Part shown: positions 1-63,304 of the stretch, piece by piece | Numbering within the stretch: position 1 is the first letter of the stretch | Layout of the letters: every line of letters begins with the position of its first letter | Origin: Candidatus Omnitrophota bacterium | GTDB taxonomy: Bacteria; Ratteibacteria; UBA8468; B48-G9; JAFGKM01 | DNA length: 63,304 bases | Reading direction: 5' to 3' | Assembly: GCA_023819375.1 (NCBI GenBank) | Contig: JAMWDI010000007.1 | Location: 1 to 63,304 of the forward strand | Position numbers and translations under genes: made by a program | Notes under the pieces: model-generated | The model's input: only the letters and a program-made list of their open reading frames with translations | Databases searched by the model: none | Told to the model about the DNA's origin: nothing

Positions 1-1
1 T

Positions 2-526
2 TTAAGTGGTGTAATATGGGTAGGATGGAGGAATGAATGTTTATTTATTGCTGTAGACGTAGTAGATGATAAATTTGTTCAGAATATGACAGGAAAAGAT
101 CTTTGGAAAGGAGATCACATTGAAATATTTATAGATACAAAATGGACACCTGAGGTTAAAGGAACTTTTGGAGAGGGTCAATTTCAAATAGGAATTTCAC
201 CTGGTAATTTACAGAATACAGGAGATATACTTTTAGACATACCACCAGAATATTATATATGGAGGCCTTCAAATATAAAAATAAAAGAAGATATAAAAGT
301 TGCTGCTTTAAAGACAGAAACAGGATATAGTATAGAATGTGCAATTCCTTTTAAAAATCTTAATATACAACCAAAAGAAGAAATGATAATTGGAATTGAT
401 ATATGTATTTCAGATACAGATAATCCAAATATACAAGAAAAAATGACGAGTTTAATAAAAAGTCAGTGGCAACTTGCAGAAAGAAGTAGGCTAAAACCAT
501 TAAAGTTTGTAGGTGCATTTAAATAA
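2..526 (+). CDS. C-terminal part of a protein with a CBM9-like carbohydrate-binding domain (5' end outside window)
   Basis: The frame is open from base 2 and stops at TAA 524-526, so the gene starts upstream and only 174 residues are visible. They read as a β-sandwich of the CBM9/DOMON-like type: a strand LFIAVDVVDD, then DLWKGDHIEIFIDT, GQFQIGISPGN and ICISDTDN. In this family that order surrounds the sugar-binding face. An internal ATG at 86 would remove the first strand, so it is not taken as the start. Such domains usually sit at the C-terminus of secreted glycan-active or heme/sugar-binding proteins. The missing N-terminal part would decide the function. The next gene starts 30 bases downstream with its own ribosome site. 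Confidence 0.75.
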   Translation, partial: LSGVIWVGWRNECLFIAVDVVDDKFVQNMTGKDLWKGDHIEIFIDTKWTPEVKGTFGEGQFQIGISPGNLQNTGDILLDIPPEYYIWRPSNIKIKEDIKVAALKTETGYSIECAIPFKNLNIQPKEEMIIGIDICISDTDNPNIQEKMTSLIKSQWQLAERSRLKPLKFVGAFK

Positions 527-556
527 TTACTTTTATTTTAAAAAAAAGGAGTAGAG

Positions 557-1225
557 ATGAAAATGGTAGAAATTAGTGGTCTTATAGAAAATGGAATGTG
601 GAATTATGGAGATGAATTAAAAGAAGAAATTTTTGCTGGTCCTAAAATAATAGAAATGGCAAATGTTAAAAAAGATGGATTTTCTGCACACAGAATAGAA
701 ATGAGTATTTTAACTGGGACTTATCTTGAAACTGGGGCTCATATTTTAGAAGGCGTAAGAACAGTAGATGAAATTGATATTGAAGAGTTATTTCTTGATT
801 GTTCAGTAATTAAATTAAAAGAAAAGGAACCAAGAGAACATATAAAAGTTGAAGAACTTGAAAATTCAGGAGTTGAAGTTAAAGAAGGAGATTGTCTTGT
901 TATTTATACAGGATGGTATAAAATGTGGAATAGAAAAGGTTTTGTCTTGAATTCACCTCATTTTGAATATTCTGCAATGGATTGGATTATAAATAAAAGA
1001 GTGAAAATTCTTGCTGCAGATTTACCATGTTATGATGATATACAAGATCCAAAAGATTCGAAAGAATTGCCTAATCTGAGGAAACTTTATTTATCAGGTG
1101 CTATGTGTCTTGCTCCTATTGTAAATGGAGATAAAATTGAAAGTGGAAGATATAAAATTATAATAATGCCTTTGAAAATTAAAGGCCTCTCTGCTTCTCC
1201 TGCTCGTGCTATTATTTTCCTTTAA
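557..1225 (+). CDS. cyclase-family (kynurenine formamidase-like) metal hydrolase, degenerate motif
   Basis: 222 residues, the usual size of the cyclase family (PF04199), which includes kynurenine formamidase and isatin hydrolase. The hallmark metal motif of active members is HxGTHxDxPxH. Here the matching segment, around residues 53-62, reads LTGTYLETGAH. The glycine-threonine core and last histidine are kept, but the first two histidines are Leu and Tyr and the aspartate is Glu. The later segment GDCLVIYTGW and the strand KILAADLPCYDD also fit the fold. The start is the ATG preceded by AAAGGAG at 546-551. The family assignment is firm; hydrolytic activity is uncertain because of the motif. 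The neighbours suggest a catabolic role. Confidence 0.75.
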   Translation: MKMVEISGLIENGMWNYGDELKEEIFAGPKIIEMANVKKDGFSAHRIEMSILTGTYLETGAHILEGVRTVDEIDIEELFLDCSVIKLKEKEPREHIKVEELENSGVEVKEGDCLVIYTGWYKMWNRKGFVLNSPHFEYSAMDWIINKRVKILAADLPCYDDIQDPKDSKELPNLRKLYLSGAMCLAPIVNGDKIESGRYKIIIMPLKIKGLSASPARAIIFL

Positions 1226-1228
1226 TTT

Positions 1229-1270
1229 TTGACATTGTATTTTTAATTATTTACAATATTGTAAATAATT
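1229..1270 (+). promoter_or_regulatory. near-consensus promoter overlapped by a perfect 26-bp palindrome
   Basis: TTGACA (1229-1234), a 17-bp spacer and TACAAT (1252-1257) form a strong sigma70-type promoter. A perfect 26-bp palindrome covers 1245-1270, with half-site AATTATTTACAAT followed directly by its reverse complement. It contains the -10 box and abuts the ATG at 1271. A repressor bound here would block polymerase, so an operator is the natural reading. The expected transcript would carry only about seven bases before the start codon. Confidence 0.7.
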
Positions 1271-2230
1271 ATGGAAAAAATTAAAGTTGGAATAATAGGA
1301 GCAGGAAACAGGGCAAATTTTCAAACGAAATCAATAATTGATAGTGGGATAGGCGAAGTAATTGTTGTTTATTCTCCTTTTAAAGAAGAAGTTAAAATTT
1401 TTTCAGAAAAGTATGGAATTAAATATACAACTTTTCTTGAAGAAATTTTAGAAAATCCCCAAATATCAACGGTAACCATATCAACTCCAAATGCGACACA
1501 TTATGAAATTTCAAAAAGAGCATTATTAAATAACAAAAATGTTCTTGTTGAATATCCACCAACTTTAAAAATTGAAGAAATGGATGAGTTAATAAATATT
1601 GCAAGAGAAAAGAATCTTGTTTATTGGGTTAGTTTAACTCAACTTCTTGAAAATCCTTTTTATACTATCAAAAAAAATATTGAAAAGATTGGAAGACCAC
1701 TTTTTGCTTTTTATTCTTATATTTCTCCATTTTTAAGTGGATGGTATTCAGATTCAAAACTGTGCGGCCCTCTTTATATATGGCAACACTATCATTTTGT
1801 AACTCAATTGCTTGATATCTTCAATGATATTGAAGAAGTTTGTGCTTTTGAAAATATTGAGTATGATAATGAAGGAAAAATGCGTTTAACATCTTCAATA
1901 ATGAATTTGAAATTTTCTTCAGGTTTTATCTCAACAATTGAGTTTGCAATGGGAATTAGGAATTTAAGAGATTTTAGAGTTAAATTTGTTGGGGAAGAAG
2001 GCATTTTTTATTTTGAAAAAGGTGAATTATATTTTGAAAAAAAAGATAAAGGGAAAAAAAGGGTTGAAATGGAAGAAAAGGCAAGAAGTATTGATACATT
2101 TAATTTTCTTGAAAAAATTAAAGAAGGAGAAAGTGATATTTCTACTGCAATAAAAGCAAAAAGAATTTTAAAAATTTGTCTTATGGCTGAGATTTCTGCA
2201 AAAGAAAAAAAAGTTGTAAAAATTGAATAA
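1271..2230 (+). CDS. Gfo/Idh/MocA family NAD(P)-dependent oxidoreductase
   Basis: 319 residues. The N-terminus KVGIIGAGNRA (residues 4-14) is a Rossmann dinucleotide-binding loop, and VTISTPNATHYEIS (about 74-87) and LVEYPPTLKIEE (about 97-108) are typical of the Gfo/Idh/MocA family. The usual catalytic EKP lysine position reads EYPPTLK here, so the lysine is displaced or missing. The C-terminal half is the α/β domain that binds a sugar or inositol-like substrate. Members oxidise or epimerise sugars and cyclitols in the cytosol. The ATG at 1271 follows a palindrome without a Shine-Dalgarno sequence, so the mRNA is probably leaderless. The gene appears to lead the following dehydrogenase operon, whose next ATG is 3 bases after its stop. 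Confidence 0.85.
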   Translation: MEKIKVGIIGAGNRANFQTKSIIDSGIGEVIVVYSPFKEEVKIFSEKYGIKYTTFLEEILENPQISTVTISTPNATHYEISKRALLNNKNVLVEYPPTLKIEEMDELINIAREKNLVYWVSLTQLLENPFYTIKKNIEKIGRPLFAFYSYISPFLSGWYSDSKLCGPLYIWQHYHFVTQLLDIFNDIEEVCAFENIEYDNEGKMRLTSSIMNLKFSSGFISTIEFAMGIRNLRDFRVKFVGEEGIFYFEKGELYFEKKDKGKKRVEMEEKARSIDTFNFLEKIKEGESDISTAIKAKRILKICLMAEISAKEKKVVKIE

Positions 2231-2232
2231 AA

Positions 2233-3438
2233 ATGAAAATACCAGAAAAAACAGAAATAATTGTGATTGGTGCAGGTCTTATGGGTTGTTCAATTGCATA
2301 TCATTTATCAAAAGAGAAAAAAGAGGTGGTTGTTTTTGAAAAAAGAAATATAGCATCTGGAGCAAGCGGAAGAAATGGAGGGCAGGTAATTCAACTTGAG
2401 GGAAGGGATAAAAATCCTGAGACAATAAAAGCAAGATTGGAGATAACAAAAGAAAATAATAAAATTTTGAAAAATCTTGAAAAAGAGTTAAATTTTAATC
2501 TTGAATACCAAAGAATTGGGAGTTTAGATGTTGCTTTAAATAAAGAAGAATGGGAGGATATAAAAGAAACAGTAAAAGTTCAGAAAAAAGCAGGTGATAA
2601 AGAGATAGAATTATTAAATAAAAAGGAAACACTTGAATTATGTCCTCTTTTAACAGATAATGTTTTTGGTTCAAGATATAGACCTTCTGATGGAACAATA
2701 AATCCTTTTTTTCTTACTTATGGGTTTGCTTTTAATGCACAGAAACTTGGTGCAAAAATTTTTACATACACTCCTGTAAAAAAAATAATTAGAGAAAATG
2801 GGAAAGTAAAAGGAGTTGAACTTGAAAATGGGAAAAAGGTATTTTCAGATATTGTTATCAATGCTACAAATGCTTGGTCTATATTTTTATGTCCAGAGAT
2901 AGATATTTTACCTTTAAGACAGGTTGCAGTAGTTACTGAACCAGTTGCAAAATTGCCAGTTTATCCTATGGAAGCATTTATAAATGGAGATGCAATTTTT
3001 ACGACAACTCAAACAAAAAGTGGAAATCTTGTTGCAGGTGGCTTTAGAACCCAAGCGAGAGATAGAGAAAAACATTATGATGAATCAGTTGAACCAATTG
3101 AATTGTCAGGTAGTTCAGCAATTTTTAAAAGAATTTTTAAAGGTCTTGAAAATATATGTATTATTCGTTCTTGGAGTGGAGTTATGGCGGTTACAGGAGA
3201 TTGTCTTCCTTGCATAGGAAGATATCCTGAAACGAAAAATCTTTATATTGCAGCAGGTTTTTTGAATGGGATGGCTTATGGTCCAATAGTAGGGAAATTG
3301 TTGGCAGAGTTAATTATTTATGGTAAAACTTCAATTTCAATAGATATTTTTAATCCTGAGAGATTTTATAAGAAAAAAATAAACTGGCCCAAATTTTATA
3401 ATTACACAATTTTAGCGGAATTTTTTGCAAGGGTTTAA
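2233..3438 (+). CDS. FAD-dependent amino acid/amine oxidoreductase (DAO family), catalytic subunit
   Basis: 401 residues of the D-amino-acid oxidase/sarcosine oxidase-β fold. The FAD-binding loop VIGAGLMGCSIAYHL lies near residues 11-25, followed by the second flavin motif SGASGRNGGQV (about 42-52). The C-terminal segment VMAVTGDCLPCIGR and AAGFLNGMAYGP closes the flavin site. Together with the next four genes it matches the composition of multi-subunit dye-linked dehydrogenases such as D-hydroxyproline dehydrogenase, L-proline dehydrogenase and octopine/nopaline oxidase. In those enzymes this subunit oxidises a secondary amine. The real substrate is not visible from sequence. There is no clear ribosome site, so it is probably translated by coupling to the upstream gene. 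Confidence 0.85.
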   Translation: MKIPEKTEIIVIGAGLMGCSIAYHLSKEKKEVVVFEKRNIASGASGRNGGQVIQLEGRDKNPETIKARLEITKENNKILKNLEKELNFNLEYQRIGSLDVALNKEEWEDIKETVKVQKKAGDKEIELLNKKETLELCPLLTDNVFGSRYRPSDGTINPFFLTYGFAFNAQKLGAKIFTYTPVKKIIRENGKVKGVELENGKKVFSDIVINATNAWSIFLCPEIDILPLRQVAVVTEPVAKLPVYPMEAFINGDAIFTTTQTKSGNLVAGGFRTQARDREKHYDESVEPIELSGSSAIFKRIFKGLENICIIRSWSGVMAVTGDCLPCIGRYPETKNLYIAAGFLNGMAYGPIVGKLLAELIIYGKTSISIDIFNPERFYKKKINWPKFYNYTILAEFFARV

Positions 3439-3452
3439 AAAATTATATAAAA

Positions 3453-3788
3453 ATGAAAAAGAAAGATTTGAGAATTTATAAACATCCAATACTTGGAGAC
3501 CTACCTGAAAGAGAAAAGATTTATATTTATTTTAATGGGAAAAAACTTCTTGCTTATGAAGGAGAGACGATTGCTTCTGTTTTGTATGCAAATGGAATTA
3601 GAAAATTGAGAAAAACAGAAAGATTTAAAGAACCACGGGGTGTTTTTTGTGCAATTGGTAGATGTACTGATTGTGTAATGATTGTTGATGGAATTCCCAA
3701 TGTGAGAACATGTATAACGCCTGTTAAAAATGGTATGAAAGTTGAATTTCAAGAAGGATTGGGTAAATGGAAGAAAAAGAGTTGGTGA
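3453..3788 (+). CDS. [2Fe-2S] subunit of a hydroxyproline/sarcosine-type dehydrogenase
   Basis: 111 residues. The cysteines in FCAIGRCTDC and the later NVRTC (pattern C-x4-C-x2-C ... C, about residues 67-88) are those of the plant-type [2Fe-2S] domain found as the N-terminal module of sarcosine oxidase α or as a separate small subunit in hydroxyproline dehydrogenases. The segment YFNGKKLLAYEGETIASVLYA is the ubiquitin-like fold before the cluster. It would pass electrons between the two flavoproteins encoded on either side. The 3' end overlaps the next gene by 22 bases, indicating tight coupling. Confidence 0.85.
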   Translation: MKKKDLRIYKHPILGDLPEREKIYIYFNGKKLLAYEGETIASVLYANGIRKLRKTERFKEPRGVFCAIGRCTDCVMIVDGIPNVRTCITPVKNGMKVEFQEGLGKWKKKSW

Positions 3789-4858
3789 TAATTGGTGGTG
3801 GGCCGGCTGGTTTGTGTGCAGCAATTTCCGCAAGAAAAAAAGGGATAAATGTTCTTATTGTTGATGAAAATTCAAGACCAGGAGGGCAATTATTTAAGCA
3901 AATACATAGGTTTTTTGGTTCTAAAGAACATATGGCAGGCGTAAGAGGATTTGTTATTGGAGAAAAATTATTGAAAGAAGTCCAAGATTTGGGAGTTGAA
4001 GTTTGGTTAAATAGTATTGCCTATGGAATTTTTAAAGACAAAGTTATTGGAGTTATTAAAGATGGAAGAAATATACTTATAAAAGCAAAAGCAATAATTA
4101 TTTCAACTGGAGCAATAGAAAATCCACTTGCTTTTCCTGGTTGGACTTTACCAGGTGTTATGGGAGCAGGTGCATGTCAGACAATGATAAATATCCATAG
4201 AGTTTTGCCTGGAAAGAAAGTTTTAATGGTTGGTTCTGGTAATGTTGGTTTAATTGTTTCATATCAGTTGTTACAGGCAGGAGCAGAAGTTGTTGGAGTT
4301 GTTGAAATGATGCCTAAAATAGGAGGATATCTTGTTCATGCAGCAAAAATCAAAAGATTCGGTGTGCCTATTTATCTTTCAACTACAATTCTTGAAGGAA
4401 TAGGAAAAGAAGAAATTGAAGGAGCAATTATTTGTCCTGTTGATGAAAATTTTAAGCCAATTACAAAAAAGAAAAAATATATTGATGTTGATTTAATATG
4501 TATTGCAGTTGGACTTTCTCCATTAAATGAACTTTTATATCAAACAGGATGCCTTTTTACATATAAACCATATCTTGGTGGAATAGTTGCTCTTCATAAT
4601 GAAAATATGGAAACAACAATTGAAGGTATTTATGTTGCAGGTGATTGCTCAGGAATTGAGGAAGCGTCAACTGCTATGGAAGAAGGAAAACTTGCTGGAA
4701 TATCTGCCGCTGAAAAATTGAGGGGGAAAAGATGGGATGATGAGAAAGAGGAAATAAGAAAGCGATTAAATGATTTTAGAATAGGAACTTTTGGGGAAAA
4801 AAGGCGAATATCAAAGGAAGAAATTATAAAAGAATACTATGAAAGAGTTAAAACTTAA
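3767..4858 (+). CDS. FAD/NAD(P)-binding subunit of a hydroxyproline/proline-type dehydrogenase
   Basis: 363 residues of the pyridine nucleotide-disulfide reductase-like class II fold. IIGGGPAGLCAA near residues 8-19 binds FAD, RPGGQLFKQ follows, a second Rossmann loop VGSGNVGLIVS (about 156-166) binds a nucleotide, and GIYVAGDCSGIEEAS near residue 290 closes the FAD site. This corresponds to the central domain of sarcosine oxidase α and to the α subunit of dye-linked L-proline dehydrogenases. The start overlaps the [2Fe-2S] gene and the end overlaps the next ferredoxin gene by 20 bases. Confidence 0.85.
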   Translation: MEEKELVIIGGGPAGLCAAISARKKGINVLIVDENSRPGGQLFKQIHRFFGSKEHMAGVRGFVIGEKLLKEVQDLGVEVWLNSIAYGIFKDKVIGVIKDGRNILIKAKAIIISTGAIENPLAFPGWTLPGVMGAGACQTMINIHRVLPGKKVLMVGSGNVGLIVSYQLLQAGAEVVGVVEMMPKIGGYLVHAAKIKRFGVPIYLSTTILEGIGKEEIEGAIICPVDENFKPITKKKKYIDVDLICIAVGLSPLNELLYQTGCLFTYKPYLGGIVALHNENMETTIEGIYVAGDCSGIEEASTAMEEGKLAGISAAEKLRGKRWDDEKEEIRKRLNDFRIGTFGEKRRISKEEIIKEYYERVKT

Positions 4859-5321
4859 TGAAAAAATTTTTTTAAAAACGGAAGGTTATCCTTCTGAAAA
4901 TAGAATTAAAAAAGGTCCGGTTGCAATAATTGAGTGTATAGAAGATATACCATGTAATCCATGTGAAACAATTTGTAAATTTGGGGCGATAAAAGTTGGT
5001 TATCCGATTACAAATATTCCAAAATTAGATGAAGATAAATGCACCGGCTGTGGTAGGTGTATACCTATATGTCCTGGACTTGCAATTTTTGTTTTAAATT
5101 ATAATTTTAGCGAAAAAGAGTGTTCATTGACGATTCCATATGAGTTTTTACCTTTACCTAAAGAAGGCGAAAAAGTTAAATGTTTGGATAGAAATGGGAA
5201 ATATATTTGTGATGGTAGAATTCTGAAAGTTGTTTTACCTGAAAGAAATAATATGACTTCAATTATCACTTTTTCTTTTCCCAAGAAATACTATAATAAA
5301 GTTAGAAGTTTTAAGAAATGA
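4839..5321 (+). CDS. 4Fe-4S ferredoxin-like subunit of the dehydrogenase
   Basis: 160 residues. Two cysteine groups are visible: CNPCETIC with a preceding CIEDIPC near residues 29-40, and the classic CTGCGRCIPICPG near residues 69-81, which binds a [4Fe-4S] cluster. The C-terminal 70 residues lack cysteine-rich motifs and are predicted to be a small β domain (EGEKVKCLDRNGKYICDG). In related archaeal proline dehydrogenases a ferredoxin-like subunit carries electrons out of the complex. It overlaps its neighbours at both ends (20 bases upstream, ATGA downstream), so it is part of the same operon and probably the same complex. Confidence 0.8.
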   Translation: MKELKLNEKIFLKTEGYPSENRIKKGPVAIIECIEDIPCNPCETICKFGAIKVGYPITNIPKLDEDKCTGCGRCIPICPGLAIFVLNYNFSEKECSLTIPYEFLPLPKEGEKVKCLDRNGKYICDGRILKVVLPERNNMTSIITFSFPKKYYNKVRSFKK

Positions 5322-5578
5322 AAAAGAAAAAAATTATTTGTAGATGTAAAGAAATTACTGAAGAAGAAATAGTTGAAGTTATTAAAAGGGGCATTGTTGA
5401 TGTTGATGGAATAAAAAGAGTACTTGGAGCAGGGATGGGACTTTGTCAAGGGAAAACCTGTTCAAGTTTAATTATAAAAATAATAAATAGAGAAACTAAT
5501 ATCCCAATTGAGAAAATAAAACAACAAACAAGTAGAGCACCTGTAAGACCAATCCCGATAAAAATAATTTCTGAATAA
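5318..5578 (+). CDS. BFD-like [2Fe-2S]-binding protein
   Basis: 86 residues. The cysteines in IICRCKEITEEEI at the N-terminus and in GLCQGKTC near residue 47 form the CxC ... CxxxxC pattern of the BFD/Fer2_BFD helical [2Fe-2S] domain. That domain is common as the C-terminal cap of sarcosine oxidase α-like proteins and as the separate γ subunit of proline/hydroxyproline dehydrogenases. The ATG overlaps the stop of the preceding gene (ATGA). With the previous four genes this completes a flavin, iron-sulfur, flavin, ferredoxin and BFD set. Confidence 0.85.
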   Translation: MKKKKIICRCKEITEEEIVEVIKRGIVDVDGIKRVLGAGMGLCQGKTCSSLIIKIINRETNIPIEKIKQQTSRAPVRPIPIKIISE

Positions 5579-5592
5579 AAAGGAGGGAAAAA

Positions 5593-7665
5593 ATGAAATG
5601 GTGGGAAAAGATGCCTTTAAGAATAATTGAGATAACAAATCCTTTTGATATTAAAAATCTATCTTTGGAGGAACAGGTAAAAATAATAAAAAAATTGAAA
5701 GGAAATGTAGTCCATTTTTCTTGTATGGGATTAACGAAAGAAAAAGATGATAGTGGATTTGATGATTTAGGATTTTATTTTGAAACAAGGCACGCAAAAA
5801 AGAAAAATCCAGATATTTTAAATGACTTTATTAAACTTGCTCATAAAAATAATATAAGAGTTATTGTATATTTTAATGTCCACTGGTATAAAAAGGAATT
5901 TGCAAAAAGGACTGGTTGGGGACAAATAAGAGAAGATGGTAGTTTAATAGATGATGTTTATTCAACAGGTAGTTCATTATGTATAAATAGTCCATATAGA
6001 AACTGGGTTTTTGAGATAGTTGAGGACTTATGCAAATATGAAATAGATGGTATTTTTTATGATGGCCCAATATTTTTTTCAAATACCTGTTATTGTGAAT
6101 GTTGTAAAAAATTGTTTAAAGAAAAGTATGGCCAAGAGATTCCAAAGAAGAGCGATTTTGAAAACCCATTGTGGAAAAAGTTAATAGAATTTCAAGTAGA
6201 ATCACTTGGAAGATTTTTAAAAGAAACAGATGAAATAATAAAAAGTAAAAGTTCTGAAATTTTATTTTATATGAATGGAAATTCAAACTGGCCCTTCTGG
6301 CCAACAGGAAGAGACAATAGAGAAATAATAAAATATACAGATATACTTGGAGCAGAAGGTGGATTTATATATTATGATTTAAATTTGACACCAATTTATA
6401 AACCAGGAATAACTGCAAAACTTCTAAATTCACAGTCAAATGGAAAACCAGTAGTTGTCTTTGATTGTGCAGGACATAAACCATGGAGTTGGTATTCATT
6501 GCCAGATAAGGAAGTTAAAATTTTGATGTATGAGACAATTAGTAATGGAGGAAATGCATGGACAGCAATATTTCCAGATGATATAAAAGAAAAAAGTGTA
6601 GTAGAAGGAATATCTGAGGTTAATAAGGCAATAAAGAAGAATAAAGAAGTTTACTTGAATACAAAATCACTTTCAAACATTGCTTTGCTTTATTCATTTG
6701 TATCAGCAAATTTCTATAAGGGTTCAATAGTGCCTTTAACCGATTTTACAAGAGAAATAAAAAGAGAAAAAATTGGAGATATTTATGAAGAATTTAATGG
6801 ATTTTATGAAATACTTGTAAGAAGTAAATTTCAGTTTGATGTTATAGATGAGGAAAATTTAAATGATTTATCAAAATATGAAGTTCTTATTCTTCCAAAT
6901 GTAACATGTTTGTCTAAAATAAATACTGATTTAATAAAAAAATTTGTTGAAAAAGGAGGAACTTTAATTTCTACGTTTGAAACATCATTATATGATGAGA
7001 GTGGTAAAAAACTTGAAAATTTTGCCCTCTCAGAAATTTTTGGGGTTAATTTTAAAGGAGAGATTTTTGGTCCAAACAATTGGGATTATATTTGTCCCAA
7101 TATAAATTCTGAATTTATAAGAGGAATTACAAAAAAATATCTTCCTTCAACTGAATATGGAATTAAGACAGAAATTAAAAATGGGAACGTCTTTATTTAC
7201 TTCTATGAAAAACTAAAAGGACGTTATGATGGAGTGCCTTCTCTTTCTAATATGCCTTTTGCTGTTTTTAATAAGTATGGTGAAGGAAATTCAATATATA
7301 TTAGTGGAACATTTGGCGGGACCTATTATAAATTTAGATTTCCAGAATATAGAATTTTACTGAAAAATATAATTGAGAAATTTTCAAAGAAACTTATTGA
7401 TATAAATGAAGAATGGGTAGAGGTTATATTAAGAGAAAAAGAAAATGAAATTTTTATTCATTTGATAAATTTAACGACAGGGCTTAAAAGGCCAATAACC
7501 TATATAAAAGAAATTGAAAACTTGAAAATTGATTTATTTTTCAATTTTAAATCTGCAAAAACAATTTTTTCAAATGAAAAAATCAAAATTGAAAAGAATA
7601 AAAATTATTACACTTTAATTCTTCCTATTTTAAAAGAATATGAAGTTATATGTTTAAAAAAGTGA
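5593..7665 (+). CDS. putative glycoside hydrolase with (β/α)8 barrel and GH42-type trimerisation-like domain
   Basis: 690 residues, no signal peptide. The N-terminal half reads as a TIM barrel: GNVVHFSCMG, RVIVYFNVHWYKKEF, and EIDGIFYDGPIF near residue 157, where the aspartate would sit at a barrel strand end. A zinc-like cysteine group CYCECCKKLF follows. The central part EVLILPNVTCLS with FVEKGGTLISTFETS (about 430-465) looks like the glutamine-amidotransferase-like trimerisation domain of GH42 β-galactosidases. Many such proteins are annotated only as hypothetical glycosyl hydrolases. Ribosome site AAAAAGGAGGG lies 8 bases before the ATG. The symporter follows closely. The substrate cannot be inferred. 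Confidence 0.6.
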   Translation: MKWWEKMPLRIIEITNPFDIKNLSLEEQVKIIKKLKGNVVHFSCMGLTKEKDDSGFDDLGFYFETRHAKKKNPDILNDFIKLAHKNNIRVIVYFNVHWYKKEFAKRTGWGQIREDGSLIDDVYSTGSSLCINSPYRNWVFEIVEDLCKYEIDGIFYDGPIFFSNTCYCECCKKLFKEKYGQEIPKKSDFENPLWKKLIEFQVESLGRFLKETDEIIKSKSSEILFYMNGNSNWPFWPTGRDNREIIKYTDILGAEGGFIYYDLNLTPIYKPGITAKLLNSQSNGKPVVVFDCAGHKPWSWYSLPDKEVKILMYETISNGGNAWTAIFPDDIKEKSVVEGISEVNKAIKKNKEVYLNTKSLSNIALLYSFVSANFYKGSIVPLTDFTREIKREKIGDIYEEFNGFYEILVRSKFQFDVIDEENLNDLSKYEVLILPNVTCLSKINTDLIKKFVEKGGTLISTFETSLYDESGKKLENFALSEIFGVNFKGEIFGPNNWDYICPNINSEFIRGITKKYLPSTEYGIKTEIKNGNVFIYFYEKLKGRYDGVPSLSNMPFAVFNKYGEGNSIYISGTFGGTYYKFRFPEYRILLKNIIEKFSKKLIDINEEWVEVILREKENEIFIHLINLTTGLKRPITYIKEIENLKIDLFFNFKSAKTIFSNEKIKIEKNKNYYTLILPILKEYEVICLKK

Positions 7666-7674
7666 GGGGAAAGA

Positions 7675-9144
7675 ATGGTAGATATTTTTATTGTTGTGTT
7701 ATATACAGTAGGAATTTTAATTTATGGATTTTATAAGGCAAAGGAGGTTAAAAATACAGAAGATTATCTTGTAGCAGGAAGAAAAGCAACTATTTTACCA
7801 CTTATTGGGACTCTTGTGATGACAGAATTTAATACTGCAACTTTAATGGGTTGGGCTAAAATAGGTTATAGTGCAGGACTTTTCGCGACTATGGTTCCTA
7901 TTGTTTTTATAGTTGGTTATGGATTTTATACTTTATTTGCATCAAAGAACTGGAAAAAAGTTAATTGTATATCAGTTGCTGAAATGTTTGAAGAAAGATA
8001 TGGAAAAGATGTAAGAATGATTGTAAGTATCATAAATATATTTTTGCTTTTGATTTTATGTAGTGCTTATTTAAAAGCAGCATCTATAATTTTCAACATT
8101 TCTTTTGGACTTTCATTAAATGTAACTATTATTATAATTTGTCTTGTAGTTCTTGCTTTCACACTTGCTGGTGGTCTTATTTCTGTTATATGGACTGACC
8201 TTGCATCATTTTTTGTAACAATTATTACTATTCCTATTTTGTTTTTTATTGCTTTAAATAAAAGTGGTGGAATAGAGGGACTTAAAACTGTTTATCCTTT
8301 AAATTATCTTGGTTGGAAATTTATTGAAAATTGGAATGATCCTATATTGTCAACAAAATTTATTATTTCTTACTGTATTCTTCTAACAATGCTTTATTAC
8401 ACTGCACCTTGGTATGCTCAGAGAATGTTTGCCGCGAAGGATGAAAAACATGCTTATTATTCAATGGCTTGGACAACCTTTCTTACTTTTCTTTTATATT
8501 TTTTAGTTATGGCAGTTTGTGCTTTTTCAAAAGTTGGCTGGCCTAATTTACAACATGAAGATATGTCTCTTGGATTGGCTTACACAATTTCCTATTGGGT
8601 TCCAGTAGGTTTAAGAGGACTTATGCTTTCAATGATATTTGCAGTATGTCAAACTACGTTAAGTTCAATTTGGAACACAAATGTCTCAATGATAGAACAA
8701 GATATATTTGTTGGTATTTTTAAACCAAATGCAACAGAAAAAGAGAGATTTATATTTTCAAAAATTATTACATTAATACTTGCTTTATTTACAATTTTGG
8801 GTTCAATTTTTTTAATGAAATATATCCTTGCAATGTTATTTGTTGCAGATGTTCTTTTGACAGTTTCTTTTGCACCTGCTATAGGTGCTTTTTATTTCAA
8901 ATGGGCTAATAGAAAAGGAGCAATTGCAAGTATAATTTCAACTTTAATAATTGGAATAATTACCCTTATTGCTAAGTGGGGGCCACATGGACTTGACCAC
9001 AATGAATGGATGGTTCTTTACGTTTCTACTTCTTTGCCTGTAATGTTTATTTCTTTATTTTTATTTTCAAAACTTACAAAAACAGATACGAAAGAGTTGG
9101 AAAAAATAAAAAAATTTTATCTGAAAATAGGAAAAACATTTTGA
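7675..9144 (+). CDS. sodium:solute symporter (SSS family)
   Basis: 489 residues with about thirteen hydrophobic helices. The N-terminal region KEVKNTEDYLVAGRKATILPLIGTL and the following GWAKIGYSAGL are the conserved TM1-TM2 signature of the solute:sodium symporter family (PutP, Vrg4-like, SGLT). PutP-type members import proline, panthothenate, sugars or carboxylates with Na+. A position directly after the amine dehydrogenase and the hydrolase suggests it imports the substrate of that pathway; proline-like compounds and sugars are both possible. The start follows GAGGGGA 6 bases upstream. The region after its stop is gene debris. Confidence 0.85.
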   Translation: MVDIFIVVLYTVGILIYGFYKAKEVKNTEDYLVAGRKATILPLIGTLVMTEFNTATLMGWAKIGYSAGLFATMVPIVFIVGYGFYTLFASKNWKKVNCISVAEMFEERYGKDVRMIVSIINIFLLLILCSAYLKAASIIFNISFGLSLNVTIIIICLVVLAFTLAGGLISVIWTDLASFFVTIITIPILFFIALNKSGGIEGLKTVYPLNYLGWKFIENWNDPILSTKFIISYCILLTMLYYTAPWYAQRMFAAKDEKHAYYSMAWTTFLTFLLYFLVMAVCAFSKVGWPNLQHEDMSLGLAYTISYWVPVGLRGLMLSMIFAVCQTTLSSIWNTNVSMIEQDIFVGIFKPNATEKERFIFSKIITLILALFTILGSIFLMKYILAMLFVADVLLTVSFAPAIGAFYFKWANRKGAIASIISTLIIGIITLIAKWGPHGLDHNEWMVLYVSTSLPVMFISLFLFSKLTKTDTKELEKIKKFYLKIGKTF

Positions 9145-9189
9145 TTTCTTTAAAAATTGATAGCTTGAAAAAAATTTTATTTTTGAGTA

Positions 9190-9384
9190 TTGACATTTTT
9201 AAATCCTGCTATTGTTTACAGAAATTTGAGAAATTTAGAATTTGATGGTCTTGTTACTTCAAATTGGGAGATAGTAAGTTCAAGTCCAGTAAGAAGAGTT
9301 TATAAAATTACAGAAGATGGCAAAAATATTCAGAAAATTGGTATAAAAGAAAAGATTCTAAAAAAAGAAATGAGTAATATGTAG
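9190..9384 (+). pseudogene. truncated PadR-family transcriptional regulator
   Basis: The 64-residue stretch from TTG 9190 contains PAIVYRNLRNLEFDGLVTSNWE and PVRRVYKITEDGK. These correspond to the recognition helix and wing of PadR regulators (typically P-x-x-YRxLxxLExxGLVxSxWE and RRxYxLTxxG). The first helices of the winged helix are missing: a TGA stands at 9184-9186, and the symporter ends 45 bases upstream. The C-terminal dimerisation helix is short. It is best read as a remnant that no longer encodes a working repressor. Confidence in the PadR match is good; whether the fragment is expressed is unknown. Confidence 0.6.
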
Positions 9385-9575
9385 AAAAAAGAGGAGATTT
9401 TAGAGATTGGATTCTATCTTACCTTTATATTGGTATGGGAGAGTTTTTTTCAAGATATACATAGTTTTGGTTAGAGTATGACTTTTTGAAATTTTGTCTA
9501 AAGAAAAAATTTGAATATTTAAAAAGAAGAAATATAATTTTCAAGAAAGCAACTTGAGAAATAGAATAAGATAAA
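9385..9575 (+). other. non-coding stretch with a decayed coding trace
   Basis: No intact gene. One frame (9405-9557) reads DWILSYLYIGMGEFFSRYT, a TAG at 9462-9464, then FWLEYDFLKFCLKKKFEYL up to a TGA, as if a small gene had collected a stop. I do not recognise the product. Together with the PadR fragment this makes 9145-9575 a region of gene decay. Confidence 0.3.
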
Positions 9576-9604
9576 TTGATTTTTTGTTTTTTTGATACTA
9601 AAAT
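9576..9604 (+). promoter_or_regulatory. putative promoter of the mgtC-like gene
   Basis: TTGATT (9576-9581), 17 bp, TAAAAT (9599-9604). The expected start near 9611 gives a leader of about 25 bases carrying GGGGG before the ATG at 9636. Confidence 0.5.
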
Positions 9605-9635
9605 AAAATTCAAATAACATTTTGGGGGTATAAGA

Positions 9636-10310
9636 ATGGATAACATGTTAACTGCAGTACTCAAAATTTTAATATCAGGTATTTTAAGTGGAATTATTGG
9701 ATTTGAAAGAGAAAAACATGGACGAGAAGCAGGTTTAAGAACAATGATACTTGTTGGTATAGGAACAACGACTATATTAATATCTTCTTTACAGGTTTAT
9801 TATTTATTTTCAAATATTCAAAATCCAGTTTTGAGAATAGATCCAGCAAGGATTGCTTATGGTGTTGTAACAGGAATGGGTTTTCTTGGAGCAGGTGTTA
9901 TAATAAAGGATAGAAGAAGAATAAGGGGATTAACAACTGCTTCATGTTTATGGCTTGTCACTTCTATAGGTATTGCTGTTGGAGTTGGGCTCTATTTTCT
10001 TTCTTTATTTATAACTATTTTTTCAATAATAGTGCTCTATTTTCTTAAACTTCTTGAAAAGAAGATTCCAATTGATATTTATAATAAAATTACAGTGAAG
10101 ATAAACATAGATAAAAATTTAAAAGAAACGATTGAAAATTTAATTAAGCAGGAAAATTTTAAAATATTGACCTGTGAAATTAAAACAGATAAAGAGAAAA
10201 ATGAGATGGAATTAAATTTTACAGTTAGATATAGAAGACCTCAAAATATAGAGAAAATTTTTGAAGAAATGTTAAAAATGGAAGGTGTTAAGTTTATCAG
10301 TATTATTTAG
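9636..10310 (+). CDS. mgtC: MgtC/SapB family membrane protein
   Basis: 224 residues. The N-terminal domain has about four or five membrane helices with the conserved family segments GFEREKHGREAGLRTMILVG (about 23-42), RIAYGVVTGMGFLGAGVI (about 71-88) and RGLTTASCLWL. The C-terminal 80 residues form a soluble ACT-like domain. MgtC proteins affect magnesium homeostasis or F-type ATPase activity; bacterial homologues outside pathogens are common and of uncertain role. The 3' end overlaps the convergent membrane-protein gene by four bases. A GGGGGT sequence 7 bases before the ATG supports the start. Confidence 0.85.
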   Translation: MDNMLTAVLKILISGILSGIIGFEREKHGREAGLRTMILVGIGTTTILISSLQVYYLFSNIQNPVLRIDPARIAYGVVTGMGFLGAGVIIKDRRRIRGLTTASCLWLVTSIGIAVGVGLYFLSLFITIFSIIVLYFLKLLEKKIPIDIYNKITVKINIDKNLKETIENLIKQENFKILTCEIKTDKEKNEMELNFTVRYRRPQNIEKIFEEMLKMEGVKFISII

Positions 10311-10753
10311 AAATGTAATATTCCAAACGTGATTAAGGAAACTATAATTCCAGCCAATAAAACTCCACCAACAATTCCAATAATATAACTTTTAAAACTT
10401 AACTTGAAAATCACAGAAGCAATTGTTCCAGTCCAAGCACCTGTCATTGGTAGTGGAATTCCAACAAATACTAAAAGTCCAAGAGTTTTATATATTTCAA
10501 CAATTTTGGATTTCTTTTTTGTCCTTAAAATAATATAATTGCTAAATTTTTTGCCATATTTGAATTTTTCAAGAAATTTTAAAATTTTTTCAAGTAAAAA
10601 ATATAAGGGAATTACAGGTAATAAATTACCAATTATTGATATAAAAAAAACAGTCCAGAAAGGAATCATTTTTTTAAGTCCATATGGGATTGCTCCTCTA
10701 AGTTCAGAAATTGGTAACATAGAAATTAAAAGAATTTTAAAAATCTCTTTCAT
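10307..10753 (-). CDS. COG2426-type small multidrug-export-like membrane protein
   Basis: 148 residues with four hydrophobic segments. The N-terminal ISMLPISELRGAIPYGL and the later GLLVFVGIPLPMTGAWTG are the signature halves of the small multi-drug export family (PF06695), related to the DedA/SNARE-associated superfamily with re-entrant loops. The transport function is poorly proven. It is the last gene of the leftward operon: its ATG touches the stop of pcm (10753). Confidence 0.75.
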   Translation of the reverse strand: MKEIFKILLISMLPISELRGAIPYGLKKMIPFWTVFFISIIGNLLPVIPLYFLLEKILKFLEKFKYGKKFSNYIILRTKKKSKIVEIYKTLGLLVFVGIPLPMTGAWTGTIASVIFKLSFKSYIIGIVGGVLLAGIIVSLITFGILHF

Positions 10754-11400
10754 TATTCAGACCATCCTTCTTCCCCAATTAATGGAACAAATTGACATCC
10801 ACCAAGGTTAATTTTTTCTATTTTATCTTTTTTCTTTATTATTAAAATTAAATCTTGAACAAATCTATCTCCAACTGGAATTACCATTCTTCCTTCCTCG
10901 CTACTTAATTGTGATAATAAAGTTTTAGGAATTTCAGGAGCAGCAGCAGTAACAATGATCCTATCAAATGGACTATACTCTTCCCATCCAAGAGTTCCAT
11001 CTCCAATTTTAATTTTTACATTATAACCAAGTTTTTTCAAAACAATTTCTGCTTTTTTTGCCAGTTTTTCTATTCTTTCAATAGAGTATACTTCACATCC
11101 AATTTCTGCTAATATGGCACTCTGGTAACCACTTCCTGTTCCAATTTCAAGAACTTTTTCATTTCCTTTTAATTTTAAAGATTCTGTCATTAAAGCAACT
11201 ATATAAGGTTGACTTATTGTCTGTCCTTCTCCAATTGAAAGTGGACCATCTTCATAGGCGAATTCTTTTAAACTTTCAGGGACGAACATTTCTCTGGGAA
11301 TTTTTAAAAAAGCAGATATTACCTTTTTGTCGCTAATCCCTCTTCTTATTAGTTGTTCTTCAACCATTCTTCTTCTTAATTCTTCAAAATTTGTTGCCAT
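10753..11400 (-). CDS. pcm: protein-L-isoaspartate O-methyltransferase
   Basis: 215 residues, the normal length. The SAM-binding motif I is VLEIGTGSGYQSAILAEIG (about residues 79-97). Upstream ISDKKVISAFLKIPREMFVP and YEDGPLSIGEGQTISQPYIV are the conserved PCMT substrate-cap signatures, and FDRIIVTAAAPEIP follows. The enzyme methylates isoaspartyl residues in damaged proteins, starting their repair in the cytosol. It overlaps the upstream glycosyltransferase by 17 bases. Confidence 0.95.
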   Translation of the reverse strand: MATNFEELRRRMVEEQLIRRGISDKKVISAFLKIPREMFVPESLKEFAYEDGPLSIGEGQTISQPYIVALMTESLKLKGNEKVLEIGTGSGYQSAILAEIGCEVYSIERIEKLAKKAEIVLKKLGYNVKIKIGDGTLGWEEYSPFDRIIVTAAAPEIPKTLLSQLSSEEGRMVIPVGDRFVQDLILIIKKKDKIEKINLGGCQFVPLIGEEGWSE

Positions 11401-12082
11401 TTTTTAAAAGTGATGGGAAAAGAATAAAAATAATCATTTTAAAAAATCTTAATGTATCTTTTAAAGGTTTTATCTTACTTTTTTCTTCTTTGTAAATTGT
11501 TTCAACAGGAATTGATTTAATTTTAAAACCAAACCAACCTGCCTTTATTAAAATTTCTGATTCAGTTTCAAAGTGAGAAGTGTAAAGTTTTACTTTTCTC
11601 AAAACTTCTTTGTTTATCAATCTATAGCCACATTGGGTATCTGGAATCCAGTGAAAAGAAATTAAAGAAATTAAAAAAGACATTGAGATATTTGTAATCT
11701 TTCTTATTAAAGGCATATTTTTTGACAAAATATCTCTTTTCCCAACGATAATTCCTATATTTGGCTTTTTTCTATATACCTGGACAAATTTTATTGCATC
11801 TTCTGGAAGATGTTGACCATCTCCGTCAATTGTAATAACAGCAGGAAAATCTTTTTCTAAGGCAAATTTAAAACCAGTTTTTAATGCCTCACCTTTACCT
11901 TTACAGTAATTATGAGAAATCACAAAAACTTCTTCTTTCTCTGCAATTTCCCTTGTTTTATCAGTAGAGCCATCATCAACAACAAGAATATTTTTAAAAT
12001 TCTTTTTGAGATTTTTCAAAAGTAATCCAATATTTTTTTCTTCATTATGACATGGAATAATAATCAAAATATCCTCTATCAT
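11384..12082 (-). CDS. glycosyltransferase family 2 (dolichyl-phosphate mannosyltransferase-like)
   Basis: 232 residues. IIPCHNEEKNIGLLLKNL at the N-terminus, ILVVDDGSTDKTREIA (about 33-48) and the DxD-type ITIDGDGQHLPED (about 83-95) are the GT2 nucleotide-sugar and metal-binding motifs, with DTQCGYRLIN downstream as in polyprenyl-phosphate transferases. No membrane domain is fused apart from one hydrophobic segment near the C-terminus, so it probably acts at the inner face of the membrane. It overlaps recG by four bases and pcm by 17. Acceptor unknown. Confidence 0.85.
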   Translation of the reverse strand: MIEDILIIIPCHNEEKNIGLLLKNLKKNFKNILVVDDGSTDKTREIAEKEEVFVISHNYCKGKGEALKTGFKFALEKDFPAVITIDGDGQHLPEDAIKFVQVYRKKPNIGIIVGKRDILSKNMPLIRKITNISMSFLISLISFHWIPDTQCGYRLINKEVLRKVKLYTSHFETESEILIKAGWFGFKIKSIPVETIYKEEKSKIKPLKDTLRFFKMIIFILFPSLLKNGNKF

Positions 12083-14088
12083 TTTATAAATTTTCTTAAA
12101 TAACTCAATTTTTTAAGTTCAGGATCAAAATATAAAATTCTTTCAACTTCTTTCCTTGCAAGATTTAAAAGTTCTATATCTTTTTTTATATCACCTATTT
12201 TCAAAGGCAAAATTCCATGTTGACGCGTTCCAAAGAGATCTCCTGGGCCTCTTAAATTGAAATCAAGTTCTGCAACATCAAATCCACTTTCACTTTCCAC
12301 AAAACTAGCCAATTTTTTATTTGTCTCTTCATCTTCATTATAAACAACTAAAAAACAGTAACCTGTTTCTCCGCTTCTTCCAACTCTACCTCTTAACTGA
12401 TGGAGTTGAGCAAGACCAAATCTTTCTGCCTGTTCAATTATAATAAAAGAAATGTTAGGAATATCTATACCAGTTTCAATTACTGTTGTGGAAACAAGAA
12501 GTTTTATTTCCTTGCTTCTGAATTTTCTGAGTGTTTCTTCTTGAATTTCTTTTGGTAATTTACCATGTAAAAGTCCTATTTCAAATTCTGGTAATTTTTC
12601 ACACATTTCCTTATATTTTTTTTCTGCAGATTCTATATCTTCATTTTCTTTTATTGCAGGAGTTACAATTAAGCCTATTTTATCTTGTATTATTTGAAAT
12701 TTGATAAAAGAATAAATTTTTTCTTTATTTTTGTTTGAAAAAAGATATGTAATTACCTGTCTTTTCCCTTTTGGTAATTCTCCAAGTATTGAGAAATCCA
12801 TATTGCCAAAAAGGGCTAAAGCAACAGTCCTTGGTATAGGTGTGGCACTCATCGTAATATAATGAAGATTTTTACTTTTTTCTTTCAAAATTTCCTGTTG
12901 TCTTACTCCAAATTTATGCTGTTCATCAACAATAACAATTTTAAGATCTTTAAATTCAACCTTTTCATTTAAAATTGAATGGGTACCAATTACTACTTTA
13001 ATTTTCCCATTTTTTATTTCTTTTTTCAACTGAAATTTTTCTTTTTCATTTAAACTACCTGTTAATAAAGAAACTGATATTCCTTGATTTAAGAAAAATT
13101 CATTCCAGTTGATGTAGTGTTGTTGAGCAAGAATTTCTGTCGGACAGAGAAAAACCCCTTGATATCCTGATTTACAAAATATCCAGAGTGTAAATATTGC
13201 CACTGTTGTTTTCCCTGAACCTACTTCTCCGTATATTAATCTCCTTATTAATTTTCCACTTTTTATATCCTTAATAATGTCACTCATTATTTCTTTTTGG
13301 TTTTCAGTTAATTTAAATGGTAATTTTTTTTCAAATTCATCTACAAGATTTTCGTTAATTTCACATATAGAAAATTCTTCATCTGTTTTTTGTTCAATCC
13401 TTTTTCTCCATAAAAGATTTAACTGAAAAATAAAAAATTCTCTAAAAATTAAATAATTCCTTGCTTTTTCAAGATTTGTTTCAGATAGAGGAAAATGAAT
13501 ATTTAAAAGAGCATGTTTAATATTTGACAACCCAAGTTTTAACCGTCTTTGAAGGGGCAAAATTTCTTCTGGAAATTCATTTAAGTTTTTCAAAACTGTT
13601 TTAATAATTTTTCTCATATACTTCTGAGTAATTCCCTTTGTTAATGGATAAACAGGTAAAATCCAATCAAATTTTTTATTTTCAAATTCTTCATAAAATG
13701 GATTTATCATTTCTATTTCTTTATTAAAAATTTCAACTTTTCCATGAAATATAAAATTTTTCCCAATCTGGAATACATTTTTTAAATAAATTTGATTAAA
13801 AAAAATAACATATAGAATTCCTGTACCATCACTTACTGCTATTTTTAAGTGATCAATACCACTTTTGCTTCTTTTTTCTTCCCTTGCCAGTACCCTTCCT
13901 TTTACAGTGGCTATTTCGTTTTCTTTTAAAGTTCCTATTTTTTTGATATTCTTTAAGTTTAAATATTTTCTTGGAAAATAAAAAAGTAAATCCTCAACTT
14001 TGTTTATATTTAATTTTTTAAGACAGCTTTCTTTTTGTGGACCAATACCTTTTATACTTCCTACCAGTGTATTCAAATTTAGATTCAT
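12079..14088 (-). CDS. recG: ATP-dependent DNA helicase RecG
   Basis: 669 residues, close to the usual 680-690. The N-terminal OB-fold wedge (LKENEIATVKGRVLAREE) is followed by the helicase core: Walker A GEVGSGKTTVA near residue 289, DEQHKFGV as motif II, SATPIPRT as motif III, TTVIETGIDIPN and QLHQLRGRVGRS as motifs V and VI. RecG remodels stalled forks and Holliday junctions. It lies in the leftward operon, overlapping the upstream unknown gene by four bases. Confidence 0.95.
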   Translation of the reverse strand: MNLNLNTLVGSIKGIGPQKESCLKKLNINKVEDLLFYFPRKYLNLKNIKKIGTLKENEIATVKGRVLAREEKRSKSGIDHLKIAVSDGTGILYVIFFNQIYLKNVFQIGKNFIFHGKVEIFNKEIEMINPFYEEFENKKFDWILPVYPLTKGITQKYMRKIIKTVLKNLNEFPEEILPLQRRLKLGLSNIKHALLNIHFPLSETNLEKARNYLIFREFFIFQLNLLWRKRIEQKTDEEFSICEINENLVDEFEKKLPFKLTENQKEIMSDIIKDIKSGKLIRRLIYGEVGSGKTTVAIFTLWIFCKSGYQGVFLCPTEILAQQHYINWNEFFLNQGISVSLLTGSLNEKEKFQLKKEIKNGKIKVVIGTHSILNEKVEFKDLKIVIVDEQHKFGVRQQEILKEKSKNLHYITMSATPIPRTVALALFGNMDFSILGELPKGKRQVITYLFSNKNKEKIYSFIKFQIIQDKIGLIVTPAIKENEDIESAEKKYKEMCEKLPEFEIGLLHGKLPKEIQEETLRKFRSKEIKLLVSTTVIETGIDIPNISFIIIEQAERFGLAQLHQLRGRVGRSGETGYCFLVVYNEDEETNKKLASFVESESGFDVAELDFNLRGPGDLFGTRQHGILPLKIGDIKKDIELLNLARKEVERILYFDPELKKLSYLRKFIK

Positions 14089-14618
14089 TTTTCTTCAAAA
14101 AGTAATTTTTCGAATTTCTTCTCTGATAAAAACTTGTAAAATTTTAAAATTCTTATAATTTCAAGTGTATGAGATTGATATAAAGTTCTTTCATTAATTT
14201 TTTCAATTAAGCCTGAAATTATGGTTGGAAATAGAATTATATGGTTAATTCTATTTTCTTTTAAGATTTTTATTGATTCATTTTTCAATTCTGGAGTTGA
14301 GGGTAAGCCAGGTATAACAAGAATTTTTTTATAATGTTCTTCTATCAAATTTCTATAAATTTTGTCATCTGGCATATCAATTATTTCTGGTAGAAATTTT
14401 TTAATAACAGAAGGAGTAAATTTTAAAGTATGCCAGGATATAACTTTAAGTATTCCTTGTTTGATGAAATTAATTTTTTCTTTTTCAATTACAAATTCCT
14501 CAATTTCTTTTGTAGTTTTTTTTGTATTTTTTAAAATTAAAATTCCATCTTTTACAATTACATAAAAATCATTAATTATAAAAAATTCTTTCACAATCTC
14601 AATTGCAGAAATACTCAT
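14085..14618 (-). CDS. protein of unknown function in the recG operon
   Basis: 177 residues, no membrane segment or signal. I do not recognise a family. The sequence is rich in Lys, Glu and Ile; KKILVIPGLPSTPELKN in the middle and HIILFPTIISGLIEKINER near the end suggest an α/β fold. The start follows the prepilin peptidase stop by two bases and the end overlaps recG by four bases, so it is co-transcribed and probably translationally coupled with both. Its function could lie in pilus biogenesis or repair, but this is only context. Confidence 0.6.
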   Translation of the reverse strand: MSISAIEIVKEFFIINDFYVIVKDGILILKNTKKTTKEIEEFVIEKEKINFIKQGILKVISWHTLKFTPSVIKKFLPEIIDMPDDKIYRNLIEEHYKKILVIPGLPSTPELKNESIKILKENRINHIILFPTIISGLIEKINERTLYQSHTLEIIRILKFYKFLSEKKFEKLLFEEK

Positions 14619-14619
14619 T

Positions 14620-15393
14620 TTAGTTTATAAAAAATCCAAGAAAATAATTTTCTTTAAAAAAAATGGATATAATTGCGCCAAGTGATAAATAAGGGCCAAA
14701 AGGAACATAGTCATCTATTTTTCTTTTTTTCAGAAGGATTAATATTAAACTTATAAGAGTCCCTAAAAGTGAACCAAAAAACAGGGTTAAAAAAATAGGT
14801 TTCCATCCAAGAAAAGAACCTATCATACCAAGTAATTTTATATCTCCGCCTCCCATTGCTTCTTTTTTGAAGAGGATTTTTCCTATAATTGCAAGAAGAA
14901 ACAAAGCACCTCCTCCCATTATCGTTCCTGTGAATGAATATATAAAACTTTCAAATCTACCCATATTATGAATTTCTGGAAAAAGAAAAGAGAAGAGAAG
15001 CCCAAGAAAAATACCTGGAATAACTATGACATCTGGAATTAAAAAGGTATCAATATCTATAAAACTTACGATTATAAGAGAAAGAAAAAAAGTATCATAA
15101 ACAAGATTAAAAGCGGTAAAGCCAAATTTTTTATATATAGAAAAGAAAAAAAGACCTGTTAGGAGTTCTACAGTGAAATATCTAAATGAAATCTTTTTCC
15201 GACAGTATCTACATTTTCCTTTTAGTAAAATATAACTTAATAAAGGAATATTATCATACCATTTTATATTCTTGCCACAATTCGGACAAAAAGAACCAGG
15301 ATAAATTAATGATTTTCCTTTAGGTAATCTATAAATACAAACATTAGCAAAACTTCCAAAACATAGTCCAATTAGGAAAATTAAAAAACCCAT
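14620..15393 (-). CDS. pilD: prepilin peptidase (type IV leader peptidase, A24)
   Basis: 257 residues, multi-pass membrane enzyme. The N-terminal cytosolic loop has two CxxC pairs (FCPNCGK and KCRYCRKK) that bind zinc in methylating prepilin peptidases. The two catalytic aspartates sit in IDIDTFLIPD (about residue 112) and in GGGDIKLLG near residue 180, the GxGD motif. It cleaves and N-methylates type IV pilin or pseudopilin precursors at the inner membrane. No pilin or assembly gene is in the window. The TTGAAT-N17-TAAAAT promoter ends 6 bases before the ATG. Confidence 0.9.
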   Translation of the reverse strand: MGFLIFLIGLCFGSFANVCIYRLPKGKSLIYPGSFCPNCGKNIKWYDNIPLLSYILLKGKCRYCRKKISFRYFTVELLTGLFFFSIYKKFGFTAFNLVYDTFFLSLIIVSFIDIDTFLIPDVIVIPGIFLGLLFSFLFPEIHNMGRFESFIYSFTGTIMGGGALFLLAIIGKILFKKEAMGGGDIKLLGMIGSFLGWKPIFLTLFFGSLLGTLISLILILLKKRKIDDYVPFGPYLSLGAIISIFFKENYFLGFFIN

Positions 15394-15399
15394 ATTTAT

Positions 15400-15428
15400 A
15401 TTTTAAAATATCTAAAAATAATATTCAA
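15400..15428 (-). promoter_or_regulatory. promoter of the leftward prepilin peptidase-recG operon, leaderless type
   Basis: Read on the minus strand: TTGAAT (15428-15423), 17 bp, TAAAAT (15405-15400), then 6 bases to the ATG at 15393. No Shine-Dalgarno sequence can fit. The promoter is back to back with that of tolQ. Confidence 0.6.
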
Positions 15429-15435
15429 AACTAAC

Positions 15436-15463
15436 TTGACTATTGGAGAATAAAGGATAAAAT
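15436..15463 (+). promoter_or_regulatory. promoter of the tolQ/exbB gene, leaderless type
   Basis: TTGACT (15436-15441), 16 bp, TAAAAT (15458-15463). The ATG at 15470 is 6 bases after the -10 box, so transcription would begin at or next to the start codon. Confidence 0.6.
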
Positions 15464-15469
15464 TAAATT

Positions 15470-16099
15470 ATGGAAAATATTTGGATATCTTCATGGAAAC
15501 ATTGTGATTTTTTTGGAAAAGCAGATCTTGTTATACTTGGAATATTATCTGTTTATTCCTGGTATATTATGATAGAAAAAATTTTGACAATAAGGGATGT
15601 TTCTAAAAAAAATAAAATTTTTGTATCTAATCTTCTTTATAAAAAAGAAATAAAAAAAATACCTTGTCCCTTATATTCAATAGTTCATCAATTGTTATTG
15701 TTTCAAAGATTTGAAAAAAATACTTCCGAAAAGTTTAAAGAAAAAATTGAGAAGTTAATTATGAAAGAACAGAAAAATTTGGAGAAAAATCTTACTACTC
15801 TTGCAACAATAACTGCAGTTGCTCCTTTTCTTGGACTTCTTGGAACTGTTTGGGGTCTTCTACTTGCTTTTACAAATATGGCTATTAAAGGTTCATCCTC
15901 TATAAGGGTTGTTGCAGGTGGAGTTGCAGAAGCACTTATAACTACTGTTCTTGGACTTCTTGTAGCAATTCCTTCAGCAGTCGGATATAATTATTTAAGA
16001 GAAAGAATTCAAACTGTAGTAGACGAGATGGAGTTTTTAATTCCAGAAATTGAAGATTATTTAAAAGAAAAAGCCCAATCAAGTGAAAAAGATATATAA
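15470..16099 (+). CDS. tolQ: MotA/TolQ/ExbB proton channel family protein
   Basis: 209 residues with three membrane helices. The C-terminal half has the family signature: TLATITAVAPFLGLLGTVWG (about residues 105-124), then AGGVAEALITTVLGLLVAIP with the conserved threonine of the proton path. TolQ/ExbB use the proton gradient to drive TolA/TonB in the inner membrane. The partner tolR, tonB/tolA and tolB genes lie 21 kb downstream in this window, so the set is split. ExbB and TolQ cannot be separated safely by sequence. Confidence 0.85.
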   Translation: MENIWISSWKHCDFFGKADLVILGILSVYSWYIMIEKILTIRDVSKKNKIFVSNLLYKKEIKKIPCPLYSIVHQLLLFQRFEKNTSEKFKEKIEKLIMKEQKNLEKNLTTLATITAVAPFLGLLGTVWGLLLAFTNMAIKGSSSIRVVAGGVAEALITTVLGLLVAIPSAVGYNYLRERIQTVVDEMEFLIPEIEDYLKEKAQSSEKDI

Positions 16100-16158
16100 T
16101 TTTTTGAAACTTTTCTGAATTAATTTTTATCTAATTAAAATATAAACAGGAGGAAGTT

Positions 16159-16443
16159 ATGCCAACATATGAATATGAATGTGTGAAATGTGGTTATAAA
16201 TTTGAAAGATTTCAAAAAATGACAGAAGAACCGTTAAAGGTATGTCCTAAATGCAATAATGAAAGTTTAAAAAGATTAATAGGCATTGGTGGTGGAGTTA
16301 TATATAAGGGTCCTGGTTTTTATACAACTGAATATAGAAGTGAAGAATATAAGAGAAGAGAAAGAGAGGAAAAAGGATTGGTTTCTGGTTCAAGTTCTTG
16401 TTCAACATGTTCTACAAAAACTTGTTCTACATGTGGAAAGTAA
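16159..16443 (+). CDS. FmdB-family zinc ribbon protein
   Basis: 94 residues. MPTYEYECVKCGYKFE with VCPKCNNESLKRLIG is the FmdB/CxxC zinc-ribbon signature; four cysteines bind one zinc. The C-terminus has an extra cysteine-rich tail (SCSTCSTKTCSTCGK), as is frequent in this family. The function of FmdB-like proteins is not settled. The ATG follows AGGAGG at 16149-16154. The next gene starts inside its last codons. Confidence 0.85.
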   Translation: MPTYEYECVKCGYKFERFQKMTEEPLKVCPKCNNESLKRLIGIGGGVIYKGPGFYTTEYRSEEYKRREREEKGLVSGSSSCSTCSTKTCSTCGK

Positions 16444-17080
16444 AAAGATAGAAGAGATAAGAAAAATTTATAAGATAAAAAGAGAAGAAATTAAAGAAAA
16501 AATACGTGAGTTTCAGAATAATATTAAAAAAAGTGATATTGATTTATTTGCTGAATTTTGCTTTTGTATTTTGACCCCTCAATCAAAAGCCCTCAATTGT
16601 TGGGAGGCGATAATGAAATTAAAGAAGGAAAATTTATTGCTCAATGGGAGCAAGGAGGAAATTATTAGAAACCTTAATAAAGTAAGATTTAAAAATAAAA
16701 AAGCAGAATATTTAATTGAAGCAAGAGAAAAGTTTCTAAAAGATGGGAAATTTAAATTGAAATATATGATAGAAAAAATTAAAAATCCTCTTCTTTTAAG
16801 AGAATACATTGTGAAAAACGTAAAAGGTATGGGATATAAAGAAGCAAGTCATTTTTTGAGAAATATAGGTTTTGGTGAGAATTTATGTATTATAGACAGG
16901 CATATATTAAAAAATTTGAAAGAGATTGGAATTATAAAAAATATTCCTAAATCCATTAGTAAAAAGAAATATTTTGAAATTGAAAATAAATTTATTGAAT
17001 TTTCAAAAATAATTGGGTTAAAACCTGAAGAACTTGATCTTGTTTTATGGGCAAAAGAAACAGGATTAGTATTTAAATAA
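16433..17080 (+). CDS. ogg: Ogg2-type 8-oxoguanine DNA glycosylase/AP lyase
   Basis: 215 residues from GTG 16433, the usual size of archaeal/bacterial Ogg2. The signature ILTPQSKALNCWEA is followed by the helix-hairpin-helix VKGMGYKEASHFLRNIGF with the catalytic lysine, and CIIDRHILKNL with the catalytic aspartate. The frame stays open further upstream inside fmdB, but that extension would be an out-of-frame translation of FmdB. GTG 16433 is the only start that gives the family N-terminus, overlapping fmdB by 11 bases. It excises oxidised guanine. The gene converges with mutL, 10 bases away. Confidence 0.85.
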   Translation: MESKKIEEIRKIYKIKREEIKEKIREFQNNIKKSDIDLFAEFCFCILTPQSKALNCWEAIMKLKKENLLLNGSKEEIIRNLNKVRFKNKKAEYLIEAREKFLKDGKFKLKYMIEKIKNPLLLREYIVKNVKGMGYKEASHFLRNIGFGENLCIIDRHILKNLKEIGIIKNIPKSISKKKYFEIENKFIEFSKIIGLKPEELDLVLWAKETGLVFK

Positions 17081-17090
17081 GATTTTGATA

Positions 17091-18767
17091 TTATCTTAAA
17101 AATTGGTTATCAAGAAATTTTTCACTTATTTCTATAACTATAGGTCTTCCATGCGGACAAACAAAAGGATTTTCGCATTCTTCCAATTTTTCAATTAAAT
17201 ATTTTATTTCCTGTTCATTTAATTTTTGTCCTGCAACAACAGAAGATTTACAAGCTCTCTTTGCTAAACTTTCCTTATCATATTTTTTGATATCCTTTTC
17301 AGCAAGAATATTTCTTATAGAAAATTCAATATTTTTGATTAAAGAGGGATACCCATGAATAGCAATCTTATTTTCACTCCATTTTGTTGTTATAAAACCA
17401 TATTTTTCAATAATTTTTTCTGTTTTTTCCCATATACTCATTTCTTCTGGATTTAAATTTATAATCAATGGTGTTAAAAGTTGTTGAACTTGAATGTTTC
17501 CTGTCTCTATTTCTTTTAGGAATTTTTCATAATTAATTCTTTCATATGCTGCATGCTGGTCAACAAATAAGAGAGAATTTTCAAATTCAAAAATTAAATA
17601 TTTATTTTTAAAAGTCCCTATAAAAATTGAATTTTTTATTTTTTCAATAAGACTTTCTCTTTTACTCAACTGTGAAAAAAGTTCTTCATTTTTTAATTCT
17701 ATTGAATCTTTTATTTTGGCTTCCTCAATTATTTTTTCAGGGGTTTTATTATATATATTTTTCAAAATTACTTGTTTAACCCCGCTTTTACTTAATAAAT
17801 CATTTAGAACTTTTTCAATTTTCTCTTCAATCACTTTTTCATCTTTTATTTTTACTTCTCTTTTTGTTGGATGAATGTTTACATCTATATTTTCACTTGG
17901 AAGTTTTAAAGATAATGCAAAAACGGGAAAAAATTCGGTAGAGAAAAATGTTTGATAAAAATTGTTTATTACACTGGATAAAAACTGATTGTAAACAGGT
18001 CTATTATTTACAAATATAAATTGTATGTCTTTATGAGGCCTTTTTAAATTAAGATCACCGATTATAATTTCAACTTCAAATTCTTTAAAAATCTCGTTTT
18101 TATAAAGTAAATATTTTTCTTCGATATTTAAAACTTCACAAAATCTTTTTATTAAACTCTCTGATGGCAGAAGGTTAATAACTTTTGCTTTCTCATTTTT
18201 AAATGAAAACCCAATCCAATAAAAAATTATGGTATAAGGAATAAAAGTATTAATAATTTTTCTGTATTCAGTAATATCTGACTTAAGAAATTTTTTTCTT
18301 GCAGGTGTATTAAAGAAAAGTTCTCTGACTTCTACAACAGTTCCGTTTGACATAGAACAATTTTTAATACTAAGTTTTTTGCCACCGCGTATATGAATTT
18401 CTTTTCCAAAATCTAAATCTATTTTTTTACTGCGTAAAATAACGTCAGAAACAGCCCCAATACTGAAAAGTGCCTCCCCTCTAAAGCCAAGTGTTTTAAT
18501 ATTATACAAATCTTCTAATTCTTTAATTTTACTTGTTGCATATCTTTCAAAAATTTTTTCTATATCATCTGGTTCAATTCCTTCTCCATCATCTTTAACA
18601 TATATTAATTTTTTCCCTGAATCTAAAATTTCTACATCAATTTTTTTGCTATTTGCGTCAATAGAATTTTCAAGAAGTTCCTTCAAAACTGAAGCAGGGC
18701 TTTCTACTACTTCCCCTGCTGCTATTTTATTTATTATTTTTTCGGGTAAGAAATTAACTTTTCCCAT
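17091..18767 (-). CDS. mutL: DNA mismatch repair protein MutL
   Basis: 558 residues. The N-terminal GHKL ATPase is clear: KIAAGEVVESPASVLKELLE, DANSKKIDV, DDGEGIEPDDI, TLGFRGEALFSIG. The C-terminal domain has DQHAAYERINYE (the DQHA-x2-E-x4-E endonuclease motif, about residue 395), ACKSSVVAGQKL and CPHGRP. MutL here should therefore nick DNA itself, as in bacteria without MutH. It overlaps the end of mutS by 14 bases and is the last gene of rmuC-mutS-mutL. Confidence 0.95.
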   Translation of the reverse strand: MGKVNFLPEKIINKIAAGEVVESPASVLKELLENSIDANSKKIDVEILDSGKKLIYVKDDGEGIEPDDIEKIFERYATSKIKELEDLYNIKTLGFRGEALFSIGAVSDVILRSKKIDLDFGKEIHIRGGKKLSIKNCSMSNGTVVEVRELFFNTPARKKFLKSDITEYRKIINTFIPYTIIFYWIGFSFKNEKAKVINLLPSESLIKRFCEVLNIEEKYLLYKNEIFKEFEVEIIIGDLNLKRPHKDIQFIFVNNRPVYNQFLSSVINNFYQTFFSTEFFPVFALSLKLPSENIDVNIHPTKREVKIKDEKVIEEKIEKVLNDLLSKSGVKQVILKNIYNKTPEKIIEEAKIKDSIELKNEELFSQLSKRESLIEKIKNSIFIGTFKNKYLIFEFENSLLFVDQHAAYERINYEKFLKEIETGNIQVQQLLTPLIINLNPEEMSIWEKTEKIIEKYGFITTKWSENKIAIHGYPSLIKNIEFSIRNILAEKDIKKYDKESLAKRACKSSVVAGQKLNEQEIKYLIEKLEECENPFVCPHGRPIVIEISEKFLDNQFLR

Positions 18768-21339
18768 CTATTTTATCTTTTAACTCTTTTAATTTTAAAA
18801 GTGCTTCTATGGGTTTTAAATTTTCTATATCAACACTTTTAATTTCTTTTTTTATTTCCTCTAACCTCTTTATTTCTTCTTTCAACTCATTTATTTTGTC
18901 TTCCTCCTTAAAATTAAAAAGGGATGGATATTCAATCTCTACTTCACCAATAATTTTGTCTTTTATTACACCTTCAAGTTCAAGTTTTGAAAGTATTTCA
19001 TTTGCTCTTTTAATAACATTCTCAGGAATTCCTGCAAGTTTTGCAACATAAATTCCATAACTTTCATCTGTTGCTCCCTCAATTATTTTATGAAGAAAAA
19101 TTATCTCTTCGCCTTGTTTTTTAACTGCGACATTATAATTTTTAACTCCTTTATATTTTCCAAGAGCAGTTATTTCATGAAAATGTGTTGCAAAAAGTGT
19201 TCTAGTTTTCGTTTTATACAGAAATTCAGCAACACTCCAGGCAAGGGAAAAACCATCATATGTGCTTGTTCCTCTTCCAATTTCGTCAAGTATTACTAAA
19301 GTTCTTTTAGATAAATTATTTAATATTTCTGCAGTTTCAGTCATTTCAACCATAAAAGTGCTTTGCCCTTTTGTTAATTCATCCTGGGCTCCAATTCTTG
19401 TAAAAATTTTGTCTACATATCCGATTTTTGCATTTTTTGCAGGAACAAAACTGCCAATTTGTGCAAGTAGAACTATTAATGCAACCTGTCTTATATATGT
19501 TGATTTACCAGCCATATTTGGTCCTGTTATTATTAAAAGATGATTTTCTGAAATGTCCATATATGTATCATTTGGAATAAATTCATCCACTGCTTTTTCC
19601 ACAATAGGATGTCTTCCTTCTTTAATTTCTATAACAAACCCGTCATCAACGATAGGTTTTCTATAATTATTTTCTAATGCTACTTCTGCAAAAGATAAAA
19701 GGACATCTAATTTACTTATAGCGGTGTTTAAAAGATTTATATAATGGGAATTTCTTAATATTTCTTCTTTTATTTTTTCAATTATTTCATTTTCAATACT
19801 AATAATTTTTTCTTCTGCAGTCAATATTTCTTCTTCAAATTCTTTCAATTTTGGGGTTATAAATCTTTCTGCATTTACAAGTGTTTGTTTTCTAATATAA
19901 TCAGGGGGAACAAATTTTAAATTTGGTTTTGTTATTTCTATATAATATCCAAAAACTTTATTATAACCAATTTTAAGAGAATTTATACCTGTTCTTTTAA
20001 TTTCCTCTTCCTGATATTTTGCTAAAAACCTTTCACTATTTTCTTTTATTTCCCTTAATCTATCAATTTCTTCATTAAATCCCTTTTTTATAACTTTACC
20101 TTCAAAATTTGTTGTTTGAATATTTTCTTCAATGGCATTTTCTAGTAAAATTCTTAATTGTGGCACATCAAAAATCTCAAAATAATCAGAATTTTCAAAG
20201 ATTAATTTGCCTTTCTCAAGAAGTTTTGGAATCTTTGTTATGGCTTTTTTTATTTCAATTATGTCTTTTACAGAACCATACCCATAACTGATTTTTGTAA
20301 GTGATTTTTCTGTATCTTTTATGTCATTTAAAATTTCTGAAATTTCTTTTCTTAAATTTTTATCATTTACAAATAATTCAACAATTTTTTGTCTTTTTTC
20401 TATTTCCTTCAAATCCAGTAAAGGATGCAAAACCCAATATTTTAAGAGTCTTTTTCCCATTGGTGTTTTTGTTTTGTCCAGAATTTTTATAAGTTTTTCA
20501 ATTTCTAAACCATTTATTGCTGAGGGTGAAATATATACAAATTCATCATTATTGTAGTAAGATATTTTATCTAAATGCAAAAGATTGCTTTTATTTGTTT
20601 CTTTAAGATAATCAATTAATGCTCCAATAGATTTATGAGCAGAGAATAGATTTTCAATACCAAATCCTTTTAAACTTGAGACATTAAAGGTTTCAAATAT
20701 AGTTTTTAAAGAAATTTCATAGTTAAAGTGCCAATCCTCTATTTCAGTGAGTGTTATATTTTTCATCTTTAGAAGTGGATTGGAAAACATTTCTTTAATT
20801 TTTTCTTTTTTACTTTCAGGATAAATAACTTCATAAACAGGTAGTTTAAAAATCGTTTCTATCACCTTTACATAACTTTCTGATTGATTAGAAAATATTA
20901 TTGAACCCCCACTTTCAATAAAAGAATAGCCAATATAATTTTCATCAGGATATATGGAAAAAAGATATCTTGCTTCATAATTTGTCTCATCAATATAAGT
21001 TCCAGATGTTAAAACTCTTATAACTTCTCTTTTAACTAAACCTTTTGCTTTTTTAGGATCTTCAACTTGTTCACATATTGCAACCTTAAATCCATTTCTT
21101 ATTAGTTTTGATATGTATATATCAGATGCGTGATATGGTATTCCACACATTGGAATTTTTCCACTTTTACCTACATTTTTAGAAGTTAAAACAAGATCTA
21201 AGATTTTTGAGGCAATTTTGGCATCTTCATAAAACATTTCATAAAAATCGCCAAGACGAAAAAATAATAAACAATCTGGATATTTCTTTTTTATTGAATG
21301 ATATTGAATAAGCATAGGTGTGTAGTTTTCTTTTTCCAT
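18754..21339 (-). CDS. mutS: DNA mismatch repair protein MutS
   Basis: 861 residues, typical MutS1. The mismatch-reading motif is FRLGDFYEMFYEDA near residue 25, with the conserved Phe-x-Glu. The ATPase has Walker A ITGPNMAGKSTYIRQ near residue 613, STFMVEMTE, DEIGRGTSTYDG as Walker B, and ATHFHEI. It recognises base mismatches and recruits MutL. It lies five bases after the rmuC stop and overlaps mutL. Confidence 0.97.
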   Translation of the reverse strand: MEKENYTPMLIQYHSIKKKYPDCLLFFRLGDFYEMFYEDAKIASKILDLVLTSKNVGKSGKIPMCGIPYHASDIYISKLIRNGFKVAICEQVEDPKKAKGLVKREVIRVLTSGTYIDETNYEARYLFSIYPDENYIGYSFIESGGSIIFSNQSESYVKVIETIFKLPVYEVIYPESKKEKIKEMFSNPLLKMKNITLTEIEDWHFNYEISLKTIFETFNVSSLKGFGIENLFSAHKSIGALIDYLKETNKSNLLHLDKISYYNNDEFVYISPSAINGLEIEKLIKILDKTKTPMGKRLLKYWVLHPLLDLKEIEKRQKIVELFVNDKNLRKEISEILNDIKDTEKSLTKISYGYGSVKDIIEIKKAITKIPKLLEKGKLIFENSDYFEIFDVPQLRILLENAIEENIQTTNFEGKVIKKGFNEEIDRLREIKENSERFLAKYQEEEIKRTGINSLKIGYNKVFGYYIEITKPNLKFVPPDYIRKQTLVNAERFITPKLKEFEEEILTAEEKIISIENEIIEKIKEEILRNSHYINLLNTAISKLDVLLSFAEVALENNYRKPIVDDGFVIEIKEGRHPIVEKAVDEFIPNDTYMDISENHLLIITGPNMAGKSTYIRQVALIVLLAQIGSFVPAKNAKIGYVDKIFTRIGAQDELTKGQSTFMVEMTETAEILNNLSKRTLVILDEIGRGTSTYDGFSLAWSVAEFLYKTKTRTLFATHFHEITALGKYKGVKNYNVAVKKQGEEIIFLHKIIEGATDESYGIYVAKLAGIPENVIKRANEILSKLELEGVIKDKIIGEVEIEYPSLFNFKEEDKINELKEEIKRLEEIKKEIKSVDIENLKPIEALLKLKELKDKIDGKS

Positions 21340-21344
21340 AGTTT

Positions 21345-22586
21345 TTATTCTTTGTTTAATTTATTCTCAGGGCTTTCCATCCTTATTTTTTGAAGAGATT
21401 TTAACTCTATTTCAAATTTATCAAGGATATTTTTGGCTTCATCAAAATTTGAATTTGTATATTTTAATTGTTTAAATGCTTTCTCAAATGAACTTTTTAA
21501 ATCATAAAAAATCTTACTCATACCTTCAAAAGTTTTTAAAATATATTCTGCATTTTTTTCAATAACTCTCCCTTTAAGACCAAGTAATATTATATTTAAA
21601 TAAGCAAACAAACTTTGAGGTGAAACTGGTAATACTCTTTTTTTTGCCCACGCATAATTAAAAATTGAGTTTCCATCTTTGTCTTCGCTTATTAATAAAC
21701 TATAAAAAACTGGTTCACTCGGTATATACATAAAAGCAAAGTTAAAAGAGCCTCTCTCAGGTTGAATATATTTTGTTATTTTTTCTATATGTTCTTTAAC
21801 GACTTTTATAAATTCTTGCTTATTTTTTTCATATTCCTCTCCAGAAGAATTAATCATTTTTTTATATGTATCCATTGGAAACTTTGCGTCTATAGGAATA
21901 AATTTGTTTTCTATAAAAATTGCAGCATCAACTCTATCATAAGGGGTAATTGGATATTGAATTTTGTATATCTCTTGTGGTAAAACCTCTTTTAGCATAT
22001 TTTCTAAAATAAGTTCTCCTATTTCTCCTCTTAATTTTGGACGCGTGAGTGCATCTTTTAATTCCTCATTAATTCTTCTCAACTCTTCTGCAGATTTAGT
22101 AAGTTCTCCTACTTTTAAACTCAAATTTGTGATTAAACCTGTTGTATCTATAAGTCGTTTATTCAATTGTTCAAGTTTACTATCAAGATTTGAATTAAGT
22201 TGAGATGTAGTAAAATTTATTGAATTTGTCAAATTTTTAACTGTATCTGTCAATGTTTGATGAACTTGATTTCTTAAAATTTCCATTTTTTGTTGTATAT
22301 TTGAATCTGTATTTCCAAGGGTCGTAATAGTTTTATTTATTTGGTCAAGAATTAACATTTCAGTTTTTTTTAAAATATCGGTTATTTCTTTATTTAATTG
22401 GATTCTTGTATTTAAAAGATTTTCAGAAAACTCTTTTGAAATAGAAAGAATTTTTTCTTTTAATTCATCCTGTCTTGCTATTATATCCTCTTTTCTTGTT
22501 TCTCTTTTTAAGGTGATTAGAAGTATAATTATTATAAGCAAAGTTAAAGTTATCGTTAAAAAGTTAAGAGTGAAAGCGCCTGACAT
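21345..22586 (-). CDS. rmuC: DNA recombination protein RmuC
   Basis: 413 residues. An N-terminal membrane anchor (LTITLTLLIIIILLITL) is followed by a long coiled coil (about residues 40-190) and the RmuC nuclease-like domain: KLRGEIGELILENMLKEVLP, DAAIFIENKFIPIDAKFPMD, SPQSLFAYLNIILLGLKG. RmuC limits DNA inversions and acts at forks; its fold resembles PD-(D/E)XK nucleases. It heads the rmuC-mutS-mutL operon. The promoter ends 9 bases before the ATG, without a ribosome site. Confidence 0.9.
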   Translation of the reverse strand: MSGAFTLNFLTITLTLLIIIILLITLKRETRKEDIIARQDELKEKILSISKEFSENLLNTRIQLNKEITDILKKTEMLILDQINKTITTLGNTDSNIQQKMEILRNQVHQTLTDTVKNLTNSINFTTSQLNSNLDSKLEQLNKRLIDTTGLITNLSLKVGELTKSAEELRRINEELKDALTRPKLRGEIGELILENMLKEVLPQEIYKIQYPITPYDRVDAAIFIENKFIPIDAKFPMDTYKKMINSSGEEYEKNKQEFIKVVKEHIEKITKYIQPERGSFNFAFMYIPSEPVFYSLLISEDKDGNSIFNYAWAKKRVLPVSPQSLFAYLNIILLGLKGRVIEKNAEYILKTFEGMSKIFYDLKSSFEKAFKQLKYTNSNFDEAKNILDKFEIELKSLQKIRMESPENKLNKE

Positions 22587-22595
22587 AGTAATAAA

Positions 22596-22624
22596 ATTAT
22601 ATTGAAAATTTCTTAAAAAATCAA
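22596..22624 (-). promoter_or_regulatory. promoter of the rmuC-mutS-mutL operon, leaderless type
   Basis: On the minus strand: TTGATT (22624-22619), 17 bp, TATAAT (22601-22596), 9 bases, ATG at 22586. Confidence 0.65.
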
Positions 22625-22631
22625 TAGTTTA

Positions 22632-23768
22632 ATGGAAAAGAAGATTACTTATATAGAAGAAGTCAAATCTAACAAAAAAATTCATAACTGGTATCCAGGT
22701 AGGAGAGAATGTACTTCTGAAAGAATACTTTTAAATCCTTACATTGGTTGTGAGGTTGAGTGTTTTTTCTGTTATGCTTTGGGTTATCCAGGAAATTTTC
22801 AAAAATTTAGAAAAGAGAAGAAAATTTATATTTATAAAAATTTTGTTGAAAATTTAAAAGAACAAATAGATAAATTAAATATTGTTTTTTGTGGATATCT
22901 TTCCCCAGTAACAGAACCTTTTCAGGAAGTGGAAAAGATTTATTGCCTTTCAGAAAGAACAATTAAACTTTTTGTAGAAAAAAATATTCCTATTGAATTT
23001 ATAACAAAATCTGTAATCCCAGAAAGTATAATAGAATTGATAAAAATGCAAAAACATTCTTTTGGTCAAGTTTCAATTTTAACACCAAATGAAGATATAA
23101 GAAAAGTTTTAATGAAAAAAGGAGCAACAACTTCTGAGTTATTTGAAAATATTAGGAATTTGGCAAAAAATGGAATTTTTGCTGTTTGTAGGATTGATCC
23201 TATAATTCCTTTTATAACAGATAATAAAAAAGAACTTGAAATTGTTATAAAAAGGGCAATTGATAATGGAGCAAAACATATTGTGGCAAGTATAATGGAC
23301 ATTCCTGTTTTAATAAAAAGTGATATAATGAATTATATAAAGAAAAAATTTGGAAATGAAATTTGGCAAAAAATAGAAACTCTTTATATAGAAAGAATAG
23401 GTAATTATCTCCATGCAAACATTAATTACAGAAGAGAAATTTTTACTTTTTTAAGAGAGGTATGTGATAAATTGAACATAACTTTTGCTCTTTGTATGGA
23501 ATATGAAATAAAAAATGGAAAAGTAATTGGTTTAAATAAGGAATTTATGACAAGTTTTAATTGTGAGGGAATAGATATTCCAGTTTATTTTAGAAAAAAT
23601 GATAAATTTTACCCATTTACGTGTAAAGGTAATTGTTTAAATTGTAAAAAGGGTAATTGTGGCATTCCTGAGTTGGCTCAAGGTAAAAAGAATGAAAATT
23701 TTGATGGTTGGAATTATTATGACTATTTAAGATGGAATAAAATTATTGAAAAGGAGAAACTTTTATGA
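22632..23768 (+). CDS. radical SAM protein, spore photoproduct lyase-like/Rv2578c type
   Basis: 378 residues. NPYIGCEVECFFCYALGYPG (about residues 37-56) contains the C-x3-C-x2-C cluster motif that binds the radical-SAM [4Fe-4S] cluster. PIEFITKS and CRIDPIIPFITD follow the barrel pattern of SplB-like proteins. Near the C-terminus CKGNCLNCKKGNCGIPE forms a second cysteine group, perhaps for a further cluster or zinc. The substrate is unknown; SplB relatives repair DNA photoproducts, which would match the nearby repair genes, but this is inference. It is divergent from rmuC; the last four bases overlap the next gene. Confidence 0.75.
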   Translation: MEKKITYIEEVKSNKKIHNWYPGRRECTSERILLNPYIGCEVECFFCYALGYPGNFQKFRKEKKIYIYKNFVENLKEQIDKLNIVFCGYLSPVTEPFQEVEKIYCLSERTIKLFVEKNIPIEFITKSVIPESIIELIKMQKHSFGQVSILTPNEDIRKVLMKKGATTSELFENIRNLAKNGIFAVCRIDPIIPFITDNKKELEIVIKRAIDNGAKHIVASIMDIPVLIKSDIMNYIKKKFGNEIWQKIETLYIERIGNYLHANINYRREIFTFLREVCDKLNITFALCMEYEIKNGKVIGLNKEFMTSFNCEGIDIPVYFRKNDKFYPFTCKGNCLNCKKGNCGIPELAQGKKNENFDGWNYYDYLRWNKIIEKEKLL

Positions 23769-25684
23769 AAATTATTCTTGCCACGAAATCAGAAAGAAGA
23801 AAAGAATTGTTTAAGAAAATTTGTAATGATTTTGAAGTGGTTGAAAGTAGTTTTAACGAAAATGAAATTTCAGAAGAAAATCCTGTAAAATATGCAATTT
23901 TATGTGCAGCAGGGAAAGCAAAAAATGTTGCAGAAAAGTATCCTGATGCAGTTGTTATTGGAGCAGATACAATAGTTGTTTTAAATAATGAGATTATAGG
24001 AAAACCATCTGACTATAAAGAGGCGAAGGATATATTACGAAAACTTTCTGGAACAAAGCACTCTGTAATTACAGGAATTGCTATATATAAAAAAGATGAA
24101 GAAAAATTAGTTACTGACTGTGAAATAAGTTATGTTAAGTTTAAAGAATTATCAGATGAACAAATAGAAAAATATTTGGAAAAAGGAGAATTTTGGGATA
24201 AAGCAGGTGCTTATGGTATACAGGATATAAAAGATGAGTTTGTTGAAAATATTGAAGGAGACTTTAACAATGTTGTTGGACTTCCTATTGAGAAATTAAA
24301 AAAAATGTTAGATGAGTTTTTAGAGACTTCAATTATAGTTGATATTTATGATATTGCATTTCCCAATAACTGGGGAGTGGCAAAATATAAGGATTTTGTG
24401 GTTTTCCTTCCAGGAGGTATAGTTGGTGATAAGGTTAAAATTAAAATATCTAAAAATTTGAAAAATTATTCCTTTGGAGAAATAGTTGAAATTGTTGAAT
24501 CATCCCCTTTCAGAGTAAAGCCAATCTGTGAGCATTTCGGCCTTTGTGGTGGTTGTGTTATGCAGAATATTTTATATGAAAAACAAATTGAACTTAAAAA
24601 AAATTATGTAATTCAGTGTTTAAAAAAAATTGCTGAAATTGAGGTAAATTTGAATGATATAGAAATTATTCCTTCCACTAAAATATATTTTTACAGAAAT
24701 AAGATGGAATTTGCTTTTGGTGGTGAAAAAAAGAATATTATTCTTGGCTTAAGGGAGAGAAATATTCCCTATAAAAAATATACCAAAAAGGTTATCCCTT
24801 TGAAAAAATGTTATATTTTTAATGAAAAAGTTGAAAAAATTTTTTCAATTGTTTGTAATTTTTTCAATTCAACTGAACTTGTACCATATGAACCATTTAC
24901 TCAAAAAGGAGATTTGAGACATTTAGTAATTAGAGAAAGTAAAAAGAAAAATGAAATAATGCTTACTTTTGTTACAAAAAGCGGAGTTTATATAGATTTT
25001 GATAGAATTGTAAATAATCTTACAAAAGAAATTGAAGAAGTAAAAAGTATTTATTGGGTTGAAAATGACCAAATTTCAGACGTTGTAAGTTATGAGAAAA
25101 AACATTTGATTTTTGGTAAACCTTACATTGAGGAAGTTCTTGATAATTTAAAATTTAGAATTTATCCAGAAGTTTTCTTTCAGCCAAATACATATTTATG
25201 TGAGATTTTATATAATAAAATTGTTGAAAATATAAATGAAAACAGTAAAGTTCTCGGGCTTTATTGTGGAACTGGGCCAATAGAAATGTTTGTTGCAAGA
25301 AAAGCAAAAGAGGTGATTGGTGTTGATTGGGACTACTCTAATATTAAGACAGGTTTTGAAAATTGTGAAGTAAATGAAATAAAAAACTGTTTTTTTTATG
25401 TGGAGAAAGTAGAGAAGTTTTTAAATCAAATTAAAAGTTCTTCAAATTTTTCATGTATAATAGTAGATCCACCGAGAGGAGGGTTAAGTAAAAAATGTAT
25501 TAAAAAAATAGTTCAAATAAAAATTCCTAAAATTATATATGTTTCTTGTAATCCAGCGACACTTGCAAGAGATTTAAAAGAATTTAAAAATGGAGGAGGA
25601 TATTCTCTCAAAAAAATATACATTTTTGATTTTTTCCCACATACATCTCATATAGAAAGTATGGTTATTCTTGAGAGGGCTTAA
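23765..25684 (+). CDS. fusion: Maf-like nucleotide pyrophosphatase + RlmD/RumA-type 23S rRNA uracil-C5 methyltransferase
   Basis: 639 residues in one frame. Residues 1-190 are a complete Maf/YhdE domain: ILATKSERRKELF, VIGADTIVVLNNEIIGKP, DKAGAYGIQ, NVVGLPIEKL. After a short linker, residues 197-250 are a TRAM-like β domain. Residues 263-639 are an RNA m5U methyltransferase: cluster cysteines CEHFGLCGGC with a later KKC, SAM site GLYCGTGPIEMF, DPPRGGLSKKC, and the catalytic cysteine in YVSCNPATLARDL. Separately, Maf removes non-canonical or modified nucleotides and RlmD methylates U1939. All key residues of both parts are present. I do not know this pairing as a common architecture. Confidence 0.9.
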   Translation: MKIILATKSERRKELFKKICNDFEVVESSFNENEISEENPVKYAILCAAGKAKNVAEKYPDAVVIGADTIVVLNNEIIGKPSDYKEAKDILRKLSGTKHSVITGIAIYKKDEEKLVTDCEISYVKFKELSDEQIEKYLEKGEFWDKAGAYGIQDIKDEFVENIEGDFNNVVGLPIEKLKKMLDEFLETSIIVDIYDIAFPNNWGVAKYKDFVVFLPGGIVGDKVKIKISKNLKNYSFGEIVEIVESSPFRVKPICEHFGLCGGCVMQNILYEKQIELKKNYVIQCLKKIAEIEVNLNDIEIIPSTKIYFYRNKMEFAFGGEKKNIILGLRERNIPYKKYTKKVIPLKKCYIFNEKVEKIFSIVCNFFNSTELVPYEPFTQKGDLRHLVIRESKKKNEIMLTFVTKSGVYIDFDRIVNNLTKEIEEVKSIYWVENDQISDVVSYEKKHLIFGKPYIEEVLDNLKFRIYPEVFFQPNTYLCEILYNKIVENINENSKVLGLYCGTGPIEMFVARKAKEVIGVDWDYSNIKTGFENCEVNEIKNCFFYVEKVEKFLNQIKSSSNFSCIIVDPPRGGLSKKCIKKIVQIKIPKIIYVSCNPATLARDLKEFKNGGGYSLKKIYIFDFFPHTSHIESMVILERA

Positions 25685-26588
25685 TTTTGAATCTTATCTC
25701 TGTTTCAATTTTTGCTGTATTATATTTTTGAATAATTTTAAGAAATTCAATTAGTGGAAAATTCTTAAATATATCTTGATAATCTTCCAAAAATTTTATT
25801 AATTCGTCTATTTTTAAAAATCCTCTTTTTAATTTTTCATATAACAAATCAAAATTTTCTTTTTCTATGTCAACAAAATTTTTTAGTTCCATATATATTT
25901 GGTTTTTCTTTTTTTCTTCAACTGTAAGATAAAACTCGTCTTCAATTGCTTTTTCTGCTTCTATACCAAATTCATATCCATACGGAGAAACTTCATCAAT
26001 AAAATTATCAATTTCTTTTAAAATTTTATTTGTTGCTTTTTTTCTATAATACAATCCAAAAATTATCGGTATTATTATAAGAAGGAAAATAAAATATAAA
26101 CCTGTTCCTGTGATACCCACAAACAGACCGAATCCTGGGGTTCCGTAATATATAATTTTTACATATTCAATAAAACCTGTTATTATTCCATTTTTCAATT
26201 TAAAAATAAAAGAATAAGATAGATCTAAGGTAATCAAAAATAATCCTAAAATTAATCCTCTTATGTAACCATAATCTTGTCCATTTTCCTCTGTCAAGGT
26301 AAAAGGAATTCCAAGAAATTTTTTTTCTTTCTTAAAAAAAATTTTAGATATTCTATTTAAATGACTTTTTAACTCATTTAAATTTTCAAAATTTCCGTAT
26401 AATACACATTCTTTTGAATTCTTCAAAATAGCACAAAATTTATTTATGTTTGTGTATATTTCCCATATTCCTGTTTCAGTTTTCAAAGTTTCTTCTTTTG
26501 TAAATCCAAGCCATCCTAACAATTGATAAGTTTTTTCATTTACTTTTTTAAAAAATTTTATGTTTTCATAAATTTTTTTGTTCTTCAT
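25665..26588 (-). CDS. membrane protein of unknown function
   Basis: 307 residues. Two strongly hydrophobic regions lie in the middle (GLILGLFLITLDLSYSFIF, about 113-131, and LYFIFLLIIIPIIFGLYY, about 166-183). They are flanked by a 110-residue charged N-terminal domain and a 120-residue helical, acidic C-terminal domain, both probably cytosolic. No family recognised. The 3' end overlaps the convergent fusion gene by 20 bases, and the 5' end is divergent from gyrB with overlapping -35 boxes. It is probably a genuine lineage-specific gene, since it has its own promoter. Confidence 0.55.
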   Translation of the reverse strand: MKNKKIYENIKFFKKVNEKTYQLLGWLGFTKEETLKTETGIWEIYTNINKFCAILKNSKECVLYGNFENLNELKSHLNRISKIFFKKEKKFLGIPFTLTEENGQDYGYIRGLILGLFLITLDLSYSFIFKLKNGIITGFIEYVKIIYYGTPGFGLFVGITGTGLYFIFLLIIIPIIFGLYYRKKATNKILKEIDNFIDEVSPYGYEFGIEAEKAIEDEFYLTVEEKKKNQIYMELKNFVDIEKENFDLLYEKLKRGFLKIDELIKFLEDYQDIFKNFPLIEFLKIIQKYNTAKIETEIRFKIKPSQE

Positions 26589-26598
26589 TTACAACTCT

Positions 26599-26627
26599 AT
26601 TTTATTACAGGTACATATTTTTGACAA
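26599..26627 (-). promoter_or_regulatory. promoter of the unknown membrane protein, leaderless type
   Basis: On the minus strand: TTGTCA (26627-26622), 17 bp, TAAAAT (26604-26599), 10 bases, ATG at 26588. Its -35 box shares five bases with the gyrB -35 box on the other strand. Confidence 0.55.
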
Positions 26628-26649
26628 CATTTTCAAAAAATGGTAAAAT
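26621..26649 (+). promoter_or_regulatory. gyrBA promoter
   Basis: TTGACA (26621-26626), 17 bp, TAAAAT (26644-26649). Expected start near 26656; the leader of about 20 bases carries AAAGGA before the ATG at 26676. Confidence 0.65.
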
Positions 26650-26651
26650 AA

Positions 26652-29045
<2,394 letters not shown>

Positions 29046-29057
29046 AAGGGAATTCTT

Positions 29058-31505
29058 ATGGAAGGAGAAAAAATTATAACAGTTGGGATAGAAGAGGAAA
29101 TGAAAGAGTCTTACCTTGATTATGCTATGAGTGTTATTATTGGTAGGGCTTTACCTGATGTTAGAGATGGTTTGAAACCTGTTCACAGAAGAATTTTATA
29201 TGGAATGCTTGAATTGGGGCTTGAACCTGGAAAACCATTTAAAAAATCAGCAAGAATTGTTGGAGAAGTCATGGGAAAATATCATCCACATGGAGATGCA
29301 CCAATTTATGAGGCAATAGCAAGAATGGCTCAGAAATTTTCATTGAGATATCCTTTAATAGAAGGGCAGGGGAATTTTGGTTCAATTGATGGAGATCCAC
29401 CAGCAGCCATGAGATATACTGAGGCACGTCTTGCTCCTATTGCTATGGAGATGCTTTATGATATTGATAAAGAAACAGTTGACTTTGTTCCAAATTTTGA
29501 TGAATCATTAATGGAACCAGAAGTTTTACCTAGTAAAATCCCTAATCTTTTGATAAATGGATCTTCTGGAATTGCTGTTGGAATGGCTACAAATATGCCA
29601 CCCCATAACCTTTCAGAGGTAATAGATGCGCTTATAAAATTGATAGAATTTCCAGATATAACAATAGAAGAATTAATGGAAGTTCTACCAGGGCCTGATT
29701 TTCCAACAGGTGGATTAATTTGTGGTAGAGAAGGAATATTGAATGCTTATAAAACAGGAAAAGGAATTATAACTTTAAGAGGAAAGGTTGAAGTTGAAGA
29801 GGAAAAAAATAAAGTAAACATAGTGATAAAAGAAATTCCTTTTGAAGTTAATAAGGCAAATCTTGTAGAAGAAATTGCAAAGTTAATTGAAAGTGAAAAA
29901 ATAAGAGGTATAAATGAGGTAAGGGATGAATCAGATAAAGAAGGAATAAGAGTAGTTCTTGAAGTTAAAAAGGGAGAAAATACAGACATAATAATAAATC
30001 AACTTTATAAACATACACAACTTCAAACTTCCTATGGAATAATTAATCTTGCTATTGTTAATAGGCAACCACGTTTGTTAAACTTAAAAGAGTTACTTCA
30101 ATTATTTATAGATTTTAGAAGAGAAGTTGTTATAAAAAGAACAAAGTTTGAATTAAAAAAAGCAGAAGAAAGACATCATATTTTACTTGGTTTAATTATT
30201 GCTCTTGATAATATAGATGAAGTAATAAAATTAATAAAAAATTCAAAAAGCATAGATGATGCAAGAACAAAATTAATAGATAGATTTAAAATAAGCGAAG
30301 TTCAAGCGAATGCTATTTTAAGTATGCCTTTGTCTAAGTTAACAGGTCTTGAAAGGGAAAAGATAATAAATGAAAAAACAGAATTGGAAAATAAAATCAA
30401 AAAATATAAAAGAATTCTTGAAGTCCCTGAGGAAGTAAAAAATATTATAAAAGAAGAATTACTTGACATTAAAAAGAAATATGGTGACGAAAGGAAAACT
30501 CAAATAATAGAAAATGTTGAGAAATTTGAAGAGGTAGATTTAATAAGACCTGAAGATATTGTTGTGACTATTTCATATGAAGGATATATAAAAAGAACAT
30601 CTCTTGATTCTTTTAAAAGACAAAGAAGAGGTGGAAAAGGTTTTATAGGTGCTTCAACAAAAGAAGAGGATTTTATAAAACACATGTTATTGACATCAAC
30701 CACAGATACACTTTTATTTTTTACAAATAAGGGTATAGTTCACTGGCTTAAGGGATATTTAATTCCTGAAGGGAGCAAAGTTTCAAAAGGCAAGCCCATA
30801 ATAAATCTTCTTAAAATTGGACAAGGAGAAAAAATATCTGCTGTTATCCCGGTAAAAGAATTTTCAAAAGATAAATACCTTATAATGTTAACAAAAAATG
30901 GTCTTGTTAAAAAAACTTCACTTGAAAAATATAGTAAACCCAGAAGAGGGGGAATAATAGGTATAGATTTAAAAGAAGGAGATGAGTTAATAGATGTAAA
31001 ATTATCTGACGGGAAAAGCGATATAATCTTAAATACAAAAAAGGGAATGGTTATAAGATTTCCAGAGAGTGAAGTCAGAACAGTTGGAAGAAGTGCAATG
31101 GGAGTTGTAGGTATTAGATTTAAAAAAGAAGAAGATGAGGTTGTTGGTGGAGAAATTGTAAATCCAACAGTAGAAAATTTATCCTTATTAACAGTTTGTG
31201 AAAGAGGATATGGTAAAAGAACTTTAATAAAAGAGTATAAAACTCAACATAGAGGAGGTAAAGGTATTATTGATATAAAGGTGAAAGAAAAAAATGGAAA
31301 AGTTATTGGAGCAAAACTTGTATCAGAGGAAGATGAAGTAATTCTTGTTACTCAAAAGGGAATTGTAATAAGAATTAAAGTTTCTGATGTAAGAATAATT
31401 GGAAGAAATACAGTTGGGGTACGACTTATAAATTTGCCAGAAGATGATATTATTACAGATGTAATAGTTGTTAAAAAAGAAGATAATGAAGAAGGAAAAA
31501 ATTAA
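29058..31505 (+). CDS. gyrA: DNA gyrase subunit A
   Basis: 815 residues. The catalytic tyrosine lies in [12 protein letters not shown] (about residue 119). The C-terminal β-pinwheel contains a GyrA-box-like QRRGGKG ([14 protein letters not shown]), which separates gyrase from Topo IV. In the quinolone-contact region [14 protein letters not shown], the positions equal to E. coli Ser83 and Asp87 are Ala and Glu. No ParC/ParE pair is in the window. gyrA is co-transcribed with gyrB and overlaps the archease gene. Confidence 0.97.
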
Positions 31506-31902
31506 AATTATAAATCATACTGCAGATATAGGGATAGAAGTTTTTGGGGATACAATAGAAGAACTTTTTTTAAATTCTGTTAAGGGTTTATATTTGGTTT
31601 CAGGAGTAAAATATAATGGAGAAAAAGGCTTTTTGGAGATTGAAATTAAAGAGAGTGTTCTTGAAGATTTGCTTGTAAAATTTTTAAATGAATTGATTTA
31701 CATTATGGAAACAAAAAAATTGGGTGGAGAAATAGAAAAAATACATCTTGAGAAAAAAGAAGATTTGTATATATTAAAAACAAAACTAAAAGTGAAATCT
31801 ATAGAGAAAATAGATAAAGAAGTCAAAGCCGCTACTTATCATAAATTAAAAATAGAGAAAAAAGAAGATGGTTTTTTAACAACTATAATTTTTGATTTAT
31901 AA
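31486..31902 (+). CDS. archease-like protein
   Basis: 138 residues from ATG 31486. [28 protein letters not shown] is the archease signature, with the metal-binding aspartate in HTADIG. The C-terminal [14 protein letters not shown] and final IIFDL complete it. Archease helps RtcB tRNA/RNA ligase turn over and form the guanylylated intermediate; no rtcB is in the window. A TTG at 31468 would extend it by six residues, but the ATG gives the normal N-terminus. The start overlaps gyrA by 20 bases. Confidence 0.85.
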
Positions 31903-31914
31903 AGGAGTAAACTT

Positions 31915-32268
31915 ATGAATAAAAAAGAAAAAGAGTTTTTTCTAAAATTACTTGAAAAAGAAAAAGAAAGGGTATTTAAAAATCTTGCGCATGCAAGAGA
32001 AGTGATTGAAAAAAGTGAAAAAGGTGTTCCTACTCACATTGCTGATTATGGAACAGATGCTTTTGAAAAAAATCTTGAAGTTGGGCTTTCAAATTCAGAA
32101 AGTAAAATTCTTGAAGCAATAGATCTTGCAATTAAAAAAATTGAAGAAGGCACTTATGGAATATGTGAGAAATGCAAAAAGCCGATATCAAAGGAAAGAC
32201 TGAAAGTTTTGCCTTATGCAAGATTTTGTATAAAATGTCAAACAGAGAAAGAAAAAAGTGAAAAATAA
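31915..32268 (+). CDS. TraR/DksA family zinc-finger regulator
   Basis: 117 residues. An N-terminal coiled coil (KEFFLKLLEKEKERVF to about residue 70) is followed by CEKCKKPISKERLKVLPYARFC and IKC, the C4 zinc finger of DksA/TraR proteins. The segment DYGTDAFEKNLEVGLSN matches short DksA-like proteins of many phyla. Such proteins bind the RNA polymerase secondary channel, but the acidic tip (DxxDxA) of true DksA is not obvious here. The ATG has AAAGGAG upstream. lspA starts 11 bases before its stop. Confidence 0.8.
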   Translation: MNKKEKEFFLKLLEKEKERVFKNLAHAREVIEKSEKGVPTHIADYGTDAFEKNLEVGLSNSESKILEAIDLAIKKIEEGTYGICEKCKKPISKERLKVLPYARFCIKCQTEKEKSEK

Positions 32269-32710
32269 AATTAATTTATTTATTTTTATTACAACAACTC
32301 TCCTTTCTTGTTTTTTAGATCAAATAACAAAAAATTTTTTTATGAAAATTTTAGAAGAAAATGGAAATATAGAAATTTTTAAATTTCTTTCCTTTACACT
32401 TGTAAAAAATTATGGTATTTTCTTTGGGCTTTTTAATAATGATAAGATAAAAGTTTTTATGATTGCTTTTTCAGTTCTTGCAGTTTTTTTGATACCTATA
32501 TATTTTTTAAAAACTGAAAAAAAAGAAAAAATCTTTCAATTTTCACTTGGTCTAATAGAAGGTGGGATTCTTGGAAACTTAATTGATAGAATAAAAAATG
32601 GGTATGTTATTGATTTTATAAATTTTCATTTCTGGCCAGTTTTTAATTTTGCAGATAGTTTTATAGTTATAGGAGTAATTATATTTTTTTTAAATCAATT
32701 AAGAGGATAA
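32258..32710 (+). CDS. lspA: lipoprotein signal peptidase
   Basis: 150 residues, four membrane helices. Conserved segments: FLDQITKNFF near the N-terminus, FTLVKNYGIFFGL (the usual NxGxxFG), GNLIDRIKNGYVIDFI with the first catalytic aspartate, and FNFADSFIVIG with the second. It removes signal peptides from diacylglyceryl prolipoproteins. lgt, the previous step of the pathway, follows immediately. Confidence 0.95.
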   Translation: MKNKINLFIFITTTLLSCFLDQITKNFFMKILEENGNIEIFKFLSFTLVKNYGIFFGLFNNDKIKVFMIAFSVLAVFLIPIYFLKTEKKEKIFQFSLGLIEGGILGNLIDRIKNGYVIDFINFHFWPVFNFADSFIVIGVIIFFLNQLRG

Positions 32711-32711
32711 A

Positions 32712-33458
32712 ATGCATCCAATTTTTTTCAAAATCGGTAATTTTGTCATTTACTGGTATGGAGTTTTTGTGGCTTTGGGAGTTTTTATTTCTGCTTATTT
32801 TTTTCAAAAAGATTGTTTAAAAGAGGGTTATAATGAAAAATTAATATCAGAAGTCATATTTGGAATAATTTTAACTGGAATAGTTGGGGCAAGATTATTA
32901 CATATACTTGTTAATATTCGCTATTACATCTTGTATCCTTTTGAAATAATAAAAATAAGAAATGGGGGACTTGCTATTGAAGGTGCTGTGATATTCTCTC
33001 TTTTTTTTATATTGTTATACACAAAAACAAAACAAATTTCAACACTTAAACTTTTGGATATTATTTCAATTTATGTTCCTCTTGGACAATCAATAGGAAG
33101 AATTGGGTGTTTTTTGAATGGGTGTTGTTATGGGAAAAAAACAGATTTCTTTTTGGGTATAAAATTTCCTTTTACAGAAATAAAAGTTCACCCTACACAA
33201 CTTTATTATTCATTTTTTAACTGTTTACTTTTTATCTTTCTTTACAAATTGTCTAAAAAGTTAAAGAAGGGAAGTGGTTTTATATTTTCAATTTATCTTA
33301 TTGGTTTTTCTTTTATCAGATATTTTATTGATTTTTTAAGAGGGGATCTTAAAAAAACATCCTTAAATTTATATCCTACTCAAACAATAGCAATTTTGAT
33401 TTTCTTTTTTACAAGCATCTTTATAGTCTTTAATTTAAAAAAGAAAGGAGGTGAATAA
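32712..33458 (+). CDS. lgt: prolipoprotein diacylglyceryl transferase
   Basis: 248 residues, multi-pass. The Lgt signature GRIGCFLNGCCYGKKT lies near residue 127, with YWYGVFVALGVF at the N-terminus and GGLAIEGAVI in the middle; VHPTQLYYSFF and RYFIDFLRGD also fit. It attaches diacylglycerol to the lipobox cysteine of prelipoproteins. It lies one base after lspA. Its last codons contain the AGGAGGTGA ribosome site of the next gene. Confidence 0.95.
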   Translation: MHPIFFKIGNFVIYWYGVFVALGVFISAYFFQKDCLKEGYNEKLISEVIFGIILTGIVGARLLHILVNIRYYILYPFEIIKIRNGGLAIEGAVIFSLFFILLYTKTKQISTLKLLDIISIYVPLGQSIGRIGCFLNGCCYGKKTDFFLGIKFPFTEIKVHPTQLYYSFFNCLLFIFLYKLSKKLKKGSGFIFSIYLIGFSFIRYFIDFLRGDLKKTSLNLYPTQTIAILIFFFTSIFIVFNLKKKGGE

Positions 33459-33460
33459 TT

Positions 33461-33826
33461 TTGGCAAAACTAATTTTTGATTATCCTTTTATGGCAAAGG
33501 AATATGAACTTAAAAAAGAGGTAATTTTTATAGGAAGACAAAATACAAATGATATCACTATTCCCGACTATACATATTTTAGAAACCTCCCTGAAACTAC
33601 TCAAAGATTATATTTATCATCATTGACAAAGGTTTCGAGAATTCACGCTAAAATAACAAAGAAAAAAGATGGTTGGTATATAGAAGATGTTGGAACAAGT
33701 GGCCTTGGAAGTCAATATGGAACTTATGTGAATATGGCACGACTTGAAGTTAAAAAACCATATAAACTTGAAAATAATGATGAAATACAATTTGGACCTG
33801 TAAAATGTAAGTTTGTTGAAGAATAA
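33461..33826 (+). CDS. FHA-domain protein
   Basis: 121 residues. IFIGRQNTNDITI, VSRIHAKITKKKDGWYIEDVGTSG-type segments and GTYVN form a forkhead-associated domain that binds phosphothreonine; the RIH, GR and N residues are visible. An insertion of about 20 residues separates the first two motifs. The start is TTG 33461, placed 10 bases after AAAGGAGGTGA, the strongest Shine-Dalgarno sequence in the window; the first ATG (33491) would cut into the fold. No Ser/Thr kinase gene is nearby. Confidence 0.8.
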   Translation: MAKLIFDYPFMAKEYELKKEVIFIGRQNTNDITIPDYTYFRNLPETTQRLYLSSLTKVSRIHAKITKKKDGWYIEDVGTSGLGSQYGTYVNMARLEVKKPYKLENNDEIQFGPVKCKFVEE

Positions 33827-33842
33827 GAATAAACGAATTATT

Positions 33843-33870
33843 TTGAAACTGTTTTTTGAAAAATCCATCT
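33843..33870 (+). promoter_or_regulatory. possible heat-shock (sigma32-like) promoter of clpB
   Basis: TTTGAAA (33842-33848), 14 bp, ATCCATCT (33863-33870). E. coli sigma32 promoters read CTTGAAA and CCCCATNT with a similar gap. A housekeeping -10 box at the right distance is poor. The ribosome site GGGAAGGA follows. Confidence 0.4.
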
Positions 33871-33893
33871 AAAAAATAAAAGGGAAGGAAAAA

Positions 33894-36488
33894 ATGAACC
33901 TTGAAAAATTTACTATAAAAGCCCAAGAGGCTTTGATGAATTCACAAGCAATTGCTCAAGAGAAAAAAAATAGTGAAGTTGACATTCCTCATCTTGCGTA
34001 TGTTCTTGTTGATAATGATGAAACAATAAATGAGATTTTAAATACAATGGGGGTTAATGTTGAAAATTTAAAAAGAGAAATAGAATATGAAATAGAAAGG
34101 TTGCCTAAAATTTCTGGCTCTAAAGCAGGTCTTTATATTTCACCATTATTAAATCAGGTTTTTTACAAAAGTCAAAATTATGCAAAATTTTTTGGTGATG
34201 AATATATAGGGGTTGAACATCTTTTCATTGCCATTTCAGAAGTAGATTCAGAAGTTAAAAAAATTTTTGAAAAATATAATATTTTTAAAGATAGAATATT
34301 GAAAATAATTCAGCAATTAAGAAATGGAGAAAAAATAACAGATAGAGATGCGGAAACAAAATATAAAATTCTTGAGAAATACACAAGGGACCTTACAGAT
34401 CTTGCAAGAAAAGGGAAAATAGACCCTGTTATAGGAAGAGATGAGGAGATAAGACGAGTTATTCAGGTTTTATCAAGAAGAACAAAGAACAATCCTGTTT
34501 TGATTGGAGAACCTGGGGTTGGAAAAACAGCAATTGTTGAAGGACTTGCAAGAAGAATAGTTTCTGGAGATGTCCCAGAAACATTAAAAAATAAAAAAAT
34601 TCTTGCCCTTGATCTTGGTGCTCTTGTTGCAGGAACTAAATATAGAGGAGAATTTGAGGATAGATTGAAAGCACTTCTTAAGGAAATAGAAAAAAGGGAA
34701 GGAGAGATAATTTTGTTTATTGATGAACTTCATACTCTTGTTGGAGCAGGGGCTGCTGAAGGAGCAATAGATGCTTCAAATATGTTAAAACCTGCACTTG
34801 CAAGGGGAATTTTAAGATGCATAGGGGCAACAACTCTTGACGAATACAGGAAATATATAGAAAAAGATAGGGCTCTTGAAAGAAGATTTCAGCCAGTTTA
34901 TGTAAAGGAACCGACAGTAGAAGAAACAATTTCAATTTTAAGAGGATTAAAAGAAAAATATGAAGTTCATCATGGAGTTAAAATAACAGATAGTGCTATT
35001 GTTGCTGCAGCAGTACTTTCCCATAGATATATAAGTGATAGGTTTCTTCCAGATAAAGCAATAGATTTAATTGATGAAGCGGCAAGTAAATTGAAAATGG
35101 AAATTGAAAGTATGCCTGTTGAACTTGATGAAATAGAAAGAAGAATTACTCAACTTGAAATAGAAAGACAGGCATTGAAAAGAGAAAATTCTCCAGAGGT
35201 TCAGGAAAGGCTTGAAAAACTTGAAAAAGAAATTGAAGAATTGAGGAAAGAAAGAAATGAACTTTATAAACAGTGGTCAGCAGAAAAGGAAATAGTTGAG
35301 AAAATAAGAAAAATAAAGGAACAGATTGAAATCACAAGAAATCTTATTGAAAAGGCACAGCGAGAAGGGGATCTTGATAAGGCAGCAGAATATAAATATG
35401 GAAGAATGATAGAACTTAATAAGCAACTTGAAGAAGAAACTAAAAAATTAAAAACAATACAGAAAGGAAAAGGACTTTTGAAGGATGAAGTGACAGAAGA
35501 AGATATAGCAGAAATAGTTTCAAAGTGGACTGGTATCCCTATTTCAAAGATGCTTGAAGGAGAAGTAGAAAAATTAATTCATATGGAAGAGAGGCTTTCT
35601 AAAAGAGTTGTTGGACAAGAAGAGGCAATAAGAGCGATCTCTAATGCAATAAGAAGGAGTAGAGCAGGCCTTTCAGATCCAAATAGACCAATTGGTTCAT
35701 TTATATTTCTTGGCCCTACAGGAGTTGGTAAAACAGAACTTGCAAAAGCACTTGCAGAATTTCTATTTAATGATGAAAATGCTCTTGTACGTATTGATAT
35801 GAGTGAATATATGGAAAAACATGCAGTTTCACGACTTATAGGCGCTCCACCTGGATATGTAGGATACGAAGAGGGTGGACAACTAACAGAAAGGATAAGA
35901 AGAAGACCTTACAGTGTGATTTTACTTGACGAAATAGAAAAGGCACATCCTGATGTGTTTAATATTTTACTTCAACTTCTTGATGATGGGCGTCTTACAG
36001 ATGGGCATGGAAGAACAGTTGATTTTAGAAATACAGTAGTTATTATGACTTCCAATATAGGTAGTCAATTTATCACTTCCTTTAAAGATGAAAAAATAAT
36101 AAAAGAGAAAATAATGGAAACTTTGAAAACAAAATTTAGACCTGAATTTTTAAATAGGATTGATGAAATAATAATATTTAACAAATTGAAAAAAGAAGAC
36201 ATTTTAAAAATTGTCGATATTCAAATCTCCTATTTACAAAATCGTCTCAATGATAAAAAAATTAAAATTGAGTTAACAGAACAAGGTAAAAATTATCTTG
36301 CAGAAAAAGGTTATGATGAGAATTTTGGGGCAAGACCGCTGAAACGTTTAATTCAAAAAGAAATAGAAAATCCACTTGCAATAAAAATATTATCTGGAGA
36401 GTTTAAAGAAGGTGATAAAATTATTATCGATGTTAAAGATGGAATTTTAACCTTTAATAAAAAAGTGGAAAACGAGGTTTCAATTTAA
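33894..36488 (+). CDS. clpB: ATP-dependent disaggregase ClpB
   Basis: 864 residues. The N-domain ([18 protein letters not shown]) is followed by AAA1 with [15 protein letters not shown] and [15 protein letters not shown], the middle coiled coil (about 405-530) that marks ClpB rather than ClpA/C, and AAA2 with [31 protein letters not shown] and the C-terminal [18 protein letters not shown]. It rescues aggregated proteins together with DnaK. The nitrilase gene overlaps its stop by one base. Confidence 0.97.
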
Positions 36489-37399
36489 TGAAAGTTGTAA
36501 CCATTTCAATGGCTCTTGAATTTAGAAAAGTAAAAAATATTGAAGAAAATCTTGATTATGTGAAAAATCTTTTTGAGGAAATTAAAAATATATCTCCATG
36601 TTTTGTTGTTCTACCAGAGGTTTTTGCTTTTGCAGGGCTTCCTTGTCTTTATAAGAATATAAAAAAAGAAGAAATTGAAAAAGTTAAAAATTTTTTAGTA
36701 GATATTGCTAAAAAAACAAATTGCTGGATTGTTGGATCAACTTATGATATGGAGAAAGACAAAATTTTTAATAGATGTTTCTTCATTAATAGAAAAGGAG
36801 AAATTGTTGGGAAATATGATAAAATTCATCCTACTGAAGACGAAATGGAAAATGGAATATATCCTGGAAGCAAAAAACAATTGCCTACAGACACAGAATT
36901 TGGAAAAATAGGAGCATTTATATGTTTTGACGCTAATTGGCCTGAAAATTTAAAATATCAAATAGATAATGGAGCACGTCTATTTGTTTTTTCTTCCGCT
37001 TTTCCAGGTGGTAGAATATTAAATTCAATATCTCTTTTGTATCAAATTTTTATTATTTCAGGGGTTTGGCATTTGAAATCAGGAATAATTGATAATACTG
37101 GGAGATGGATAAAAAGAACTGATAGATTTTCATATTGGGTATGGGCAGATATTAATATTGAAAGAACTGTTTTTCACTGGGATTATCAAGGAGATAAAAT
37201 TAAAGAGATTATTAGAAAATATGGCGATAAGGTACAAATAGAGACATTTGGAGATGAGGCACTTTTTACAATAGAAACACTTGATAAAAATTTATCAGTT
37301 AGTCAAATAATAAAAGAATTTTCCTTAGTTACATATAAAGATTACATAAAAAGAGCAGAGAGAAAACAAAACGAAAAAAGGAGTTGTTTACAGGAATAG
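36488..37399 (+). CDS. carbon-nitrogen hydrolase (nitrilase superfamily)
   Basis: 303 residues. The Glu-Lys-Cys triad is present: VLPEVFAF (Glu, about 41), GKYDKIHPTE (Lys, about 115) and GAFICFDANWPE (Cys, about 146). Members hydrolyse amides, nitriles or carbamoyl compounds in the cytosol. The closest visible style is the amidase/N-carbamoyl hydrolase type, but the substrate cannot be called. It is probably co-transcribed with clpB because its ATG overlaps the clpB stop. Confidence 0.85.
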   Translation: MKVVTISMALEFRKVKNIEENLDYVKNLFEEIKNISPCFVVLPEVFAFAGLPCLYKNIKKEEIEKVKNFLVDIAKKTNCWIVGSTYDMEKDKIFNRCFFINRKGEIVGKYDKIHPTEDEMENGIYPGSKKQLPTDTEFGKIGAFICFDANWPENLKYQIDNGARLFVFSSAFPGGRILNSISLLYQIFIISGVWHLKSGIIDNTGRWIKRTDRFSYWVWADINIERTVFHWDYQGDKIKEIIRKYGDKVQIETFGDEALFTIETLDKNLSVSQIIKEFSLVTYKDYIKRAERKQNEKRSCLQE

Positions 37400-37414
37400 T
37401 AAAAAAAGTATAAT
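37387..37414 (+). promoter_or_regulatory. promoter of the tolR-tolA-tolB genes, leaderless type
   Basis: TTTACA (37387-37392), 16 bp, TATAAT (37409-37414), 7 bases, ATG 37422. No ribosome site is possible in that space. Confidence 0.5.
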
Positions 37415-37421
37415 TTAATTT

Positions 37422-37814
37422 ATGGAAATTAGGAACAAAGATGGCAAAGAAATTACTCAAATAAATATAACAAATCTTGTAGATATTGCTTTAACACTTG
37501 TAATTATCCTTCTTATGGTTGGTCCGTTGATTGAGCAAGGAATAGAAGTTTCCTTGCCTGAAACATCCCCATATGAAATGAAAATTGAAAAAAGTTTAAT
37601 AATAACAGTTGCTCCTGAAGATAAGTATTTTATTGGAGATAGACAAGTAAATTTAGGTGAACTTTATAGTATTTTAAAAGAAAAAAGTAAAGAGGGTGTT
37701 TCTGTTATTGTTAAAGGAGACAAAAGAGTATCTTATGAAAATATAATTAAAGTTCTTGATATAGTAAAAAAATGCAAGATAGAATTGATTGGACTTGCTA
37801 CACAAACCGAATAA
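37422..37814 (+). CDS. tolR: ExbD/TolR biopolymer transport protein
   Basis: 130 residues. A short cytosolic start, then INITNLVDIALTLVIILLMV with the essential membrane aspartate (NLVDIALTL, about residue 22), then a periplasmic domain ending in VIVKGDKRVSYENIIKVLD. ExbD/TolR couples proton flow in the TolQ/ExbB channel to the TolA/TonB arm. The next gene overlaps by 43 bases. Confidence 0.9.
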   Translation: MEIRNKDGKEITQINITNLVDIALTLVIILLMVGPLIEQGIEVSLPETSPYEMKIEKSLIITVAPEDKYFIGDRQVNLGELYSILKEKSKEGVSVIVKGDKRVSYENIIKVLDIVKKCKIELIGLATQTE

Positions 37815-38515
37815 GAAGGAATAGCCTTCTTGCAACATTTTTTTTGCATTCTTTCTTTATTTTTTTAATTTTCTCAAATGAGGTAAAAAAAGAAAAACTG
37901 GAAAAAGAAATTTTTATAGTCAAACTAATTAATGTTCCTGAAGTTAAATCTGTAGAAAAGATAGAAGATGTGAATGTTCAAGAAAAGGAAAGTTTAAGTT
38001 TGCCCGTTAAGAAGGAAATAAATAAAATTTCAAAAGTTGAAAAGATTAAAAATAAATTGGATGAAACTAAATCTGAATTAAAAGAATTTTCTCTTGATGA
38101 ATATAGGCAAAGGCTTTATTCAAAATTAAAGAAAGAGGAAAATATAGAAATATCTACTAGAATAAAACAGGAAAATAAAATTTCTGAAATAAAAATTACA
38201 AATGAGGATATTCATAGTTCCATACCTTTTTCAATTTCAGAAATTCCGGAATGGTATGTAAATCTCTTAAAGAGAAAGATAGAAGAAAATTGGATAGTAG
38301 AAAAATATCTTACAGGACTTTCAGCAATAGTTTCTTTTAGAATTTATGAAAATGGAAAAGTTGAAAATATTACAATTGAAAAAAGTTCTGGATATAAAAA
38401 ATTTGATAATTCAATAATAGAAGCAATAAAATCTGTCAAAAATTGGCCAGAATTTCCCAAAAATATAAAAGACAGATATCTTGATGTTGTAATAATATTT
38501 AAAACGGAGGGATAA
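37772..38515 (+). CDS. TonB/TolA-like energy transducer
   Basis: 247 residues. One N-terminal membrane helix (LLATFFLHSFFIFLIFS, about 18-34) is followed by a long charged periplasmic linker with coiled-coil character. The C-terminal TonB/TolA domain is WIVEKYLTGLSAIVSFRIYENG, ITIEKSSGYKKFDNSIIEAIKS. It spans the periplasm to the outer membrane. The position between tolR and tolB argues for a TolA role, while the C-terminal sequence looks TonB-like. The ATG lies inside tolR in another frame. Confidence 0.8.
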   Translation: MQDRIDWTCYTNRIRRNSLLATFFLHSFFIFLIFSNEVKKEKLEKEIFIVKLINVPEVKSVEKIEDVNVQEKESLSLPVKKEINKISKVEKIKNKLDETKSELKEFSLDEYRQRLYSKLKKEENIEISTRIKQENKISEIKITNEDIHSSIPFSISEIPEWYVNLLKRKIEENWIVEKYLTGLSAIVSFRIYENGKVENITIEKSSGYKKFDNSIIEAIKSVKNWPEFPKNIKDRYLDVVIIFKTEG

Positions 38516-38516
38516 G

Positions 38517-39734
38517 ATGAAAAAAATTTTTTTATTATTTCTTTTTTTGATTTCCTTTTCTTTTTCACAATCACAGATTTTTTTGCAGATAACCAGAAAT
38601 TTACTTGAAAAAGCAGCAGTTTATTTAATTTTTAATGTTGAAAAGAGTGAATATTTTGAGAGTTTTATTAATACTTTATCAAGAGATTTAACTTTTTCAG
38701 GGTATTTCAAAGTTAAAGGTTTTAAAATAGTAGAAAATATTGAAAGATTTGAAAAAGAGGTAGTTTCTCAATTTATAATCACTGGTGAGAAAGAAAAAGA
38801 TTTTTTAAATATAAAAGTTAAAAATGGTATCACAAAAGAAGTTATTCTTGAAAATAATTTTGTAATAATAAAGGATTCTAAAAAATTGGCTCATATAATT
38901 TCAGATTATATTGTTGAAAAACTTACAGGTAGGCCAGGAATAGCAAGGAGTAAGATATTGTTCACATCAACAAGAACTGGAAAAAATCAGATTTATATTG
39001 TTGACTATGATGGGGACAATCTTATACAACTTACAAATGTGGATTACCTTGTAAATTTCCCGAGATATTTAAGAAAAAATGATATTCTTTTTGTTTCCTA
39101 TGAAGATAACTGGGCAAAAATTGCTAAAATGAATATTGATACAAAAAAAATAGAAACATTTATTGCCAAACCCGGCCTAAATGCATGTGTTTCTGTTTGC
39201 CAAAAAAGAGAAGAAATAGCAATTGTTTTAAGTCAATCAGGAAATCCAGAAATATATATTGCTGACTTTAATGGTAATATTAAAAAGAGATTAACAGATT
39301 ATTCTGGAATAGATAGTTCTCCATCCTTTTCCCCTGATGGTAAATATATTGCTTTTGTATCTGATAGAAATGGTAAACCTCAAATATATATTATGGATAG
39401 AGATGGTTTTGGAATTAGAAGGATTAGTTATATTTCTGGATACTGCACTTCTCCTGTTTTTTCTCCTGATGGAAATTATATTGCTTATATTTTCAGCGAA
39501 GGAGGGAAATATTCTCTTGCAATATATGAAATGGAGACAAAAAAAACATTTAAAATAAGTAATCTCAATTGCGAAGAAATTTCCTGGGCTCCAGATTCAA
39601 GACATATAGTATATTCTAAATCTGAAAATGGACAAGAGTTGAAGATTATTGATATCTTCACAAAAGAAGAAAGAGTTTTAATTTCAGGTAATTATAGGTT
39701 TTCAAGTCCTTACTGGTTTTCTTTTGTAGAATAA
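38517..39734 (+). CDS. tolB: Tol-Pal system protein TolB
   Basis: 405 residues with a signal peptide (KKIFLLFLFLISFSFSQS). The N-terminal domain (about 20-140) is followed by PD40 β-propeller repeats: KILFTSTRTGKNQIYIVDYDG, SPSFSPDGKYIAFVSDRNG-type and SPVFSPDGNYIAY-type blades, then ISWAPDSRHIVYS. TolB is a periplasmic component of the outer-membrane-constricting Tol-Pal machine. No pal gene follows; a transporter gene overlaps its stop. Confidence 0.9.
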   Translation: MKKIFLLFLFLISFSFSQSQIFLQITRNLLEKAAVYLIFNVEKSEYFESFINTLSRDLTFSGYFKVKGFKIVENIERFEKEVVSQFIITGEKEKDFLNIKVKNGITKEVILENNFVIIKDSKKLAHIISDYIVEKLTGRPGIARSKILFTSTRTGKNQIYIVDYDGDNLIQLTNVDYLVNFPRYLRKNDILFVSYEDNWAKIAKMNIDTKKIETFIAKPGLNACVSVCQKREEIAIVLSQSGNPEIYIADFNGNIKKRLTDYSGIDSSPSFSPDGKYIAFVSDRNGKPQIYIMDRDGFGIRRISYISGYCTSPVFSPDGNYIAYIFSEGGKYSLAIYEMETKKTFKISNLNCEEISWAPDSRHIVYSKSENGQELKIIDIFTKEERVLISGNYRFSSPYWFSFVE

Positions 39735-40597
39735 TGATTTCATATTTTTATGTTTTAATTACAGTTTTTACATGGAGTACTGTTTTTATTATATCAAGAT
39801 TTGTTATGAAAGAAGAAATTATGCATCCCTTTGTTCTTGCTTTCTGGAGGTTTTTCTGGGCATCCCTTTTTTTATTATTTTTTATAAAATTTAATTTCAA
39901 AAAAATTTTAAAAATTTTAAAAGAAGATTTCTGGATTTTTTTCTTCCTTGCATTAACTGGAATTTACCTTATGTCAACTTTTATTTTCATTTCGCTCAGA
40001 TCTATTGATGCAACGATTTCAAGTATTTTAATGAATTCAAATCCAATTTTTGTATTATTAATTTCAATTTTATTCTTAAAGGAGAAAATATCTTTAGTAA
40101 AATTTCTGGGAATAATAATTGGTTTTTTGGGTTGTTCAATAGTGATTAAGGGGGATTTAAATATATTCTTCTGGGGAAATAAAGATTTAAATTTATTTTC
40201 AATTTTTGCCGCAATCTGCTGGGCTATATATACAGTTTTAGGAGAAGAACCTACAAAGAAATATGGTGCAATTGAAACAACTTTTATTGCTTCATTTTTA
40301 GGCTCAATATTTCTATTTTTGACCGTAATAATTTTTAAATTAAATATTATTGAAAAGAAAATTTTAGGTTTTCTTTCAGGCCTTTATCTTGGAATTATTC
40401 CTACAGGTATTGGTTTTACTTTGTGGTTTAAAGCCCTTAATAATCTTAAGCCAAGTTCTCTTGCTTCTTTTCAGTATTTAACTCCAATATTTACACTTAT
40501 TCTTTCATTTTTGTTTTTAAAAGAAAAAATTACATTTTCTACAATTTTAGGTATGATTTTAATATTTTTTTCAATTTTTATGACACAAAGGGGATGA
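39734..40597 (+). CDS. EamA/DMT-family transporter
   Basis: 287 residues, ten hydrophobic helices in two EamA repeats. Typical segments: FTWSTVFIISRFVMKE near the N-terminus, SSILMNSNPIFVLLISILFL and, in the second repeat, SLASFQYLTPIFTLILSFLF with the preceding GIGFTLWFKALNNL. Members export amino acids, nucleosides or other metabolites; the substrate is unknown. The ATG overlaps the tolB stop. Confidence 0.85.
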   Translation: MISYFYVLITVFTWSTVFIISRFVMKEEIMHPFVLAFWRFFWASLFLLFFIKFNFKKILKILKEDFWIFFFLALTGIYLMSTFIFISLRSIDATISSILMNSNPIFVLLISILFLKEKISLVKFLGIIIGFLGCSIVIKGDLNIFFWGNKDLNLFSIFAAICWAIYTVLGEEPTKKYGAIETTFIASFLGSIFLFLTVIIFKLNIIEKKILGFLSGLYLGIIPTGIGFTLWFKALNNLKPSSLASFQYLTPIFTLILSFLFLKEKITFSTILGMILIFFSIFMTQRG

Positions 40598-40628
40598 GAT
40601 ATAATATTTTAAAAAATGAGAGAAGCAA

Positions 40629-42071
40629 ATGTTTATTTTAAAAGATTTTAAAAGTCTGTTTTTTTTATTTTTCTTTATTTTTTTGGTTGAAAATTATTGC
40701 TCTAAAAACGTAATTGATATTATTCTTGAAAATACAACTCCCCTTCCTACTAAAAGTGAAAAAAGGTTGCCTTTATTCATATGGGTTTCTATCCCAACAA
40801 ATTTATCAGAAGAGGAAATAAGAAATTATATAATTAAACTTAAAGAAAGAAATATTGTTGTTTTTACAAGATGGCAAATTCCTAAAGAAGGCATTGAAAA
40901 AGGGATAAAAGAAGCAATAAGAATTGATAAAATTAAGAAAGAGTTGGATTATATAATATCTATTGACGCTACAAATATTGTCCATATGTTTTTTGATGGT
41001 AGTGAAAATACCGGACATATAGATGAAAAAGGAAATATATTTTTTGACTTTTCTTTTTCAAAAAATGTAAAAATGGGATGTCCGTTTAGAATAGAAGTAA
41101 GATATAATGTTATTAAGGAAAGATTAGAAAAATTCTTAAGAGAATATAAAAATGAAGGACTTGAGATTAAATACTGGGCTGTTGATTGGGAAATAGATGG
41201 CCCAATTGAGTGGAATTCAGCGTGGGAAAATTCAAAAAGATGTGTTTTGTGTAAAGAAAATATTAAAGATATAGATAATTTTGATAAATTTCAAGAAGTT
41301 ATAAGAAAAAAGAGGGCTGATTTACAAAGAGAGGTCTTTGTAGAAACTGTCCAAAAATATTTTCCTAAATGTTTTATAGGAAACTATGCTGTAAATCCTC
41401 ATGATGGATACAGATACTGGTGGGACTATTTTGAGAAAGAAGTAGAAGGAGCAACTTATCAGAGAAAACATAATGCACTTCATAGAAAATGGTTTGATGA
41501 ATTTAAATACAGTGGCTACACAATGGCTATGCCTGTGATTTATACCTGGTATAGATTCTTTAATGATTATAAATTTAAAGAAAAAGAGTATAGATGGTTT
41601 TATCCTCTTTTGAAAGAAGGAACATCTGTTGGAAAAAATACTCCCCAAAATATACCTATTGTTAGTTTTGTTCACTGGCAAACCGTTTTGAAGCCAAAAG
41701 AACTTCCAGTTGATTTCTTTCCATTAAGTAGGGAAAAATATAAAGAATTGCTATGGCATTTATTATTTAGGAATTTTGATACATTTTGTCTATGGTCTCC
41801 TTTAGATGAAATGGCAGATGAAATTAAAGTTTTATATGAAATTTATAGTGAAAGTTTTAAATATAATGATTTTATTATTAATGGAGAGCCTATTTTTTGG
41901 GAAATTCCTGAAGAACCAGAACCTGTAATTTCAGGATTGAAACTTAAAGACAAGTTACTTATAATAAGAAGTGATTTTAAGGAAAGAAAAGAAAAAATAA
42001 AAATTAAGATTGACAAGAAAGAAATTGAAATTCCAGTAATAAAAGGACCGATTGTTATTAAACTTAAATAA
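40629..42071 (+). CDS. secreted putative (β/α)8 hydrolase of unknown specificity
   Basis: 480 residues. An N-terminal hydrophobic stretch (LFFLFFFIFLVENYC) looks like a signal peptide or anchor. The body has barrel-like features: LPLFIWVSIPTNLSE, YIISIDATNIVHMFFD, IKYWAVDWEIDGPIEWNSAW (about 170-190), FCLWSPLDEMADE. The acidic DWE segment at a predicted strand end resembles catalytic patterns in some glycoside hydrolases (for example GH56), but the match is too weak for a family call. TATAAT occurs at 40600-40605. The end is followed by a creatininase-like gene after a good ribosome site. Confidence 0.45.
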   Translation: MFILKDFKSLFFLFFFIFLVENYCSKNVIDIILENTTPLPTKSEKRLPLFIWVSIPTNLSEEEIRNYIIKLKERNIVVFTRWQIPKEGIEKGIKEAIRIDKIKKELDYIISIDATNIVHMFFDGSENTGHIDEKGNIFFDFSFSKNVKMGCPFRIEVRYNVIKERLEKFLREYKNEGLEIKYWAVDWEIDGPIEWNSAWENSKRCVLCKENIKDIDNFDKFQEVIRKKRADLQREVFVETVQKYFPKCFIGNYAVNPHDGYRYWWDYFEKEVEGATYQRKHNALHRKWFDEFKYSGYTMAMPVIYTWYRFFNDYKFKEKEYRWFYPLLKEGTSVGKNTPQNIPIVSFVHWQTVLKPKELPVDFFPLSREKYKELLWHLLFRNFDTFCLWSPLDEMADEIKVLYEIYSESFKYNDFIINGEPIFWEIPEEPEPVISGLKLKDKLLIIRSDFKERKEKIKIKIDKKEIEIPVIKGPIVIKLK

Positions 42072-42086
42072 AAAGGAGGAAAAAAC

Positions 42087-42854
42087 ATGAAATTTAAACT
42101 AACTGAAATGACTTTAAAGGAAGTAAGGGATTTTGGAAAGGTTGAAGTTTGTGTTTTGCCTTGGGGTTCTTGTGAACCACATAATCTTCATTTGCCTTAT
42201 GGAACAGATACTTTAACTGTTGAAAAGATTGCAGAGATAAGTTGTAAAAAAGCAAATGAAAAAGGGGGTAAGGTTATTCTTCTTCCAACTATACCTGTAG
42301 GTGTAAATTCAAATCATTTTGGTTTTCCTTTAGTTTTAAATTTTTCTCCAACAACTCAACTTACCATTCTTAAAGATATTATTTATTCTCTTGAAAAATC
42401 CCAGATTTATAAACTTGTAATATTGAATGGACATGGAGGAAATGAGTTTAAAACATTTTGTAGAGAATTATTTGGAAAAACAAGAGTTTACATTTTCCTT
42501 ATTGATTGGTGGAATGTGAGAAGAGATATAGTGGAAAGAGTTTGTGAAGATAAGACGGGTGAACATGGGCATGAAGAAGAAACCAGTTGGGCTTTATATT
42601 TATTTCCTGAACTTGTCCATTTGGATTGGGCAGATGAAGGGAAAGTGAATGAACCAAAGTTAAAAGGTATTAAAGAAGGCTGGGTATGGATTGTGAGACC
42701 TTGGACACTATTTACAATAAATTCTGGATATGGTAATCCTAAAAAAGCAAATTCTGAAAAAGGAAAAGTAATGATTGAAGGAGCAACAGATAAAATTGCT
42801 GATTTTCTTGTTGAACTTTCAAATGTAGAGATTGATGAAAAATTTCCTTATTGA
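42087..42854 (+). CDS. creatininase-family amidohydrolase
   Basis: 255 residues. The metal-binding signatures are present: LPWGSCEPHNLHLPYGTD (usual form GSxExHGxHLPxxTD), LNGHGGNEF, and GEHGHEEETSW. Family members cut cyclic amides such as creatinine or act in riboflavin/F420 and mycofactocin pathways. The Gly after the first His is Asn here. The ATG follows AAAGGAGGA by eight bases. ribF lies 31 bases downstream, which may hint at a flavin-related deformylase role, but that is inference. Confidence 0.85.
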   Translation: MKFKLTEMTLKEVRDFGKVEVCVLPWGSCEPHNLHLPYGTDTLTVEKIAEISCKKANEKGGKVILLPTIPVGVNSNHFGFPLVLNFSPTTQLTILKDIIYSLEKSQIYKLVILNGHGGNEFKTFCRELFGKTRVYIFLIDWWNVRRDIVERVCEDKTGEHGHEEETSWALYLFPELVHLDWADEGKVNEPKLKGIKEGWVWIVRPWTLFTINSGYGNPKKANSEKGKVMIEGATDKIADFLVELSNVEIDEKFPY

Positions 42855-42885
42855 TTTCAAGTTAAATTAAAAAGGAGTTAATCTA

Positions 42886-43764
42886 ATGGAAATAAAACAT
42901 TTTTCTGATGTTGATATTACAGGAAAAGGACTTTCAATTGGAATAGGGAAATTTGATGGTGTCCATCTTGGACACAAAAAAATAATAGAAGAAGTTGTTA
43001 AAAAGGCAAAAAGTAAAAGATTGGTTCCTTCAATTTTTACATTTAAACATTTTCCTGTTGAATTTTATATTACTTCTTGGGAAGAAAAATTAAGTATTTT
43101 TGAAAATAGTGGTATAGAGTTTTGTGTGTGGTGTGACTATGAAGAAATTTCCTTCTGGCAACCATTTGAATTTATCGAATATCTTAAATGTATAAATGTT
43201 CAAACAATTGTTATAGGAGATGGTTTCAAATTTGGTGCTCATAGAAGTGGGAAAATCGATGATTTAAAAAGAGAATTTGACGTCTTTGTTATTAATTCTG
43301 TAAAAATAGATGGTGACTTTGTTAATTCTACAAAAATTAGAGAACTTTTAAAAGAAGGAGATTTTCAAAAAGTTAATAAATTCTTAGGAAGAAATTTTTC
43401 TTTTAAAGGGAAGGTAATAACTGGAAATTCAAGAGGGAAAAACCTTGGATTTCCAACTGCAAATCTTTCATTTTTAAATAATATAAAAATTAAAGAAGGT
43501 GTTTATAGTTGCTGGGTAAAATTTTTAGATAATTTTTATAAAGGTGCTCTATCAATTGGGAATTGTCCAACATTTGGTAGTGAAGAGATTAAAGTAGAAG
43601 TTCATATTTTAAATTTTGATAAAATTATCTATGGAGAAATTTTAGAAATATATCCTGTTTTTAGAATTAGAGACCAGAAAAAGTTTGAAAATATTGGAGA
43701 ATTGAAGGAAGCGATAAAAAAAGATATAAAAATTATAGAAGAAAATTTGACTTATCCTTTTTGA
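42886..43764 (+). CDS. ribF: bifunctional riboflavin kinase/FAD synthetase
   Basis: 292 residues. The N-terminal nucleotidyltransferase has IGKFDGVHLGHKKIIEEV (about residues 21-38) and VNSTKIRELLKEGDF. The C-terminal kinase domain has GNSRGKNLGFPTANL with the flavokinase PTAN motif and EGVYSCWVKF. It makes FMN and FAD from riboflavin, used by the many flavoproteins in this window. AAAAAGGAG precedes the ATG. Confidence 0.95.
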   Translation: MEIKHFSDVDITGKGLSIGIGKFDGVHLGHKKIIEEVVKKAKSKRLVPSIFTFKHFPVEFYITSWEEKLSIFENSGIEFCVWCDYEEISFWQPFEFIEYLKCINVQTIVIGDGFKFGAHRSGKIDDLKREFDVFVINSVKIDGDFVNSTKIRELLKEGDFQKVNKFLGRNFSFKGKVITGNSRGKNLGFPTANLSFLNNIKIKEGVYSCWVKFLDNFYKGALSIGNCPTFGSEEIKVEVHILNFDKIIYGEILEIYPVFRIRDQKKFENIGELKEAIKKDIKIIEENLTYPF

Positions 43765-43788
43765 TTAAATACGAAAATAAAGTATAAT
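43761..43788 (+). promoter_or_regulatory. promoter of the DUF2905-pepM18 genes, leaderless type
   Basis: TTGATT (43761-43766), 16 bp, TATAAT (43783-43788), 9 bases, ATG 43798. Confidence 0.55.
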
Positions 43789-43797
43789 AATAAAAAA

Positions 43798-44013
43798 ATG
43801 GAAAAATATGTTGGCAGGATTCTTCTGACATTTGGAATTCTCTTTATAATTACTGGTTATATTCTTTATAAAGGAATTAAGTTTCCTATTGGAAGATTGC
43901 CTGGAGATATTTTTATAAAAAAAGAAAACTTTGTTTTTTATTTTCCAATTGTTTCAAGCATAATAATAAGTATAATTTTAACAATAATTTTTTCCCTTTT
44001 ATGGAGGAGATAA
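43798..44013 (+). CDS. DUF2905-family small membrane protein
   Basis: 71 residues with two membrane helices separated by FPIGRLPGDIFIKKENF, the signature of DUF2905. Function unknown. The stop is adjacent to the ATG of the aminopeptidase (44014). Confidence 0.85.
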   Translation: MEKYVGRILLTFGILFIITGYILYKGIKFPIGRLPGDIFIKKENFVFYFPIVSSIIISIILTIIFSLLWRR

Positions 44014-45381
44014 ATGGAAAGAAAAATAGGATGGGAAATATGGAGTGAGGAAAAAATAAAGCAAACTTTTGAATATAGTGAAAATTATAAAGAATTTCTC
44101 TCAAGAAATAAAACTGTAAGGAAATTTGTAAATGGTTGTGTCTATGAAGCACAGAAATTGGGTTTTAAAGATATAAGTGAGTTTGCAAAATTAAAAAAAG
44201 GAGATAAATTTTACAAAATTAATAAGGGGAAAGAAATTATATTGGGTTTTCTTGGGGATAAAAAATTAATAGATGGTTGTAAATTTATAGTTGCACATAT
44301 TGACTGTCCAAGGATTGATTTAAAAACGAGCCCCTTATATGAAGATGAAAATATTGCTTTGTTTAAGACATACTATTATGGTGGAATAAAAAAATATCAG
44401 TGGCTTACAATTCCCCTTGCACTTCATGGAGTAGTTTTTTTAAAAGATGGGACTTTTAAAGAGATTGAAATAGGAGAAAAAGAAACAGATCCTGTATTTA
44501 CAATAACAGATCTTTTACCCCATTTAGCCAAAGAACAGATGAAAAAAACAATAGAGGATGGATTTCCAGGAGAAAGTTTAAATGTTCTGGTAGGGACCAT
44601 GCCAGAAAAAGAAAAGGGAAAAGAAAAAGTAAAAGCAAAAGTTTTGAAAATTTTAAAAGATTTTTATGGAATAGAAGAAGAAGATTTTATAAGTTCCGAA
44701 CTTGAGTTTGTTCCAGCAGGAAAGGCAAAGGATGCAGGAATTGATAGAAGTATGGTACTTGCCTATGGACAGGATGACAGGGTTTGTTCTTATACATCTT
44801 TTACTGCTTTCCTTGATTCTGTGAATAATACTGTTAATAATATTTTCTGCATACTTGTGGATCAGGAAGAGATTGGAAGCCGTGGTTCAACAAGTGCTTC
44901 TTCTTCTTTTTTTGAATATTTTATTGAAGAAGTTTTAGAAAAATCAGGTTATTCGTTAATGGATATTAAAAAAGTTTTCCAAAATTCAAAAGCCATTTCC
45001 GGAGATGTGAATACTTTGTTAGATCCAAATTATAAAGATGCATATGAACCAAGAAATTCTGCAAAAATAGGGTGTGGCGTTGTTTTAACAAAAATAACTG
45101 GTGGTAGAGGAAAAGGCGGAAGCACTGAACCCACAGGTGAATACGTTGCATATATAAGAAAAATTTTTGATAAAAATAATGTATTGTGGCAACCAGGAGA
45201 GATAGGGAAACTTGAACTTGGTGGTGGCGGCACAGTTGCCACTTATTTTGCAAGATATAATATTGACACAATTGATTGTGGGACAGGAGTTTTATCTATG
45301 CATGCTCCATTTGAATTAACGAGTAAAGCTGACATATATTCAACTTATGAAGGTTATAAGGCTTTTTATAAAGAGGAATAG
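44014..45381 (+). CDS. M18-family metallo-aminopeptidase
   Basis: 455 residues. Zinc ligands and catalytic residues are seen in VAHIDCPRIDLKTSPLYED, YGQDDRVCSYTS, DQEEIGSRGSTSA and the C-terminal SMHAPFELTSKAD. It is of the M18 (aspartyl aminopeptidase/ApeA) type. M18 enzymes form dodecameric cytosolic shells that trim acidic N-termini from peptides. Preceded by GGAGG 5 bases before the ATG. yjbQ follows after 3 bases. Confidence 0.9.
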   Translation: MERKIGWEIWSEEKIKQTFEYSENYKEFLSRNKTVRKFVNGCVYEAQKLGFKDISEFAKLKKGDKFYKINKGKEIILGFLGDKKLIDGCKFIVAHIDCPRIDLKTSPLYEDENIALFKTYYYGGIKKYQWLTIPLALHGVVFLKDGTFKEIEIGEKETDPVFTITDLLPHLAKEQMKKTIEDGFPGESLNVLVGTMPEKEKGKEKVKAKVLKILKDFYGIEEEDFISSELEFVPAGKAKDAGIDRSMVLAYGQDDRVCSYTSFTAFLDSVNNTVNNIFCILVDQEEIGSRGSTSASSSFFEYFIEEVLEKSGYSLMDIKKVFQNSKAISGDVNTLLDPNYKDAYEPRNSAKIGCGVVLTKITGGRGKGGSTEPTGEYVAYIRKIFDKNNVLWQPGEIGKLELGGGGTVATYFARYNIDTIDCGTGVLSMHAPFELTSKADIYSTYEGYKAFYKEE

Positions 45382-45384
45382 AAA

Positions 45385-45783
45385 TTGGAAAGGATATCTG
45401 TAGTAACTAAAAAAAGAACAGATTTTGTAGAAATTACAGAACAAATTGAGGAAATTATAAAAAGACATAATGTTAAGAATGGTATTTGTTTTCTTTTTGT
45501 TCCTCATACAACCTGTGGTTTGACAATAAATGAAAATGCTGATCCATCTGTAAGAAGGGATATAATGGAAAAACTTGAAGAACTTATCCCTGAAAATGAT
45601 AATTATTCTCATACAGAAGGAAATGCAGATTCTCATATAAAGTCAACAATAACAGGACATTCATTAACAATTTTTATTGAAAATGGAGTTTTACAACTTG
45701 GAACTTGGCAAGGTATATATTTATGTGAATTTGATGGACCAAGAACAAGACAGGTCTGGATTAAAATAATTCCCACCACTTAA
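45385..45783 (+). CDS. yjbQ: YjbQ/UPF0047 family protein
   Basis: 132 residues. FLFVPHTTCGLTINENADP and SHTEGNADSHIKSTITGHS are the family signatures with the conserved histidines and the TTC(A/G) core; WQGIYLCEFDGPR closes the fold. YjbQ has weak thiamine-phosphate synthase activity, but the physiological role is not settled. The start is TTG 45385, close behind the aminopeptidase stop, with AGAGGA just upstream. Confidence 0.9.
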   Translation: MERISVVTKKRTDFVEITEQIEEIIKRHNVKNGICFLFVPHTTCGLTINENADPSVRRDIMEKLEELIPENDNYSHTEGNADSHIKSTITGHSLTIFIENGVLQLGTWQGIYLCEFDGPRTRQVWIKIIPTT

Positions 45784-45801
45784 TGTATTCTATAAGATTT
45801 G

Positions 45802-45810
45802 TGGTATAAT
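45802..45810 (+). promoter_or_regulatory. extended -10 promoter of the Macro-Nudix gene, leaderless type
   Basis: TGGTATAAT (45802-45810) is an extended -10 element; the ATG at 45822 is 11 bases further. No good -35 box is seen at 16-18 bp upstream. Confidence 0.5.
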
Positions 45811-45821
45811 AGATATCAAAA

Positions 45822-46772
45822 ATGGAAAAAATAGTTTTTTATATTATAGGGACAAAAATCTGTGTTAAAAAGGGAGACATATTAAAAGAAAAAGTTGAGG
45901 CAATTGTAAATCCAGCAAATGTGAATTTGAAAATGGGTGGAGGTCTTGCAAAAAAGATAAAAAAAATTGCAGGTGAAGAGGTAGAAAAAGAAGCAATTAA
46001 TAAAGGGAAGATAAAGACTGGTGAAGTAATATATACAAATGGCGGGAAAACTCAGTTTAAATATATACTTCATTCAGCAACAGTTGATGAAAATTTTAAA
46101 ACAAATTATGAAATCATAAGACAGTGTTTACAAAATATTTTTAATACAGTAAATAAACTTGAAATAAAATCAATTGCTATACCTGCACTTGGATGTGGAA
46201 CAGGAAAGCTTGATAGTTTTGAAGTTGCAAAAATTATGGTTGAGGAAGTTTTAAAATATTTTTCAAAGAAATTCTTACTTGAGGAAATAAATTTCATTCT
46301 TTATAAAAGATCTGATTACGAAAATTTTTACAGAGTTTTTGAAGAATATTTAAGAAATTTAACAAAAAAAACATATAAAAATCCTATTCCAACAGTAGAT
46401 ATAATTATTGAATACAGTGATGGGGTTGTTTTAATTGAAAGGAAAAATTATCCATTTGGTTGGGCAATTCCTGGGGGATTTGTTGAGTATGGTGAAAGTT
46501 GTGAAGAAACAGCAATAAGGGAGGCCAAAGAAGAAACAGGATTAGATATTGAAGACTTAAAACAATTTAAAACTTATTCAAAACCAGATAGAGACCCGAG
46601 ATTTCATACAATTTCTACTGTTTTTATTGGAAAAGGTAAAGGAATTCTTTCTGGTGGAGATGACGCAAAAAATGCAAAGGTTTTTAAAAAGGAAAATCTA
46701 CCTGAAAATATTGTTTTTGATCATAAAGAAATTTTGAAAGATTATTTTGATTACAAATTAAGAAGTTCATAA
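45822..46772 (+). CDS. fusion: Macro domain + Nudix hydrolase
   Basis: 316 residues. Residues 10-175 are a Macro domain: [20 protein letters not shown] and [19 protein letters not shown] hold the ADP-ribose phosphate loops. Residues 188-310 are a Nudix domain: [20 protein letters not shown] and [16 protein letters not shown] ([19 protein letters not shown], Nudix box intact). Macro domains release or bind ADP-ribose, and Nudix enzymes can split ADP-ribose to AMP and ribose-5-phosphate, so one chain could do two consecutive steps. The stop is 14 bases before trpS. Confidence 0.9.
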
Positions 46773-46786
46773 GTTAGGAGTTTATA

Positions 46787-47779
46787 ATGGAAAAAATTAT
46801 TTTAAGTGGAATGAGACCAACAGGACCATTACATATTGGTCATCTTTTTGGGGCATTAAAAAACTGGAAAAGGTTGCAAGATGAAGGTTATGTATGTTAT
46901 TATATGATTGCTGATTATCATGCTTTAAGTACAGAATATTTAAATCCGAAAAATATTAAAAATTATGTAGAAGAAATGGCAATTGATTTTCTCTCGTCAG
47001 GGCTTGATCCTGAAAAATCAACTATTTTTATACAATCCCTTGTTCCAGAACATACTGAATTACATTTAATATTTTCAATGTTTGTTCCTATCCCATATCT
47101 TGAAAGAAATCCTGTTTATAAGGAACAAGTCGAGGAGATTAAAGATAGGGATTTACATACTTATGGTTTTCTTGGCTATCCTGTTTTACAAGCAGCAGAT
47201 ATTTTAATCTATAAAGCAAATTATGTTCCAATAGGAATTGATCAAATGCCCCATCTTGAATTGACGAGAGAAATTGCAAGAAAATTTAATTATTTATATG
47301 GAGAAACCTTTCCAGAACCAGAAGCAATATTAACAGAAACACCAAAAATTCCAGGGATTGATGGTAGGAAAATGAGTAAATCTTACAATAATGCTATTTA
47401 TTTAAAAGATAGTCCTGAAATTATAAAAGAAAAGGTGAGTAATATGTTTACTGATCCAAAAAGAATATACAGAAAAGATCCAGGGCATCCTGAAACTTGT
47501 CCAGTTTTTTTATATCAAAAAATCTTTAATGTAAATAGAATTGAAGAAATTGAAAATGACTGTAAAAATGCTATAATTGGATGTACTGATTGTAAAAGAG
47601 AACTTGGAGAGAAATTGGCAGTTTATCTTGAGGATATACGGATAAAAAGGGAAAAATTAGAAAAAGACAAGAAAAAATTAATGGAATATCTCATTGAAGG
47701 AAGCAAAAAAGCCAGGAATGTAGCACAAAAAACAATTATTGAGGTTAAGAAAAAAGTTGGGGTTTTTTATGAATGTTGA
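46787..47779 (+). CDS. trpS: tryptophanyl-tRNA synthetase
   Basis: 330 residues, class I. SGMRPTGPLHIGHLFGALKN holds the HIGH motif; YPVLQAADILIYKANYVPIG is the TrpRS-specific tryptophan pocket; KMSKSYNNAIYL is the KMSKS motif. It charges tRNA-Trp. Preceded by TTAGGAG. hisC overlaps its end by 11 bases. Confidence 0.97.
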   Translation: MEKIILSGMRPTGPLHIGHLFGALKNWKRLQDEGYVCYYMIADYHALSTEYLNPKNIKNYVEEMAIDFLSSGLDPEKSTIFIQSLVPEHTELHLIFSMFVPIPYLERNPVYKEQVEEIKDRDLHTYGFLGYPVLQAADILIYKANYVPIGIDQMPHLELTREIARKFNYLYGETFPEPEAILTETPKIPGIDGRKMSKSYNNAIYLKDSPEIIKEKVSNMFTDPKRIYRKDPGHPETCPVFLYQKIFNVNRIEEIENDCKNAIIGCTDCKRELGEKLAVYLEDIRIKREKLEKDKKKLMEYLIEGSKKARNVAQKTIIEVKKKVGVFYEC

Positions 47780-48866
47780 TAAACTTGTAAGAGAAGAAAT
47801 AAAAAAAATTGCTCCATATGTTCCAGGGAAACCAATAGATGAGTTAAAAAGAGTTTATAATATAGAAAAAATTGTAAAACTTGCTTCAAATGAAAATCCT
47901 CTTGGTTGTTCCCCAAAAGTAATAGAAGTATTAAAAGAAAATTTAAATGAAATTAATAGATATCCTGACGGTTCTTGTTATTATTTAAAAAAAGAATTAT
48001 CAAATTTTTTAAAAATACCGGAAGAAGAAATAATTGTTGGAAGTGGTTCAAGTGAGGTTATTTCTCTCACAATTGAAGCATTTGTAAATCCAGGAGAAGA
48101 GGTTATTTATCCTTTCCCATCCTTTATTATTTACAGAATTCTAGTTCTTAAAGTAGGTGGTATACCAGTTGAAGTTCTACTTGAAGATAACTTTTCCTAT
48201 AATCTTGATAAATTTTTAGAAAAGATTACATCAAAGACAAAAATAATAATTTTATGCAATCCAAATAATCCAACAGGAACAATTGTATATAAGGACCAAC
48301 TTGAAAAATTTCTTGAAAAAATTCCAGATAATATAATAGTTATTTCCGATGAGGCATACTTTGAATATGTAGAAGATGAAAATTTTGGTACCTGTTTCCC
48401 TTATTATAAAAATAAAAATATAGTTATAGCAAGAAGTTTTTCTAAAATTTATGGCCTTGCCTCTTTAAGAATTGGTTATGGCATTGGAAGAAAAGAAATT
48501 TTAGATTATATGGAAAGAATTAGACCTCCTTTTAATACAACAGGACTCGCTCAAATTGCTGCAATTACCGCATTGAAAGACCAGGATTTTGTAAAAAAAT
48601 CAATAGAAAATAACAAAATAGGCAAAAATTTTTTATATGAAAATTTCAAAAAACTTGGGATTGAATATATACCAACTGAGGCAAATTTTATATTATGTAA
48701 GTTTAAAAAAGATGCAACGGAAATAATAAAAGAACTTGAGAAAAGAGGAATTATAGTAAGAGGAATGAAAAGTTTTGGTTTAAGTAATGAATATGTGAGA
48801 ATAACAATAGGAACTCAAGAGGAAAATGAACTATTGATAAATTTTTTGACAAAAATTTTAAAATAA
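47769..48866 (+). CDS. hisC: histidinol-phosphate aminotransferase-like (HisC) PLP enzyme
   Basis: 365 residues from ATG 47769; a TTG at 47739 would add ten residues that only translate trpS codons out of frame. LASNENPLGCSPKVIE, GSGSSEVISLTIEAF, NPNNPTGTI, SDEAYFEY and the PLP lysine in ARSFSKIYGLASLRIGYG are the class I aminotransferase marks of HisC. It would act in histidine or aromatic amino-acid synthesis. The promoter of the next transcription unit starts within its 3' end. Confidence 0.9.
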   Translation: MNVDKLVREEIKKIAPYVPGKPIDELKRVYNIEKIVKLASNENPLGCSPKVIEVLKENLNEINRYPDGSCYYLKKELSNFLKIPEEEIIVGSGSSEVISLTIEAFVNPGEEVIYPFPSFIIYRILVLKVGGIPVEVLLEDNFSYNLDKFLEKITSKTKIIILCNPNNPTGTIVYKDQLEKFLEKIPDNIIVISDEAYFEYVEDENFGTCFPYYKNKNIVIARSFSKIYGLASLRIGYGIGRKEILDYMERIRPPFNTTGLAQIAAITALKDQDFVKKSIENNKIGKNFLYENFKKLGIEYIPTEANFILCKFKKDATEIIKELEKRGIIVRGMKSFGLSNEYVRITIGTQEENELLINFLTKILK

Positions 48867-48874
48867 CTTATAAT
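48846..48874 (+). promoter_or_regulatory. perfect consensus promoter of the glutamate-synthase-like gene
   Basis: TTGACA (48846-48851), exactly 17 bp, TATAAT (48869-48874). All twelve hexamer bases match consensus. It overlaps the end of hisC. Expected start near 48881, just before the first leader hairpin. Confidence 0.8.
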
Positions 48875-48882
48875 AAATAAAA

Positions 48883-48947
48883 ACACAAAGTAAGTGTAAA
48901 GGACAAAGAAGTCCTTTCTCCCAAAGTGGGGGAAAGGACTTTTATTT
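48883..48947 (+). ncRNA. dual-hairpin leader, ANTAR-type, ending in a terminator
   Basis: Hairpin 1: ACAC (48883-48886), loop AAAGTAA, GTGT (48894-48897). Box ACAAAGAAG at 48903-48911. Hairpin 2: arm 48910-48922, loop AAAGT(G), arm 48928-48940, then a T-rich tract. Drawn with a six-base loop AAAGTG (A1, G4), three G-C pairs close the loop and one U is bulged. The same plan recurs before nadE and amt. Dual six-base loops with A1 and G4 are what ANTAR-domain antiterminators recognise. Confidence 0.55.
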
Positions 48948-48950
48948 TTT
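48910..48950 (+). terminator. intrinsic terminator in the leader of the glutamate-synthase-like gene
   Basis: 13 pairs between 48910-48922 (AGTCCTTTCTCCC) and 48928-48940 (GGGGGAAAGGACT), with one G-U wobble and a five-base loop, followed by TTTATTTTTT at 48941-48950. It lies between promoter and gene, so it works as an attenuator or, less likely, ends transcription from hisC. Confidence 0.8.
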
Positions 48951-48971
48951 ATAAACAAAAAGGAGGGCAAA

Positions 48972-50543
48972 ATGGGATTTAGTAAATATAATGCAAGTGG
49001 AGTCAATTTTACAAGAAATAGGATTGAACCGTCTCCTATTTCTGGGATTTGTGTTACATGTCTTGATGGATGTCCAGGACCTTGTGAAATTGGAAAATCG
49101 GCAATAAGAGGAAGAGAATTGATTTATCCCCAACCTTTTGGAAAAGTCACTGCTGGTGGAGAAAAGAATTATCCAGTAGATTTATCTCATTTTAATATCC
49201 ATGGAACTTGTATTGGCGCTTATGGAATTGAAGCAGATCCAGATAAGGCAATTTTTCCAAATGTAGATATTCAAACTGAAGTGGGAAGAAATAATGATAT
49301 AAAACTAAAAGTCCCATTCTTTACAGGAGCACTTGGTTCTACTGATATTGCAAGAAATAACTGGGATCATTTTGCAGTTGGTGCTGCTATTTCAGGAACA
49401 ATTGTTGTAGTTGGAGAAAATGTATGTGGAATGGATCCAAAACTTGAATTGAAAAACGGAAAAGTTTATAAATCACCTGATATGGAACACAGAGTTAAAG
49501 TTTATAAAGAATGGTATGAAGGGTATGGCAATATTTTTGTTCAATTAAATGTTGAAGATACAAGACTTGGAGTTGCTGAATATGTAATTGAAAAATTGGG
49601 AGTAAATGCTATAGAGTTGAAATGGGGACAAGGAGCAAAAGATATAGGAGGAGAGGTTAAACTTCTTTCAATTGAAAGAGCAAAGCAACTTAAAGAAAGA
49701 GGATATATAGTTCAGCCAGATCCAGACGATCCTATTGTAAAAGAAGCATATAAAATTAAAGCAATAACTGAATTTGAAAGGCACTCTCGTCTTGGTATGG
49801 TTACAGAGGATGGATTTTTGAAAGAAGTTGAAAGATTGAGAAAAATTGGAGCAAAATATATTACATTAAAGACTGGTGCTTATAGGCCGAAAGATCTTGC
49901 ATTGGCTTTAAAACTCTCTTCTGAGGCTAAGATAGATTTATTAACAATTGATGCTGCTGGTGGAGGAACTGGAATGAGTCCGTGGAGAATGATGAATGAA
50001 TGGGGAATTCCCTTTGTTGAGTTAGTCTCATTAACCTATAAATATTGCCAGAGATTGAAAGAAAAGGGTAAATATGTTCCACCGATTGCTTTTGCAGGTG
50101 GAATTGCTTTTGAAGATCAGGTTTTTAAAGTTTTTGCTTTAGCAGCGCCATTTACAAAGGCAGTATGTCTTGGAAGAGCAACAATGACAGCAGGAATGGT
50201 TGCAAAAACAATTGGGGAAATGATTAAAAAAGGAAATATTCCGAAAGATTATAAAGAGCATGGAAATAAAATTGAACAGATTTTTATAAAAGGTGAAGAA
50301 TTATTGAAAAAATATGGTAAAGAAAGATTTAAAAAGATGCCAGTTGGTGCAATTGGAATCTATACTTATTATGATCGTCTCGCAGTTGGTTTAAAACAAC
50401 TTATGGCAGGTGCAAGAAAATTTGCATTAAAATATATCTCAAGAGACGACATATTTGCCTTGACAAAAGAAGCATCAGAAATATCGGGAATTCCTTTTGT
50501 TATGGATTCAGATAAAGAAAAAGTTGATGAAATATTGGGTTGA
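48972..50543 (+). CDS. glutamate-synthase-like FMN-binding protein (GltB2-type)
   Basis: 523 residues. The central and C-terminal parts are the FMN/[3Fe-4S] glutamate synthase domain: ELKWGQGAKDIGGEVK, YITLKTGAYRPKDLALAL, LLTIDAAGGGTGMSPWRMM, IAFAGGIAFEDQVFKVFALAA, GRATMTAGMVAK. The glutaminase domain of full GltB is absent. The N-terminus has CVTCLDGCPGPCEIGK, four cysteines that could hold an iron-sulfur cluster. Such short proteins occur in archaea and anaerobes, as the GltB core or as relatives with unknown activity. The ATG follows AAGGAGGG. The attenuated leader supports a role in nitrogen assimilation. Confidence 0.8.
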   Translation: MGFSKYNASGVNFTRNRIEPSPISGICVTCLDGCPGPCEIGKSAIRGRELIYPQPFGKVTAGGEKNYPVDLSHFNIHGTCIGAYGIEADPDKAIFPNVDIQTEVGRNNDIKLKVPFFTGALGSTDIARNNWDHFAVGAAISGTIVVVGENVCGMDPKLELKNGKVYKSPDMEHRVKVYKEWYEGYGNIFVQLNVEDTRLGVAEYVIEKLGVNAIELKWGQGAKDIGGEVKLLSIERAKQLKERGYIVQPDPDDPIVKEAYKIKAITEFERHSRLGMVTEDGFLKEVERLRKIGAKYITLKTGAYRPKDLALALKLSSEAKIDLLTIDAAGGGTGMSPWRMMNEWGIPFVELVSLTYKYCQRLKEKGKYVPPIAFAGGIAFEDQVFKVFALAAPFTKAVCLGRATMTAGMVAKTIGEMIKKGNIPKDYKEHGNKIEQIFIKGEELLKKYGKERFKKMPVGAIGIYTYYDRLAVGLKQLMAGARKFALKYISRDDIFALTKEASEISGIPFVMDSDKEKVDEILG

Positions 50544-50609
50544 TCTTGGATTTGGAAAAATTTAAAAAAGAAAAAAATAAATCTTTCCTTTATTGTTTAA
50601 AATATAGTT

Positions 50610-50638
50610 TGCAGAAGGAATAGAAATATTGTAAAATT
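50610..50638 (+). promoter_or_regulatory. putative purF operon promoter
   Basis: TTGCAG (50610-50615), 17 bp, TAAAAT (50633-50638). The leader of about 17 bases before ATG 50662 shows no Shine-Dalgarno sequence. The 118-base gap 50544-50661 holds no other recognisable element and lacks the ANTAR-type hairpins. Confidence 0.45.
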
Positions 50639-50661
50639 TTAAAAAATAATTCCATCTAAAA

Positions 50662-52044
50662 ATGATTAAAGAAAATTGTGGTATCGTAGGTGTTTATAAT
50701 GTTAAAGATGTTCCAAAAATTTTGTATTTTCTACTTTTTTCTCTCCAGCATAGAGGTCAGGAAAGTTGTGGTATAATTTTTTCTGATTTTAAAAACACAT
50801 ATATTTATAAAGGGATGGGACTTGTAAGTGATGTTTTTAGTAAATTTGATTTTGAGAAATATAAAGATTCTGGTTTTGGAATTGGACATGTAAGATATTC
50901 AACGACTGGAAGTCCTGATATTAAAAATATACAACCCTTCATTGTAGAGTATAAAGGTAAAAAATATGGTATTGCTCATAATGGAACACTTGTAAATAGT
51001 TATACTTTAAGGGAAGAACTTGAAAGCGAGGGGACTTTATTTCAAACGACACTTGATACAGAAATAATAATGCATCTTATTTTTAAATCAAAAAAACAGA
51101 ATTTTATTGATAAACTTATTGATGCATTAGAAAAAATTAAAGGTGCCTATTCACTTTTAATTTTTTCTCCTAATGGAATATATGCCATTAAAGATCCAAA
51201 TGGATTTAGACCCTTATGTTTAGGAAAATTTGGAGATGGTTATATTGTTGCTTCTGAAAGTTGTGCTTTTGATCTTATTGGAGCAAATTATATAAGAGAA
51301 ATTGAAGAAGGAGAAATTTTACATATAGGAGAAAATGGACTTAAAAGTTATTATTTACCAAAAAATAAAATTTCAAGATGTATTTTTGAATTTATATATT
51401 TTGCAAGACCTGATAGTAAAATTTTCGGAAAAAGTGTTTATATTGCAAGGAAAAAACTAGGTGAAAATTTGGCCAAAGAAATATCATTTAAAGTAGATTT
51501 AGTAGTCCCTGTTCCAGACTCTGGAAATATTGCTGCAATAGGACTTGCAGAAAAATTAAAAATTCCATTTGAAATGGGTTTTATAAGAAATCATTATGTT
51601 GGAAGAACATTTATTATGCCATTTCAAATTTCAAGAGAGATTGGGGTGAAGTTAAAATTAAATCCTGTTAAAGAGATTATAAAAAATAAAAGTATAATTG
51701 TAGTTGAAGATTCAATAGTTAGAGGGACAACAAGTACTTTAAGAATTAATGAGTTGAGGAAAGCAGGGGCAAAAAATGTTTATATGGCAGTGAGTTCTCC
51801 TCCTATAAAATATCCATGTTTTTATGGAATTGATTTTCCAACGAAGGATGAGTTGATTGCATCAAATAAAACTATAGAAGAAATTAAAGAAATTATTGGA
51901 CTTGATGGTTTACACTATCTTTCACTTAAAGGTATGCTTTTTTCTATGGATTTGCCAGAAGATGAATTTTGTACTGCATGTTTTACTGGGGAATATCCTG
52001 TTGAAATTATTGATTTTAAAGGTAAAGAACAATTTGAAAGATGA
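50662..52044 (+). CDS. purF: amidophosphoribosyltransferase
   Basis: 460 residues. NCGIVGVYN at the N-terminus has the catalytic cysteine (Cys6) after a five-residue propeptide, as in PurF forms that are processed. QHRGQESCGI, GHVRYSTTG and HNGTL complete the glutaminase; the PRPP site IIVVEDSIVRGTTS lies near residue 350. It takes the amide of glutamine for the first purine step. No cluster cysteines of the B. subtilis type are obvious. carA overlaps its stop (ATGA). Confidence 0.97.
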   Translation: MIKENCGIVGVYNVKDVPKILYFLLFSLQHRGQESCGIIFSDFKNTYIYKGMGLVSDVFSKFDFEKYKDSGFGIGHVRYSTTGSPDIKNIQPFIVEYKGKKYGIAHNGTLVNSYTLREELESEGTLFQTTLDTEIIMHLIFKSKKQNFIDKLIDALEKIKGAYSLLIFSPNGIYAIKDPNGFRPLCLGKFGDGYIVASESCAFDLIGANYIREIEEGEILHIGENGLKSYYLPKNKISRCIFEFIYFARPDSKIFGKSVYIARKKLGENLAKEISFKVDLVVPVPDSGNIAAIGLAEKLKIPFEMGFIRNHYVGRTFIMPFQISREIGVKLKLNPVKEIIKNKSIIVVEDSIVRGTTSTLRINELRKAGAKNVYMAVSSPPIKYPCFYGIDFPTKDELIASNKTIEEIKEIIGLDGLHYLSLKGMLFSMDLPEDEFCTACFTGEYPVEIIDFKGKEQFER

Positions 52045-53126
52045 AAGGGTATCTTGTAATTGAAGACGGAACAATATATAAAGGGAATACATTCGGAGCA
52101 AAAGGAGAAAAATTTGGAGAACTTATTTTTAACACAAGTATGACTGGCTACCAAGAAATTATATATGACCCTTCTTATAAAGGACAAATAGTCGTTATGA
52201 CTTATCCTTTAATTGGAAATTATGGTGTGAATAGTGAAGATATAGAATCATATAAAATTCACCTTGAAGGGTTTGTTGTTAAAGAAAAAAGTAAAATTTA
52301 TTCAAATTGGAGGGCAGAAAAATCAATTGAGCAATTATTTGAAGAAAATGGGATTATTGGTATTGAAGATGTTGATACACGAAGAATAACTGAGATTATA
52401 AGAGACAAAGGTGCACAAAAAGCAGGTATTTTTACAGGTGAAAATGATCCTAAAGAGATGCTTGAAAAAGTTAGAAAATCTCCTTCTATTGTTGGTGTAG
52501 ATCTTGTTAAATATACCATAAGAGAAGAACCGTATTGGTGGAAAAAAGAAGGAAAATATAAAGTTGTTGTAATTGATTGTGGAGTTAAATATAATATTTT
52601 GAGGTTGCTATCAAAATATGATTTAAAAGTCATTGTTTATCCAGCAACTACGCCTTATGAGGAAATTATAAAAGAAAATCCAGATGGAATATTGTTATCA
52701 AATGGCCCAGGAGATCCAGAGCCTTTAAAATATATTATAAAAAATGTCTCAAATCTTGTTGAAAGGTATCCTATCTTTGGAATATGTTTAGGCCATCAGA
52801 TTTTAGGACAAGTTTTTGGTGGCAAAACTTATAAATTGAAATTTGGTCATCATGGAGCAAATCATCCTGTGAAGGATTTGAAAACAGGTAAAATTTATAT
52901 TACAGTTCAAAATCATGGTTTTTGTGTTGATATAAATACTATTAAAGATCCAGATATAGAAATGACTCACATAAATTTAAATGATTACACACTTGAAGGA
53001 ATAGAACACAGAAAATTACCTGTATTTTCTGTTCAATTTCATCCTGAAAATGCACCAGGGCCAAGAGATGCTGAATATTTATTTAAAAAATTTTACAGGA
53101 ATATAGAAAATGCCAAAAAGGACTGA
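52041..53126 (+). CDS. carA: carbamoyl-phosphate synthase small subunit
   Basis: 361 residues. [25 protein letters not shown]-type N-terminal domain and C-terminal class I glutamine amidotransferase with [11 protein letters not shown] (catalytic Cys near residue 250) and [13 protein letters not shown] (His, Glu). It feeds ammonia from glutamine to CarB. It overlaps purF by four bases and carB1 by 17. Confidence 0.97.
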
Positions 53127-54759
53127 TATAAAAAGGATATTGTTGATAGGTTCTGGTCCTATAATAATTGGACAAGCCTGTGAATTTGATTATTCTGGTT
53201 CTCAAGCATGTAAAGCACTAAAGGAAGAAGGTTATGAAGTAATTTTAGTGAATAGTAATCCAGCGACAATAATGACAGATCCAGATATGGCAGATAAAAT
53301 TTATATTGAACCGCTAATTGCTGAAATTGTAGCCAAAATAATTGAAAAAGAAAGACCTGATGCACTTTTACCAACGCTTGGTGGACAGACTGCTTTAAAT
53401 ATAACTACACAACTTTATGAAATGGGAATTTTAGATAAATTTAAAGTAAAATTGATTGGAGCAAACTATTATGCTATTAAAAAAGCAGAAGATAGAGAAT
53501 TATTTAAAAAATCAATGGAAAAAATTGGTTTAAAAGTTCCTAAAAGTGGTATAGCCCATAATTTAAAAGAAGCAGAAGAGGTTGCTAAAAAAATTGGTTT
53601 TCCAGTAATTATAAGACCTGCTTATACTCTTGGAGGAACGGGAAGTTCCATTGCTTACAATATTGAAGAATTTAGAGAATATGCTGAGGTTGGATTGAAA
53701 GCAAGTTTAATAAGCGAAATTTTAATAGAGCAATCACTTTATGGATGGAAAGAATATGAACTTGAAGTAATGAGGGATTTAAAAGACAATGTAGTTATAA
53801 TATGTTCAATTGAAAATTTTGATCCAATGGGAGTTCATACTGGTGATAGTATAACTGTCGCACCTGTTCAAACATTAACAGATAAAGAGTATCAAAATAT
53901 GAGAGATGCTGCAATTAAAATAATAAGAGAAATAGGAGTTGAAACAGGTGGAAGTAACATTCAATTTGCTGTAAATCCTGAAAATGGAGAAATGGTTGTA
54001 ATTGAAATGAATCCAAGAGTTTCAAGAAGTTCTGCCCTTGCTTCAAAAGCGACAGGCTTTCCAATAGCAAAAATAGCAACTAAACTTGCAATTGGATATA
54101 CTCTTGATGAAATACCAAATGATATCACTAAAAAAACCCCTGCCTGTTTTGAACCTACAATTGATTATTGTGTTGTTAAAATACCAAAATTCAATTTTGA
54201 AAAATTTCCAGGTTCCTTACCATATCTTTCAACATCAATGAAATCAGTAGGTGAAGTTATGGCAATTGGAAGAACTTTTAAAGAAGCATTACAAAAAGCC
54301 TTAAGAAGTTTAGAAGAAAATTTTTTTGGTCTTGAAGATATAAATTTAAAAATGGAATTAGAGGATGGGTTAAGAATTCCAAATCCTTATAGAGTTTTTT
54401 ATATTAAGAAAGCCATAAAAGAAGGAAAGACAATAGATGAAATTTATAATTTATGTAAGATAGATAAATGGTTTCTTTCAAATATAAAGGAAATTGTTGA
54501 TTTTGAAAAAGAAATTGAAAAATTTAAAAATAGAGAAATTGACTATGAAACAATGAAAAAAGCGAAAGAACTTGGATTTTCTGATAGGCAAATAGGAAAA
54601 ATAGTTGGTAAAAGTGAGATAGAAATAAGAAACCTTAGAAAAAGATATGGAATTGAAGTTGATTATAAATGTGTAGATACCTGCGCAGCAGAATTTATTG
54701 CATATACACCATATTATTATTCAACCTATGAACATCCAGAAGTTATAAAGTTGGAATAA
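53110..54759 (+). CDS. carB1: carbamoyl-phosphate synthase large subunit, N-terminal half (split CarB)
   Basis: 549 residues, equal to the first half of a normal ~1070-residue CarB: carboxyphosphate ATP-grasp domain with [44 protein letters not shown] and [17 protein letters not shown], then the oligomerisation domain ending [19 protein letters not shown]. The stop TAA lies exactly in the linker to the second half, which starts one base later in another frame. Split CarB is known from some archaea and Aquificales. Confidence 0.95.
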
Positions 54760-54760
54760 A

Positions 54761-56332
54761 ATGGAAAAACGAGTAATTATACTTGGTGGAGGACCAAACA
54801 GGATAGGACAAGGAATAGAATTTGATTATTGTTGTGTTCATGCTTCTTTTGCTTTAAAAGAAGATGGATATGAAAGTATAATGGTAAATTGCAATCCTGA
54901 GACGGTAAGCACCGATTACGATACTTCAACACGACTTTATTTTGAACCTATAACATTTGAAGATGTAATGAATATAATTGAAAAAGAAAAACCAATAGGT
55001 GTAATTTTACAGTTTGGAGGACAAACTCCTTTAAAACTTGCTCTTCCGTTAAAAAATGAAGGTGTTAAAATTCTTGGAACAGACCCTGTTGCAATTGATA
55101 TAGCAGAAGATAGAAAAAAATTTAGTAAATTATTAGAAAAATTAAATTTGAATCAACCACCTAATGGAACTGCCTTTACTTATGAAGAAGCAAAAAAAAT
55201 AGCAAATGAATTAGGATATCCTGTTCTTGTAAGACCTTCATATGTGCTTGGAGGAAGAGCAATGGAAATTGTTTATGATGAAGAATCTTTAAAAGAATAT
55301 ATAGAAAAAGCAGTTGAAGTATCTCCTGAACATCCAATTTTAATAGATAAATTTCTTGAAGATGCAATTGAAGTTGATGTGGATGCAATATGTGATGGCC
55401 AGATTTGTGTTATTGGAGGAGTTATGGAGCATATAGAAGAAGCAGGAATACATTCAGGAGATAGTGCTATGGTTTTGCCACCATATTCTTTAAAAAAAGA
55501 AATAGTTGAAGAAATAAAAGAATCGACAAAAAAAATTGCTCTTTCATTAAATATAATTGGACTCATTAATATTCAGTATGCAATAAAGAATGATAAAGTA
55601 TATGTCCTTGAAGTTAATCCCCGTGCTTCAAGAACAATCCCATTTGTGAGTAAAGCAATAGGTATTCCCCTTGCAAAATTGGCAACTAAAATAATGCTTG
55701 GTAAAAATTTAAAAGAACTTAATTTTACAGAAGAAATTGAATTGAATTATTTTGCAGTAAAAGAATCCGTTTTTCCATTTAATAGATTTGGTAATGTAGA
55801 TGCAGTACTTGGCCCTGAAATGAAATCAACCGGTGAAGTTATGGGGATAGATAAAAGTTTTGAAATTGCTTATGCGAAAAGTCAATTAGCAGCAGGACAA
55901 AATTTACCAATAAGAGGAAATGTGTTTATAAGTGTAAAAGATAAGGATAAGCCACATATAATTTCAATTGCAAAAGAATTGGAAATACTTGGATTTAAAA
56001 TATTAGCAAGTGCAGGGACAGGAAAAGTTCTATCTGAAGCAGGAGTAAATGTAAAGATTATACCTAAAATTTATGAAGGAAGACCTAATATACTTGATTA
56101 TATTATAAATGATGAAATTTCACTTATAATTAATACTCCCTCTGGTAAAAAACCCAAAAAAGATATTGTTTCAATAAGAACAATTGCTGTTCAAAGAAAT
56201 ATTCCACTTATTACAACAATTCCTGGCGCAAAGGCAACTTTATATGCGATAAAAAAATTAAAAGAAAGCCAACTAAATGTAATAGATATTAAAGAATATT
56301 ATAAGATGAGAAAAGATGGTGGGAATAATTGA
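54761..56332 (+). CDS. carB2: carbamoyl-phosphate synthase large subunit, C-terminal half (split CarB)
   Basis: 523 residues. The carbamoyl-phosphate ATP-grasp domain: [62 protein letters not shown]. The C-terminal MGS-like allosteric domain (about 395-523) begins [13 protein letters not shown] and includes [20 protein letters not shown]. The ATG overlaps the end of carB1's stop region (TAA-A-ATG), so reinitiation is likely. guaA overlaps its end by 17 bases. Confidence 0.95.
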
Positions 56333-57836
56333 TTTTGGTTCACAATATACACAACTTATAGCAAGAAGGATTAGAGAACTCAATATTTATTGTGAAATCT
56401 TTCATTTTACAACAAAATATGAAGAATTAAAAAATAAAAATGTAAGTGTTTTGATTCTATCAGGTGGTCCAGGTCATGTGGATAAAGAAAATTTAAGATT
56501 TGACGAAAAGATTTTTAAAAATAATGAATTTTATATTTTGGGCATTTGTTATGGAATGCAACTTATAGCAAAATATTTTGGGGGAAAAGTTTCTCATGGG
56601 AAGGTAAGAGAATATGGAAAAACAATTTTCTATCCAGATATTAATGAAGAAATTTTTGAGGGTTTAAAAAAAGAAACAATTGTTTGGATGAGCCATTGGG
56701 ATTATGTAAGTGAATTGCCAGAGAATTTCAAAGTGATCGGTAGAACAGATAATATTAAAATTGGTGCCTTTAGAGATAAAAATAAAAAAATTTATGGATT
56801 GCAATTTCATCCAGAAGTTATTCATACAAAAGAGGGAAAAAAAATTTTAAAAAATTTTCTCTTTAATATATGTAATTTAAAATCAGATTGGAATCCTGGC
56901 TCAATAATTAAAAAAATTAAGAATGAAATAAAAGAAAAAGTCAAAGATGAAAAAATTATATGTGCATTAAGTGGAGGAGTTGATTCTTCTGTTTTGTCTT
57001 TAATTTTAAATGATGTATGTGGTAAAAATTCTTTAAGCATATTTGTAAATAATGGACTTTTAAGAAAAAATGAACCAAAAGAGATAATAAATTTTTTTAA
57101 AGATAAAGTGAATTTTAAATATGTTGATGCTTCAAAATTATTTCTTGAAAGATTGAAAGATATAGAAGATCCAGAAGAAAAAAGGAAGATTATAGGTAAT
57201 ACATTCATTGAGGTTTTTGAGAAAGAAGGAAAAAGATTTGGTGCAGAATATCTTGCCCAAGGGACGTTATATCCTGATGTTATTGAAAGTACTTCTCCTT
57301 TTAAAGGACCATCGGTAAGAATAAAAACACATCACAATGTTGGGGGACTGCCTCAAAATATGAAATTTAAACTTATTGAACCATTTAAATTTTTATTTAA
57401 AGATGAAGTAAGAAAAATTGCAAAAAAAATGAATTTGCCTGATTTTATAATTAAAAGGCATCCATTTCCAGGACCTGGACTTGCAGTAAGGATAATAGGT
57501 AAAATAACGAAACAACAACTTGAAATATTGAAAGATGCTGATTTTATAGTTGAAGAAGAAATTAAAAAGGCAGGCATTTATGATAAAATTTGGCAGGCAT
57601 TTGCAGTTTTATTACCTATTAAAAGTGTTGGAATTATGGGAGATAAAAGAACTTATGAGAACGTTATTGCTATTAGAATTGTTAAAAGTGTAGATGGAAT
57701 GACTGCTGATTGGGTAAAAGTTCCATATAAAGTCCTTGAAAGAATATCAAACAGAATTGTTAATGAAGTAAAAGGAGTAAATAGAGTTGTATATGATATC
57801 ACTTCAAAACCACCTGCTACAATTGAATGGGAATAA
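56316..57836 (+). CDS. guaA: GMP synthase (glutamine-hydrolysing)
   Basis: 506 residues. The N-terminal amidotransferase has [37 protein letters not shown] (catalytic Cys near residue 76) and [10 protein letters not shown]. The ATP-pyrophosphatase domain has [14 protein letters not shown], and the C-terminus [11 protein letters not shown] and [11 protein letters not shown]. It converts XMP to GMP with glutamine. It is the last gene of purF-carA-carB1-carB2-guaA and faces the pyrG remnant tail to tail. Confidence 0.97.
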
Positions 57837-57838
57837 TT

Positions 57839-58540
<702 letters not shown>

Positions 58541-58569
58541 TTTTGTTTATTTTGCTATAAAAAAGCGTA

Positions 58570-58694
58570 TTTCCTCAAAAATAGATCTATTTGAAATTAT
58601 GTTTCTAATAAGGCATTTTTCATTCCTTGATATATTTTTTTCCAGTTTTCTTTAAAATAGATGTTCGCTTTTGTCAATTCTATTTTTGAGGAAA
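58570..58694. repeat. 16-bp perfect inverted repeat enclosing 93 bp
   Basis: TTTCCTCAAAAATAGA (58570-58585) recurs as its exact reverse complement at 58679-58694. The 125-bp unit lies between the pyrG remnant and the nadE promoter and contains no gene. It could be a small non-autonomous transposon (MITE) or the stem of a long hairpin. The flanks show no clear target duplication. Confidence 0.5.
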
Positions 58695-58702
58695 AAGAAT
58701 TT

Positions 58703-58731
58703 TTGACAAAAATTGAAAATAGTTATAATAT
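58703..58731 (+). promoter_or_regulatory. nadE promoter
   Basis: TTGACA (58703-58708) with TAATAT at 17 bp (58726-58731) or TATAAT at 15 bp (58724-58729). Expected start near 58736, directly at the first leader hairpin. This places the promoter downstream of the in-frame ATG at 58661, which therefore cannot be the nadE start. Confidence 0.65.
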
Positions 58732-58735
58732 ATTT

Positions 58736-58802
58736 AAAGGAGAAAGGCCTCCTTTCAGACAAAGAAGTTCCTGCCCAAAGAAGGGAAAAAATCTAAAAGG
58801 AG
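58736..58802 (+). ncRNA. dual-hairpin ANTAR-type leader of nadE with possible Shine-Dalgarno sequestration
   Basis: Hairpin 1: AAAGGAG (58736-58742), six-base loop AAAGGC with A1 and G4, CTCCTTT (58749-58755), seven perfect pairs. Box ACAAAGAAG at 58759-58767. Hairpin 2: CCC (58774-58776), loop AAAGAA with A1 and G4, GGG (58783-58785). There is no U tract, so no terminator. The 3' arm of hairpin 1 is also exactly complementary to the Shine-Dalgarno AAAGGAG at 58796-58802, and UUCCU (58768-58772) can pair with AGGAG there. Confidence 0.6.
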
Positions 58803-58810
58803 AAAATATT

Positions 58811-60418
58811 ATGGAAAATATTAAAATTGCTTTATGTCAATTGAATTTTACTGTTGGAGATATTTTAGGTAATACAGAAAAAATTATAAAAGCGATTGAA
58901 TATGGAGAAAAAGAAAAATGTAATTTTATTTGTTTCCCTGAACTTGCTATAACAGGGTATCCACCAGAAGATTTATTATTAAAAGAAAAATTTATAGAAG
59001 ACAATTTGAAAAGTTTAGAGAAAATAAAAGAAAATGTAAAAAATTCTGTTGTAATTGTTGGCTTTGTAAACAGAGCAAATAATAAAATTTACAATTCTGC
59101 TGGAGTTATAGATAAAGGAGAAATAATTGGTATCTACAATAAAAAAATACTTCCAAACTATGGTGTATTTGATGAAAAAAGATATTTTGAAGAGGGAAAA
59201 GAAGATGGTTTTTTTGAAATTAATGGCATAAAGTTTGGAGTTACAATATGTGAGGATATATGGCATAAAGGAGGTCCTTATAAAAAACAGATTGAAAAGG
59301 GAGCAAAATATATTTTTGTTTTAAATGCTTCTCCATATCACTACAAGAAAATCAAAGAAAGAAAAAAAATTATAAAAGAAATATGTTTAAAATATGATGT
59401 TTTTTTATTTTACACAAATCTTGTTGGAGGCCAAGATGAACTTGTTTTTGATGGCCAGAGTTTGGTAGTTAATAATAAGGGAGAAATTATAAAAAAGGGA
59501 AAACTTTTTGAAGAGGAAATTTTAATATTTTCATTAAAGGATAAACCAATTGAGATTAAAGAGATTAATGAATGTGAGGAAATATATAAAGGGCTTGTTT
59601 GTGGCCTGAGGGATTATGTATATAAAAATAATTTTAAAAAAGTTGTTGTTGGATTAAGTGGTGGCATTGATTCTGCACTAACTGCAACAATTGCTGTTGA
59701 TGCACTTGGAAAAGAAAATGTTATTGGTGTTTTTATGCCTTCAAGGTTTTCATCTATTCAATCATATTTAGATGCAAAAAAACTTGCAGAAAATCTTGGA
59801 ATAGAATTTAAAGTAATATCAATTGAAAAAATTTTTAATTCTTATCTTGAGACATTAAAAGAAATATTTAAAGATAGACCATTTGATATCACAGAAGAAA
59901 ATATTCAAGCAAGAATAAGAGGAAATATTTTAATGGCTTTATCAAATAAATTTGGATATCTTGTTTTAACAACTGGAAATAAATCAGAAATGAGTGTTGG
60001 ATATGCAACTTTATATGGAGATATGGCCGGTGGTTTTGCTGTTATAAAAGATCTTTATAAAACAATGGTATATAAGATAGCAAAGTGGAGAAATTCAATA
60101 TCTTCGGTTATACCCGAAAATATATTCATAAAAGAACCAACAGCAGAATTGAGAGAAAATCAAAGAGATACAGATACATTGCCACCTTATGAAATTCTTG
60201 ATCAGATTTTGAAAGAATATATAGAGAATGATAAAAGTTGTGAAGAAATTATTGATATGGGTTTTGACAGAGAGATTGTTAAAAAAATTATAAAAATGGT
60301 TGATAAAAATGAATATAAAAGAAGGCAAGCACCTCCTGGAATTAAAATAACACCAAAGGCATTTGGTAAAGATAGAAGAATGCCAATTACAAATAAATAT
60401 TTAAAATGGAATATTTAG
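58811..60418 (+). CDS. nadE: glutamine-dependent NAD+ synthetase
   Basis: 535 residues from ATG 58811, eight bases after AAAGGAG. The longer frame from 58661 would translate the promoter and leader RNA and adds 50 residues with no family match. The N-terminal nitrilase-type glutaminase has the triad in FPELAITGYPPEDLL (Glu), YNKKILPNYGVFDE (Lys) and GVTICEDIWH (Cys). The C-terminal synthetase has VGLSGGIDSALTATIAVD and TTGNKSEMSVGYATLYGDM. It makes NAD from deamido-NAD using glutamine. The sigma-factor gene overlaps its end by 13 bases. Confidence 0.95.
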   Translation: MENIKIALCQLNFTVGDILGNTEKIIKAIEYGEKEKCNFICFPELAITGYPPEDLLLKEKFIEDNLKSLEKIKENVKNSVVIVGFVNRANNKIYNSAGVIDKGEIIGIYNKKILPNYGVFDEKRYFEEGKEDGFFEINGIKFGVTICEDIWHKGGPYKKQIEKGAKYIFVLNASPYHYKKIKERKKIIKEICLKYDVFLFYTNLVGGQDELVFDGQSLVVNNKGEIIKKGKLFEEEILIFSLKDKPIEIKEINECEEIYKGLVCGLRDYVYKNNFKKVVVGLSGGIDSALTATIAVDALGKENVIGVFMPSRFSSIQSYLDAKKLAENLGIEFKVISIEKIFNSYLETLKEIFKDRPFDITEENIQARIRGNILMALSNKFGYLVLTTGNKSEMSVGYATLYGDMAGGFAVIKDLYKTMVYKIAKWRNSISSVIPENIFIKEPTAELRENQRDTDTLPPYEILDQILKEYIENDKSCEEIIDMGFDREIVKKIIKMVDKNEYKRRQAPPGIKITPKAFGKDRRMPITNKYLKWNI

Positions 60419-60891
60419 AACTTATCAAAAAATTAAAAAGTAAATTAGAGCATATGGTAAAAGGGCTAAAAAATGAGGGAGATGGTTTTGATATAGATGA
60501 TTGTCTCCAAGAAATTTACTTATATTTATGGATTGAATGGAATAATGGAAATATTAAAGAAAAAAATGAAAGTTATATTTTAAAAAGTTGTTATTATCAC
60601 CTGAAAAATTTTTTAAGAAAAAATAAATCACTTAAATTTATCAGTTTGGAAGAAATAATGGAAAATAATAGTTTGTTTGATGTTCCTAACAATAGTCAAA
60701 ATTCATACTTAATAGACTTTGAAAAAATGTATAACATATTAAACGAAAGAGAAAAAAAAGTTGTAAATTTTATAATGGCTGGATATACAATAAGAGAAAT
60801 TGGGAAAAATTTAGGAATTTCTCACGTTATGGTTTTAAAAATTATAAAAAAAATCAGAAGCAAGATAAGTAATTTAAAAATAGAAATTTAA
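60406..60891 (+). CDS. small sigma-70 family (ECF-like) RNA polymerase sigma factor
   Basis: 161 residues. The N-terminal half has FDIDDCLQEIYLYLWIEW (about 26-43), the region 2 helix that binds core polymerase, and NESYILKSCYYHLKNFLRKN. The C-terminal half is region 4: LNEREKKVVNFIMAGYTIRE and IGKNLGISHVMVLKIIKKIR, a helix-turn-helix reading the -35 element. The linker is short and there is no anti-sigma gene beside it. The ATG lies inside nadE, so both are made from one mRNA; amt follows after its own attenuated leader. It may direct transcription of nitrogen genes, by context only. Confidence 0.75.
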   Translation: MEYLELIKKLKSKLEHMVKGLKNEGDGFDIDDCLQEIYLYLWIEWNNGNIKEKNESYILKSCYYHLKNFLRKNKSLKFISLEEIMENNSLFDVPNNSQNSYLIDFEKMYNILNEREKKVVNFIMAGYTIREIGKNLGISHVMVLKIIKKIRSKISNLKIEI

Positions 60892-60936
60892 TTTTTAGGT
60901 TACCAAAAGTGGAAAATTTTTACTTTATATATTAAA

Positions 60937-61008
60937 GATCCGAAGTAGGGTCAAAAAAAGAAAAACAAAGGCGTTTTCCCCAAGGCCGGGAAAGCGCCTT
61001 TTTTATTT
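60937..61008 (+). ncRNA. dual-hairpin ANTAR-type leader of amt
   Basis: Hairpin 1: GATCC (60937-60941), loop GAAGTA with G4, GGGTC (60948-60952), five pairs including one wobble. Box ACAAAGGCG at 60965-60973. Hairpin 2: arm 60970-60981, six-base loop AAGGCC (A1, G4), arm 60988-60998, with three G-C closing pairs and one bulged C, then a T tract. The only departure from the A1/G4 rule is G at loop position 1 of hairpin 1. Confidence 0.55.
60970..61008 (+). terminator. intrinsic terminator in the amt leader
   Basis: GGCGTTTTCCC (60970-60980) pairs with GGGAAAGCGCC (60988-60998) over 11 positions with one wobble, followed by TTTTTTATTT. The ATG of amt is at 61022, so transcription must pass this hairpin to express amt. 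Confidence 0.8.
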
Positions 61009-61021
61009 TAAGAAGAGAAAA

Positions 61022-62320
61022 ATGGATATACAAGTAATTATAAATACTATCTGGGTTCTTGTAACTGCAAAACTTGTATTTTTTATGAATCTTGGTTTTG
61101 CAATGGTAGAAAGTGGTTTTACAAGAACAAAGAATACAACAAATATTCTATCAAAGAACTTTATTGTTTTTGCAATTGCCTCTCTGGCTTATTTATTCCT
61201 TGGATGGGGTTTAATGTTTGGAGATGGAAATGGATTTATTGGATTAAAAGGCCTATTTTTATTACAGGGACCAGATAATTCTCCTTTAACAGGAAATGAT
61301 TATAGAGGGGTTTATTCTGCATTGTCCTGGGTTAAAGTTCCTTTATATGCAAAATTCTTTTTTCAACTCGCTTTTTGTGGAACAGCAGCGACAATTGTTT
61401 CAGGTGCAGTTGCAGAAAGAATTAAGTATCTCTCCTTTATTATCTTTAGTTTTTTAATGTGTATGTTTATATATCCTGTTGTCGGACATTGGGTGTGGGG
61501 AGGGGGCTGGCTTGCAAAAATTGGAATGCTTGACTTTGCAGGTTCTACAGTTGTCCATTCAGTTGGTGGATGGGCTGCATTGGCAGGGATTTTATTACTA
61601 GGGCCGCGTTTTGGAAAATATGAAAATGGTAAAACCAATATTATTCCAGGTCATAGTTTACCACTTGCAACTATAGGAACATTTGTTTTATGGTTTGGTT
61701 GGTTTGGATTTAATCCAGGCTCTACAATGACTGCAGATCCTGTTGCAATAAGCCACATAGTAGTTACAACAAATACAGCGGCTGCAACTTCAATAATTAG
61801 TTCTACTATAACTTCTTATATTTTACTTGGTAAGCCAGACCTTGGTATGACTTTAAATGGCTGTCTTGCAGGATTAGTTGCTATAACTGCTCCTTGTGCA
61901 TTTGTAACAGTTGGTGCTTCTATATTTATAGGGATTATTGCTGGAATTTTGGTTGTTCTATCTGTTTTATTTTTTGACAAAATAAAAATTGATGATCCAG
62001 TTGGAGCCCTTTCAGTTCATCTTATAAACGGAATCTTTGGAACTATATCTGTTGGTCTTTTTGCAAAAGATAAAATAGCAGGGATAAGTACAGGGAATGG
62101 TTTGTTTTATGGAGGAGGTGTTAAACTTTTAAAAATACAACTTCTTGGTGTTGTTTCTGTTGGTATTTTTGTTTTCACACTTTCTTTAATTTTCTGGTAT
62201 TTTATCAAAAAAACTATTGGAATAAGAGTTAGTTTAAGAGAAGAAATAGAAGGACTTGACATAGGAGAACATGGAAATATTGCTTATCCTGAATTTTACA
62301 TTAAAAAAACATATTTTTGA
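61022..62320 (+). CDS. amt: ammonium transporter Amt
   Basis: 432 residues, eleven predicted helices. Signatures: FMNLGFAMVESGFTRTKNT, FQLAFCGTAATIVSGAVAER, the first pore histidine in STVVHSVGGWAAL (about residue 180) and the second in GALSVHLINGIFGT near residue 330, forming the twin-His pair. No cleavable signal peptide is obvious. It takes up ammonium, is gated by the P-II protein of the next gene, and is controlled by the upstream terminator. Confidence 0.95.
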   Translation: MDIQVIINTIWVLVTAKLVFFMNLGFAMVESGFTRTKNTTNILSKNFIVFAIASLAYLFLGWGLMFGDGNGFIGLKGLFLLQGPDNSPLTGNDYRGVYSALSWVKVPLYAKFFFQLAFCGTAATIVSGAVAERIKYLSFIIFSFLMCMFIYPVVGHWVWGGGWLAKIGMLDFAGSTVVHSVGGWAALAGILLLGPRFGKYENGKTNIIPGHSLPLATIGTFVLWFGWFGFNPGSTMTADPVAISHIVVTTNTAAATSIISSTITSYILLGKPDLGMTLNGCLAGLVAITAPCAFVTVGASIFIGIIAGILVVLSVLFFDKIKIDDPVGALSVHLINGIFGTISVGLFAKDKIAGISTGNGLFYGGGVKLLKIQLLGVVSVGIFVFTLSLIFWYFIKKTIGIRVSLREEIEGLDIGEHGNIAYPEFYIKKTYF

Positions 62321-62332
62321 AAAGGAGAAATT

Positions 62333-62671
62333 ATGAAAAAAATTGAAGCAATAATAAGACCTGAATTTTTACTTAAAATTAAAAAAGAACTTGAAAAAAT
62401 TGGACATTTTGGTTTGACTATCACTGATGTAGAAGGTTGCGGAAAACAAGGTGGAATAATTCGTAATTGGAGAGGCGAAAAATATAAAGTTGAATTTGTT
62501 GAAAAGGTCAAGTTAGAGATTATTGCTAAAGATATTGATGTGGAAAAGATAGTAAAAATTATAATAAATACAGCAAGAACAGGAGAAATTGGAGATGGGA
62601 AAATCTTTATTTTACCTGTTGAAAGTGTGATAAGAATAAGAACGGGAGAGGAAGGAGATGCAGCAATATAA
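62333..62671 (+). CDS. glnB: nitrogen regulatory protein P-II
   Basis: 112 residues. KKIEAIIRPEFLLKIKKEL at the N-terminus, the T-loop RNWRGEKYKVEFVEKVKLE with the uridylylation-type tyrosine (about residue 51), and the B/C-loop signature TARTGEIGDGKIFILPVES. P-II senses 2-oxoglutarate, ATP/ADP and controls Amt, GlnA or regulators. Being next to amt it is of GlnK type. AAAAGGAG precedes the ATG. Confidence 0.95.
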   Translation: MKKIEAIIRPEFLLKIKKELEKIGHFGLTITDVEGCGKQGGIIRNWRGEKYKVEFVEKVKLEIIAKDIDVEKIVKIIINTARTGEIGDGKIFILPVESVIRIRTGEEGDAAI

Positions 62672-62756
62672 GAAGGTGTCCAAAATTTTCACTTGCTATC
62701 AATATCACAATGATTATTTTGAAATTTTTAAAGGCAAAAAATTAAAGGAAGTAAAT

Positions 62757-62819
62757 ATGTATGGTGAAAAAATAATTAGAAACTTTTTAAAATTAAAGAA
62801 AGGAGGTAATTATGAATAA
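62757..62819 (+). CDS. possible 20-residue leader peptide upstream of glnA
   Basis: ATG 62757 follows AAAGGAAG and encodes MYGEKIIRNFLKLKKGGNYE; its stop (62817-62819) overlaps the first codons of glnA in another frame. The glnA ribosome site AAAGGAGG lies inside it. It could couple glnA translation or be chance; nothing in the peptide is diagnostic. Confidence 0.2.
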   Translation: MYGEKIIRNFLKLKKGGNYE

Positions 62820-63304
62820 GGGATTAAAGAAAGAAGATGTTTTGAAGATTTGTAAAGAGAGAGATGTAAAATTTATAAGATTGTTTTTTTCAGATATTGT
62901 TGGACAGATGAAAGGTTTTTCTATACCTGTAGAAGAACTTGAAGGAGCACTTGAAGATGGTATGGGATTTGATGGTTCTTCAATTAAAGGATTTGCAAGA
63001 ATTGATGAATCTGATATGATTGCTTTACCAGACCCAAGCACTTTTACAATTTTACCATATAGACCAAAAGAAAAGGCAGTTGCAGCGATGATATGTGATA
63101 TATTGAATCCTGATAGAACTCCATATGAAGGTGATTCAAGATATATATTGAAGAAAAATTTAGAATATGTAAAGAATAAGGGATATACATTTTATGTTGG
63201 ACCTGAACTTGAATTTTTTATATTTAAAAATGACAGAAGTACAGAAATTCTTGATGAAGGAGGATATTTTGATGTAACAACACTTGATGCAGCAACTGAT
63301 GTGA
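62812..63304 (+). CDS. glnA: glutamine synthetase type I, N-terminal part (3' end outside window)
   Basis: 164 codons are visible and the frame is open to the window end. FIRLFFSDIVGQMKGFSIPV and MGFDGSSIKGFARIDESDM are the β-grasp domain with the conserved Asp of the ammonium site, PDPSTFTILPY follows, and FYVGPELEFFIF starts the catalytic domain with the first metal-binding glutamates. It joins ammonia to glutamate. Full type I enzymes have about 440-470 residues. The ATG is eight bases after AAAGGAGG. It closes the amt-glnB-glnA set. Confidence 0.97.
   Translation, partial: MNKGLKKEDVLKICKERDVKFIRLFFSDIVGQMKGFSIPVEELEGALEDGMGFDGSSIKGFARIDESDMIALPDPSTFTILPYRPKEKAVAAMICDILNPDRTPYEGDSRYILKKNLEYVKNKGYTFYVGPELEFFIFKNDRSTEILDEGGYFDVTTLDAATDV

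Follow-up and report, generated by a model that had tools for sequence, protein, structure and literature searches.

ANTAR-domain proteins act on RNAs made of dual hairpins, in which the first and fourth loop positions are conserved (Ramesh et al. 2012, PMC3369931). In the eut RNAs of E. faecalis the linker between the hairpins measures 5-12 nt, and linkers of 3 or 14 nt impair the element (PMC3369931). The binding unit has since been revised to a single hexaloop (Walshe et al. 2022, PMC8934654). Nitrogen genes are among the ANTAR targets, including those for PII, ammonium transporters and glutamate synthase (PMC3369931). An earlier note on the DNA studied here, made from its letters, stated that known ANTAR elements overlap terminators, which is incomplete: a 2012 study already predicted ribosome-site elements and suggested translational versions (PMC3369931), and in actinobacteria the elements often overlap the ribosome binding site (RBS), with repression shown in mycobacteria (PMC8164766). 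NadE itself is connected to PII through protein-level control (Santos et al. 2020, PMC7196632). Among the matches listed from the open-access literature, none describes nadE as a target of ANTAR regulation.

We analyzed the nadE leader of an uncultured Omnitrophota bacterium, in a genome of 1.73 Mb in 13 contigs (G000), of which one contig (C4), 63,304 nucleotides long, is the window referred to below. The gene nadE (58811-60418, + strand) encodes a glutamine-dependent NAD synthetase of 535 aa with a CN_hydrolase domain (E 7e-28) and an NAD_synthase domain (E 2e-83). The start of the longest open reading frame, 58661, was dropped in favor of 58811, where homology begins and which has a Shine-Dalgarno (SD) sequence at 58796. 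A sigma-70-like promoter (TTGACA-17 nt-TAATAT, 58703-58731, + strand) matches the consensus at 10/12 positions and presumably starts the mRNA close to the first hairpin described below. TTGACA-like boxes are also present upstream of the nadE leaders of two species of the same genus, G005 and G003. Between guaA and nadE, a frame resembling CTP synthase (pyrG), identified by eye, occupies 57836-58540 (- strand) and is broken into short open reading frames, of which 58136-58432 is the only one listed, suggesting either a pseudogene or a misassembly. On the other side, a small sigma-factor-like protein below the Pfam cut-offs is encoded at 60406-60891 (+ strand), overlapping the 3' end of nadE. 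A sigma-factor-like gene also lies between nadE and amtB in G003 (L055, about 5600-6080), where the order of nadE, this gene and the amtB element is the same.

The nadE leader contains three tandem hexaloop hairpins on the + strand. Hairpin 1 (HP1, AAAGGAG-AAAGGC-CTCCTTT, 58736-58755) has a 7-bp stem, hairpin 2 (HP2, GAC-AAAGAA-GTT, 58758-58769) closes with the AC/GU pairs described for P1 of eut, and hairpin 3 (HP3, CCC-AAAGAA-GGG, 58774-58785) has a 3-bp stem. All three loops (AAAGGC, AAAGAA and AAAGAA) carry A at position 1 and G at position 4 (A1/G4). The earlier note had described two A1/G4 hairpins flanking a box; both hairpins, HP1 and HP3, were confirmed, and the box ACAAAGAAG turned out to be HP2 itself, a third A1/G4 hexaloop hairpin and no linker. 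The linkers between full stems are 2 nt (HP1-HP2) and 4 nt (HP2-HP3), shorter than in eut and comparable to those of the sister elements (2 and 1 nt). The SD-like AAAGGAG in HP1 raised the idea of a leader peptide, which we rejected, as no ATG lies between this sequence and the nadE ATG. A scan of the window with Rfam at the gathering score gave no family matches.

Dual A1/G4 hexaloops with a combined stem score of at least 24 occur 6 times in the window and 0-1 times in shuffles, and the hexaloops of the nadE leader exceed chance. Two sister elements with overlapping terminators lie on the + strand of the same window. The first (48898-48950, fold z -6.3) is located upstream of a glutamate-synthase-like gene (48972-50543), and the second (60962-61007, fold z -4.7) upstream of amtB (61022-62320) and glnK (62333-62671). 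In both leaders the terminator fold is the minimum-free-energy (MFE) structure. A dual-hexaloop covariance model ranked these three leaders as the best places in the genome, with E-values of 0.0015 for the glutamate-synthase-like gene, 0.0029 for nadE and 0.9 for amtB; the model was seeded with 13 elements including the window's own, and as nadE was a seed its E-value is optimistic. The amtB element is weak by score alone and is kept in G003. Pairing in the two stems reaches 98% across 18 aligned elements, and both-side changes occur at all 7 pairs; this covariation figure leans in the model's favor, since the alignment had been fitted to this model, and both to the structure.

Extra hexaloop-like hairpins were observed 5' of the dual elements at 48884-48896 (glutamate-synthase-like gene) and 60937-60952 (amtB). 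Their equivalents in G003 (L108 and L055) are TTAC-AAAGAA-GTAA and AATCC-AAAGTA-GGATT, which suggests that triple-hexaloop elements may occur in this lineage. At four further loci (L116 and L117 at amtB, L046 and L048 at glutamate-synthase-like genes), GGAC-AAAGAA-GTCC is followed by a second hexaloop, with neither a clear terminator nor clear SD complementarity.

The genome encodes a single ANTAR domain, located within a GAF-ANTAR protein of 245 aa (G000:C3). We aligned it to EutV (6wsh) at residues reported to contact the hexaloop or to be required for it (PMC8934654), using a chain-index offset of 2 deduced from residue identities. Eight of the ten residues are kept (R142, K143, K147, K149, E160, Y164, M172 and R175), and two are replaced (N173 by D, R177 by S). 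No ANTAR gene was found in the G005 assembly, which is 82% complete.

Both same-genus species keep HP1 and HP2 in their nadE leaders. The G005 leader reads AAGGAG-AAAGAA-CTCCTT CC GAAC-AAAGTA-GTTC, and that of G003 reads GAG-AATGTC-CTC ACCC GAAC-AAAGAA-GTTC, with a weaker HP1 than in G005. In both, HP2 is a perfect 4-bp stem (GAAC-AAAGNA-GTTC), and HP3 is degenerate, with a hexaloop and only 2 bp.

Beyond the genus, we found ANTAR elements with terminators on nadE at no fewer than 12 other loci, mostly in Omnitrophota (L057, L064, L065, L067, L068, L070, L079, L093, L095, L100, L103 and L019, the last in the same order); three of these, L068, L070 and L079, carry depositor labels of Deltaproteobacteria or Syntrophus. 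The class- and phylum-wide searches covered 35 genomes with at most 150 candidates scored in each, missed known elements (e.g. in G017) and do not amount to a census. All 12 leaders fold into the terminator, the hexaloop hairpin supplying its 3' arm as the terminator's 5' arm. In their first loops G4 is nearly always kept and A1 less so (TAAGGC, GAGGGC). A stringent rule requiring hexaloops and a terminator returned 10 places in 530 kb, among them 5 nadE leaders and 1 amtB leader, compared with 2 in 376 kb of shuffled sequence. At no fewer than 13 loci (L059-L061, L064-L068, L070, L093, L100, L102 and L103), a GAF-ANTAR gene is the immediate upstream neighbor of nadE. In many nadE leaders, including those of genus g7, the stretch examined contains no element, and ANTAR control of nadE is therefore not universal. 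At L064:6382, L103:6410 and possibly L095:7233, a separate ANTAR element with a terminator accompanies a gene downstream of nadE for a protein of roughly 250 aa.

Taken together, the nadE leader is very probably an ANTAR-protein target RNA, as had been proposed from its two loops, because terminator-type sister elements, a single GAF-ANTAR protein with kept contact residues, conservation within the genus and ANTAR-nadE gene pairs all point to it. The stems are short, and the whole leader folds no more stably than shuffles (z -0.4), a value not used as evidence here; both would fit chance hairpins in an AT-rich leader that have no ANTAR function. This reading is contradicted by the hexaloop conservation, the terminator-type sisters, the ANTAR-nadE gene pair and the covariation, and we regard it as very improbable. 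By sequence-based evidence, NAD synthetase would thus belong to the ANTAR nitrogen regulon, given the terminator-type nadE elements and the GAF-ANTAR/nadE gene pairs elsewhere.

The nadE leader of the window lacks the expression platform of its sisters. No intrinsic terminator was found in 58600-58850, in agreement with the earlier note, or in the nadE leaders of G005 and G003. In all three species an A-rich, not U-rich, stretch follows HP3, and then the SD sequence. Since nearly all other nadE elements found work by terminators, we considered transcription attenuation by an unrecognized terminator, for example a Rho-dependent one, or by a terminator inside nadE. The lack of an intrinsic terminator and of a U-rich stretch in three species argues against attenuation, which we consider improbable. 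Control of translation rather than of termination, the distinction drawn from the window alone, is the probable mode for this leader, because all three same-genus leaders (3/3) lack a terminator and keep the complementarity between the HP1 3' arm and the SD sequence. Judging from the leaders compared, this genus has apparently replaced termination by translation initiation as the step at which nadE is controlled.

The 3' arm of HP1, the anti-SD CTCCTTT (58749-58755, + strand), is exactly complementary over 7 nt to the nadE SD sequence AAAGGAG (58796-58802, + strand), which serves the ATG at 58811, just as had been claimed. Among the 24 window genes with an SD sequence that were examined, nadE has the longest anti-SD match. 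About 11% of shuffled leaders match the complementarity of nadE in G000 (0.11), and the corresponding fractions are 0.09 in G005, 0.28 in G003, 0.10 in G026 and 0.015 in G016, scores that are non-independent because the species are related. On its own, the SD complementarity is only modestly unusual. It spans 7, 6 and 5 nt in the nadE leaders of G000, G005 and G003; homologues with neither the A1/G4 loops nor SD complementarity, which the earlier note had named as evidence against its idea, were not what we found among the nadE leaders. The glutamate-synthase-like leaders of two species in genus g7 (G016 and G026) have three hexaloops and no terminator, and their HP1 arms are complementary to the SD sequence over 7 and 6 nt.

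This complementarity also bears on a reading in which ANTAR acts via mRNA stability, the bound protein shielding HP1 at the 5' end from RNases or exposing it to them. The promoter sets the 5' end a few bases from HP1, likewise in G005, as such a role would predict. Stability control leaves the HP1 arm-SD complementarity in three species unexplained, which is weak evidence against it, and we judge it improbable, if slightly less so than attenuation.

We evaluated the competing structures by folding. It had been expected that the local HP1 should simply win over the distant pairing. This expectation failed: the sequestered fold is the MFE structure of 58736-58830, and on a longer stretch of G000 the HP1 fold is better by 0.6 kcal/mol. 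At 37 C, no more than about 2 kcal/mol separates the HP1 state from the sequestered one in G000 and G003, the difference varying with the choice of 3' end; in G000 the two come within about 1 kcal/mol. In G005, HP1 dominates and the SD sequence is not sequestered by the HP1 arm; relative to the ensemble at 37 C, the anti-SD/SD helix is less favorable by 2.8-8.2 kcal/mol. Constraint folding, in which hairpins were forced, predicted that HP1 lowers the opening cost of the SD sequence little in G000 and G005. Forcing HP2 lowers this cost in G005 and G003, and UUCCU at the end of HP2 is a second CU-rich segment able to pair with the SD sequence. The constraint folding results on whether hexaloop formation would free the SD sequence are thus mixed. 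We found no compensatory change in the anti-SD/SD helix across the three closely related species.

An ANTAR dimer on HP2 and HP3 could instead block the 30S subunit and act as a translational repressor, the HP1/SD complementarity being incidental. HP3 ends at 58785 and the SD sequence starts at 58796, with 10 nt between them, and actinobacterial elements often overlap the ribosome site, mycobacterial ones repressing translation (PMC8164766). The modest unusualness of the SD complementarity also fits repression. However, HP3 is poorly kept in relatives, and the nadE leaders of related lineages are of the antitermination form, in which binding turns the gene on, so that a change of sign, with gene and regulator unchanged, would be less economical. 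We consider a repressor unlikely.

Our preferred reading is that the one GAF-ANTAR protein of the cell binds the nadE leader, which governs translation initiation. When the protein is not active, the CU-rich 3' arm of HP1 would leave its hairpin and pair with the SD sequence, lowering initiation. An active ANTAR dimer would grip the A1/G4 hexaloops, HP1 would stay closed and the SD sequence would be free. In this way nadE may be turned on along with the glutamate-synthase-like and amtB-glnK operons, in whose leaders the hexaloops would block terminators. We infer the binding, the strand exchange and a signal sensed by the GAF domain, and the polarity, on when bound, would follow by analogy with the antiterminator versions. 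The specific step of SD release, with HP1 held closed by the protein as the earlier note had suggested, was borne out in part: the energies in G000 and G003 are near balance, and those in G005 do not favor sequestration. We hold this step tentatively, at slightly less than an even chance. For the reading as a whole, in which ANTAR activates translation via an SD-sequestering hairpin and related lineages wire nadE by a terminator or a ribosome-site switch, we estimate a probability of roughly 0.4.

If this holds, RBS release would join antitermination and RBS blocking as a mode of ANTAR regulation. NAD synthesis would also become part of the ANTAR nitrogen regulon in an uncultured phylum, and the recurrent GAF-ANTAR/nadE gene pair hints at a main duty of the regulator. 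The nadE leaders may further amount to a natural experiment that pairs a single protein-RNA recognition module with two expression platforms on the same gene.

The closest described systems are the ANTAR antiterminator RNAs (eut, nasF and amiE; PMC3369931, PMC8934654). They share with the nadE leader tandem small hexaloop hairpins with A1/G4, AC/GU closing pairs on one hairpin and a conserved ANTAR protein; their linkers are short as well, if longer in eut than in nadE, and their off state uses the 3' arm of a hexaloop hairpin, as that of nadE would. In the nadE leader, however, this alternative structure would engage the ribosome site and not a terminator, there are three hexaloops rather than two, and the target gene is nadE. 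Translational ANTAR RNAs have already been predicted or shown in other phyla. Those of actinobacteria and mycobacteria (PMC8164766) likewise adjoin the ribosome site without a terminator, but they contain the RBS or start codon and binding represses, whereas the SD sequence of nadE lies outside the element and activation is the likely outcome. Finally, the PII control of NadE (PMC7196632) also ties NAD synthesis to nitrogen status, and nadE lies near glnK and amtB here. That control is a protein-protein interaction acting on enzyme activity, whereas the nadE leader would control expression at the RNA level.
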